From: Eubacteriales bacterium
GTDB taxonomy: Bacteria > Bacillota > Clostridia > Lachnospirales > Lachnospiraceae
DNA length: 41,073 nucleotides
NCBI GenBank assembly: GCA_030537135.1
Contig: JAUNOP010000021.1
Location: 1-41,073, forward strand
Direction of reading: 5' to 3'
Position numbers and translations under genes: made by a program. Below are positions 1 through 41,073 of the stretch, in pieces. The notes below the pieces were generated by a model. It worked only from the letters and a program-made list of their open reading frames with translations. It did no database searches and was not told the origin of the DNA. Within the stretch, counting starts at the first letter, position 1; every line of letters starts with the position of its first letter.

Positions 1-1054
1 ATGTATTTGAACTGCAAGTATGGGCTGGTGCATCATACCCGGCACGGATTAATAGTAACATGAGATGTATTTGAACAAGACATTGACGCAGTACACCAAA
101 GACCAGAAGGGGATTAATAGTAACATGAGATGTATTTGAACATGGTCAGTTACACATATATCAGGACGGTATTTACGATTAATAGTAACATGAGATGTAT
201 TTGAACAAAGTATTCGGGCACCTCTATGACAAAGGGTACCTGGATTAATAGTAACATGAGATGTATTTGAACATGCTGATAGCATATCCGTCAGAGCCGG
301 ACTGATAGGGATTAATAGTAACATGAGATGTATTTGAACTCGAATCTACCAAACTCTGGAATCAATCTTAAATTGATTAATAGTAACATGAGATGTATTT
401 GAACCAAATTATATGCTTGTTTTATTGCAGTTCAGGAAACGATTAATAGTAACATGAGATGTATTTGAACCAGTAGATCAGGGCGTATTGTGTTGGATGT
501 GGATTGGATTAATAGTAACATGAGATGTATTTGAACATATCCACGCCGTTTTCATCATGCCTGCGGATTCGATTAATAGTAACATGAGATGTATTTGAAC
601 ACGGTAGTGAAAACGCCCGGCGAATTTGCCAGACGATTAATAGTAACATGAGATGTATTTGAACATGGGATCAAAGAAAATATTTCCACAGTCCTCACGG
701 ATTAATAGTAACATGAGATGTATTTGAACGCGGAAAATATCCGGGAGCAGAACGAAACAGAGCGGGATTAATAGTAACATGAGATGTATTTGAACTGGAT
801 TTGATTGGCGCAGAGGGCAATGTTGCCACTAGATTAATAGTAACATGAGATGTATTTGAACAGCTGAACGAAAAGGCAATCCTGCGGACGGACAGCGATT
901 AATAGTAACATGAGATGTATTTGAACAGGTTTGCTGCACTTAGTCACAGTCACAACACATGATTAATAGTAACATGAGATGTATTTGAACTATTTTTGTA
1001 CCTCCTTCTAAGCAGCGTATAATTGATTAATAGTAACATGAGATGTATTTGAAC
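1..1054 (+). CRISPR. CRISPR array, I-B-like repeat, 16 spacers
   Basis: A partial repeat (1-12) is followed by 16 full, apparently identical 30-bp repeats starting at 47, 112, 177, 243, 310, 375, 441, 507, 571, 635, 700, 766, 832, 897, 961 and 1025. Spacers are 34-37 bp and all differ. The repeat begins GATTAATAG and ends ATTTGAAC. The central AACATGAGATGTATTT block resembles repeats known from clostridial subtype I-B systems, and the ATTTGAAC end fits an 8-nt crRNA 5' handle, so I infer transcription on the + strand with the leader to the left, outside the window. No cas gene is visible, so the subtype is inferred from the repeat alone. Several spacers read as open protein-like sequence, as expected for phage coding targets. 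Confidence 0.97.
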
Positions 1055-1340
1055 CCACATATTTTGCAACTTCTTCCGCTTTTAGTCAGGTTAAGATTTC
1101 CATACAACATTTCCAAAACACCAAGAAGAAGGCAAAAACCAGTAGTTTTCAACGGTTTTGTCTTCTACCATTTCCTCAAAGTGTTTAAAACGGGATAATA
1201 CTATATATTGCAACATAAAATTTGACAAAAAAACCAGACCCAATGCGGTTTGAGAGTACTTTTTTCTTTATGCAGTTGTCAAACACCCGCGCTTACAAAT
1301 ATCCCGCGCATTTCCTCTAAATATCAATAAAATCCATTAG
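1055..1340. other. AT-rich intergenic region after the CRISPR array
   Basis: No open reading frame with a credible ribosome site is seen. The stretch separates the leader-distal end of the array from the feo regulatory region. An ATATCAATAAAA block at about 1321-1332 recurs near 1350 and, with one change, near 1420, so the right edge already belongs to the feo control region. No degenerate terminal repeat and no cas remnant is recognisable. Confidence 0.6.
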
Positions 1341-1355
1341 TGATAAAAAATATCA
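1341..1355. promoter_or_regulatory. Fur-box-like site upstream of the feo promoter
   Basis: TGATAAAAAATATCA matches 12 of 14 specified positions of the 7-1-7 Fur consensus TGATAATnATTATCA. It lies just upstream of the -35 box of the feo promoter. A Fur-family gene sits at the end of the same operon. The site is inferred by motif only. Confidence 0.45.
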
Positions 1356-1364
1356 ATAAAACAG

Positions 1365-1393
1365 TTGACAATTCCTGCACGTTAGAATATACT
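1365..1393 (+). promoter_or_regulatory. sigma-A promoter of the feo operon
   Basis: A consensus -35 TTGACA (1365-1370) is followed by a 17-bp spacer and a -10 TATACT (1388-1393). Predicted initiation is near 1400, about 47 bp before feoA. The -10 is embedded in a TTAG-N6-CTAA dyad, so a bound repressor would occlude polymerase. Confidence 0.8.
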
Positions 1394-1395
1394 AA
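1382..1395. promoter_or_regulatory. DtxR/IdeR-like operator over the feo -10 box
   Basis: TTAG-AATATA-CTAA has the arm spacing of the core of the DtxR consensus (TTAGGTTAGCCTAA, also TTAG-N6-CTAA). With the flanking bases it forms the dyad GTTAG...CTAAC at 1381-1396. The same motif occurs twice more just before feoB. No DtxR-family gene is in the window, so the cognate regulator is unknown. Confidence 0.5.
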
Positions 1396-1410
1396 CCTAC
1401 GAAAAGAAGA

Positions 1411-1425
1411 TGAAAGTCATTATCA
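1411..1425. promoter_or_regulatory. second Fur-box-like site, downstream of the feo start point
   Basis: TGAAAGTCATTATCA matches 12 of 14 specified positions of the 7-1-7 Fur consensus, with a perfect ATTATCA right arm. It falls between the predicted transcription start and the feoA ribosome site, a normal repressor position. Confidence 0.45.
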
Positions 1426-1446
1426 ATAAAAGAAAGAAGGGAAAAG

Positions 1447-1659
1447 ATGATGCCTTTATCCATGGTAAAACAGGGTGAAACCAACACAATCCTCAAAGTA
1501 GGCGGAAAGGAAGAAACCAGACGCTTTCTTGAGAATCTTGGCTTTGTAGTAGGAAGCACAGTCACTGTTGTGGCAGAAATCGGGGGGAATCTGATTGTAA
1601 ATATCAAGGAATCCCGCGTAGCTATTGGCAGGGACATGGCAAATAAAATCTTTGTGTAA
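1447..1659 (+). CDS. feoA: FeoA domain protein (first copy)
   Basis: A 70-residue cytoplasmic FeoA protein, an SH3-like beta-barrel accessory to the ferrous-iron transporter FeoB. Typical FeoA features are the ETRRFLENLGFVVGS segment (compare RRRLLDMGLTPG-type segments in the family) and the hydrophobic barrel strand that follows. The start is one of two adjacent ATGs (1447 or 1450) after an AAGAAGGG ribosome site. It is the first gene behind the feo promoter. A second feoA begins 13 bp after its stop. It is more divergent than the second copy and may have a different partner surface; that is inference. Confidence 0.88.
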   Translation: MMPLSMVKQGETNTILKVGGKEETRRFLENLGFVVGSTVTVVAEIGGNLIVNIKESRVAIGRDMANKIFV

Positions 1660-1672
1660 AGGAGAAAAACAA

Positions 1673-1894
1673 ATGGCAACATTAAGAGACACCAAATGCG
1701 GTTCTACCGTAAAGGTAAAAAAACTGAATGGAGAGGGTGCAGTAAAACGCCGTATCATGGATATGGGAATTACCAAGGGCGTAGAAATTTATGTGCGCAA
1801 GGTAGCTCCGCTTGGAGACCCTGTGGAGGTCACAGTGCGCGGCTATGAATTGTCCCTGCGCAAGGCAGATGCAGAAATGATTGAACTTGTTTGA
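1673..1894 (+). CDS. feoA: FeoA domain protein (second copy)
   Basis: A 73-residue FeoA protein. It contains the classical segment RRIMDMGITKGVEI, then VRKVAPLGDPVEVTVRGYELSLRK, which is a near-textbook FeoA C-terminal half. The start at 1673 is chosen because AAAGGAG ends about 8 bp upstream; the ATG at 1638 lies inside the first feoA and lacks such a site. Tandem feoA genes before feoB are common in Clostridia. The product is expected to bind or regulate the cytoplasmic face of FeoB. Confidence 0.93.
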   Translation: MATLRDTKCGSTVKVKKLNGEGAVKRRIMDMGITKGVEIYVRKVAPLGDPVEVTVRGYELSLRKADAEMIELV

Positions 1895-1910
1895 TTTTTT
1901 TGCATAAAAG

Positions 1911-1938
1911 TTAGAATACGCTAATTAGAGAAAACTAA
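1911..1938. promoter_or_regulatory. tandem DtxR-like operator motifs before feoB
   Basis: Two abutting TTAG-N6-CTAA motifs occupy 1911-1924 (TTAG-AATACG-CTAA) and 1925-1938 (TTAG-AGAAAA-CTAA). The second extends to the perfect-arm dyad AATTAG...CTAATT at 1923-1940. The first closely resembles the copy over the feo -10 box. They lie in the 115-bp feoA-feoB gap, which suggests separately controlled feoB transcription. Confidence 0.5.
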
Positions 1939-1965
1939 TTATAAGTGTATAAATGAGCTGCAAAT

Positions 1966-1979
1966 CGGATAATTATCCG
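1966..1979. repeat. perfect 14-bp palindrome in the feoB leader
   Basis: CGGATAATTATCCG is a perfect palindrome between the tandem DtxR-like sites and the feoB ribosome site. The GATAATTATC core shares Fur half-site letters. It could be a further operator or a small RNA hairpin; the sequence alone does not decide. Confidence 0.4.
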
Positions 1980-2009
1980 TTTTGATTTTAACATGAGGAG
2001 GAGAAAGAA

Positions 2010-4163
2010 ATGGCGATTAAAATTGCTCTGGCAGGAAATCCGAACTCCGGAAAGACAACGCTGTTTAATGCGCTGACAGGTTCTAATCAGTTCGTAGGAA
2101 ACTGGCCGGGAGTTACGGTGGAGAAAAAGGAAGGAAAACTAAAGGGTCATAAGGACGTGACAATCATGGACCTTCCTGGAATTTATTCTTTGTCACCGTA
2201 TACTCTGGAGGAAGTAGTAGCCAGAAATTATCTGATTGGAGAGCGTCCGGATGCGATTCTTAATATTGTAGACGGCACAAATATCGAACGTAATCTGTAT
2301 CTTTCCACACAGCTGATGGAGCTGGGAATTCCGGTTGTCATGGCTGTAAACATGATGGATATTGTGAGAAAGAACGGTGATGAAATCCGTGTTCAGAAGC
2401 TCAGCAAGAAGCTTGGCTGTGAGGTGGTGGAAATCTCCGCACTCAAGGGAGACGGCATCAAAGAGGCCGCTGATAAGGCCGTAGGACTTGCATCTAATAA
2501 AAAGGCAACTCCTGCAGTACATAAGTTCCAGGCTGAGGTTGAGGATGTTCTGAACAGTATTGAAAACAAATTGGATGACAGTGTTCCGGCAGAGCAGAAG
2601 CGTTTCTTTGCTATCAAGCTTCTGGAGAGAGACGATAAGATTTCCAGTCAGCTTCGGACGGTTCCGGATGTTTCGGCAGAAATTGCAAAGCTTGAAAATG
2701 CCATGGATGATGATACAGAAAGTATTATTACCAATGAGCGTTATGTATATATTTCTTCTATTATCAAGGATTGCTATACAAAGAAAAACAAGGGACAGAT
2801 GACAGTATCTGATAAGATTGACAGCATTGTTACAAACCGCTGGCTGGCGCTTCCCATTTTTGCAGCTGTGATGTGGCTGGTATATTATGTTTCCGTTACA
2901 ACAGTTGGTACGATTGTTACAGACTGGACGAATGACGTCCTGTTTGGCGAAATTATTCCTCCGGCAGTGGAGAGCCTGCTTGTGGCTATCAACTGCGCAG
3001 GCTGGCTTCAGGGATTGATTCTTGATGGTATTGTGGCCGGTGTGGGAGCTGTGCTTGGATTTGTTCCTCAGATGCTGGTTCTCTTCATTTTTCTGGCATT
3101 TTTGGAGTCCTGCGGATATATGGCTCGTGTAGCGTTCATTATGGACAGAATTTTCCGCAAGTTTGGACTTTCCGGAAAATCCTTTATTCCTATGTTAATC
3201 GGAACTGGCTGTGGCGTTCCTGGAGTTATGGCCTCCAGAACGATTGAAAACGACCGTGATCGTAAGATGACAATCATGACAACAACCTTTATCCCGTGCG
3301 GAGCAAAGCTGCCGATTATCGCGCTGATTGCTGGAGCATTGTTTGACGGAGCCTCCTGGGTGGCGCCGAGCGCCTATTTTGTTGGAATTGCAGCAATCAT
3401 CTGCTCAGGTATTATCCTGAAGAAGACAAAGATGTTTGCAGGAGATCCGGCACCCTTTGTTATGGAGCTTCCTGCTTATCATATGCCTACCGTAGGCGCT
3501 GTTTTAAGAAGTATGTGGGAGAGAGGCTGGTCCTTTATCAAGAAAGCTGGAACTATTATTTTACTTTCTACCATTGTTCTCTGGTTCCTTATGAGCTTTG
3601 GCTGGGTTGACGGAGGCTTTGGAATGCTGGAGGCTGAGCAGCTTGACAGCAGTATTCTGGCAAAGCTTGGCAGCATATTTGCTCCTTTGTTTGCTCCTCT
3701 TGGATGGGGCGACTGGAGGTCAGCGGTTGCAGCTATCACAGGCCTGATTGCAAAGGAAAACGTAGTAGGTACCTTTGGCGTCCTTTATGGATTCGCAGAG
3801 GTTGCAGAGGATGGAGCCGAGATCTGGGGTTCTCTTGCAGGAAGTATGACCGCAGCTGCTGCTTACTCCTTCCTGGTATTTAATCTTCTGTGCGCTCCAT
3901 GCTTTGCTGCAATGGGAGCTATTAAGAGAGAGATGAACAATACCAAGTGGTTCTGGTTTGCCATTGGATATCAGACGATTCTTGCCTATGTGACATCTCT
4001 CGCAATCTATCAGCTTGGTACTCTGTTTACCGGAGGCGGCTTTGGAATTGGAACTGTTGTGGGAATTGCAGTAGTTATAGCATTTGTATATCTGCTGCTT
4101 AGACCATATAAAGAAAGCACAAGCTTGAATGTAAATATGAAAGGTGTAGCCAGAGCAAAATAG
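2010..4163 (+). CDS. feoB: ferrous iron transport protein B
   Basis: FeoB, the inner-membrane Fe(II) importer, 717 residues. The N-terminal G domain shows G1 GNPNSGKT (residues 9-16), the switch segment WPGVTVEKKEG, G3 DLPGIYSL and G4 NMMD. A helical spacer follows (about 170-260). The rest is a polytopic membrane domain with the two conserved Gate-type cores, including SCGYMARVAFIMD and GCGVPGVMASRTI, and the Cys-containing NLLCAPCFAAMGAIKREM near the C-terminus. Length is normal for clostridial FeoB. The start is supported by AGGAGG just upstream. Two feoA genes precede it and a small Cys-rich membrane protein follows. Confidence 0.98.
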   Translation: MAIKIALAGNPNSGKTTLFNALTGSNQFVGNWPGVTVEKKEGKLKGHKDVTIMDLPGIYSLSPYTLEEVVARNYLIGERPDAILNIVDGTNIERNLYLSTQLMELGIPVVMAVNMMDIVRKNGDEIRVQKLSKKLGCEVVEISALKGDGIKEAADKAVGLASNKKATPAVHKFQAEVEDVLNSIENKLDDSVPAEQKRFFAIKLLERDDKISSQLRTVPDVSAEIAKLENAMDDDTESIITNERYVYISSIIKDCYTKKNKGQMTVSDKIDSIVTNRWLALPIFAAVMWLVYYVSVTTVGTIVTDWTNDVLFGEIIPPAVESLLVAINCAGWLQGLILDGIVAGVGAVLGFVPQMLVLFIFLAFLESCGYMARVAFIMDRIFRKFGLSGKSFIPMLIGTGCGVPGVMASRTIENDRDRKMTIMTTTFIPCGAKLPIIALIAGALFDGASWVAPSAYFVGIAAIICSGIILKKTKMFAGDPAPFVMELPAYHMPTVGAVLRSMWERGWSFIKKAGTIILLSTIVLWFLMSFGWVDGGFGMLEAEQLDSSILAKLGSIFAPLFAPLGWGDWRSAVAAITGLIAKENVVGTFGVLYGFAEVAEDGAEIWGSLAGSMTAAAAYSFLVFNLLCAPCFAAMGAIKREMNNTKWFWFAIGYQTILAYVTSLAIYQLGTLFTGGGFGIGTVVGIAVVIAFVYLLLRPYKESTSLNVNMKGVARAK

Positions 4164-4219
4164 GGAGTATCCGGGTAACTGGGAAAGCACAGAAGCGTTA
4201 CACATTCAAAGTATATTAG

Positions 4220-4253
4220 GATGACCTGCTTCTGATAAAGGAGGCAGGTTATC
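4220..4253 (+). terminator. hairpin after feoB, possible weak terminator
   Basis: GATGACCTGC and GCAGGTTATC form a 10-bp stem with one wobble, followed by TTATTATA instead of a clean U run. It may attenuate transcription between feoB and the small downstream genes without fully stopping it. Confidence 0.4.
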
Positions 4254-4348
4254 TTATTATAAAGGTTTCAGCAGAAGACAGGTTGTGTTCACACACGACG
4301 GTTTATAGAGAACTGTTTATAAAAATTTCAGAAAGTGAGGGAAAGTAT

Positions 4349-4492
4349 ATGGGCACAATAGCAGCCGGAGCAGTTGTATTGTTGTTAGCAGGAGCAGCAA
4401 TAGCCAGTATGATAAAGGATAAAAAAAATGGAAAATCCCTCCAATGTGGAGGCGATTGTAAGCATTGCGGCGGCCATTGCGGACATCACTGA
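4349..4492 (+). CDS. FeoB-associated Cys-rich membrane protein
   Basis: A 47-residue protein with one N-terminal hydrophobic helix (residues 3-20, rich in Ala, Val and Leu), a basic stretch KDKKNGK, and a C-terminal metal-binding-like tail CGGDCKHCGGHCGHH. This is the architecture of the FeoB-associated Cys-rich family (PF12669). The start at 4349 follows a GTGAGGG site; starting further upstream would add an unrelated polar extension. Its place between feoB and a Fur-family gene agrees. The role is thought to be accessory to FeoB, but the mechanism is not established. The Cys/His tail could receive iron. Confidence 0.88.
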   Translation: MGTIAAGAVVLLLAGAAIASMIKDKKNGKSLQCGGDCKHCGGHCGHH

Positions 4493-4506
4493 AGGAGGGG
4501 ATAAGA

Positions 4507-5001
4507 ATGGGGGAAACGATGGAAAAAACAAAAAAGAAACAGGGAATGGACTCCATTCAATATCAGAGAACCCAGATGCAGAAAAATATGATCATTCAGC
4601 AGCTAAAGGACAGAGGATGCAGGATTACCAGACAGAGAAGGCTTTTGATTGACATTATTTTGGAATCAGATTGTGGCTGCTGTAAGGAAATTTATTATAA
4701 GGCTGTGAATGTGGATAAAAATATTGGCGTCGCCACAGTCTATCGTATGATTAATACCCTGGAGGAAATCGGAGCTATTAGCAGAAAGAATATGTATAAG
4801 ATTGCCTGCTCAGAGATTTGCGAATGCAAAGAAGACGAGGCATGTATTGTCCGCCTGGATGATGACACGGAATATCATTTATCAGCGGAAAAATGGCATC
4901 ATGTTATTCAGGCTGGCATGGAAGCAATGGGGTACTTAAATCATGGAAGAATTATATCTGTCTCAGCCAGAAAGTGTAACTGTAAAGCGGCAAAATGCTA
5001 A
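4507..5001 (+). CDS. atypical Fur-family transcriptional regulator
   Basis: 164 residues. The N-terminal winged helix is Fur-like: LKDRGCRITRQRRLLIDIIL, IYYKAVNVDKNIGVATVYRM (recognition-helix TVYR motif) and INTLEEIGAISR. The C-terminal half departs from the family: the usual HHxH and paired CxxC metal sites of Fur/PerR/Zur are missing. Instead there are scattered cysteines (CGCC, CSEICEC, EDEAC and a KCNCKAAKC end). The start at 4507 follows GAAGGAGGGG. It lies 14 bp after the Cys-rich FeoB partner and ahead of a strong terminator, so it is probably the last gene of the feo operon and a local iron or redox regulator. The function is inferred from fold and context. Confidence 0.85.
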   Translation: MGETMEKTKKKQGMDSIQYQRTQMQKNMIIQQLKDRGCRITRQRRLLIDIILESDCGCCKEIYYKAVNVDKNIGVATVYRMINTLEEIGAISRKNMYKIACSEICECKEDEACIVRLDDDTEYHLSAEKWHHVIQAGMEAMGYLNHGRIISVSARKCNCKAAKC

Positions 5002-5063
5002 AACCAGAGATACAAAAAAGAATAAATCATCTGCTGCTTTGTCTGGAGGGCAACAGATTTTGA

Positions 5064-5091
5064 CCCATCCCTGATTAGGGATGGGCTTTTT
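5064..5091 (+). terminator. Rho-independent terminator of the feo operon
   Basis: CCCATCCCT and AGGGATGGG form a perfect 9-bp stem with a GATT loop, followed by CTTTTT. It lies about 60 bp after the Fur-family gene and before a convergent small gene. Confidence 0.85.
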
Positions 5092-5181
5092 GTGCAGCAG
5101 CCTTTGTCTCCAAATGTGCGTAAGCAAATCAAGCAGGAGCTGGCTTGCCCGATTGCAGGATTCTGCGATGAGCGTTTGTGA

Positions 5182-5325
5182 TTATTGTCTGATATAGATT
5201 CCCTGAGATTCGATAAAATCATCCAGCTCTGCCAGGGCGTCCTGCGCCCATGTTTCGGACAGAGACTCTGGTTCTTGTTCCTGGTTCTGTTTCTCTGTCT
5301 GGAAGCTCGTGTTTTCTTTGTCCAT
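5182..5325 (-). CDS. 47-residue acidic protein of unknown function
   Basis: I do not recognise this protein. It is very acidic and Gln-rich in the first half (QTEKQNQEQEPESLSE), followed by a helical segment WAQDALAELDDFIESQGIY. There is no signal peptide, membrane segment or cysteine. It is judged real because the minus strand shows AAAGGAGGG about 6 bp before the ATG at 5325, a near-consensus promoter 90 bp further upstream and a structured leader. A longer reading to 5454 would run through the promoter and is rejected. It stands alone, convergent with the feo operon. Confidence 0.7.
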   Translation of the reverse strand: MDKENTSFQTEKQNQEQEPESLSETWAQDALAELDDFIESQGIYIRQ

Positions 5326-5365
5326 AAAAGCCCTCCTTTTGTGAAAATCAAGGTTGCAATAGCCA

Positions 5366-5392
5366 AAAAGGATCCTCCAGCCTTGGAGGACC
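5366..5392 (-). promoter_or_regulatory. terminator-like hairpin in the leader of the 47-aa gene
   Basis: On the minus strand TCCTCCA and TGGAGGA form a perfect 7-bp core, extended by GG/CC across one mismatch, and are followed by a run of five T. It lies between the promoter and the start codon of the 47-aa gene, so it could be an attenuator. No ligand domain or leader peptide is recognised. Confidence 0.5.
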
Positions 5393-5413
5393 CCCTTGTC
5401 TTCGTCTAAGAAA

Positions 5414-5442
5414 AGTATACCGGAAAAACCTGCTCTGGTCAA
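5414..5442 (-). promoter_or_regulatory. sigma-A promoter of the 47-aa gene
   Basis: On the minus strand TTGACC (5442-5437) is separated by 17 bp from TATACT (5419-5414). This is close to consensus and gives a leader of about 80 nt. Confidence 0.7.
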
Positions 5443-5508
5443 GAAAAAATGCACAAAATAGTTGAAAAACCAACCATAAAAATCCTCTTTTTTTCAATGA
5501 AAAAACAG

Positions 5509-5537
5509 TTGAATTTTGCAAATGATTTTAATATAAT
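5509..5537 (+). promoter_or_regulatory. sigma-A promoter of the MATE gene
   Basis: TTGAAT (5509-5514), a 17-bp spacer and TATAAT (5532-5537). It predicts initiation near 5544 and a leader of about 90 nt. Confidence 0.75.
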
Positions 5538-5635
5538 GAGGCACGTACGTAAAAGACAAATAAAATCTCTCAGAACACAAGAGAATGAGCAGAAGGAAAA
5601 GCCAAAAAATAATAAAGACAAGAGGTGTGAGACAT

Positions 5636-7042
5636 ATGGCGCAGAGAGATATGACGGTAGGAAATCCTGCCAGAATGATTATGAATTTTACAATCCCGGT
5701 ATTTATTGGAAATGTCTTCCAGCAATTTTACAGCATGGTGGATACAATTATTGTTGGAAAATTTGTTGGTACTAAGGCATTGGCAGCAGTAGGAGCTACC
5801 GGAACTATCATGTTTTTGATTTTGGGATTTTTGATGGGAATGACAGCAGGCTTTACGGTTTTGACGTCCCAGAAATTTGGGGCAGGAGATTACTCTGCCA
5901 TGAGGAAAACTGTGGGAACAGCGGCAGCTCTTTCAATAGCAGTTTCTATTCTTATGACAGTTGGAAGCATGCTTGGTATGAGAACGCTTTTGACCTTTAT
6001 GAATACTCCGTCTGATATTTTTCAGGATGCGTATTCTTATATTATGATTATATGCGCGGGAATTGGAGCAACTGTACTCTATAATTTCCTGTCAGCAGTT
6101 TTGAGAGCGATCGGAAATAGCAAAACTCCGCTGTATTTTTTGATTCTGTCAGCGGTTTTGAATATTTTTCTAGATTTGCTTCTGATTATTGTATTCCATT
6201 TGGGAACAAGAGGAGCTGCCTATGCGACTGTGATTTCTCAGGGAGTTTCAGGACTTTTATGTCTGGTTTATATCATAAGGAAGGTTCCGATTCTCCATCT
6301 GAACCGTGAAGATTGGAGGACAGACGCCCATTTGGCAAAAATCGAGCTGTCAATAGGCCTGCCTATGGCCTTTCAGTATTCAATAACTGCTATTGGCTCT
6401 ATGATGGTACAGTCCTCCTTAAATATGCTTGGCTCTTTGTCTGTAGCCGCATTTACTGCTGCAAACAAGATAGAGTGTATTGTAACGCAGGCTTATGTTG
6501 CTTTGGGAACAACCATGGCTACCTACTGCGCGCAGAATATGGGAGCAGGCAAAATCCCGAGAATTCGCCAGGGCTTTTTTGCTGCTAACATGATTGGAAT
6601 TACGTATGCGGTGATTACCGGAGCAGCGGTGCTTGTTGGAGGAAAATATCTGACTTATCTGTTCCTGTCAGGAGATGTGAGCGAGGTCATCGGTCAAGTA
6701 GATATTTATCTGCACTGTACAGCGTTTTTCTTTATTCCCCTGAATTTTGTCAATGTATTCAGGAATGGGATTCAGGGAATGGGCTATGGTCTTCTCCCCA
6801 TGACAGCGGGTGTGGCAGAGCTTGTAGGACGAGGAGTGACTGCTGTTATTGCGGCTCATTATAAGAGCTTTGTAGGAGTGTGTATGGCAAACTCCGTAGC
6901 ATGGGTTCTGGCAGGAGGACTGTTGATTATTATGTATTACTTTGTGATTCATCAGCAGGAAGTGCGTTTTGGAATAAAAACTCCGAAAAAGGCTCTGAGC
7001 AGACAAAAATTTGTTGCAAAAGTGAAAAAGAGCATGGTATAA
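5636..7042 (+). CDS. MATE family multi-antimicrobial efflux protein
   Basis: A 468-residue inner-membrane MATE transporter, expected to export cationic compounds in exchange for Na+ or H+. It opens with the family signature NPARMIMNFTIPVFIGN, then FYSMVDTIIVGKFVG, and shows about twelve hydrophobic helices with two similar halves. IGLPMAFQYSITAIGSMMVQ starts the second half. Length is normal. The start at 5636 is chosen because the protein aligns with the family from there and AGAGGTG precedes it; the earlier ATG at 5585 would add a charged tail. It is a single-gene unit with its own promoter and terminator. The substrate cannot be told from sequence. Confidence 0.93.
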   Translation: MAQRDMTVGNPARMIMNFTIPVFIGNVFQQFYSMVDTIIVGKFVGTKALAAVGATGTIMFLILGFLMGMTAGFTVLTSQKFGAGDYSAMRKTVGTAAALSIAVSILMTVGSMLGMRTLLTFMNTPSDIFQDAYSYIMIICAGIGATVLYNFLSAVLRAIGNSKTPLYFLILSAVLNIFLDLLLIIVFHLGTRGAAYATVISQGVSGLLCLVYIIRKVPILHLNREDWRTDAHLAKIELSIGLPMAFQYSITAIGSMMVQSSLNMLGSLSVAAFTAANKIECIVTQAYVALGTTMATYCAQNMGAGKIPRIRQGFFAANMIGITYAVITGAAVLVGGKYLTYLFLSGDVSEVIGQVDIYLHCTAFFFIPLNFVNVFRNGIQGMGYGLLPMTAGVAELVGRGVTAVIAAHYKSFVGVCMANSVAWVLAGGLLIIMYYFVIHQQEVRFGIKTPKKALSRQKFVAKVKKSMV

Positions 7043-7089
7043 TAAAATAAAAATGTTGCTGTAGTGAACAGTAACCATGAAATTTCGGC

Positions 7090-7121
7090 GGCACTGCGGA
7101 AACTCGGCAGTGCCTTTTTTT
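7090..7121 (+). terminator. Rho-independent terminator of the MATE gene
   Basis: GGCACTGC and GCAGTGCC form a perfect 8-bp stem followed by eight T residues. Confidence 0.88.
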
Positions 7122-7130
7122 GCAATAAGG

Positions 7131-7160
7131 TTGATGGATGGAAGAATTTATCGTTATTAT
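7131..7160 (+). promoter_or_regulatory. possible promoter of the molybdenum hydroxylase operon
   Basis: TTGATG (7131-7136), an 18-bp spacer and TATTAT (7155-7160), about 54 bp before the first subunit gene. Match to consensus is fair. Confidence 0.45.
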
Positions 7161-7213
7161 TCATCTGCGTTCACAGCAGCAATTTATCCTCTGAAAAAGG
7201 AGAGAAAAAACAA

Positions 7214-8032
7214 ATGCTGAAAATCAAAAATTATGTGAAAGTAAAAAGCCTTGAGGAGGCTTATGAGCTTCTTCAGAAAAGAGGCTCCTGTATCCTGGGA
7301 GGGATGCTTTGGCTGAAAATGTCGGACAGGAGAGTTTCTGTGGCCATAGATCTGTGCGAGCTTGGGCTGGATGGGATTTATGAGACAGAAGAGGAATATC
7401 AGATTGGCTGCATGACCTCTCTTCATGAGCTGGAAAAAAATGAAAGTCTGAATTCCTATACACAGGGAGCGCTGAGGGAAAGCCTGCGCCACATTGTGGG
7501 AGTGCAGTTCAGAAACTGCGCCACTGTGGGAGGAAGCATTTATGGCAGATACGGCTTTTCTGATGTTCTGACAGTTTTTATGGGAATGAATACAGAGATA
7601 GAGCTTTATCACGCCGGGAGAATTGCGCTGGAGGAGTTTGCAAAGGGAGGCTTTCAGAAGGACATCCTGGTGCGTGTGATCGTAAAAAAATGTCCGCTGA
7701 AGATGGTCTATTTAAGCCAGAGAAATACAAAAACAGATTTTCCGGTTCTCACCTGCTGTGCTTCACTGATAGATAAGACGCCTCGCACAGTAATAGGAGC
7801 AAGACCCTACAGAGCAGCCATTATGGAAGATACACAGGGAATTATGAAGAGCTTTATTTGTATGAATGAAAGGGAAAGGCTGGAAGCAGCAGAGAGCTTT
7901 TCAGAATATGTATCTGAACATGTTCATACAGACAGCAATCTCAGGGGCTCAGCGCAGTATCGCAGTCATCTGGCTGGTATTTTGACCGGAAGAGCCTGGA
8001 GGCAGATAGGAGGAATGGCAGATGAGAACTGA
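7214..8032 (+). CDS. FAD-binding subunit of a xanthine dehydrogenase-type enzyme
   Basis: 272 residues, CoxM/XdhB-like FAD domain (PF00941 type). It shows the N-terminal FAD contact CILGGMLWLK and the second FAD motif RNCATVGGSIYGRYGFSDV. It would pass electrons from the Fe-S subunit to NAD+ or another acceptor. AAAAAGGAG precedes the start at 7214; an upstream in-frame extension would begin before the operon promoter. The stop overlaps the Fe-S subunit gene by 11 bp, so expression is coupled. The protein is somewhat shorter than typical CoxM proteins. The physiological substrate of the complex is not determined. Confidence 0.88.
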   Translation: MLKIKNYVKVKSLEEAYELLQKRGSCILGGMLWLKMSDRRVSVAIDLCELGLDGIYETEEEYQIGCMTSLHELEKNESLNSYTQGALRESLRHIVGVQFRNCATVGGSIYGRYGFSDVLTVFMGMNTEIELYHAGRIALEEFAKGGFQKDILVRVIVKKCPLKMVYLSQRNTKTDFPVLTCCASLIDKTPRTVIGARPYRAAIMEDTQGIMKSFICMNERERLEAAESFSEYVSEHVHTDSNLRGSAQYRSHLAGILTGRAWRQIGGMADEN

Positions 8033-8492
8033 ATTCATATTAAATGGAAAAAAGGTTCAGGCAGAGATTGAACCGGATATACTTCTTTTAGACCTGCTTC
8101 GGAGACTGGGATGCCTGAGCGTAAAGAGAGGCTGTGAGACGGCCAACTGCGGCTTATGCACTGTGCTTATGGAAGATAAGCCTGTGCTTTCCTGCAGCAT
8201 TCTTGCTGCTCGCGCAGAGGGGAAACGAATTGTTACTATGGAGGGAATGCAGAGAGAGGCGGAGGAATTTGGCGCTTTTCTCTCTGACGAGGGAGCAGAG
8301 CAATGCGGCTTTTGCAATCCCGGATTTATAATGAATGTGTTTGCTATGCTTAAGGAATTGGATGACCCCTCTGATGAAGAAATCAAAGAATATTTGGCAG
8401 GAAATCTGTGCAGATGCTCAGGATTTGTGGGACAGAGCAGAAGTATACGTAAATTTCTCTCTTATAAAAAAGACAAGGAGGCAGGAATATGA
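8022..8492 (+). CDS. 2Fe-2S subunit of a xanthine dehydrogenase-type enzyme
   Basis: 156 residues, CoxS/XdhC-like small subunit. The plant-type 2Fe-2S cluster ligands are Cys38, Cys43, Cys46 and Cys58 (CETANCGLC...C). The second, molybdopterin-proximal cluster ligands are Cys95, Cys98, Cys130 and Cys132 (CGFCNPG and CRC). All eight ligands are present, so it should be functional. The gene starts inside the end of the FAD subunit gene and ends with an ATGA overlap into the large subunit. Order FAD, Fe-S, Mo matches the CoxMSL-type arrangement. Confidence 0.95.
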   Translation: MRTEFILNGKKVQAEIEPDILLLDLLRRLGCLSVKRGCETANCGLCTVLMEDKPVLSCSILAARAEGKRIVTMEGMQREAEEFGAFLSDEGAEQCGFCNPGFIMNVFAMLKELDDPSDEEIKEYLAGNLCRCSGFVGQSRSIRKFLSYKKDKEAGI

Positions 8493-10780
8493 AGCAGTAT
8501 GTAAATCAACCGGTGCGAAAGCTGGACGCCATGGCGCTGGTAACTGGAAAGCCGGTGTATACGAACGACCTCGCTTCTATGGATTGTCTGATTGTAAAGG
8601 TGCTTAGAAGTCCTCATGCGCATGCCTTGATTGAGGATATTAACACCCAGGCAGCCGAGAAGGTTCCTGGGATTGTCTGCATTGGTACCTACAAGGATGT
8701 ACCGCATAAGCGCTTTACAATGGCAGGACAGACAGCGCCGGAGATGAGTCCCTATGATCGGTTGATTCTTGACAAAAGAGTTCGTTATGTGGGAGACGCA
8801 GTTGCCATTGTGGCAGGAGAGACCGAACAGGCAGTGGATACTGCACTGAAAAGAATTAAGGTAAAATATCAGGTCCTTGAGGCAGTTCTGGATCCTCATG
8901 AGGCAAAGGATGGTTCTATTCTGGTGCATCCTGAGGAGGATTGGGAAGCAAAGGTTCCGGTAGGCGGGGATAATAAGAGAAACCTCTGCGCATCTGGAAC
9001 AGAGGAGAGCGGAAATGTCGAGGAGGTTCTGGCCTCCTGTCCCCATGTGATAGACGCGGTTTACACAACAAAGGCAAACCAGCAGGCAATGATGGAACCC
9101 TTTTCTACCTATTGCTATAAGGACTATTTTGGGAGGCTTTGTGTTGTTGACTCCACGCAGATTCCCTTTCATGTGAGACGAATACTGGGAACAGCGCTGG
9201 ATATTCCTTCCTCTAAAATCAGGGTTATCAAGCCAAGAATCGGTGGAGGCTTTGGAGCTAAGCAGACGCTTGTGTCAGAGGTGTATCCTGCATGGGTAAC
9301 CTGGAAAACCGGAAGACCTTCAAAAATGATTTATTCCCGATATGAAAGCCAGATCTGCTCTACACCGAGACATGCAATGGAGATTCGGGTGCGCATGGGT
9401 GCGGATGAAAATGGAATTGTCAGAGCGATTGATCTCTATACGCTTTCCAATACAGGCGCTTATGGAGAGCATGGCCCTACAACTGTGGGGTTGAGCGGAC
9501 ACAAATCTATTGCTCTGTATCGTCATCTGGATGCGTATCGCTTTTCCTATGATGTGGTCTACACAAACCGGATGTCAGCAGGAGCCTATCGAGGCTATGG
9601 GGCCACGCAGGGAATCTTTGCTGTGGAATGTGCGGCAGATGAGCTGGCGCATCAGATGGGAATGGATCCCCTGCGCATCAGAGAACTGAATATGCCCCTG
9701 CAGGGGCAGCCGCTTCATGCTTACGGAGATGTGGATATAGCAGAAAGCTGTACCATGGACAAGTGTCTGGCGAGGGCAAAGGAAATGATTGGCTGGAATG
9801 AAAAATATCCTCGAAAAGATATGGGCAATGGAAAGGTCAGAGGAATAGGGGCAGCTATGGCTATGCAGGGATCTTCGATTGCAAGGGTTGATGTGGGAAG
9901 CGCAAATCTGAAGCTGAATGAGGACGCCTCCTATACACTGAATATTGGCTGCGCAGATATGGGAACCGGGTGCGACACCATTCTTGCGCAGATGGCAGCA
10001 GATTGTCTGGGAACGCCTCTGGAGAACATTGTGGTGTTTGGGGTTGACACGGACATTTCTCCGTATGATTCTGGCTCCTATGCTTCTGCGACCACTTATA
10101 CCACAGGAAATGCAGTTGTGCGCGCCTGCGAGGCTATGTCTGAGGCCATCCGCAGACTTGGGGCAGAGATGTTGGAGGTTGATTTTGAGGCTACCTTCTT
10201 TGACGGAGCATATGTGACCAGCGGTTCCCAAAAGATATCCTTAGAGGAGATTGCTCTGAAGGGCTGCTGTGGAAACTGCCGGGAATTGAATGTGACAAGG
10301 ACCTTTTCTTCACAAATCTCTCCGCCTCCTTTTATGGTCGGTATTGCTGAGGTGGAGGTAGATACAGAGACAGGAAGCGTTGAGGTTCTGGATTATGCGG
10401 CAGTGGTGGACTGTGGGACTCCTGTGAATCCGAATCTGGCAAGAGTACAGACCGAGGGAGGAATTGCACAGGGAATCGGTATGGCGCTTTTTGAGGAAAT
10501 CCGCTATAACGACAAGGGACAGATGCTCAATAATTCTTTTATGCAGTATAAGATACCGAGCCGTATGGACATCGGAAGGGTACGGGTGGAGTTTGCTCCG
10601 AGTTATGAGCCAAGCGGACCTTTTGGAGCAAAATCCATCGGAGAGCTGGTGATCGATACGCCCTGTCCGGCGATTGCCAACGCGATTTATAATGCAGTGG
10701 GAATCCGCATCCGGGAGCTTCCTATCACGCCAGAGAAAATAGCAATGGGAATATTGGAAAAAAAGAGAAAATCAAGATAA
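8489..10780 (+). CDS. molybdenum-binding subunit of a xanthine dehydrogenase-type enzyme
   Basis: 763 residues, large catalytic subunit of a molybdenum hydroxylase. Cofactor and catalytic motifs are GGGFGAKQ from Gly252, AYRGYGATQG with Arg368 (equivalent to the substrate-contacting Arg of xanthine oxidase) and GELVID with Glu719, the presumed catalytic base. The Glu that follows GGGFGGK in bovine xanthine oxidase is Gln here, as in E. coli XdhA. CoxL-type carbon monoxide dehydrogenase is excluded because its AYRCSFR loop is absent. Xanthine or another purine is the best guess. No maturation genes are nearby. Confidence 0.92.
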   Translation: MKQYVNQPVRKLDAMALVTGKPVYTNDLASMDCLIVKVLRSPHAHALIEDINTQAAEKVPGIVCIGTYKDVPHKRFTMAGQTAPEMSPYDRLILDKRVRYVGDAVAIVAGETEQAVDTALKRIKVKYQVLEAVLDPHEAKDGSILVHPEEDWEAKVPVGGDNKRNLCASGTEESGNVEEVLASCPHVIDAVYTTKANQQAMMEPFSTYCYKDYFGRLCVVDSTQIPFHVRRILGTALDIPSSKIRVIKPRIGGGFGAKQTLVSEVYPAWVTWKTGRPSKMIYSRYESQICSTPRHAMEIRVRMGADENGIVRAIDLYTLSNTGAYGEHGPTTVGLSGHKSIALYRHLDAYRFSYDVVYTNRMSAGAYRGYGATQGIFAVECAADELAHQMGMDPLRIRELNMPLQGQPLHAYGDVDIAESCTMDKCLARAKEMIGWNEKYPRKDMGNGKVRGIGAAMAMQGSSIARVDVGSANLKLNEDASYTLNIGCADMGTGCDTILAQMAADCLGTPLENIVVFGVDTDISPYDSGSYASATTYTTGNAVVRACEAMSEAIRRLGAEMLEVDFEATFFDGAYVTSGSQKISLEEIALKGCCGNCRELNVTRTFSSQISPPPFMVGIAEVEVDTETGSVEVLDYAAVVDCGTPVNPNLARVQTEGGIAQGIGMALFEEIRYNDKGQMLNNSFMQYKIPSRMDIGRVRVEFAPSYEPSGPFGAKSIGELVIDTPCPAIANAIYNAVGIRIRELPITPEKIAMGILEKKRKSR

Positions 10781-10795
10781 AAAGACTGTGAGAGG

Positions 10796-12730
10796 GTGAG
10801 TGGATTGAAGAAAAACAAGAATTGGAAATGGCTCTCCTGGATTCTCATCATGATTCTGCTGGCAACGGCAGCTCCTGTGTGGGGGTATGAGTTTTCTCAG
10901 GATACAGAAGAGGAAATAGAAACCATCTGGGAAGTTATCCATGAGAATCCCCTATGTGGAGGAGAAGGAACCCGGATTGTTGAAAAGGAGATTCCAAAGA
11001 GTGATACAGACGCAAAGACAGATACTCCTTCTGTCTATCGCTCCGGAGGAGTGCCCTATTTTAAAACGATTGAGGCGGCAGCAGGATATTTCAGAAAATG
11101 CATGACAAACCGCGTGAATGAAATATCCCTGGCAGTAGATACTACAGATGAGCAGGTTATCGATGACATTACGAGTATCTACCAGAAGGCTCTTACATAT
11201 GAAGCAAATGGAAAAGCAAATGAGGGAGACTATCTTCGCTTTAACTATGGCTATATTTATTGTGCAGATACAAGAGTAAATTCAGACACAAAGGTCAGAT
11301 GGACGCTCAATTATACGGTCTACTATTATACGACTCTGGAGCAGGAAAAGGAGTTAGAGCAAAGGATTCATCAGGTGCTTAATGAACTTCATGTCCAAAG
11401 CCTTGGAGAATATGACAGAATCAAGGCGATTTATGATTATATCTGTCAGAATGTAGAATATGACAGGGGAAGCTATCCAAACTATTCTGGAGAAAATGTG
11501 CGAAATCCAAATGCAAGCCCTCATATCAGTCTGGAAACATACATGGCCTCAAAGGGACTGTTTACGGCTTATAATGCTATGATAAAGAAGAAGGCAGTCT
11601 GCCAGGGCTATGCAGCTCTCTTATACCGAATGCTGACAGAATGCGGTGTTCAGAACCGCATTATTCTTGGTACAAGCTATGGAGAGGCACATGCCTGGAA
11701 TCTGGTTCGCATGGGAAATCTGTATTACAATGCAGACAGCACCTGGGATCGCCAGGAGACCAGTTATGCTTATTTTATGAAGCCTCAGAATGAATTTCTA
11801 AATCATATCAGAAATTCTACTGTAAAGGGGAATCAGATGGACTATACATCTGAGAGTTTTCAGAACGAATTTCCCACAGCAGGAGCTACGTCTCTTCCTG
11901 TCTCCCAGATAACGCTTGCCTCTGACAAGAATGTATATGCCTATACAGGGAAGGCAATAAAGCCTCAGGTAGAGGTGCCGGGTCTTACAGAGGGAATTGA
12001 TTATAAAATCACTTATAAGGACAATGTAAAACCTGGAACAATGAGCATTCTTGTAGAGGGAATTGACTCCTGTCTGGGAAGAAAAACGATTTACTGCAGA
12101 ATTTATCAGATGCCGGCTTTGGAAATTCCTGCAAATCTTCGTCAGATCAACCAGACTACTTCAGCTATTCGTCTGGCATGGGAGGAAGTAGAGAATGCCA
12201 CAGGTTATCTGATATATCGTTATGACACAGCGCAAAAAAAATATGTGAGGTGTGCAAAAGTAAAAGGAAATCAATATGTTTTTAAGGGAACGGGCATTAA
12301 ACCTGGAACAGCCTATCAGTTTGTTGTGCTTCCCTATTACCAGAAAACAATTGTCTATGAAGGTAAAAAAAATGTATTAATTTCCTATGGAGGTAAGAGT
12401 AAAAGCGCAGCGGTTGTCACCAGACCATCGGCCCCTGTGTTGACCTCTGTCAAAAAATCGGGGAGCAGCCTTTATGCTGTGTGGAAAAGACTCAGTGCAT
12501 GTACAGGTTATCAGGTTCAGATATCCACAAGCTCCAAGTTCTCTTCTAACACAACGCGAAGTATTTTGGTGCAGAAAAACACCATTGTACAACAAAAAAT
12601 ATCTGCACTTAATGGAAAAAAACTCAAAAAAAATACGCGCTATTACATAAGAGTACGTGCATACAAAAAATCAGGAAATGTCCGCTATACAGGAGCCTGG
12701 AGCAAGGTTATATCTGTGATATATCGCTGA
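10796..12730 (+). CDS. secreted transglutaminase-like protein with Fn3-type repeats
   Basis: 644 residues from the GTG at 10796. A TTG at 10805 has better spacing to AGAGGG and gives a cleaner start (KKNKNW), so the true start may be 9 bp later. A signal peptide (WLSWILIMILLATAAPVWG) precedes a region of unknown fold, then a transglutaminase/protease core with Cys269 (AVCQGYA), His299 (EAHAWN) and Asp314 (YYNADSTWD), an intact papain-like triad. A small immunoglobulin-like domain follows (YTGKAIKPQVEVPG, about 380-440), then two fibronectin III-like domains (about 445-540 and 545-644). There is no sorting signal. It starts 15 bp after the hydroxylase operon. The substrate is unknown. Confidence 0.85.
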   Translation: MSGLKKNKNWKWLSWILIMILLATAAPVWGYEFSQDTEEEIETIWEVIHENPLCGGEGTRIVEKEIPKSDTDAKTDTPSVYRSGGVPYFKTIEAAAGYFRKCMTNRVNEISLAVDTTDEQVIDDITSIYQKALTYEANGKANEGDYLRFNYGYIYCADTRVNSDTKVRWTLNYTVYYYTTLEQEKELEQRIHQVLNELHVQSLGEYDRIKAIYDYICQNVEYDRGSYPNYSGENVRNPNASPHISLETYMASKGLFTAYNAMIKKKAVCQGYAALLYRMLTECGVQNRIILGTSYGEAHAWNLVRMGNLYYNADSTWDRQETSYAYFMKPQNEFLNHIRNSTVKGNQMDYTSESFQNEFPTAGATSLPVSQITLASDKNVYAYTGKAIKPQVEVPGLTEGIDYKITYKDNVKPGTMSILVEGIDSCLGRKTIYCRIYQMPALEIPANLRQINQTTSAIRLAWEEVENATGYLIYRYDTAQKKYVRCAKVKGNQYVFKGTGIKPGTAYQFVVLPYYQKTIVYEGKKNVLISYGGKSKSAAVVTRPSAPVLTSVKKSGSSLYAVWKRLSACTGYQVQISTSSKFSSNTTRSILVQKNTIVQQKISALNGKKLKKNTRYYIRVRAYKKSGNVRYTGAWSKVISVIYR

Positions 12731-12755
12731 TTTTTCGTATAGATAGAGGAGAAAA

Positions 12756-14387
12756 ATGGAGGAAAGAAAAATGAATGCAGCAAGAAAAAAACTTTTGACA
12801 GGACTGGCCTTTGCCCTTGCCTTGTCAGCATTGCTTTCGGTGCTGGTATCAGCGTCTGAAGCAGAGGAGACTTTGCCAAGTATGTACGCTACCTTCTGGG
12901 CGCTCATACCACCTATTGTGGCAATAGCACTGGCATTGATTACAAAAGAGGTTTACAGCTCTTTGTTTGTAGGAATTCTGGTAGGAGGCCTGTTCTATTC
13001 TGGCTTTACCTTTGAGGGAACCATTCTTCATATTTATCAGGACGGCTTTGTGGGTGTTTTGTCAGATGCCTATAATGTAGGAATCCTTGTCTTTCTGGTG
13101 ATTTTGGGAACTATGGTGTGTCTGATGAATAAGGCAGGAGGCTCCGCTGCCTTTGGAAGGTGGACCAGTGAGAAAATCAAGGGACGTGTGGGCGCACAGC
13201 TTGCCACGATTGCCCTTGGAGTATTGATCTTTATTGATGATTATTTTAATTGCCTGACAGTTGGAAGCGTAATGCGTCCTGTGACAGACAAGCATAAGAT
13301 TTCCAGAGCAAAGCTTGCTTATCTGATTGATGCTACTGCAGCGCCGGTGTGTATTATTGCTCCGATCTCTTCCTGGGCAGCTGCGGTCAGCGGCTTTGTG
13401 GAGGGAGAAGATGGTCTTTCCATTTTTGTGAGAGCTATTCCATACAACTATTATGCTCTTTTAACCATTATTATGATGATTGGAATTGCTGTTATGAAGA
13501 TGGAATATGGTCCCATGGCAGTGAATGAGAAAAATGCAGTGAAGGGGGATCTTTTCAGCGCAAAAAAAGGAAAATCAGGTGTGCTTCCAGAGGATACCAA
13601 TCCAAAGGGAAAGGTCATAGACCTTCTGATCCCGATTGTCAGTCTGATCATTTGCTGTGTAATCGGAATGATTTACACAGGAGGATTCTTCCAGGGAGAG
13701 GACTTTGTAACTGCTTTTTCACAGAGCGATGCTTCTGTAGGGCTTGCGCTTGGAAGCTTTTTTGCCATGATTATTACCATTATTCTGTATCTGGTTCGCA
13801 GGGTACTTTCCTTCAGCGATTGCATGGGATGTCTTCCAGAGGGATTTAAGGCTATGGTGCCGGCTATTTTGATTCTGACCTTTGCCTGGACCTTAAAGGC
13901 AACGACAGACAGCCTGGGAGCAAGGGAATTTGTGGCAGAAGCCGTGAAATCTATGTCAGGGAACTTTTTGAATCTTCTTCCTGCTCTGATTTTCCTGATT
14001 GGCTGCGGTCTTGCTTTTGCTACCGGAACTTCATGGGGAACCTTTGGTATTTTGATCCCGATTGTGGTAGAGGCCTTTATAGAGGTAGATTCTACTTTGA
14101 TGATTATTGCCATTTCTGCCTGTATGGCAGGCGCTGTGTGCGGAGACCATTGCTCTCCGATTTCAGACACAACCATTATGGCTTCTGCAGGAGCGCAATG
14201 TGACCATGTGAACCATGTATCTACACAGCTTCCCTATGCGCTGACTGTGGCAGCTGTTTCCTTTGTTACATATATAATAGCAGGCTTTGTAAAGAGTGCA
14301 TGGATTGCCCTCCCGATCGGAATTGTGCTGATGCTTGGTGTTCTGTTCGTGATAAAGCTGACGATTGGAAAAAGCATAGAAGCCTGA
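12756..14387 (+). CDS. nhaC: NhaC-family Na+/H+ antiporter
   Basis: 543 residues (538 if the second ATG at 12771, which has GGAGG 8 bp upstream, is used). Polytopic membrane protein of the NhaC group with LIFIDDYFNCLTVGSVMRP, GTSWGTFGILIPIV and CGDHCSPISDTTIMASAGA, segments typical of the family and likely to form the ion site. The N-terminus carries a hydrophobic helix followed by SEAEETLPS, resembling a cleavable signal. Expected role is Na+/H+ exchange, or organic acid or amino-acid exchange in some relatives. It starts 25 bp after the transglutaminase gene and ends at a strong terminator, so it probably shares a transcript with the preceding genes. Confidence 0.9.
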   Translation: MEERKMNAARKKLLTGLAFALALSALLSVLVSASEAEETLPSMYATFWALIPPIVAIALALITKEVYSSLFVGILVGGLFYSGFTFEGTILHIYQDGFVGVLSDAYNVGILVFLVILGTMVCLMNKAGGSAAFGRWTSEKIKGRVGAQLATIALGVLIFIDDYFNCLTVGSVMRPVTDKHKISRAKLAYLIDATAAPVCIIAPISSWAAAVSGFVEGEDGLSIFVRAIPYNYYALLTIIMMIGIAVMKMEYGPMAVNEKNAVKGDLFSAKKGKSGVLPEDTNPKGKVIDLLIPIVSLIICCVIGMIYTGGFFQGEDFVTAFSQSDASVGLALGSFFAMIITIILYLVRRVLSFSDCMGCLPEGFKAMVPAILILTFAWTLKATTDSLGAREFVAEAVKSMSGNFLNLLPALIFLIGCGLAFATGTSWGTFGILIPIVVEAFIEVDSTLMIIAISACMAGAVCGDHCSPISDTTIMASAGAQCDHVNHVSTQLPYALTVAAVSFVTYIIAGFVKSAWIALPIGIVLMLGVLFVIKLTIGKSIEA

Positions 14388-14427
14388 AAATGCCTGGTGT
14401 ATGCAGCAATCATAAGTTTATATGTTT

Positions 14428-14467
14428 ACGCCCTTGACAGTTTTTGTCAAGGGCGTTTATTTTTTAT
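14428..14467 (+). terminator. strong Rho-independent terminator
   Basis: ACGCCCTTGACA and TGTCAAGGGCGT form a perfect 12-bp stem with a GTTTT loop, followed by TTATTTTTTAT. Confidence 0.92.
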
Positions 14468-14601
14468 ATTTTTTGAGAAATCGTATATTTCCTCCTTGTA
14501 TAGAGAATCATTCTAATAGATCGCTGCACAGACAGTGCTGCCTGCTGTGACAGATGTGCAATGCGGTACGAATATCCAAGGATGATAGGAGGATTCTTAA
14601 G

Positions 14602-15381
14602 ATGGCGCTGAATAAAGTTGAAATCTGCGGTGTAAACACGGCAAAGCTTCCTGTTTTGAGCCATGAGGAGAAGGAAGAACTGTTCCGAAGAATACGGGAA
14701 GGAGATGAACGGGCCAGAGAATTATATATTAAAGGAAATCTGAGGCTTGTGCTGAGTGTGATTAAGAGATTCCAGAACAGCAATGAAAATCCAGACGATT
14801 TGTTTCAGATTGGATGCATTGGACTTATTAAGGCGATTGATAACTTTGATACCACGCTGGGAGTGAAATTTTCTACCTATGCGGTCCCTATGATTATCGG
14901 AGAAATCCGCCGCTTTCTCAGAGACAACAACTCTATACGAGTAAGCCGCTCCCTTCGGGACATTGCCTATAAGGCAATTTATGCCAGAGAAAACTACAGG
15001 AAGGAGCATTTAAAGGAGCCTACGATTACAGAGCTTGCAGAGGAAATCGGAATAGAAAAGGAAATGATAGTTTATGCCATGGATGCGATTCAAAATCCGG
15101 TAAGTCTATATGAGCCGGTTTATACAGAAGGAGGAGATACGCTGTATGTTATGGACCAGATTAGTGATAAGAAGAACAGGGAAGACAGGTGGATAGAGGA
15201 TTTGTCTCTGAGAGAGGCTTTGTCCAGACTGAATGACAGAGAGAAACATATTATTGAACTTCGCTTTTACGAAGGAAGAACGCAGATGGAGGTTGCAGAG
15301 GAAATCGGAATTTCCCAAGCTCAGGTAAGCCGGCTTGAAAAAAATGCCCTGAAAAATATGAAAAATTATCTCAGAGCCTGA
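14602..15381 (+). CDS. sigG: RNA polymerase sporulation sigma factor SigG
   Basis: 259 residues, late forespore sigma factor. The N-terminal NKVEICGVNTAKLPVL is the diagnostic SigG opening (region that contacts the CsfB/Fin-type anti-sigma factors in Bacillus). Region 2 has NLRLVLSVIKRF, DLFQIGCIGLIKAIDNFD and KFSTYAVPMIIGEIRRFLRD; region 3 SRSLRDIAYKA; region 4 LNDREKHIIELRF and a TQMEVAEEIGISQAQVSRLE helix-turn-helix. The start at 14602 follows AGGAGG and matches the family N-terminus; an earlier ATG at 14554 is in the leader. The organism is therefore expected to form endospores. Confidence 0.97.
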   Translation: MALNKVEICGVNTAKLPVLSHEEKEELFRRIREGDERARELYIKGNLRLVLSVIKRFQNSNENPDDLFQIGCIGLIKAIDNFDTTLGVKFSTYAVPMIIGEIRRFLRDNNSIRVSRSLRDIAYKAIYARENYRKEHLKEPTITELAEEIGIEKEMIVYAMDAIQNPVSLYEPVYTEGGDTLYVMDQISDKKNREDRWIEDLSLREALSRLNDREKHIIELRFYEGRTQMEVAEEIGISQAQVSRLEKNALKNMKNYLRA

Positions 15382-15447
15382 CAGAAGTACCATGCAGCTG
15401 TTTTCAGTATTTGCGGTTTACACGTTTTTGCTTTATTGCAGCTTGCT

Positions 15448-15499
15448 CATTGAATGGATGTCCAGAGGACATCTATTCAATGGGCTGCCTGTTTGCAGC
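15448..15499. repeat. two adjacent hairpins between sigG and ylmC
   Basis: A 15-bp stem with one wobble (CATTGAATGGATGTC with GACATCTATTCAATG, 15448-15482) is followed by a small hairpin GCTGC-CTGTTT-GCAGC (15485-15500). There is no U run on either side. They lie between convergent genes and may act as a bidirectional transcription boundary. Confidence 0.5.
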
Positions 15500-15560
15500 A
15501 GGAGCGTCGAATATCTGTAATTGCTTACAGATGAACGTAACGCAGCTGCGCTTATCGGAC

Positions 15561-15812
15561 TCATTTTTTTTTACATTTTTCTTCTTGAAGTTCTACAAGA
15601 ATAATGTCTGTTCCTATTTGCCGAATACATTCCCATGGAATAATAAACTCACAGTCACGGCAAAAACATCCCCAGAATTTAGCGCCTCCTGGTACAATCA
15701 GAGCTGTAAGACGTCCTGTTTTGCAGTCAAAATCTACGTCTATAGGACAGCCCAGAGACTTACAGGTACAGATGTTAATAACCTCTTTTTGACGAAGCTC
15801 GCAGACTCGCAT
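15561..15812 (-). CDS. ylmC: YlmC/YmxH family sporulation protein
   Basis: 83 residues, PRC-barrel-like protein of the YlmC/YmxH family. Diagnostic segments are MRVCELRQKEVINI, GCPIDVDFDCKTGRLTALIV and DCEFIIPWECIRQIGTDIILV. The family is tied to sporulation in Firmicutes, but its molecular role is unclear. The start at 15812 has an AAAAAGG site 8 bp upstream on the minus strand. In relatives the gene usually follows sigG on the same strand; here it is inverted between sigG and nrdR. The C-terminus is lysine-rich. Confidence 0.9.
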   Translation of the reverse strand: MRVCELRQKEVINICTCKSLGCPIDVDFDCKTGRLTALIVPGGAKFWGCFCRDCEFIIPWECIRQIGTDIILVELQEEKCKKK

Positions 15813-15833
15813 AAAAAATACCTTTTTTCAGAA

Positions 15834-15863
15834 AATATGCGGGAAGTTCGGTTGACATGACAA
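15834..15863 (-). promoter_or_regulatory. possible ylmC promoter, overlapping the nrdR promoter
   Basis: On the minus strand TTGTCA (15863-15858), an 18-bp spacer and CATATT (15839-15834). It overlaps the divergent nrdR promoter, so the two would compete for polymerase. Confidence 0.4.
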
Positions 15864-15881
15864 GAAAATGTGAAGTATACT
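15852..15881 (+). promoter_or_regulatory. sigma-A promoter of nrdR
   Basis: Consensus -35 TTGACA (15852-15857), an 18-bp spacer and -10 TATACT (15876-15881). Initiation would fall near 15888, almost exactly at the left boundary of repeat element A copy 1, so the nrdR leader RNA would consist of that element. Confidence 0.75.
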
Positions 15882-15885
15882 TAAG

Positions 15886-16048
15886 TTAACGTATCAAGCA
15901 AGTCTCTCGCTTCAATTTCGCAGAGAAATAAGCGGTGAGTGGGGGACTTGCTTGTCTTAGAAGGGGTGAGGACCCCTTCTGAGAAGCTGCGATAGCAGCT
16001 ATACGGTTATGAGCAAGCAGCGAAGCGGATTGCGAATTTCCGCTTGAC
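15886..16048 (+). repeat. repeat element A, copy 1 (163 bp, multi-hairpin)
   Basis: Nearly identical to 18818-18980 over 163 bp, with about seven substitutions and no length change. It folds into a long hairpin (CAAGCAAGTC with GACTTGCTTG enclosing CGCTT/AAGCG and ATTTC/GAAAT arms), then AGAAGGGGT/ACCCCTTCT, AGCTGC/GCAGCT and AAGCGG/CCGCTT stems. It encodes no protein. It forms most of the 5' leader of nrdR and ends 24 bp before the start codon. A shorter relative lies at 39228-39302. I do not recognise it as a named RNA family. Confidence 0.85.
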
Positions 16049-16072
16049 TAAATCTGGAAAGGAGAATCTTCT

Positions 16073-16522
16073 GTGAGATGTCCATATTGTAACCAGGATA
16101 ACACCCGTGTGGTGGATTCCAGACCCGTAGAGGATACGAACTCAATCCGCAGACGCAGAATGTGCGATGTATGCGGAAGGCGGTTTACAACCTATGAAAT
16201 GATAGAAGCGATTCCGCTGATTGTGATTAAAAAGGATGAAAAAAGGGAAGAGTATGACCGCTCAAAGCTCCAGGGAGGAATCCTGAGAGCCTGCTACAAG
16301 CGTCCTGTTTCTATTGAGCAAATTGATTCTATTGTGGATTTTATAGAATCAGAAATCTTCAATATGGAAGAGCGAGAGATTCCAAGCTCAAGAATCGGGG
16401 AGCTTGTCATGGAAAAGCTTAAGAATCTGGATGCAGTGGCTTATGTGCGCTTTGCCTCTGTATACAGGGAATTTAAGGATGTTAATACTTTTATGGAGGA
16501 ACTGAAAAAGTTTTTGGAATAG
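16073..16522 (+). CDS. nrdR: transcriptional repressor NrdR
   Basis: 149 residues, the ATP/dATP-sensing repressor of ribonucleotide reductase genes. The N-terminal zinc ribbon has Cys3, Cys6, Cys31 and Cys34 (RCPYC and CDVCGRRF) and is followed by the ATP-cone domain (IVIKKDEKREEYDRSKL, GGILRACYKRPVS, VAYVRFASVYREFKD). Length is normal. The start is a GTG at 16073, 9 bp after AAAGGAG and required by the conserved MRCPYC N-terminus. No nrd target gene is in the window. The leader is formed by repeat element A. Confidence 0.97.
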   Translation: MRCPYCNQDNTRVVDSRPVEDTNSIRRRRMCDVCGRRFTTYEMIEAIPLIVIKKDEKREEYDRSKLQGGILRACYKRPVSIEQIDSIVDFIESEIFNMEEREIPSSRIGELVMEKLKNLDAVAYVRFASVYREFKDVNTFMEELKKFLE

Positions 16523-16548
16523 CAGCACGTATTGACGTACTGGCACAG

Positions 16549-16679
16549 GGCTGAAGCAGCTTTCGATACTTCAGCCGCACAGGTGGAAAATCTTTATGAC
16601 AGAACAAGGCCGTATTAAGAAAAGCTGATGCAGTACATGGTGATATTTGTATGTGCAGTGCATCAAGCGGCCTTGTTCT
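16549..16679. terminator. two stems between nrdR and the histidine kinase gene
   Basis: GGCTGAAG (16549-16556) pairs with CTTCAGCC (16569-16576). Then AGAACAAGGCC (16601-16611) pairs perfectly with GGCCTTGTTCT (16669-16679), enclosing an inner TGATGCA/TGCATCA stem. The genes are convergent, so this probably terminates transcription from both sides, although U runs are short. Confidence 0.5.
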
Positions 16680-16698
16680 TTGTGCCTGTGTTTTACTC

Positions 16699-17913
16699 TT
16701 ATCGGGTTCTTCTGGGGCTGACAGGAAAGACGAGAGTGATGGAGGTTCCCTCTCCCAGATGGCTGCACAGGTGAAGCTTTGCTTCATGAAGAGCAGCTCC
16801 ATGCTTGACAATAGAAAGCCCAAGTCCGGTTCCTCCGGTAGCTCTTGAGTGACTCTTATCCACTCTGTAGAAACGCTCAAAGATTCGCTCCTGGTCGCCT
16901 TCAGCAATGCCGATGCCATTGTCTGTTATGCACCAGGATACTGTGTGTGAAGAGGGAGAGATTTCCACATGAACATGTCCCTCAGGGCCAGTATAACGGA
17001 TGGCATTATCCATGAGATTAAAAAACATTTCATATAAAATCTGACAGTTTCCATAAATAAAAGCGCATGTTCCGCTTAAACTCACGGAGATTTTCTTTTT
17101 TGCCGCCTGAATGGCAAGGTCTTTTTTAACGTTTTGCGTAAGCTCAAAAATATCAATATTTTCAAAAGGCATGTTTTCGGCTCCTTCATCGAGCTTGGAG
17201 AGCTGGATGATATCATTGACCAGGTTTGTGAGCCTCTGAGCTTCGTGGTGAATACGACCTGCAAATTCCGGGATATCTTTTTCCTGTACCATGCCGTTTT
17301 CCATAATTTCAGCATACCCGGAGATAGACATCAGAGGAGTTTTCAGTTCATGAGAAACATTGGCGGAAAATTCTCTGCGAACCATTTCCACTTCTCTGCG
17401 CTGAAGATGATACATGAGAAACGCAAGAAGCAGAAAAAGGAGAATCATCACGACCAGAAAGCCAGCCAACATAAGCAGAAGCACGCTTCCGCTTGTCTGG
17501 GAAACACGCAGAACCATGTGATTATTCAGAAGAAGCGCATAATAAAAGGTTTGCCTTGACAGGGTTTCCGAATAGCGGACAGTTTCCCAGGAGCCTTCCT
17601 TTTGCGCCTGAATGAATTCTGGTCTGTTCCCGTGGTTTTCCATGGTGTCAGCGTCCTGGAAGGAATCGTACAGCACAGTTCCGTCCTTGTCAATCAGCGT
17701 GATTCTGCTGCTGGAAGCCTCATCCAGAGGAAAATCAAAGATTTCCGGCCCAGAGACTTCAATGGAATATTTAAGATATATACATTCATTTTGTACGCTG
17801 TTTTTCATAAAAGCATTGGAATTTCGATACATCAGAATACTGGCTGTGCAGAAAAGCAAAAGTACGCTGATAATCAGAAGTATGCTGACTTTATGAAGCA
17901 GATTTAGTTTCAT
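16699..17913 (-). CDS. phoR: PhoR-like sensor histidine kinase
   Basis: 404 residues. There is a membrane helix at about 8-28, an extracytoplasmic domain (about 30-140, ending before a second helix at 143-168), then a HisKA domain with the phosphoacceptor His188 in SANVSHELKTPL. The ATPase domain has the N box NLMDNAIRYT, G1 DNGIGI, F box FERFYRVDKSH and G2 GGTGLGLSIVKH. The domain order and extracellular fold match PhoR-type phosphate sensors. The gene overlaps the upstream regulator gene by ATGA (17910-17913) and follows the Na/Pi cotransporter on the same strand, supporting a phosphate role. The signal itself is not proven. Confidence 0.9.
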   Translation of the reverse strand: MKLNLLHKVSILLIISVLLLFCTASILMYRNSNAFMKNSVQNECIYLKYSIEVSGPEIFDFPLDEASSSRITLIDKDGTVLYDSFQDADTMENHGNRPEFIQAQKEGSWETVRYSETLSRQTFYYALLLNNHMVLRVSQTSGSVLLLMLAGFLVVMILLFLLLAFLMYHLQRREVEMVRREFSANVSHELKTPLMSISGYAEIMENGMVQEKDIPEFAGRIHHEAQRLTNLVNDIIQLSKLDEGAENMPFENIDIFELTQNVKKDLAIQAAKKKISVSLSGTCAFIYGNCQILYEMFFNLMDNAIRYTGPEGHVHVEISPSSHTVSWCITDNGIGIAEGDQERIFERFYRVDKSHSRATGGTGLGLSIVKHGAALHEAKLHLCSHLGEGTSITLVFPVSPRRTR

Positions 17914-18587
17914 GAAGGCGTTCCTCCTATCCGGTATCCCACTCCGCGTACCGTTTCAATCAGTGAAGAGGAGTGAGGAAGCTTTTGCCGGAGCGTGCGG
18001 ATATGTACGTCCACAGTGCGGGTTCCTCCGTCAAAATCATAGCCCCAGACATGCTCCAGAAGCTGGTCTCTGGAGAGAACAATTCCCTGGTTTTCGAGAA
18101 GATATTGAAGGAGCTGGAACTCCTTTTTGGTAAGAGAAACACTTACCCCACAATCCAGAACCAGATGTCTGGATACAGAGACAGCAAGGTCATGGAATTG
18201 AAGCTCCCTGTCAGATTTCTGCTCACAGCGGCGCAGAACAGCCTTGACCCTGGCAATGAATTCCATCATGCCAAAGGGCTTGGTAATGTAATCGTCTGCT
18301 CCATCCTCCAGACCCTTAACCTTGTCAAATTCAGAGCTTTTGGCTGTTACCATGATAACAGGCACATGTCTGGATAAGGGGCTGGATTTGAGCCTTTTCA
18401 AAATGGTATAACCGTCTTCTCCGGGAAGCATAATATCCAGAAGAATCAGATGGGGAACTTCCTGTTCAAGAGCCTCAAACAGCTCTGCTTTGCAGCTCAT
18501 ACCTTTTGCCTGATAGCCAGTAGACTGCAGGGTATAGAGGAGCAGCTCCCGAATATTTCGATCATCCTCCACACAATAAATCAACAT
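17910..18587 (-). CDS. phoB: PhoB/PhoP-like OmpR-family response regulator
   Basis: 225 residues. The receiver domain has the acidic pair EDD at 7-9, phosphorylated Asp51 (LILLDIMLPG) and the conserved Lys in DDYITKPFG. The C-terminal winged helix has LTKKEFQLLQYLLEN, the recognition helix region RTVDVHIRTLRQKL and the terminal hairpin IETVRGVGYRIG. It forms a two-component pair with the overlapping kinase gene. AAAGGAG lies before the ATG at 18587. Its leader contains a terminator-like hairpin, a MITE-like insertion and the end of element A. Confidence 0.92.
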   Translation of the reverse strand: MLIYCVEDDRNIRELLLYTLQSTGYQAKGMSCKAELFEALEQEVPHLILLDIMLPGEDGYTILKRLKSSPLSRHVPVIMVTAKSSEFDKVKGLEDGADDYITKPFGMMEFIARVKAVLRRCEQKSDRELQFHDLAVSVSRHLVLDCGVSVSLTKKEFQLLQYLLENQGIVLSRDQLLEHVWGYDFDGGTRTVDVHIRTLRQKLPHSSSLIETVRGVGYRIGGTPS

Positions 18588-18610
18588 AAAAACACTCCTT
18601 TGTCAAAAGA

Positions 18611-18633
18611 AGCCGGAGCAGAAATTACCGGCT
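18611..18633 (-). promoter_or_regulatory. terminator-like hairpin just before the response regulator gene
   Basis: On the minus strand AGCCGG and CCGGCT form a 6-bp stem with an 11-nt loop, followed by TCTTTT. It sits a few bases upstream of the ribosome site and may lower readthrough from the upstream cotransporter gene or attenuate the regulator. Confidence 0.45.
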
Positions 18634-18638
18634 CTTGT

Positions 18639-18796
18639 GTGTAATTGTTACTGTTCACTGCGTTCACCGCAACACGCTTCGCGATGCACAGAAATACCGC
18701 AAAATGCGGCATTTCGCGCCGATTGTCTCGGGATTTTCGTACCAAAGGCACGAAAACACCTCGCGGAATAGTCCCCGTGAACAGTAACGTGTAATT
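18639..18796. mobile_element. element B: MITE-like insertion with TIRs and 8-bp target duplication
   Basis: The 142-bp body (18647-18788) starts with GTTACTGTTCAC and ends with its exact reverse complement GTGAACAGTAAC. It is flanked on both sides by the same 8-bp direct repeat GTGTAATT (18639-18646 and 18789-18796), the mark of transposition. It has no coding capacity and contains internal inverted repeats (GCAAAATGC, and TTTCGT/ACGAAA arms), so it is a non-autonomous element. A diverged inverted copy lies at about 39597-39718. The supplying transposase family is not identified. Confidence 0.9.
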
Positions 18797-18804
18797 TTAC
18801 AGTT

Positions 18805-18833
18805 AGTATAAAGGGTTTTAACGTATCAAGCAA
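18805..18833 (-). promoter_or_regulatory. possible hybrid promoter for the phosphate two-component genes
   Basis: On the minus strand TTGCTT (18833-18828), which lies inside element A copy 2, is 17 bp from TATACT (18810-18805) in the flanking DNA. It points to the response regulator gene. The -35 is only half-consensus; the -10 is strong. Confidence 0.4.
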
Positions 18834-18980
18834 GTCTCCCGCTTCAATTTCGCAGAGAAATAAGCAGTAAGAGGGGGACTTGCTTGTCTCAGAAGGGGTG
18901 AGGACCCCTTCTGAGAAGCTGCGACAGCAGCTATACGGTTATGAGCAAGCAGCGAAGCGGATTGCGAATTTCCGCTTGAC
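18818..18980 (+). repeat. repeat element A, copy 2 (163 bp)
   Basis: Same length and about 95% identical to 15886-16048, with the same four hairpins. It begins 20 bp after the stop of the Na/Pi cotransporter gene (minus strand) and runs to the -10 region described separately. On the minus strand its hairpins could also end the cotransporter transcript. It encodes no protein. Confidence 0.85.
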
Positions 18981-18999
18981 GGGGCTTGGCAAGAAAAAA

Positions 19000-20673
19000 C
19001 TAAAGGCTTCTTCCTGCATTGCAGACATAGGAAGCAATATTAGAGCAATGGGCGGCTGCGCGCTCCAGACTGGTGGTGATATCTGTGAGAATAAAACCCA
19101 TTTCTACTGTACAGAGTCCATCTCTAAGTCTCTGGATATGCTGCCTTTTCATGGAAAGCCCAAGCTTTTCAAGCTCTGTTTCCATGGGCTCTATATGAGA
19201 AGCAAGTTCTATGCTCTGCGTTTCCAGAGTCTGATAAGTCATTTTCAGGATTTCGCTCATAGTCTTTGTCATGGTCAGAAGCTCCTCCTTTGCCTGCTGG
19301 GAAAAGGAAAGTCCCTTTTCGTGGATTTCTCTGGCTGATTTTACAATCAAAAGAGAATGATCTGAAATCCTTTCTAAATCTGCTAGAGATTGAAGAAGAA
19401 TCGTTAAGGTATGACTGTCTTCGGAACTGAGACTTTTTCCGCTGAGCATAAGCAGATACTGGCTCAGCTCTGTCTCATAATGATCCAGCTTATCCTCCAG
19501 AAGAGTAACGGAGGCTGCCTGCTCCTCATTGTAGCCTGTGGAGAGAAGCTCCATGGCAAGACGAAGGCTGGCTTCCGCGTCCTCTGCCATAATCAGGGCA
19601 GCATGATGGCTGTGTTCCATGGCAAGCGCAGGAGTATCCAGAAAACGAACATCAAGGTATGGAAGCTCTGGCTTTGCTAAGAAGCGCGTATCAGAATGGC
19701 TGTCGCGGATGGTAAGAACAGCGAGCTTCTCCAATACCTTTGAAAAAGGAAGCAGGAGAAGGGTAGCAAATATGTTGAAGGCTGTATGAATAACAGCGAT
19801 ACCTGCGACACCGGCAGTATCCTGAAGAAAGTCAAAATGGATCACAGCATTTGTGAGATAAAAAAGAATCATAAAGGTAATAGTTCCGATAACATTAAAA
19901 TACAGATGCACCATAGCTGCGCGGCGGGCATTTTTATTTGCTCCAATAGCAGAGAGCAGGGCAGTGACACAGGTTCCGATATTCTGCCCCATGATAATCG
20001 GAAGAGCAGCGCCGTAAGTGACGGCGCCTGTAGCGCACAATGCCTGGAGAATTCCTACAGATGCAGAGGAACTTTGAATAATTGCGGTCAGAACAGTACC
20101 TGCAAGAAGTCCAAGCACAGGGTTGGAGAAGGCTGTCAGGATTCCGGTAAATTCCGGCACATCTGCTAATGGCTTTACAGAGGAACTCATGGTGTCCATA
20201 CCGAACATAAGTATAGAAAAGCCAAGCAAAATAGAGCCAATATCTTTCTTTTTCTGACTTTTGCTGAACATATAGAAGATAATGCCAATCAGAGCCAGAA
20301 TCGGAGAAAAGGAGGTGGGCTTTAAAAGCTGAAGAAAAAAGCTGTCTCCTTCGATTCCTGTAAGGCTCAAAATCCAGGATGTGATGGTAGTACCGATATT
20401 TGCACCCATAATGATGCTCACTGCCTGGGACAGCTTCATGATTCCAGAATTTACAAATCCCACAACCATAACAGTGGTTGCTGAGGAGGACTGTATAATG
20501 GCAGTTACAGCTGCTCCGAGAAGCACACCCTTGAGAGGAGTGGATGTGAGGTTTTCAAGAATTTGTTCCAGCCGTCCTCCAGAGAGCTTGGATAAGCCGT
20601 CTCCCATGACGCTCATGCCAAACAGAAAAAATGCGAGGCCTCCGATAAAGGTTAACATTGTAAAAAAATCCAT
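19000..20673 (-). CDS. Na/Pi cotransporter family protein with C-terminal PhoU-like domain
   Basis: 557 residues. The membrane half shows the two inverted-repeat QSSSA motifs of the NptA/SLC34-type family, VTAIIQSSSATTVMVVGF and LTAIIQSSSASVGILQAL, together with GANIGTTITSW and GQNIGTCVTALLSAIGA. From about residue 340 the protein is soluble and helical, like PhoU (LEDKLDHYETELSQYL, LADLERISDHSL). It imports phosphate with Na+. The start at 20673 follows GAAGGAGG; an ATG 33 bp earlier lacks a ribosome site. Pho-box-like repeats lie upstream and a PhoBR-like pair downstream. Confidence 0.95.
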   Translation of the reverse strand: MDFFTMLTFIGGLAFFLFGMSVMGDGLSKLSGGRLEQILENLTSTPLKGVLLGAAVTAIIQSSSATTVMVVGFVNSGIMKLSQAVSIIMGANIGTTITSWILSLTGIEGDSFFLQLLKPTSFSPILALIGIIFYMFSKSQKKKDIGSILLGFSILMFGMDTMSSSVKPLADVPEFTGILTAFSNPVLGLLAGTVLTAIIQSSSASVGILQALCATGAVTYGAALPIIMGQNIGTCVTALLSAIGANKNARRAAMVHLYFNVIGTITFMILFYLTNAVIHFDFLQDTAGVAGIAVIHTAFNIFATLLLLPFSKVLEKLAVLTIRDSHSDTRFLAKPELPYLDVRFLDTPALAMEHSHHAALIMAEDAEASLRLAMELLSTGYNEEQAASVTLLEDKLDHYETELSQYLLMLSGKSLSSEDSHTLTILLQSLADLERISDHSLLIVKSAREIHEKGLSFSQQAKEELLTMTKTMSEILKMTYQTLETQSIELASHIEPMETELEKLGLSMKRQHIQRLRDGLCTVEMGFILTDITTSLERAAAHCSNIASYVCNAGRSL

Positions 20674-20742
20674 AAAATCCTCCTTCAATGTATGTACAGA
20701 AATCATTCTGCACGCTTAGTTTTGTTAATTTTAGAAAAAGTA

Positions 20743-20781
20743 TGTAAAATCTGTGAATGTGAAATGTTAAATTTATGTAAA
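20743..20781 (-). promoter_or_regulatory. Pho-box-like direct repeats upstream of the Na/Pi cotransporter gene
   Basis: Read on the minus strand, TTTACA, TTAACA, TTCACA and TTTACA occur in one orientation (plus-strand TGTAAA at 20776 and 20743, TGTTAA at 20765, TGTGAA at 20758 and 20752). The outer three are spaced 11 and 22 bp apart. This resembles the TTAACA-type repeats bound by PhoP in Bacillus subtilis. Confidence 0.55.
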
Positions 20782-20852
20782 ATCTGAGAAAAAGAGGAAT
20801 AATTGACAAAGAAGGAGGAAAATGTGGCAGCCACTTTCCGGGCTTATCGCAT

Positions 20853-20888
20853 AAAAAAACGGATGTCTCCCTGTGAGGAGACACCCGT
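20853..20888 (-). terminator. Rho-independent terminator of gdhA
   Basis: On the minus strand ACGGGTGTCTCC pairs with GGAGACATCCGT (one wobble) around a 6-nt loop and is followed by seven T residues. Confidence 0.88.
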
Positions 20889-20928
20889 TAAAGCAGTGTG
20901 CTGTAAGAAATGGAAGCCTTGGCAAGGA

Positions 20929-22450
<1,522 letters not shown>

Positions 22451-22470
22451 AATCCTATCAAATGCTGGAC

Positions 22471-22499
22471 TGGACTCAATGGAAAAAAAATGCTATAAT
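22471..22499 (+). promoter_or_regulatory. gltA promoter
   Basis: TGGACT (22471-22476), a 17-bp spacer and TATAAT (22494-22499). A perfect -10 with a weak -35 gives a leader of about 90 nt. Confidence 0.6.
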
Positions 22500-22597
22500 A
22501 AAAAAGAATTTGAAAAACGATATTCATCAGGAATATAGAAGAGGAGGGGGCTTCTGAGAAAAGATGAAAAATTAAGAGCAGAAAGGGGAATAAAAAA

Positions 22598-23959
22598 ATG
22601 TCTGGATTTAATATGAAAGTAACACCAGAACTGGAGAGGCTGACAGATGTATGTGTGTCTCACACTTCTCTGGACAGCAGCTTCTATGCAAAATATGAAG
22701 TGAAGAGAGGCCTGAGAGATTTGAACGGAAAGGGAGTTCTTGCGGGACTGACCCAGGTTTCCAATATTCAGGCTGTGAAGAACGTAGATGGAAAAGAAGT
22801 ACCCTGCGAGGGTAAGCTTTCCTATAGAGGCTATGATATCAAGGATCTTACCAGGGGGTTTTTGGAAGAAGGACGGCTTGGGTTTGAGGAAATCACGTAT
22901 CTTCTTGTATTTGGAGTGCTTCCCGGAAAATCTGAGCTGAAGGCCTTTAAAAAGCTTTTGGCAAACCAGAGATCTCTGCCCAGAAATTTTGTGAGGGATG
23001 TAGTGATGAAAGCTCCTTCCAAGGATATCATGAATGCACTTTCCAGATGCGTACTTACACTGTATTCTTATGATTCTAATCCGGACGATATTTCTCTTCC
23101 GAATGTACTCAGGCAGTGTCTGAATTTAATCAGTGTTTTTCCAATGCTGGCAGTCTATGCCTATCAGGCATACAATCACTATGAAAAGGGAAAGAGCCTT
23201 TATATTCATAATCCCAAAAAGGATTTGTCAACAGCAGAGAATATTTTAAGAATGCTTCGGCCGGATAAGAAATATACGCCTCTCGAGGCAACCATTCTGG
23301 ATTTGGCTCTTGTTATTCACATGGAGCATGGCGGCGGAAATAATTCTACGTTTACCACGCACGTTGTATCTTCTTCTGGCACAGATACCTATTCTGCGAT
23401 TGCGGCAGCGCTTGGCTCCCTGAAGGGACCAAAACATGGAGGCGCCAATATCAAGGTGGTGAGCATGTTTGAAGAGATGAAGAAGGAAGTCAAGGACTGG
23501 GAAGACGAAGAAGAAGTTAAGGCTTATTTAAGACGTCTTCTCCATAAGGAGGCCTTTGACAGAAGAGGCTTGATTTATGGTATGGGACACGCCGTATATT
23601 CCATCTCAGATCCTCGTGCAGAGGTGTTCAAGGGACTCGTGGAGCGTCTCGCAAAAGAGAAGGGGCGTATGAAGGATTATGGTCTGTACAATATGGTGGA
23701 GCGTCTGGCTCCGCAGGTGATTGCAGAGGAACGCAAGATCTATAAAGGCGTCAGTGCAAATGTGGACTTTTACAGCGGCTTTGTGTACAGCATGCTTAAT
23801 CTTCCAATAGAACTGTATACGCCCATGTTTGCCATTGCACGTATTGTAGGATGGAGCGCTCATAGAATGGAAGAGCTTATCAATACAGACAAGATTATCC
23901 GTCCTGCCTATAAGAATGTTCTGGAGGACGCCGTTTACAAACCTCTGAATGAGCGTTAA
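22598..23959 (+). CDS. gltA: citrate synthase
   Basis: 453 residues, citrate/2-methylcitrate synthase family, condensing acetyl-CoA and oxaloacetate. Catalytic signatures are the first His in MEHGGGNNSTF, the second in GMGHAVYSISDPRA and the Asp in ANVDFYSGFVY. LSYRGYDIKDL and GSLKGPKHGGAN are also typical. The long N-terminal extension is common in clostridial enzymes. AAAGGGG lies before the ATG. In a fermenter it supplies citrate and 2-oxoglutarate for glutamate made by the divergent gdhA. Confidence 0.96.
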   Translation: MSGFNMKVTPELERLTDVCVSHTSLDSSFYAKYEVKRGLRDLNGKGVLAGLTQVSNIQAVKNVDGKEVPCEGKLSYRGYDIKDLTRGFLEEGRLGFEEITYLLVFGVLPGKSELKAFKKLLANQRSLPRNFVRDVVMKAPSKDIMNALSRCVLTLYSYDSNPDDISLPNVLRQCLNLISVFPMLAVYAYQAYNHYEKGKSLYIHNPKKDLSTAENILRMLRPDKKYTPLEATILDLALVIHMEHGGGNNSTFTTHVVSSSGTDTYSAIAAALGSLKGPKHGGANIKVVSMFEEMKKEVKDWEDEEEVKAYLRRLLHKEAFDRRGLIYGMGHAVYSISDPRAEVFKGLVERLAKEKGRMKDYGLYNMVERLAPQVIAEERKIYKGVSANVDFYSGFVYSMLNLPIELYTPMFAIARIVGWSAHRMEELINTDKIIRPAYKNVLEDAVYKPLNER

Positions 23960-23987
23960 AATAATCAAAAACATAGGGAGATATTGC

Positions 23988-24488
23988 ATGTTTCGTTGCT
24001 TTTTTCCGGACGCATGTGCCGATTCAACTTATGAAATCGATTTTCAAAGCCTTTACACGGAAGGATACAGGGGAATTCTGTTTGACATTGACAATACGCT
24101 GGTGCCTCACGGGGCGCCGGCAGACAAAAGGGCAAGGGCTTTGTTTGCCAAGCTTCAGGATATGGGGTTTCAGTATTGTTTTTTATCAAACAACCAGAAG
24201 GAGAGAGTGGCTCCTTTTGCAGAAGCGGTTGGAGGGCTGTACATAGAAAATGCCCATAAGCCGTCCACAAAAAATTATCTCAGAGGCATGAAGCTTATGG
24301 GAACGGACTGCTGTAATACGATCTTTGTGGGAGATCAGCTTTTTACGGATGTATATGGGGCCAAGAGAGCAGGAATACGGAATATACTTGTAAAGCCTAT
24401 TCATCCCAAAGAAGAAATTCAAATCGTCTTAAAACGTTATTTGGAGAAAATTGTATTATACTTTTACTATAAGGAGGGGCAGAAATGA
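23988..24488 (+). CDS. yqeG: YqeG family HAD IIIA-type phosphatase
   Basis: 166 residues. HAD motif I is LFDIDNTLV, motif II LSNNQKER, motif III a Lys in AHKPSTKNY and motif IV FVGDQLFTDVYGAKRAG, all intact. YqeG proteins are predicted cytoplasmic phosphatases related to PGP phosphatases; the substrate is not certain here. The start at 23988 has GGGAG 7 bp upstream; an ATG at 23949 inside gltA has no ribosome site. It overlaps aroK by ATGA. The N-terminal FRCFFPDACADS and the opening helix are usual for the family. Confidence 0.92.
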   Translation: MFRCFFPDACADSTYEIDFQSLYTEGYRGILFDIDNTLVPHGAPADKRARALFAKLQDMGFQYCFLSNNQKERVAPFAEAVGGLYIENAHKPSTKNYLRGMKLMGTDCCNTIFVGDQLFTDVYGAKRAGIRNILVKPIHPKEEIQIVLKRYLEKIVLYFYYKEGQK

Positions 24489-24991
24489 ATCATATCGTAA
24501 TGATTGGTTTCATGGGTTCAGGTAAAACACGGGTTGGAAAGAGGATTTCGCAGGATTTGGGAATCCCTTTCGTGGATGTGGACAAGATTATCGCAAAGAA
24601 CATGAAAATGACCAGAAAGGAAATTTATCGACGCTTTGGAGAGCCATTTTACAGGGCTCTGGAGACAAGAGCTATCAAGGAGCTGATAGAGACAGAGGAG
24701 AGATTTGTGGTCTCTGTGGGAGCGGGTCTGCCGGCGCAGGAGCAGAATCATAAGTATCTGGGACAGCTTGGGACGATTGTTTATCTGAAGGGCTCCTTTG
24801 CTGTGCTTTGGAAGCGTATGGAGAATTCCAACAGCGGAGAAAATCAGGAGAAAATGAAAAAGCTTCTGGAGCAGAGAGAACCGTTTTACAGAAGATTTGC
24901 AGATATTACAGTGGTAACAGGAGTGAAGCCTTTTGAGGATTTGGTGAAAGAAGTCGAAGAAAAACTGGAAAAGCTGGAAAAAAACAGTTGA
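24485..24991 (+). CDS. aroK: shikimate kinase
   Basis: 168 residues, P-loop kinase of the shikimate pathway (aromatic amino acids). Walker A is GFMGSGKTRVGKR, followed by the shikimate-binding DVDK and RRFGEPFYRALETRAIKEL. The usual GGG of the third motif reads VGAGLP here. The lid Arg segment is present, and REPFYRRFAD matches the C-terminal RxPxY motif. AAGGAGG precedes the start, which overlaps yqeG by ATGA. The changed glycine motif makes a divergent kinase possible, but all other motifs agree. Confidence 0.85.
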   Translation: MNHIVMIGFMGSGKTRVGKRISQDLGIPFVDVDKIIAKNMKMTRKEIYRRFGEPFYRALETRAIKELIETEERFVVSVGAGLPAQEQNHKYLGQLGTIVYLKGSFAVLWKRMENSNSGENQEKMKKLLEQREPFYRRFADITVVTGVKPFEDLVKEVEEKLEKLEKNS

Positions 24992-25016
24992 AAAATACAC
25001 CAATCTATTATAGAAT
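24988..25016 (+). promoter_or_regulatory. efp promoter at the end of aroK
   Basis: TTGAAA (24988-24993), overlapping the aroK stop codon, a 17-bp spacer and TAGAAT (25011-25016). It allows efp to be transcribed apart from the gltA-yqeG-aroK unit. Confidence 0.6.
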
Positions 25017-25055
25017 AGTCCATAGTTAACGTACATTGAAGGAGGAAATAATAAA

Positions 25056-25613
25056 ATGATTTCAGCAGGCGATTTCAGAAATGGTGTTACACTTGAAATT
25101 GATGGAAATGTTTGCCAGATAGTAGAGTTCCAGCATGTGAAGCCTGGAAAGGGCGCTGCATTTGTGAGAACAAAATATAAAAATATTATTACAGGAGCTG
25201 TATTGGAAAAATCCTTCCGCCCTACCGAGAAGTTCCCGGCAGCACGTATTGAGAGGGTTGATATGCAGTACCTTTACAATGATGGAGAATTATATTACTT
25301 TATGAACAATGAGACCTTTGACCAGGTAGGACTGAACCAGGATGCAGTGGGCAATGCTCTGAAGTTTGTGAAGGAAAATGAGATCGTGAAAGTATGTTCT
25401 CATAATGGAAATGTATTTGCCATTGAGCCTCCTCTGTTCGTGGAATTGGAGATTACAGAAACTGAGCCAGGATTTGCAGGAAATACTGCACAGGGTGCAA
25501 CAAAGCCTGCTATTGTCGAGACTGGCGCACAGATTCAGGTTCCGTTATTTGTAAACCAGGGAGACAAGGTAAAGATTGACACCAGAACAGGTGATTATCT
25601 GTCAAGAGTATAA
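25056..25613 (+). CDS. efp: elongation factor P
   Basis: 185 residues. EF-P relieves ribosome stalling at polyproline. Domain I ends with the loop KPGKG, where Lys32 is the tip residue that bacteria may modify. Domains II and III follow ([44 protein letters not shown] split around residue 150), ending with [12 protein letters not shown]. Lys rather than Arg at the tip excludes the rhamnosylated type; no modification gene is visible. GAAGGAGG lies 8 bp upstream. Confidence 0.98.
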
Positions 25614-25624
25614 GCAGTCTGTGA

Positions 25625-25661
25625 GCGGACAGCCCTTTCTTTTGGAATTGCGGCTGTCCGC
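25625..25661 (+). terminator. hairpin after efp
   Basis: GCGGACAGCC and GGCTGTCCGC form a perfect 10-bp stem with a 17-nt loop. There is no immediate U run, so it may stabilise the 3' end or act as a weak terminator. Confidence 0.55.
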
Positions 25662-25954
25662 GGGAAGCTGTGAGAGCCTTTTTATACAAAGCTTTGGAAA
25701 TTCACGCTGTTTCATGCAGCATATCTGATATAGATTCTATGTTTCTTTTATTCTGCGGTCCTTGCAGAGAGTTTTCCTTTTTTATTTTGCTTATACACAG
25801 GAGAAGCCCAAGAGAAATTTGTGCAGCTTTTAGCATGAAATTTTGATTATTGTGTGAAAGGATACCAGGGTCAAAATACCTTTTGCCCCTAGCATCGTGA
25901 AACGCTTAAATCAAATTTTCGTGTTAAAAAATATATAAAAGAAAGGGTGATTGT
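25662..25954. other. intergenic region before DUF5688, with a 16-position hairpin
   Basis: No coding sequence is seen. At 25861-25896 a stem of 16 positions with three mismatches closes on a TACC tetraloop; the core is AGGGTCAAAA with TTTTGCCCCT. It is not followed by a U run. AT-rich DNA next to the DUF5688 start (TATATAAAAG at about 25930) may hold a promoter, but no clear -35 is found. Confidence 0.5.
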
Positions 25955-26557
25955 TTGCAGATCCCAAAATCATCTATCTTTTACCAGCTGAGAAATTATG
26001 AAAAAAACAAGAGCTGGCTGACAGGAGTTCCTCATATCCGCTATCTGGATATGAGTATTGTATTTTATTATCCTGTCCCCCAGAAAGAAGAAGAGCAGGT
26101 GGCTCTTGTCACAAATGAAAACATAAAAAACTGGCAGATATCCGTTGAGGAGCTGGAAGAGCTGGCAGCGGAGAATACGCCGAAATTTCATCCTCTGTTC
26201 TTTACTGCTCTGGAGACTTTGATTCAGGAGCTTTGTGAAGAATGTCTTATGCCCCAGGTCCAGCCGGATCGATCCCTTCCCATGTATGTACTGAGCAATC
26301 AAAAAAAGCTTTTTGGAGCCGCAGCAATCCTTTATCCAGGCGCGCTTCTCCAAATCAGCCGCTGCCTCAAGGATGATCTCTATGTGCTTCCGAGTTCTGT
26401 GCATGAATGCATTCTTGTTCCGGTAAACAGTGTCTATACCAGAGCTGAGCTGGAAAACATTGTGAGAGAGGTCAATGAAAATCAGGTGCCAGATGAGGAT
26501 TTTCTGTCCAATCATATTTATTTCTACAGCAGCCAGGATGATTCCCTGCATTCCTGA
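25955..26557 (+). CDS. DUF5688 family protein, short form
   Basis: 200 residues from a TTG at 25955 with AAAGGG upstream. The sequence follows the C-terminal two thirds of DUF5688 proteins of Lachnospiraceae: NYEKNKSWLTGVPHIRYLDM, SIVFYYPV, a HPLFFTALETLIQEL helix, MYVLSNQKKLFGAAAILYPG, and DDLYVLPSSVHECILVP. Typical members have about 100 more N-terminal residues, so this is a short form or a truncated gene; no remnant is seen upstream. The function of the family is unknown. The sipW gene starts 4 bp after its stop. Confidence 0.75.
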   Translation: MQIPKSSIFYQLRNYEKNKSWLTGVPHIRYLDMSIVFYYPVPQKEEEQVALVTNENIKNWQISVEELEELAAENTPKFHPLFFTALETLIQELCEECLMPQVQPDRSLPMYVLSNQKKLFGAAAILYPGALLQISRCLKDDLYVLPSSVHECILVPVNSVYTRAELENIVREVNENQVPDEDFLSNHIYFYSSQDDSLHS

Positions 26558-26561
26558 ATGG

Positions 26562-27080
26562 ATGAGGCAAAAAAAGGATAAAAAACAGGGGCATATACTT
26601 TATTTTGCTCTTTTTGCCGCTGGGGTGGCAGGGATGATGTATCTGGCGGGAATCCGGCCTTACATTGTACTTTCTGGCTCTATGGAGCCGGTAATACATA
26701 CCGGTTCTCTGGCTCTGGTTGACACCAGAGACAAAATACCAAAGATTGGCGATATAGTGACGTACTGTCAGCAGGATATGATTGTCACGCATCGTATAGT
26801 TCGAGAAGAAGGCGGCGGATATGTGACAAAAGGAGACGCAAATGAGACAGAGGATGAAGGAAGGGTTGAACAGGAAAGGATTCTGGGAATCTGCCGGTGC
26901 TCTATTCCGTTGATGGGATATGCGGCGTGGTGGATACAGCATCCCCTGATAAAAGCAGCTGTTTTTCTTTTGATTTTGTCAGGCGTACTCCTGGAATGCA
27001 TCCCAAATGAGAGGGACGGCAAAGATTTTTCAAAAAAAGAAAAGGAGATTATTCATTATGAAAAGAAGAAAGATTGCTAG
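26562..27080 (+). CDS. sipW: SipW-type (ER-type) signal peptidase I
   Basis: 172 residues. One membrane helix (11-30) leads to catalytic Ser40 in VLSGSMEP. A His (His77, IVTHRIV) takes the place of the usual Lys, which marks the S26B or SipW group. A GDAN box and a second hydrophobic helix near the C-terminus complete the family layout. I start at 26562 because this gives the normal short cytoplasmic N-terminus; an ATG at 26475 would overlap DUF5688 and add a Cys-rich tail. It overlaps the next gene by 23 bp. It is expected to process the three downstream proteins that carry SipW-type signals. Confidence 0.9.
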   Translation: MRQKKDKKQGHILYFALFAAGVAGMMYLAGIRPYIVLSGSMEPVIHTGSLALVDTRDKIPKIGDIVTYCQQDMIVTHRIVREEGGGYVTKGDANETEDEGRVEQERILGICRCSIPLMGYAAWWIQHPLIKAAVFLLILSGVLLECIPNERDGKDFSKKEKEIIHYEKKKDC

Positions 27081-27777
27081 AACAGCGGCAATGTTTACCC
27101 TGGCAGGGGCTCTGGCTCTTGGAGGCGCAGCAGCCTATACCACAGCCTATCTCACAGACCATGAGGGCGTGGTCAACGAGTTTACAGTAGGAAAGGTGAA
27201 GATTGATTTGACAGAAACCAACTGGAATCCAGATAATCATACCAGAATTCAGCCTTCTGAAGAGATTCCCAAGAATCCTGCGATTACCAATACAGGTGTG
27301 AACGATGCATATGTGTATCTGGAAGTTTCCATACCTATGAAGGAGGTGATTACCGCAGATGAAGATGGAAACAGACAGGAGGCAAGAAAGCAGGAGCTGT
27401 TCTCCTTTGAAGAGAAAGCTGGCTGGAAGCAGCTGAAAAGGGAACAGAGCGGAGATAATATGGTGTACACGTACAACTACAGCCAGGTGCTGGCAAAGGG
27501 ACAGACAACCGGAACCTTGTTTGATTCAGTGAAGTTTCTCAATATCATTGAGGGACAGCTTGATACAGAAAAACTGGATATTCCGGTCAAGGCCTTTGCC
27601 ATTCAGACAGAGAACACAGGAAATACAGGAAGCAGCGTAGACCAGAAGGCAGCTGCTGCTTATAACAAGTATATGAATCAAAATCGTGACCAGGAAGGGA
27701 GAGTGACTGTGCAGACGCCTGCATCCTCACAGACGGGTGCAGGGCGTGACACAGAGGAACCTGGAGAGATTTCCTGA
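27058..27777 (+). CDS. SipW-dependent TasA/camelysin-like surface protein 1
   Basis: 239 residues. The signal region KIARTAAMFTLAGALALGG followed by AYTTAYLTD, then NEFTVGKVKIDL, is the hallmark of TasA/CalY-type SipW substrates. The mature part is a beta-rich jelly-roll-like domain (NPAITNTGVNDAYVYLEVSI, TGTLFDSVKFLNII), ending in a Gln/Thr/Ser-rich tail after about residue 200. There is no sorting motif. AAAGGAG precedes the ATG at 27058. By analogy with TasA it could form fibres or a matrix; that role is inferred. Confidence 0.87.
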   Translation: MKRRKIARTAAMFTLAGALALGGAAAYTTAYLTDHEGVVNEFTVGKVKIDLTETNWNPDNHTRIQPSEEIPKNPAITNTGVNDAYVYLEVSIPMKEVITADEDGNRQEARKQELFSFEEKAGWKQLKREQSGDNMVYTYNYSQVLAKGQTTGTLFDSVKFLNIIEGQLDTEKLDIPVKAFAIQTENTGNTGSSVDQKAAAAYNKYMNQNRDQEGRVTVQTPASSQTGAGRDTEEPGEIS

Positions 27778-27817
27778 TATCTGAGAATATGTCTGTTATT
27801 TGGAGAGGAGTAAGGAT

Positions 27818-28384
27818 ATGAGGCTTGAAAAGATAAAATGGGGAATACTCCTGACTTTGCTGCCTGTTTTAACAGCAGCAGGAGTCACTGTCTCCTATCT
27901 TACAGCTCATGACACGAAAATGAATGCTGTAGGAGTAGGAAAAAATCCTATTCAGATTCAGGAGGAATTTCCAGAACCCACTCCCACGCCCCAGCCAGGA
28001 GGGGAGAAGTCTTATAAAAAGGTGGTGACAATAGCCAATACTCCGGATGGAGTGACTGGCTTTCTGGTAGATTGCTATGTAAGAGCCTATATTTCCTATA
28101 ACAATTCAGATATAGGAAAGGCAGTGACGCTTCAGGGATTAGATACAGCAAACTGGGTTTATAATTCAAAGGATGGTTATTATTATTACAGACCTGTTTT
28201 AAAGGAGAAGGAGCGCACAACACCATTGATGACTGGCTTTCTGGTTGATCCCTCTCAGATAGAGAGAGCTTATGAGCAGTACATAGAAAGCTTTGAGATC
28301 AATGTCTATGCAGAGTCTATAGGAACGCAGAACTATGACAGCTATCAGTCTGCGTGGGAGGCTTATCTTGACAGAAAGCTGTAG
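27818..28384 (+). CDS. SipW-dependent surface protein 2
   Basis: 188 residues. The short signal WGILLTLLPVLTAAGVTVS leads to YLTAHD, again the SipW-type pattern, then NAVGVGKNPIQIQEEF. A TPTPQPGGE linker follows, then a beta-rich domain with VDCYVRAYISYNNSDIG and DGYYYYRPVL. Length and order resemble minor components in SipW clusters. GAGAGGAGTAAGG lies before the ATG at 27818. There is no C-terminal anchor. The function is not established. Confidence 0.82.
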   Translation: MRLEKIKWGILLTLLPVLTAAGVTVSYLTAHDTKMNAVGVGKNPIQIQEEFPEPTPTPQPGGEKSYKKVVTIANTPDGVTGFLVDCYVRAYISYNNSDIGKAVTLQGLDTANWVYNSKDGYYYYRPVLKEKERTTPLMTGFLVDPSQIERAYEQYIESFEINVYAESIGTQNYDSYQSAWEAYLDRKL

Positions 28385-28394
28385 GGGGAAGGAT

Positions 28395-29591
28395 ATGAAA
28401 AGGGAGATAAAAAGAAAAGCAGTGCTGGCAGTGGGGGCAGCCTTTGTGCTGGCGGCAGGAGTTTGGGCCTCTTTTGAGGACTCAGTGGAGGTTACCAATT
28501 TTCTCTCCATGGGAGATGTCCAGATTTCCCTGGCTGAATATGAGCTGGAGGAAGAGGGGACAGAGATTCCCTATACCAATTCTGTTCAGATTATGCCGGG
28601 TGACACAATAAGTAAGATTCCTCGCATTACAAATGAAGGGGAGCCATGCTGGATACGTGCCAGAGTACTTTATACGAATTCCATGGAAGAGGAGGAGGGG
28701 CTTGAAGCCTCCCTCCTTCTCGGAGTTTCCCCAAAATGGAAAAGGCAGGGGGAATATTTTTACTATACGCAGGTACTGAAAAATGGAGAAAGCGCAGACC
28801 TTTTTAAAGCAGTAGAGATACCATGGAAATGGACAGAAGTGCATACAAAGCAGGAGCTGTCTATTACAGTAGAGGCAGATGCTGTTCAGGCAGTTCATTT
28901 TCAGCCCGATTTTTCGGCGGCCTCTCCCTGGGGAGATATTGATGTTGAGGTATGTGTACATGAAAGGAATGGAAGAATCGTAGATGCAGCAGAAAAGGTG
29001 GAGCTGTGCGTGGAATTTGAGGGAGAGGCACACAGGCTTGTGGCTGTGCCACTGGATTTTTTTCAGAATTTTTCTGATGCTATGCCAGGGGACGAGCTGT
29101 GTGATAAGGTGCTTATCAAAAATACAACACAAGAGGAGGCTGAGATTTTTTTCCGAACAGGCCTGGAAGAAATGACAAGGGAAGAACAGGAATTCCTGGA
29201 AAAGCTGGAGCTGAGGCTGTCTTATGCTGGAAGACTTCTGTATTCCGGAAACCTAGCAGCCAGAGAGGCAGATAGTGATATTTCTCTTGGCACGTTCTCA
29301 CCTGGAGAAGAGGGAAGTCTTAGCTTTTGCATTCTGGTACCCCCTGAGCTTGGAAATGCCTATGCTCTGAGACAAGGAAGGGTAAAATGGATTTTTTCGG
29401 TCAAGCAGGAAGAAGGGCAGATTACAGCTCCAGCTAATCCAACGGCATCAGAAGAACAGACAACGTCTCCTGTAAAGACAGGAGATAATACACCGATATT
29501 CCTGTGGATAATGACCATTGTTCTGGCGGGAATTGCAGCAGGGTGCATAATTTTTCACAGGAAGAGAGGGGGAAGACATCATGAAGAGTAG
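28395..29591 (+). CDS. SipW-type surface protein 3 with C-terminal sorting signal
   Basis: 398 residues. The signal region AVLAVGAAFVLAAGVWASFED followed by NFLSMGDVQISL fits SipW substrates. Two beta-rich halves follow, each with a TasA-like pattern (IPRITNEGEPCWIRARVLY; DKVLIKNTTQEEAEIFFRTGL). The C-terminus has PVKTGD (359-364), a hydrophobic helix (about 368-388) and HRKRGGRHHEE, which is a sortase signal of the KTGD type. It is therefore probably wall-anchored, but no sortase gene is in the window. It starts 10 bp after gene 2 and overlaps the next gene by 11 bp. Confidence 0.85.
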   Translation: MKREIKRKAVLAVGAAFVLAAGVWASFEDSVEVTNFLSMGDVQISLAEYELEEEGTEIPYTNSVQIMPGDTISKIPRITNEGEPCWIRARVLYTNSMEEEEGLEASLLLGVSPKWKRQGEYFYYTQVLKNGESADLFKAVEIPWKWTEVHTKQELSITVEADAVQAVHFQPDFSAASPWGDIDVEVCVHERNGRIVDAAEKVELCVEFEGEAHRLVAVPLDFFQNFSDAMPGDELCDKVLIKNTTQEEAEIFFRTGLEEMTREEQEFLEKLELRLSYAGRLLYSGNLAAREADSDISLGTFSPGEEGSLSFCILVPPELGNAYALRQGRVKWIFSVKQEEGQITAPANPTASEEQTTSPVKTGDNTPIFLWIMTIVLAGIAAGCIIFHRKRGGRHHEE

Positions 29592-32500
29592 AAGGGGAGT
29601 TGGATTAATTTTAGCGCTTTCCCTGATAATAGGTGATTGCTTTGGAGCTTTTGGCGCGCATGAGCTTTTGGCGCCGGAGCTTCCTCAGACACTGGAGGAA
29701 GTGCCAGAGGAACCGGATTCTGCACAGGAGGAGCTGGAGATAGAGCTGCCTATAGAAGAAACACAACAAGCAGCCTCAGAGGAAACTATGCTTCAGGGTA
29801 ATGCGCTGTTTTTACAGGAGTCGATACAGGAGGGGATTCTTTGGGAAGAGCCGGAAATTTCTGATGAGGAGCCAGAGCCAGCAGAAACCATGCAGCCCTT
29901 ACAGGAACAGAATGAGTCGATTTTTCAGGAAGATATGATGGATGGCGAGGCTCTTGCAGAGGCGATTGAAAGCGGAGAGGTTTTGGCATTGTCTCCTGCT
30001 GTGGAGGCTACAGCAGAGCTGTTTTATGCTGCTGGCTTGGAGAATATGCCCACTGCAGTGGCACAAAGCGCATCAGGCTATAAGATTATTCAGAGAGGCT
30101 TGGCTATTATTACAGACTCTCAGGGAGAATGGGCCAATACAGGCTTTCGATCAATTCAATATACGGACAGTACAGGGGCTGTGCAGGAATCTCCTCTATA
30201 TTGTCTTAACGCCTCAAGAAGTTCAGATGGCGTCCAGGGACATCTTACCCCGGATAATGGGTATCATGGAGAGGCTCCTGTACAAGAAATAGGAGTTCTG
30301 GAAAATGCCCTGCTTCAGAAGATTTTATATTTTGGCTATGGAGGGCCTGGAGATATTACAGGAACAGAGGATCCTACATGCTCTCATATTGACTGGTCGC
30401 CACCAAGAGTGAAATATGCATTTACGCATTATGCGCTTTCTTATGTGTACAGTGGAGATTTGGCAGGAGTAAGCCTTCAGAGAGCAGAGGAATCCGGACT
30501 TATGAGATTCATACAGATGTGTCAGAGCAGAAAAATTCCTTCTTTTAATGATTTGACTTTTTCTGCAAGAAATAGCTATAGTGATGCAGCGGTTTCCTCA
30601 AAAACGTCTGGAAGAAGTATCACGACAAAATTTACCCTGTATAGAAGCTCTGATGCTGCCATAGGAGCAAAAACCGGATTTACGGACGGGTACCAGCTTT
30701 CTGAGGTAATCAGCATCAGCGGAAGCCGTCAGAACAGCATTTCCATTACAGCTCCGTCAGATGAAAGCAGATGGAAGGTGATGTACTGGAAGAGCAGCAG
30801 CGATTATAATAAGCTTGGAGAAGAAGGAGCTCTTTTGTCGGCTCCAGGCTCTGCTTTGAAATTATATGGAGGCTATTGCTTTCGCATTATTGTAGGAAAA
30901 ACAAGGAGGGCTGTGTGGAATTATAATTTTTCCATGAATCTTCATCCAGTTACCTTTATTTTGATAAGTGGGGAAGACAATATTAATTTTCCACAGTACA
31001 ATACAGAAGCTCAACAGGATTTTGGAGCCTTTGTTTATACCGATGCCCCGGCTTCTATGACGCTTTCTATAAAGCCGCAGCCTTATGGAAGGATTGAACT
31101 GAATAAAATCAGCAGCTTTCAGGGGGAATCTGTGAAGGGGGCAAAATTTGAGCTGTATGCTGCCCAGAAGATTTACTCAGGCTACAATCTGATCTATCAT
31201 AAGGATGAGAAAATCACAGATTTTGTGATGGATTCAGGAAATCATCGGATAAAGCTGATTTATCCGGGAAAGTATTATTTTGTGGAAACAGCTCCGCCGC
31301 CCGGACATAAGCTGGGAAGCGAGACAACGTACTCTGTTACAGTGGATACAGCATCCTGCACTACGGCAACCTCAGATGTGGTTCCTGTATCAATAACCGT
31401 ATCCAATCCGCCTGTGATTGAAGTGACAGTGAGCCTGAACAAGGTAGATTCGGTGACAGGAGAGAGCCTTAAAGGGGCTAGCTTTATCATTGATGAATGG
31501 GACGGAAGCCGGTATTCTGCCAGCACAAAATACAAGCTGCTGTATGAGGAAGAGAGCGGAATTTATAAAAGCAATAGAAAGCTTGTCTGGACTGTAAAAA
31601 ACAAGGGAAAATTCCGGGTCAGAGAGATAGAGGCACCGGCAGGATATAGGGGAGCGTTTAGCAGAGAGTTTACAATCGGGGATTCCTTTCCTGAATACCA
31701 GGAGGAGCTTTTTCTTGGAAATGCAGAAAATGAGCCGATGGAGGGGAAAAGAATAACAATATATAAGATTGACAGTGAGACTGGAGAGCCTCTGGAGGAA
31801 GCGGAATTTACTCTATATGAGTGGGATGGCTCTGCTTATGCAGAAAAGGAAATGCTTATATGGGATTCTGTGCGCAGCCTTTATGAGAGCAGTGAACTGA
31901 AAATTACCGAGCAGAACAGCGGAAGATATAAGGTAGTGGAAACAAAGCTTCCAGACGGATATACAGGAGTCTATGAGGAAGAATTTTATCTTGATGATAA
32001 TGAGGATTCCTTTTATAGAGAAGCAGTGAATACTCCTGTGGCAAGGGAAGATGGAACCTTGAGCATTATCAAAAAGGATTCGCAGACTGGAGAAATTTTG
32101 GAGGGAGCAGAATTTGTGCTTCTGGAATGGAACCAGGCAGCAGGAGCCTATGAGGATACCCTGAAGGAGCAGAGAATTCTTTCCTATAATCAAACGTCAG
32201 CAGCGTATGAATCCGGAACCTTATATCGGACAGAAAAAAATGAAGGAAAATTTCTGGTAAGGGAGGAAAAGAATCCAGAGGGGTATACAGGAAGCTTTGA
32301 GCAGGAATTTCAGATTAAAAAAGGACAGGAAAATACGTTTACTTATACTGTATACAATGAGCCGGATATTCCTGTGGGAGAGATTACAGTGATAAAAAGG
32401 ATTAAGGAAAGCGATATTAACTGGGCAAATGGAAACCCGATATTTTCCTTTGTGGCAGAAGGCACTGACAGAAACGGGATTTTTCACAGGTATGAGGATT

Positions 32501-32883
32501 TTGTGATGTTTGTCAATGGGGAAGGAATTTATGAGGTGGACGAACAGGGCTATGCTGTCCTTGGCTTTACCTTCCGCAATGTTCCGGAAGGAACCTATGA
32601 AGTCTATGAAAAAGAAACTCTGAGATACTATCTGGCAGACCTGACAAGCGCCTCTCCGAATGTGTCAGTGAAATCTTCTGCGCCCTGCGAGTATGGCTGC
32701 AATCCAAAGGATAGCTTTACTGGTATTGTGAGTTTGAAAAGAGAAGCTGGCAGGCAGACGCTTCAGGCGACTTTAGTTTTCACAAATGAGAAAAAGAGAT
32801 GGGATGGCTTCAGTCACACAGATGTGGTTAAGAATACAGCAGAAAATGTGATGGAAACACAGACGCTTTCCCAGAAACCATAA
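29581..32883 (+). CDS. large thioester-domain/Cna-B repeat surface protein
   Basis: 1100 residues. A signal peptide (1-26) leads to a long Glu-rich region (30-160). A thioester-like domain follows with Cys208 (PLYCLNASRSSDG) and ENALLQKILYFGYGG; where most such domains have TQ, this one has THYALSYVY (His283), so the Cys-Gln bond may be absent or use Gln246. Five Cna-B/SpaA-type domains begin near 503, 615, 724, 827 and 934, with the Lys strand (LNKVDSVTGE, IYKIDSETGE, IIKKDSQTGE) and Glu motif (REIEAPAGY, EEKNPEGY) used for isopeptide bonds. The end (QTLSQKP) has no sorting motif or helix. It looks like an adhesin or matrix protein. Confidence 0.85.
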   Translation: MKSRRGVGLILALSLIIGDCFGAFGAHELLAPELPQTLEEVPEEPDSAQEELEIELPIEETQQAASEETMLQGNALFLQESIQEGILWEEPEISDEEPEPAETMQPLQEQNESIFQEDMMDGEALAEAIESGEVLALSPAVEATAELFYAAGLENMPTAVAQSASGYKIIQRGLAIITDSQGEWANTGFRSIQYTDSTGAVQESPLYCLNASRSSDGVQGHLTPDNGYHGEAPVQEIGVLENALLQKILYFGYGGPGDITGTEDPTCSHIDWSPPRVKYAFTHYALSYVYSGDLAGVSLQRAEESGLMRFIQMCQSRKIPSFNDLTFSARNSYSDAAVSSKTSGRSITTKFTLYRSSDAAIGAKTGFTDGYQLSEVISISGSRQNSISITAPSDESRWKVMYWKSSSDYNKLGEEGALLSAPGSALKLYGGYCFRIIVGKTRRAVWNYNFSMNLHPVTFILISGEDNINFPQYNTEAQQDFGAFVYTDAPASMTLSIKPQPYGRIELNKISSFQGESVKGAKFELYAAQKIYSGYNLIYHKDEKITDFVMDSGNHRIKLIYPGKYYFVETAPPPGHKLGSETTYSVTVDTASCTTATSDVVPVSITVSNPPVIEVTVSLNKVDSVTGESLKGASFIIDEWDGSRYSASTKYKLLYEEESGIYKSNRKLVWTVKNKGKFRVREIEAPAGYRGAFSREFTIGDSFPEYQEELFLGNAENEPMEGKRITIYKIDSETGEPLEEAEFTLYEWDGSAYAEKEMLIWDSVRSLYESSELKITEQNSGRYKVVETKLPDGYTGVYEEEFYLDDNEDSFYREAVNTPVAREDGTLSIIKKDSQTGEILEGAEFVLLEWNQAAGAYEDTLKEQRILSYNQTSAAYESGTLYRTEKNEGKFLVREEKNPEGYTGSFEQEFQIKKGQENTFTYTVYNEPDIPVGEITVIKRIKESDINWANGNPIFSFVAEGTDRNGIFHRYEDFVMFVNGEGIYEVDEQGYAVLGFTFRNVPEGTYEVYEKETLRYYLADLTSASPNVSVKSSAPCEYGCNPKDSFTGIVSLKREAGRQTLQATLVFTNEKKRWDGFSHTDVVKNTAENVMETQTLSQKP

Positions 32884-32891
32884 ATCAAAGC

Positions 32892-32912
32892 CCTGCGGCT
32901 TTTTGCCGCAGG
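32892..32912 (+). terminator. hairpin after the surface-protein operon
   Basis: CCTGCGGC and GCCGCAGG form a perfect 8-bp stem around TTTTT, 8 bp after the stop codon. There is no U run after it, so termination is possible but not certain. Confidence 0.5.
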
Positions 32913-32951
32913 CGCAAAAGAGGTGCGGCGAAAGTTTGTGGTAAAAAAATC

Positions 32952-32980
32952 TTTACAACTGAGAAAATATGTGCTATTAT
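32952..32980 (+). promoter_or_regulatory. promoter of tRNA-Arg
   Basis: TTTACA (32952-32957), a 17-bp spacer and TATTAT (32975-32980), 74 bp before the tRNA. Confidence 0.65.
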
Positions 32981-33053
32981 ATGCAAAGGTGTTAAAAATA
33001 TGATGCCAAATTATTAAAAAAGGCAGGTATTTTGTTTCATTCCTGCGAAATAT

Positions 33054-33125
33054 GCACCTGTAGCTCAGTGGATAGAGCAGTGGTTTCCGGTACCATGTGC
33101 GGGGGTTCGATTCCCTTCAGGTGTG
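33054..33125 (+). tRNA. tRNA-Arg (anticodon CCG)
   Basis: Complete cloverleaf: acceptor GCACCTG with CAGGTGT, D stem GCTC/GAGC, anticodon stem GTGGT/ACCAT around TTCCGGT (anticodon CCG at 33087-33089), variable loop GTGC, T arm GGGGG-TTCGATT-CCCTT with two G-T pairs. CCA is not encoded. It reads the arginine codon CGG. It lies 54 bp before the next gene. Confidence 0.95.
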
Positions 33126-33179
33126 TTGCCTGGAACGGTGGTTCGTTCCGGTGCGTTGTATCATAAGGAGGACAAGAAC

Positions 33180-34094
33180 TTGGATGATTTCAGAGAATGG
33201 TTATCAGATAACCTTCGCTACATTCTCTTGGGTGCGGCGATTCTGGTAATCCTGCTGGTATTGTTCTTTGGAGTCCGTGCCTGTTCCAGATTAATGAAGG
33301 GTAATTCTGGAGAACAGCAGGGGACGGTGAGCCAGAACAACCAGGGAAATGTTCCTTCTTCTCCGATAACGGATGGGGAGACGACTGACGAGAAGAATAC
33401 AAGCACCAATCCTATGGAAAAAGATGCGTATCCAGCCGTAAATGCGCTTATTAAGGATTATTATCAGGCATTAGGGGAAAAAGATATAACGGCTTTAAGA
33501 ACGCTGGTAGACGAGTTATTACCTGCAGATGAGTCCAGAATTGCCAATGCAAAGGATTATATTGAAGGCTATGAGGTGAAAGAGGTTTTTACAAAAAAGG
33601 GAATTGATGAAGGCGATTACCTGGTATATGCGTATTATAATTTTATTTGTACAGGTATCTCTACACCTGTGCCGGCATTGAGCCAGCTTTATGTGAAGAC
33701 AGACAGTGATGGACAATTAAAGATTTGCGGAAATATGGAATCAGATGAACAAATCAGCGCGTTTACAGAAAAATTACTGCAGGATGAGGATGTACAGGAG
33801 CTTGTTTCCAGGGTGAACCAGGAATATGAGGATGCACAGAATAATGATGAAGCCTTGAAACAATTTCTTCAGGGATTAGGCGACGATACGGATTCGCAGA
33901 CAGACAGCAGTTCCAGTACCACGATGACAGCGAATACGACTTGTAATGTAAGAGCTGCTGCAAGCACAGATGCACAGCTTCTGGGAACTCTGTATACAGG
34001 AGAACAGGTAGAAAAAACAGGTGAAGAGGGAGAATGGGTTCAGATTTCTTATGGAGATCAGACAGGATATGTGTATAGAGATTATCTTTCCTAA
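33180..34094 (+). CDS. membrane-anchored protein with C-terminal SH3b domain
   Basis: 304 residues from a TTG at 33180, chosen because AAGGAGG sits 8 bp upstream; a GTG at 33123 would overlap the tRNA. One membrane helix (about 14-33, YILLGAAILVILLVLFFGV) anchors it, with the rest outside. A Gln/Thr-rich linker leads to an alpha-beta domain (about 75-225: VNALIKDYYQALGEKDITAL, YLVYAYYNFI) resembling NTF2-like or DUF-type extracytoplasmic domains. The SH3b domain occupies about 250-304 (CNVRAAASTDAQLLGTL, WVQISYGDQTGYVYRDYL) and probably binds cell wall. The exact role is unknown. Confidence 0.82.
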   Translation: MDDFREWLSDNLRYILLGAAILVILLVLFFGVRACSRLMKGNSGEQQGTVSQNNQGNVPSSPITDGETTDEKNTSTNPMEKDAYPAVNALIKDYYQALGEKDITALRTLVDELLPADESRIANAKDYIEGYEVKEVFTKKGIDEGDYLVYAYYNFICTGISTPVPALSQLYVKTDSDGQLKICGNMESDEQISAFTEKLLQDEDVQELVSRVNQEYEDAQNNDEALKQFLQGLGDDTDSQTDSSSSTTMTANTTCNVRAAASTDAQLLGTLYTGEQVEKTGEEGEWVQISYGDQTGYVYRDYLS

Positions 34095-34113
34095 AGCTCT
34101 TCCTCATAAAATA

Positions 34114-34151
34114 AACGAAAAAACAGCAGGAGTTCCTGCTGTTTTTTCGTT
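34114..34151. terminator. bidirectional terminator
   Basis: AACGAAAAAACAGCAGGA and its reverse complement form a perfect stem of about 18 bp around a GT loop, with A and T runs on the two sides. It serves the convergent SH3b and deacetylase genes. Confidence 0.9.
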
Positions 34152-34186
34152 GTTCTGATAGATTCGCTGCATTTTATTGCTTCCGC

Positions 34187-35383
34187 CTATTCAAAGGTTA
34201 TTTCTCCGTAGGCAATCCCAGAATTCAGGGCCATATTGTGACGCTCTGCCAGCTCATGAACAGTTACCAGGTCGTAGCCTGCCTCAATCAGCATGGGAAT
34301 AAGGGTTTCCACAGCCTCTGCGGTTTCCTCGTAAATTTCATGCATAAGAATAATGGAACCATCTCTGACATTCTGTGCAGCGGACAGAATCGTCTGCTCA
34401 GGGTCTCTTGTCTTCCAGTCCAGTGTATCAATGGACCAGAGAACCATAGGAGTCTCAGTGGAAGAGGCGACAAAATCATTAAAGGCTCCATAAGGCGGGC
34501 GCAGAACCGTAGCCTTGTGTCCGACAAGCTTTTCAAGCTCAGCATCTGTATCATTGATTTCACTGGCAATCTCCTGGGCGGTGAGCTTGGTCAGGTCGGC
34601 ATGATGATAGGTATGATTGCCAAGCTCGCATCCCAAAGCGTCCATACGCTTCACCTGTTCAGGGAAATTCGGAATTAATTCACCAAGCATAAAGAAGGTT
34701 GCTTTGGCATGGTTGGCCTCCAGACAATCAAGGATTCTGTCTGCATATTGTCCGGGACCGTCATCAAATGTAATTGCGATTGACGGCTTGCTTCCATCCG
34801 GATTTGGAACTGCCTTTGCAGGAAATTCGATTTGCTCCGGCTGTTCTGGAACAGGAGTCGGAGTCGGCTCCGCGTATCCTTCCATTGTTCCGTTTTCTGC
34901 AAAAAGGTAGACTCTTCCATCAATAGGAATCTTTCCTGTCTGCATGATTCCGTCTTCATCAAAGTAATAACGCTTTCCATTATGATTCAGCCAGCCGGTC
35001 AGCATAATACCCTTGGTATTAAAATAATAAATATGACCGTCTGTATCATAAAACCACCCGGTAATGGGGGTATCATTCACCTCAAAGTACCAGCTGCCCC
35101 CAACAGGAACCCACTCTCCCTCATAGGCTTCAGGTGAGATGTAGGGCTCATCAGAAGAAGTGCTGTCTGCAGGCACCTGATTGGAAGAGATATTGGTGCT
35201 TGGCTTATTTTGAGCTGAGTCGGACGGAGAAGTCTTGTTTTCTTTGGCATCTTTTGTATCAACAGTATTAGAATAGGAAGCCATATCAGAAGAAGACTGC
35301 TCCAAAAATACGCCGGATGTCAGACACAAAAGTATGGTCAAAATCACCAGTAAAGGATTGGTATGCTTCTTCTCTCCTGACAT
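34187..35383 (-). CDS. polysaccharide deacetylase with cell-wall-binding repeats
   Basis: 398 residues. An N-terminal membrane or signal helix (PLLVILTILLCLTSGVFL) leads to a Ser/Thr-rich linker. Three choline-binding-type repeats follow (WYFEVNDTPITGWFYDTDG, IYYFNTKGIMLTGW, RYYFDEDGIMQTG), then a TPTPVP linker. The NodB domain has TFDDGPGQ (catalytic Asp and metal Asp), HTYHHADL (two metal His), RPPYGAFND and LMHEI. It probably deacetylates peptidoglycan or a surface glycan on the outer face. The start at 35383 has AAGGAG 7 bp upstream on the minus strand; an ATG at 35389 is too close to it. Confidence 0.92.
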   Translation of the reverse strand: MSGEKKHTNPLLVILTILLCLTSGVFLEQSSSDMASYSNTVDTKDAKENKTSPSDSAQNKPSTNISSNQVPADSTSSDEPYISPEAYEGEWVPVGGSWYFEVNDTPITGWFYDTDGHIYYFNTKGIMLTGWLNHNGKRYYFDEDGIMQTGKIPIDGRVYLFAENGTMEGYAEPTPTPVPEQPEQIEFPAKAVPNPDGSKPSIAITFDDGPGQYADRILDCLEANHAKATFFMLGELIPNFPEQVKRMDALGCELGNHTYHHADLTKLTAQEIASEINDTDAELEKLVGHKATVLRPPYGAFNDFVASSTETPMVLWSIDTLDWKTRDPEQTILSAAQNVRDGSIILMHEIYEETAEAVETLIPMLIEAGYDLVTVHELAERHNMALNSGIAYGEITFE

Positions 35384-35555
35384 TCTCATTCTCCTTAACA
35401 TTCAAAACTGCATTTACATCATAACGTGAAAAGCAAAAAAACACAATAGAGAAATCGGTTTTTTTGTCAAATGCTGTTACTCCAAAGAAATTGCTCTGAA
35501 CACAGTGAACGGCAATACCAAAAGAGCGCTGTCCTTATTTTTCTGAGACTGCTGG

Positions 35556-35584
35556 TTGAAATCATGGAAAAAAAAGAATATAAT
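35556..35584 (+). promoter_or_regulatory. rluF promoter, predicted leaderless
   Basis: TTGAAA (35556-35561), a 17-bp spacer and TATAAT (35579-35584). The first start codon that fits the protein family is ATG at 35591, seven bases after the -10, where initiation itself is expected. Confidence 0.7.
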
Positions 35585-35590
35585 GAGACA

Positions 35591-36532
35591 ATGAATGAAA
35601 AACAGACAATCCGATTAAACAAATATATCAGCGACGCGGGAATCTGCTCCAGAAGAGAAGCTGACAGACTGATAGAGGCAGGAAAGGTCCTGGTGGACGG
35701 CGCCCCAGCTATGTGCGGGCAGAAAGTGACAGAAGAACAGAGAGTAGAGATAAATGGAAAGCAAATAAAGCCGCAGGAGAGAAAGCTTCTCCTTCTTTTT
35801 CATAAACCAAGGGGCATTGTATGTACAGCAGAGAGGAGAAAGGGACAGATAAATGTGGAGCAATACCTGAAGTACCCGGTCAGAGTCACCTATGTGGGAA
35901 GACTGGACAAGGATTCAGAGGGACTTTTGCTTCTTACTAACTGCGGAGATATCATCAATAAAATCATGCGAAGTGCAAACCATCATGAAAAGGAATATCT
36001 GGTTCAGGTTGACCGTCCTGTGACAGACGAATTTATAAGGGGAATGGCAGGAGGAGTTCCCATACTGGATACAGTCACAAGAAGCTGCAGGGTAGAGAAA
36101 ATTGCAGCAGATTCGTTCCGAATTGTACTGACACAGGGGCTTAACCGGCAGATTCGCCGTATGTGTGAGTATTTTGGCTATCAGGTGAAAACTCTCAAGA
36201 GAGTGCGCATCATGCATTTTTCTCTGGGAGATCTGCCGAGAGGAGGCATTAGAGAGGCAACAGAGGAGGAATGGGAGCAGCTTTTGAGAGACATTGCCCA
36301 TTCTTCCAATACAACGGTAATAGAAGCAGGAGGAAGGTATGCAGGCAAAGGCATTAAGCAAACTGAAGGAACTCACAGACCGCCTGAAGGAAGCGGCAAG
36401 GGCTTATTATCAGGAAGACCGGGAAATCATGAGCAACCGAGAGTACGATGCTCTGTACGACAGACTAAAGGAGCTGGAGGAGGAGACAGGAACCGTTCTG
36501 GCAGGAAGCCCGACAATCAGCGTAGGGTATGA
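35591..36532 (+). CDS. rluF: RluF-like 23S rRNA pseudouridine synthase with out-of-frame 3' tail
   Basis: 313 residues. The S4 domain (RLNKYISDAGICSRREADRLI) precedes the RsuA/RluB/RluF catalytic core with KPRGIVCT, the Asp motif GRLDKDSEGLLLLTN, KEYLVQVDRPV and GLNRQIRRMCEYFGY. RluF-type enzymes modify U2604 in E. coli 23S rRNA; the site here is inferred. The start at 35591 fits both family and promoter. The family homology ends near WEQLLRDIA (about 36300); the last 75 residues are Gly/Arg/Pro-rich and overlap ligA by 194 bp in another frame, which looks like frameshifted readthrough. TAA-TAG at 36318-36323 in the ligA frame would be the natural end. Confidence 0.88.
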   Translation: MNEKQTIRLNKYISDAGICSRREADRLIEAGKVLVDGAPAMCGQKVTEEQRVEINGKQIKPQERKLLLLFHKPRGIVCTAERRKGQINVEQYLKYPVRVTYVGRLDKDSEGLLLLTNCGDIINKIMRSANHHEKEYLVQVDRPVTDEFIRGMAGGVPILDTVTRSCRVEKIAADSFRIVLTQGLNRQIRRMCEYFGYQVKTLKRVRIMHFSLGDLPRGGIREATEEEWEQLLRDIAHSSNTTVIEAGGRYAGKGIKQTEGTHRPPEGSGKGLLSGRPGNHEQPRVRCSVRQTKGAGGGDRNRSGRKPDNQRRV

Positions 36533-38297
36533 GGCAGTTGAACAGCTTCCAAAGGAGGCGCATGAGAGTCCCATGCTTTCCCTGGATAAAACAAAAGACA
36601 GAGAGGCTCTCCGGGAATTCATAGGAGAGCATAAGACACTGCTGTCCTGGAAACTGGACGGACTTACCATTGTACTGACCTATGAACAGGGAATCCTTGC
36701 TAAGGCTGTCACCAGAGGAAACGGGATAATTGGCGAGGTCATCACCAATAATGCGCGGGTATTCAAAAATCTTCCTCTGAGGATTCCTTATAAGGGAAAG
36801 CTTGTCCTGAGAGGAGAGGCTATTATTACTTATTCTGATTTTGAGAAGATTAATAAGACCATAGAGGAGGCAGAGGCGCGCTATAAGAATCCCAGAAATC
36901 TGTGCAGCGGTTCTGTGAGACAGCTGAACAATCAGATTACTGCTGAGAGAAATGTGCGTTTTTATGCATTTTCTCTTGTGTCTGCACAGGGGGAGGATTT
37001 TGAAAATTCCAGAGAAAAGCAGATGGAATGGCTGACAGCGCAGGGATTTCAAACTGTAGAGTATCACATGATCACAGGGGAGACCCTGGATGAGGCAATG
37101 GAATATTTCAGTCAGGCTGTGAACAGCAATGATTTTCCGTCTGATGGCCTGGTGGCGCTCTATGATGATATTGCATATGGAGAGTCTCTGGGAAGTACAG
37201 CGAAGTTTCCGAGAAATTCCCTTGCCTTTAAGTGGAAGGATGAAATAAAAGACACCACGCTTTTGGAGATAGAATGGAGTCCGTCAAGAACAGGTCTCAT
37301 TAATCCTGTGGCCATTTTTGAACCAGTAGAGCTGGAAGGAAGTACTGTGAGCAGAGCAAGCGTGCATAATGTAAGTATTGTCAGAGACCTGGAGCTTGGT
37401 ATTGGCGATACGATTCAGGTATATAAAGCAAATATGATTATTCCCCAGATTGCGGAAAATCTTACAAGGAGCAGAAGCCTTGTAATTCCGGATATCTGCC
37501 CTGCCTGCCAGCAGCCCTCTTCCATTAAAAAAGAAAATGACGTAGAGGTTTTGTGCTGCACAAATCCAGATTGTCCGGCAAAAAAAATAAAAGCCTTTGC
37601 CCTGTTTGCAAGCAGGAACGCCATGAATATTGACGGCCTTTCAGAGGCTACCCTGGAAAAATTTATAGCCAGAGGATTTATCCACGATTTTGGAGATATC
37701 TTTGAAATTCAAAGGTTTCGGGAGCAGATTGTGGAGATGGAGGGATTTGGAGAAAAATCCTTTGAGAATCTTATGGAAAGTCTGGAAAAGGCTCGTCACA
37801 CAACGCCTTCAAGGCTGCTTTATGCCCTTGGGATACCGGGAATCGGAGCTGCAAATGCAAAGCTTATCTGTGGGCAGTTTGATAATTCACTGGAGGAAAT
37901 TCAGCAGGCAGATCAGGAGACACTGGGCGAAGTCGAAGGAATCGGGCCTGTTCTGGCAGGCAGTGTGTGGGAATATTTTCATAATTCGGAAAACTGCCAG
38001 AGGCTGGCACATTTACTGACACATTTGGAGCTTGAAAAAGAGAAGAAAACCGGGGATCAGCCTTTAGAGGGCCTTAGCTTTGTTATTACAGGAAGTGTGC
38101 AGCATTTTGCAAATCGCGGCCAAATGAAAGAGAGAATTGAAGAGCTGGGAGGAAAGGTAACGGGCTCTGTTACGCGAAAAACCAGTTATCTGATTAATAA
38201 TGATACAGCATCAAATTCATCAAAGAATAAAAAAGCAAAAGAATTGGGAATTCCGGTAATATCAGAAGAGGATTTCCTGAAAATGACGGAGGAATAA
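36339..38297 (+). CDS. ligA: NAD-dependent DNA ligase
   Basis: 652 residues, essential for replication and repair. The N-terminal NAD-binding domain (YYQEDREIMSNREYDALYD) leads to the adenylation domain with the KLDG nucleophile Lys (SWKLDGLTIV), TRGNGIIGEVIT and PSDGLVALYDD. An OB fold follows, then a Cys4 zinc finger (CPAC and CCTNPDC), helix-hairpin-helix repeats (IPGIGAANAKL, VEGIGPVLAGSV) and a BRCT domain (LSFVITGSVQ). It is a diverged LigA, with DGLV instead of DGVV. AGGAGG precedes the start. It overlaps rluF by 194 bp and is followed 3 bp later by metA. Confidence 0.95.
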   Translation: MQAKALSKLKELTDRLKEAARAYYQEDREIMSNREYDALYDRLKELEEETGTVLAGSPTISVGYEAVEQLPKEAHESPMLSLDKTKDREALREFIGEHKTLLSWKLDGLTIVLTYEQGILAKAVTRGNGIIGEVITNNARVFKNLPLRIPYKGKLVLRGEAIITYSDFEKINKTIEEAEARYKNPRNLCSGSVRQLNNQITAERNVRFYAFSLVSAQGEDFENSREKQMEWLTAQGFQTVEYHMITGETLDEAMEYFSQAVNSNDFPSDGLVALYDDIAYGESLGSTAKFPRNSLAFKWKDEIKDTTLLEIEWSPSRTGLINPVAIFEPVELEGSTVSRASVHNVSIVRDLELGIGDTIQVYKANMIIPQIAENLTRSRSLVIPDICPACQQPSSIKKENDVEVLCCTNPDCPAKKIKAFALFASRNAMNIDGLSEATLEKFIARGFIHDFGDIFEIQRFREQIVEMEGFGEKSFENLMESLEKARHTTPSRLLYALGIPGIGAANAKLICGQFDNSLEEIQQADQETLGEVEGIGPVLAGSVWEYFHNSENCQRLAHLLTHLELEKEKKTGDQPLEGLSFVITGSVQHFANRGQMKERIEELGGKVTGSVTRKTSYLINNDTASNSSKNKKAKELGIPVISEEDFLKMTEE

Positions 38298-38300
38298 AAA

Positions 38301-39233
38301 ATGCCTGTTAAAATTCAAAGTAATTTACCTGTAAAAGAAATTCTGGAAAGAGAAAATATTTTTGTGATGGATGAAAACCGTGCCTTGCATCAGGATATTC
38401 GTCCTATTCACATTGCTATTTTGAATCTGATGCCTCTCAAGGAAGAGACAGAGCTTCAGCTTCTTCGTTCTCTCTCCAACACGCCCCTTCAGATTGATGT
38501 TACCTTTTTGGCAGTGGCAAGCCATGAGGCAAAAAATACGTCTGTGAGCCATCTGAACAAATTTTATCAGACCTTTTCAGATGTAAGAGAAAGAAAATTC
38601 GACGGAATGATCATCACAGGTGCGCCTGTGGAGCAGATGGAATTTGAAGAAGTGGATTACTGGCAGGAGCTGGTGGAGATCATGGATTGGACAGATGAGC
38701 ATGTCACCTCCACTATTTATCTGTGCTGGGCTGCTCAGGCAGGTCTTTACCATCACTATGGTCTTCAGAAAAGAAAGCTGGAGGGTAAAATGTTCGGCCT
38801 TTTCTGGCATAAGGTGCTGAATCGTAAGATTCCGCTTGTCAGAGGCTTTGACGATATGTTTTTGGCTCCTCATTCCCGTCACACAGAAGTTCCTATTGAG
38901 GCAATTCATGCATGTAAGGAATTGACAGTTCTGGCAGAATCTGACGAGGCAGGTCTTTTTCTTGCCATGGCTGAGGAAGGGCGCAGGATTTTTGTGATGG
39001 GTCATCCAGAGTATGACAGAATTACTCTTGACGGGGAATACAAGAGGGATGTGAGCAAAAATCTCCCTATTGAGATACCTAAGAACTATTATCCAGATAA
39101 TGATCCTGCCTGCAAGCCTCTTTTGATGTGGAGAGCACATGCCAATAACCTTTATACAAACTGGCTGAACTATTATGTGTATCAGACAACACCCTACGAC
39201 CTTCAGGGAACGCCGGATTTTACCAGTATTTAA
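38301..39233 (+). CDS. metA: homoserine O-acetyltransferase (MetA family)
   Basis: 310 residues, first step of methionine synthesis from homoserine. Catalytic Cys142 is in YLCWAAQAGLYHHYG, with the His segment LAPHSRHTEV and the Glu in FVMGHPEYD. Residue 111 is Glu (TGAPVE), which in MetA proteins is linked to acetyl-CoA use, while Gly at this place gives succinyl-CoA use. I therefore call it an acetyltransferase. GGAGG precedes the start, and it follows ligA by 3 bp. The stop codon lies inside the 75-bp palindrome of element A copy 3, which may serve as its terminator. Confidence 0.96.
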   Translation: MPVKIQSNLPVKEILERENIFVMDENRALHQDIRPIHIAILNLMPLKEETELQLLRSLSNTPLQIDVTFLAVASHEAKNTSVSHLNKFYQTFSDVRERKFDGMIITGAPVEQMEFEEVDYWQELVEIMDWTDEHVTSTIYLCWAAQAGLYHHYGLQKRKLEGKMFGLFWHKVLNRKIPLVRGFDDMFLAPHSRHTEVPIEAIHACKELTVLAESDEAGLFLAMAEEGRRIFVMGHPEYDRITLDGEYKRDVSKNLPIEIPKNYYPDNDPACKPLLMWRAHANNLYTNWLNYYVYQTTPYDLQGTPDFTSI

Positions 39234-39302
39234 CATATCAAGCAAGTCCACCGCTTATTTCTCTGCGAAATTGAAGCGGGAGACTTGCTTGATACGTTAA
39301 AT
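39228..39302. repeat. repeat element A, short palindromic copy 3 (75 bp)
   Basis: ATTTAACATATCAAGCAAGTC at the left and its near-exact inverse (ending GATACGTTAAAT) at the right enclose CCGCTT/AAGCGG and ATTTC/GAAAT arms, so the whole unit is one long hairpin. Its reverse complement matches the first 52 bp of copies 1 and 2 almost exactly. It lies between convergent genes, overlapping the metA stop, so it may end transcription from both sides. The stated left arm is given by position 39228-39247. Confidence 0.85.
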
Positions 39303-39309
39303 GAGGATA

Positions 39310-39507
39310 TTATACCCGGTAAGCGACCAGCGCGACCTTTTCGCCGGTCTCTTTCTGGATTTCCTGTTCCAGTTCTGTGATTTTTCTACAGCAGTCCTCA
39401 GTAAGGTCTGCATAGGTATCGTCTATTTCCATTTCCCTTGCCATGCGCTCGGCGGCAGATTTGCAGGAAAGTGGAAGATGAGTAACAGTTGAATAAATGT
39501 CAGCCAT
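39310..39507 (-). CDS. 65-residue acidic protein of unknown function
   Basis: I do not recognise a family. The protein (MADIYSTVTHLPLSCKSAAE at the start) has a helical, acidic middle (AREMEIDDTYADLTEDCCRK) and a charged C-terminal helix (ITELEQEIQKETGEKVALVA). It contains three cysteines and no membrane helix. It is judged real because AGGAGG lies exactly 8 bp before the ATG at 39507. It converges on metA with element A copy 3 between the two genes. Confidence 0.72.
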   Translation of the reverse strand: MADIYSTVTHLPLSCKSAAERMAREMEIDDTYADLTEDCCRKITELEQEIQKETGEKVALVAYRV

Positions 39508-39596
39508 AATGAGCACCTCCTCTTTGAGGTAGTATGCACAGGATACAATAAATTATGAGTCAGACGAAAAAACACAGGCAGCAAAATTCCATGGAA

Positions 39597-39718
39597 GACT
39601 ACCTACCTTGAAGGTGCTTTCGTGCCTCTGGCACGAAAAGCCAGAGATAAGCGGTGAGAAATGCGGCTGAATGTAGCATTTCTGTGTATCGCAAAGCACA
39701 TTGCTGTGAACAGCAGTG
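39597..39718 (-). mobile_element. element B, decayed inverted copy
   Basis: Read on the minus strand, it follows element B (18647-18788) through CACAGAAAT, the GCGGCATTTC-like arm and GGCACGAAA, with roughly two thirds of positions matching. The inverted terminal repeats have decayed: GTGAAC is kept at 39706-39711 but the GTAAC end is lost. No target duplication is seen. Confidence 0.65.
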
Positions 39719-39722
39719 TTAT

Positions 39723-39996
39723 TTATGTGAAAAGGCTGTGAAAAAATGACGGAATTCTTGCACTTTTTTTAAAATGAGAGTAAAATGTTAAGAGCAAATA
39801 ACAAATTGCGAATGTGTCCCTTTAAAAATATAAGAAGTCTGCGCAGCCTTGGCGCGGTTTGAGAGGCTTATGCCGGGATGGGCAAAGAAAATTTGATTTG
39901 CTATCCCATTCAGGCGTCAATCTGTTCAGCCGGATAATTTCCGTATGACGCACTCTGTTAAATTATTAGGTACAAGTTCAAAGAATGGAGACTGTT
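39723..39996 (+). other. intergenic region with a long imperfect hairpin, possibly structured RNA
   Basis: No coding sequence is seen. A nested stem is visible at about 39855-39923: GGTTTGA with TCAATC (one bulge), GCC with GGC, GGAT with ATCC and GCAAA with TTTGC. A G/C-rich GCGCAGCCTTGGCGCGG precedes it. It ends close to the PF00882 gene. I could not assign it to a named riboswitch or to 6S RNA. Confidence 0.35.
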
Positions 39997-40593
39997 ATGA
40001 GAAAGAAATCACATATTTTAGTGGCCAGATATCTTGCTGACCAGATGCCGGGAGCTGTCAGTTTGCAGATGCATAGAAAGGCTTTTTGCCTGGGAAGCAT
40101 TCTTCCTGACATTCAACCCTCTTTTGTGACAAAGCGTCACGAGTTTTCTACAACTTTTGAGGAAGTTCAGGAGAAAATCAGGAGACTGACGGCAGATATG
40201 AATGCGTTCAGAATATCAAAAGACAGGGTATATTGGCGCAGATTGGGAGAGATTATTCATTATATTGCGGATTATTTTACATTTCCTCATAACGCTCACT
40301 ATACGGGTACACTTCTTGAACATACGCACTATGAGAAGGAATTGAAGGACAGACTGAAAGCATGTATAAATAGTGGTGATGCCGCTATTTATACCAGGAC
40401 AGCCCTTGATTTTAACAGTGCAAAGGAACTAATTGATTTTATCAGAAAAAGTCATGAACTATATGTGAAAAAAGCCAGAAATGTATTAGAAGACATTGAT
40501 TTTATTCTGACTGTGTGTTACCAGACAGTACAGGGAATGTTTCGGCTTATTCAAAAGTGCTGTGGCTACACGTATGCTATGAACGGTAACTAA
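39997..40593 (+). CDS. zinc-dependent phospholipase C family protein (PF00882-like)
   Basis: 198 residues. The N-terminal HILVARYLADQMPG, then HRKAFCLGSILPDIQPSF, RRLGEIIHYIADYFTFPHN and LLEHTHYEKEL give the spaced His and Asp residues of the zinc-dependent phospholipase C/S1-P1-like fold. There is no signal peptide, so it is probably cytoplasmic, unlike secreted toxins of the wider family; its substrate is unknown. The start at 39997 has GGAG 6 bp upstream. The last codons (MNGN) use a sequence, ATGAACGGTAAC, close to the terminal repeat of element B, perhaps by chance. Confidence 0.78.
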   Translation: MRKKSHILVARYLADQMPGAVSLQMHRKAFCLGSILPDIQPSFVTKRHEFSTTFEEVQEKIRRLTADMNAFRISKDRVYWRRLGEIIHYIADYFTFPHNAHYTGTLLEHTHYEKELKDRLKACINSGDAAIYTRTALDFNSAKELIDFIRKSHELYVKKARNVLEDIDFILTVCYQTVQGMFRLIQKCCGYTYAMNGN

Positions 40594-40614
40594 AGCAGAC
40601 CATGGACGATATAT

Positions 40615-40643
40615 TTGCGTTTGTGCTTGTTCTATGATACAAT
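40615..40643 (+). promoter_or_regulatory. promoter of the last gene
   Basis: TTGCGT (40615-40620), a 17-bp spacer and TACAAT (40638-40643), about 86 bp before the start codon. The -35 is weak. Confidence 0.5.
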
Positions 40644-40670
40644 AAAAGGCGGTAATGTACGTGTAAGAAA

Positions 40671-40728
40671 CAGTTCTTTGAATAAGGGGATATAAGAACT
40701 GCTGACAGCAGAAGGGAGTTCTTTTTTT
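40671..40728 (+). promoter_or_regulatory. attenuator-like leader with two exclusive hairpins
   Basis: CAGTTCTT (40671-40678) pairs perfectly with AAGAACTG (40694-40701). The same AAGAACT (40694-40700) can pair instead with AGTTCTT (40717-40723), which is followed by more T residues. The first fold would prevent the second, terminator-like one. The terminator arm also encloses the GAAGGGAG ribosome site just before the ATG. Confidence 0.6.
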
Positions 40729-41073
40729 ATGAAAAACCGATATCTAACCAGGGTTTTGTGCATTACGCTGGCTTCCACCATGGTCACACCGAATGTGCTG
40801 GCTGCTTCGGCAGAGGAAGGGGCGAGTGTGCTGACCTCAGAAGCAGACAACTATACAGAATTTATGGATTCAATGGCAGATTCGGATGAGTCTTTGGCAG
40901 ACAATCCTACTCAGGAAATAATACCTGCAGAACCACCGACACCTCAGGAACCGGAGAATACTCCGGCAGCAGAGGAGACGTCAACACCAGAGAAACCCTC
41001 GGGACCAGAGGAGACGCCAATACCAGAGGAAATCCCAGTGGCATCTTTTGGGCGTGCTGTACGATCAGGATAC
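40729..41073 (+). CDS. N-terminal part of a secreted surface protein (cut by window end)
   Basis: 115 residues without a stop. The signal peptide is MKNRYLTRVLCITLASTMVT followed by PNVLAASAEE, with likely cleavage after AASA. Then comes an acidic stretch (DNYTEFMDSMADSDESLAD) and a Pro/Glu/Thr-rich linker (TPQEPENTPAAEETSTPEKP), the usual N-terminal spacer of large wall-bound proteins. GGGAG lies 10 bp upstream. The functional domains are outside the window, so the product cannot be named. Confidence 0.8.
   Translation, partial: MKNRYLTRVLCITLASTMVTPNVLAASAEEGASVLTSEADNYTEFMDSMADSDESLADNPTQEIIPAEPPTPQEPENTPAAEETSTPEKPSGPEETPIPEEIPVASFGRAVRSGY

What the first reader, a model, noticed from the sequence alone, without database searches (positions are those of the whole stretch)
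25955..32883. SipW cluster: dedicated peptidase, three SipW substrates and a giant Cna-B protein
Six genes with overlaps or short gaps form a likely single operon. A SipW peptidase, three TasA/camelysin-like proteins (one with a sortase signal) and an 1100-aa thioester/Cna-B protein suggest a fibre or matrix system in which a wall-anchored base holds a covalently stabilised adhesin. I know of no characterised system with this exact set.
Basis: partly seen in the sequence, partly recalled or inferred. Interest (0 to 1): 0.75.

Follow-up and report, generated by a model that had tools for sequence, protein, structure and literature searches.

The report
Gut-bacterium fibre with docking tip adhesin
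This stretch of a Blautia-type gut bacterium's DNA encodes what looks like a surface fibre of the TasA kind, with its own signal-cutting enzyme, a wall-anchored subunit and a giant adhesin whose tail resembles the strand that the fibre subunits use to plug into each other.

Summary
The cluster is real, but has five genes, not six: SipW, two TasA/BsaA-like subunits (A, B), a two-domain TasA-like protein with a sortase signal (C) and a Cna-B giant. The leading DUF5688 gene is truncated and absent from relatives' clusters. In Blautia the giant's C-terminal domain occurs in 42 of 44 sampled genomes with C and in none of 16 without it at E<1e-10. The parts recur, often reordered, in other genera of the family.

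New observation: the giant lacks a sorting signal (0 of 58). Its head is swapped between species, but its C-terminal domain tracks A/B/C. Behind it lies a tail resembling, in register, the donor strand of A, B, C and TasA: [DH]x5N in 58 of 58 (background 149 of 779), a stricter motif in 42 of 58 (5 of 779). AlphaFold gives the tail no secondary structure.

I propose that the tail plugs the open groove of a donor-strand fibre, making the giant its cap or tip adhesin. No complex was modelled, fold searches never ran, the thioester is doubtful, and the window's own tail fails the stricter motif.

The parts
25955..26557 (+). Truncated DUF5688 ORF (TTG start); probably not part of the system
   Evidence: PF18941 only from profile position 98/290; only copy found in the genome; no match in 20 of 20 same-genus loci
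26562..27080 (+). SipW, ER-type signal peptidase I (ORF opens at 26475)
   Evidence: TIGR02228 81.4 bits over cut-off; Ser38 and His77 invariant in 20 sequences
27058..27777 (+). A: TasA/BsaA-like subunit, putative shaft
   Evidence: TIGR04088 over cut-off; 28 of 28 family members match BsaA model TIGR04090 at E<=1e-3, 9 of 28 TasA model NF046066
27148..27192 (+). A donor-strand motif YLTDHEGVVNEFTVG after the signal peptide
   Evidence: D34, N40, G45 invariant in 28; same register as TasA residues 28-42
27818..28384 (+). B: short TasA/BsaA-like subunit, minor or adaptor
   Evidence: 29 of 29 family members match TIGR04090 at E<=1e-3; hhalign to A 98.9%, to C 99.1%
27896..27940 (+). B donor-strand-like segment YLTAHDTKMNAVGVG (lacks the Asp seen in many relatives)
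28395..29591 (+). C: two beta-sandwich domains, SipW-type N-terminus and a sortase signal; putative wall-anchored end
   Evidence: AlphaFold domains about 29-165 and 205-338, C-terminal helix 368-391, mean pLDDT 85.9
28470..28514 (+). C donor-strand-like segment SFEDSVEVTNFLSMG
   Evidence: D29 invariant, N35 in at least 90% of 23
29466..29486 (+). C sorting motif SPVKTGD
   Evidence: T362 and D364 invariant in 23 sequences; one sortase found in the genome, class B
29581..32883 (+). Giant Cna-B protein: Sec-type signal peptide (by reading), TED_2-like head, four SpaA stretches, docking domain, tail
   Evidence: PF17802 x4, PF20610
32371..32793 (+). Constant C-terminal docking domain of the giant (predicted complete beta-sandwich)
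   Evidence: AlphaFold strands end at residue 141 of the 170-residue fragment
32794..32880 (+). C-terminal tail of the giant; donor-like segment GFSHTDVVKNTAENV at 32806-32850
   Evidence: no secondary structure in the model, pLDDT blocks 75, 68, 53

Best explanation
The locus encodes a SipW-dependent, TasA-type donor-strand fibre. SipW removes the signal peptides of A, B and C and frees an N-terminal strand on each. A polymerises by inserting that strand into the open groove of the next subunit, as TasA does; B is a minor or adaptor subunit. C, with two TasA-type domains and a PVKTGD sorting signal, ties the fibre to the wall through sortase. The giant Cna-B protein is secreted by the ordinary route and has no sorting signal. 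Its C-terminal domain ends in a free peptide that imitates the donor strand. This peptide fills the one groove that polymerisation leaves open, so the giant starts or caps the fibre and displays its interchangeable head, most likely at the tip. Shown: gene set, conservation, head swapping, tail motif, tail without secondary structure behind a complete predicted domain. Inferred: SipW processing, strand insertion, capping, polarity, sortase linkage, adhesion.
For: Same five parts: 20 of 20 same-genus loci fetched (chosen for contig length; B recognised in 19, giant split in one); 35 of 45 named loci scanned have all five, all on one strand, 31 in one order and 4 in two others; in 20 loci of 18 other genera all five in 14 and a partial set in six. 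Co-occurrence: giant C-domain in 42 of 44 genomes with C (E<=3.5e-9) and 0 of 16 without at E<1e-10; in both exceptions less than 1.9 kb of contig remains downstream of C. No giant has a sorting motif followed by a hydrophobic stretch: 0 of 58 have a hydrophobic run of 14 in the last 70 residues. The head varies (median identity 0.19) while the C-domain (0.43) tracks A, B and C (rho 0.79-0.82; head 0.38-0.45). Tail: [DH]x5N after the domain in 58 of 58 (background 149 of 779); stricter motif 42 of 58 vs 5 of 779. Positions not used in the pattern also match the donors: D at +2 24/41 vs 2/52, aromatic or Leu at -2 35/41 vs 12/52, V/I/A at +4 33/41 vs 13/52. The tail is the best donor-like window of 1029 in the giant's family profile. 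AlphaFold leaves it without secondary structure after a complete domain. TasA's donor strand is residues 28-38 with contacts by F29, I32, F39 (PMC9674648 passages), in register with the motif. TapA supplies a first donor strand (passages).
Against: No complex could be modelled and no experiment exists. The motif is short: column-shuffled donor profiles reach the tail score in 122 of 5000 trials; within single proteins the tail's median rank is 3 of about 1050 with A+B+C (first in 5 of 21) but 54 with A alone. The window's own tail has Ala at the F39 position and fails the stricter motif; its B lacks the Asp. 16 of 58 giants fail the stricter motif. In 12 more distant loci (two near-identical) 3 large neighbours end in D-x5-N, no more than the background rate for that loose pattern, and none passes the stricter one. 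Sequences are not independent, and 20 of the 58 were found with a profile that included the tail. The motif part of the tail has pLDDT about 70, so it is not clearly disordered. A and C match no solved structure by sequence; B only ATP synthases at E about 0.1; fold searches never ran.
Confidence: 0.6

Rival explanations
1. Same fibre, but the giant sits at the base: its tail fills a groove of wall-anchored C, whose own N-strand then starts the A fibre outward, as TapA is thought to do near the cell surface.
For: The tail scores higher with B or C donor profiles than with A; C has its own donor-like strand; TapA is reported at the cell surface (passages).
Against: Growth toward the cell ending in a sorted base would resemble other pili (recalled); no data here separate the two.
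Confidence: 0.2
2. The locus makes a loose biofilm matrix like C. perfringens BsaA; the giant is an independent surface or secreted adhesin and its tail is a chance or unrelated conserved peptide.
For: A and B families match the BsaA model at E<=1e-3; BsaA polymerises without BsaB and BsaC (passages); in distant loci the loose tail pattern is not enriched.
Against: Exact spacing in 58 of 58 and matches at extra positions; linkage of the C-domain to C in 42 of 44 genomes; mirror-tree pattern.
Confidence: 0.15
3. A classical sortase-polymerised pilus in which Cna-B proteins form the shaft.
For: SpaA/Cna-B domains and one sorting signal; distant, sub-threshold match of the giant to a SpaH/EbpB major pilin model.
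Against: No sorting signal with hydrophobic stretch in 58 of 58 giants; the one sortase found in the genome is class B, on another contig (assembly 91% complete).
Confidence: 0.05

Closest known systems
Bacillus subtilis tapA-sipW-tasA (TasA donor-strand fibre)
   Same: Dedicated SipW; subunits whose N-terminal strand after the signal peptide carries the motif; a partner (TapA) donates a strand (passages)
   Different: TapA donates an N-terminal strand, here a C-terminal tail of a Cna-B giant is proposed; an extra wall-anchored two-domain subunit and a second small subunit are present here
Clostridium perfringens sipW-bsaABCRSD
   Same: sipW with a BsaA-family filament protein in one operon (passages); A and B families match the BsaA model, below cut-off
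   Different: No two-component genes seen in this cluster; the other Bsa proteins were not compared; BsaA was reported mainly extracellular with no LPXTG-like motif, whereas C here has a sorting signal
Bacillus cereus TasA/CalY/CapP
   Same: TasA-family filaments with an accessory assembly protein (abstract and passages)
   Different: CapP is a DUF4047 repeat protein, described as sortase-independent; no Cna-B adhesin in the passages seen
F-BclA tip fibrillum on F-ENA spore appendages (Bacillus thuringiensis)
   Same: A terminal collagen-like adhesin couples to the fibre by imitating the subunit-subunit contact (passages)
   Different: Spore appendage with N-terminal hook peptides; the paper places F-ENA outside the donor-strand class
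FimA/Mfa1 fimbriae of Porphyromonas
   Same: C-terminal donor strands and a base protein that ends elongation (passages)
   Different: Gram-negative and gingipain-processed; a separate pathway
Sortase-built SpaA-type pili
   Same: Cna-B/SpaA domains and a sortase signal in the locus
   Different: The giant has no sorting signal; polymerisation is not by sortase in the proposed model

Membership tests
SipW-type (ER-type) signal peptidase I | Signal peptidase I family with Ser/His catalytic pair | tested here: met
   TIGR02228 over cut-off; Ser38 and His77 invariant in 20. Catalytic roles recalled
Bacillus SipW equivalog NF046067 | Score over curated cut-off | tested here: not met
   72.2 vs 190 bits
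TasA/camelysin (PF12389) | Score over gathering cut-off | tested here: not met
   A 17.3, C 19.2 vs 22.5 bits; B no match at E<=0.05
SipW-dependent substrates (TIGR04088) | Signal-peptide motif over cut-off | tested here: met
   Met by A only (20.4 vs 19 bits); at E<=1e-3, 28 of 28 A, 12 of 29 B and 9 of 23 C family members match; the window's B and C do not
BsaA (TIGR04090) | Score over cut-off 60 | tested here: not met
   A 27.6, B 25.0 bits
TasA-type donor-strand fibre | N-terminal donor strand inserts into the next subunit's groove | not testable with these tools
   Motif and register fit; no complex modelled
Sortase substrate (C) | Sorting motif, hydrophobic stretch, basic tail | tested here: met
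   SPVKTGD plus helix 368-391; class B sortase in the genome; sortase cleavage not testable
Thioester-domain adhesin | Conserved Cys-Gln pair | tested here: inconclusive
   TED_2 over cut-off, but TH-x-A-L in place of TQ-x-A (motif recalled)
Sortase-polymerised pilus | Shaft pilins with sorting signal and pilus sortase | tested here: not met
   No sorting signal in 58 of 58 giants; the one sortase found is class B (assembly 91% complete)

The most novel reading that the evidence does not exclude
A class of Gram-positive pili, common in Blautia and present in other Lachnospiraceae, in which an interchangeable Cna-B tip adhesin is mounted on a TasA-type fibre through a C-terminal peptide that mimics the subunit donor strand, with a wall-sorted two-domain TasA-like protein at the other end.
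Probability: 0.5. Interest if true: 0.87.

Novelty: new variant of a known kind. Interest (0 to 1): 0.72.

Why it matters
Blautia and its relatives are common human-gut bacteria (recalled); the searches run here found no paper describing this fibre system in them (one search listed 15 of 1,117 papers). If right, the model explains how a non-covalent TasA-type fibre could carry a defined adhesin, gives a sequence signature for finding such adhesins, and makes it testable how TasA-type fibres start, end and attach to the wall.

Tried and rejected
Six-gene operon: rejected, because DUF5688 is a lone truncated ORF with no match in relatives' clusters. Homology of the giant's C-domain to TasA-like subunits: not seen, hhalign probability 0.4% against A. 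Sequence hits to solved structures: none for A, C or the docking domain; B's hits to ATP synthase at E about 0.1 were ignored. Natural fusion of docking domain and TasA-like domain: none among the ORFs of 112 loci. Single-protein PSSM rank with A alone was weak. Class-level survey: 5 of 290 other genomes have the docking domain, 3 of these weakly (E>1e-7), so it looks largely confined to the family. One protein (L089) continues about 390 residues past the domain; it carries a motif-like segment, but not at its end. The family survey with C counts many matches to the sorting tail alone, so its 97 of 299 is not a count of clusters. Rows dropped: duplicates with identical last 60 residues before the 58 count. 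My first check for sorting signals used a pattern that would have missed C's own type; one search repeated it with a wider one (12 of 58 giants hold such letters, but 0 of 58 a hydrophobic run of 14; as a control, 60 of 70 C proteins hold the motif and 67 of 70 a run of 10).
Full report
Observation. The + strand carries, after an EF-P-like gene, a truncated DUF5688 ORF, then SipW, three SipW-type proteins (A, B, C) and an 1100-residue Cna-B protein. Likely starts give overlaps or gaps of at most 40 nt within the five. Pfam and NCBIfam support SipW (TIGR02228), a SipW-type signal on A (TIGR04088), SpaA x4 and TED_2 in the giant; the TasA/BsaA matches of A, B and C are below curated cut-offs. 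DUF5688 is matched only from profile position 98 and is the single copy found in the genome.

Conservation in the genus. C was searched in 60 genomes of the genus: 44 have a convincing match (E<=3.5e-9); 50 match at the default threshold, the other six only in the sorting tail. In 20 fetched loci, chosen for contig length, the order SipW-A-B-C-giant is kept in all 20 (B recognised in 19; the giant split in L032), and none shows the window's flanking genes. Of 45 named loci scanned, 35 contain all five parts, all on one strand; median gap -4 nt counted from the first possible start codons.

Other genera. With the giant's C-terminal domain plus tail as query, 22 of 299 family genomes match, own genome and one congener included; 21 of the 22 have a C-profile match on the same contig. 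In 20 loci from 18 other genera the parts lie together, often reordered; 14 of 20 have all five, and six lack a recognisable A or a two-domain C. In the class, 5 of 290 other genomes match.

The giant is modular. 24 of the 33 invariant columns of the 19-sequence alignment lie in its last ~160 residues, whereas heads differ. A TED_2-like head with TH-x-A-L is present in 15 of 58. Of seven giants scanned with Pfam, one has TED_2 and one a sub-threshold TED match, three have sub-threshold AgI/II C2 matches (one also choline-binding repeats over cut-off), one shows SpaA and related domains only, and one matches nothing. Across 35 clusters the pairwise distances of the C-domain follow those of A, B and C (rho 0.79-0.82; SipW 0.64); those of the head do so less (0.38-0.45). 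In the 60 genus genomes the C-domain occurs in 42 of the 44 with C and, at E<1e-10, in none of the 16 without (G023 has only E about 2e-4 hits); in the two exceptions less than 1.9 kb of contig is left downstream of C. No giant among 58 has a sorting motif followed by a hydrophobic stretch.

The tail. In A, B and C the segment after the signal peptide reads roughly [YFL][ST]D-x5-N-x-[FVI]-x-V-G, in register with the TasA donor strand, residues 28-38, and F39 (PMC9674648 passages; PDB 8aur sequence). The giant's tail reads Y-S-[HD]-x-D-x3-N-x-[IFV]-P-V in the majority. With a profile cut before the tail, 58 proteins with distinct ends were collected from 112 loci; all 58 have [DH]x5N in the 80 residues that begin at the domain end (149 of 779 background ORFs in their last 80) and 42 of 58 the stricter motif (5 of 779). 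By source: 13 of 19 from L031-L050, 18 of 20 from L079-L098, 11 of 19 from L099 on; only L079-L098 had been found with the tail in the query, the others through C. Positions not used in the pattern also agree: D at +2 in 24 of 41 vs 2 of 52 chance motif hits, aromatic or Leu at -2 in 35 vs 12, V/I/A at +4 in 33 vs 13, V/I/L at +10 in 25 vs 16 (columns). In the giant's family profile the tail is the best of 1029 windows for the donor PSSM; column-shuffled PSSMs reach its score in 122 of 5000. In single proteins its median rank is 3 of about 1050 (A+B+C), 7 (B), 3 (C) and 54 (A). Sequences are related, so these counts are not probabilities.

Limits. The window's own tail (GFSHTDVVKNTAENV) keeps H and N but has Ala at the hydrophobic place, so it fails the stricter pattern. 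In 12 more distant loci with a large neighbour (two near-identical), three (L154, L156, L164) end in D-x5-N by eye and none meets the stricter pattern; 3 of 12 is no more than background for the loose pattern. The tail signal is thus shown for Lachnospiraceae only.

Structure. AlphaFold of the giant's last 170 residues (40 sequences from window and named loci) gives a complete beta-sandwich to residue 141 and a tail without secondary structure (pLDDT 75, 68, 53 per block of ten; the motif part is thus of middling confidence); mean 88.6, pTM 0.82. C is predicted as two beta-sandwich domains with an N-terminal strand 29-39 and a C-terminal helix after the sorting motif (mean 85.9, pTM 0.70). A, B and the first domain of C are one family by profile comparison. 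Fold searches against solved structures were never accepted by the queue.

Mechanism. In TasA fibres subunit n puts its N-strand into subunit n+1, so one groove at the start must be filled by another protein; TapA is reported to do this with its N-terminus (PMC9674648, PMC10151520, passages). The giant looks like a donor-only protein: a strand, but no TasA-like domain detected. C has TasA-like domains, a strand and a wall signal. The simplest chain is giant tail -> (B) -> A(n) -> C -> wall, with the giant outermost. The alternative chain, giant -> C -> A outward, is not excluded. The one sortase found in the genome (91% complete) is class B.

Known or new. Closest are tapA-sipW-tasA, C. perfringens sipW-bsaABCRSD (PMC7395162 passages), the B. 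cereus TasA/CalY/CapP system (PMC13082335 abstract and passages) and, by analogy, F-BclA on F-ENA (PMC11952670 passages) and Porphyromonas fimbriae (PMC8313007 passages). Searches for TasA with tip adhesin, SipW with Lachnospiraceae, and C-terminal donor strand with Gram-positive adhesin gave no description of this arrangement (listings); most subscription papers and all bioRxiv preprints are outside that library. I therefore class it as a new variant of a known kind.

Noticed in passing
window 25955-26557: Lone DUF5688 ORF lacking the first third of the family profile, TTG start, stop 4 nt before the likely SipW start; looks like a decayed or truncated gene.
   Followed up: partly
window 33053-33126: tRNA-Arg (CCG) just downstream of the giant; the next ORF's called GTG start (33123) overlaps the tRNA end, so its true start is probably further in.
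   Followed up: no
L103, L105 (Blautia MAG cluster1_bin.74) and genome G033: One genome carries more than one copy of the cluster parts (two strong C matches, several docking-domain matches).
   Followed up: no
L032 / L101: The giant is split into two ORFs in this MAG (disruption or assembly error); its C-terminal piece keeps domain and tail.
   Followed up: no
L152-L170: More distant SipW clusters hold several TasA-like genes, many with a large Cna-B-like protein; some of these (L155, L159, L165) end in tails that keep V-x-N-x-F but not the Asp/His.
   Followed up: partly
own genome G000 C37:34625-34834 (L173): A second, weak SipW-like match (E 2.5e-5).
   Followed up: no
window 34187-35401 (-): By reading only: a polysaccharide-deacetylase-like protein with choline-binding-type wall repeats near the cluster.
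   Followed up: no
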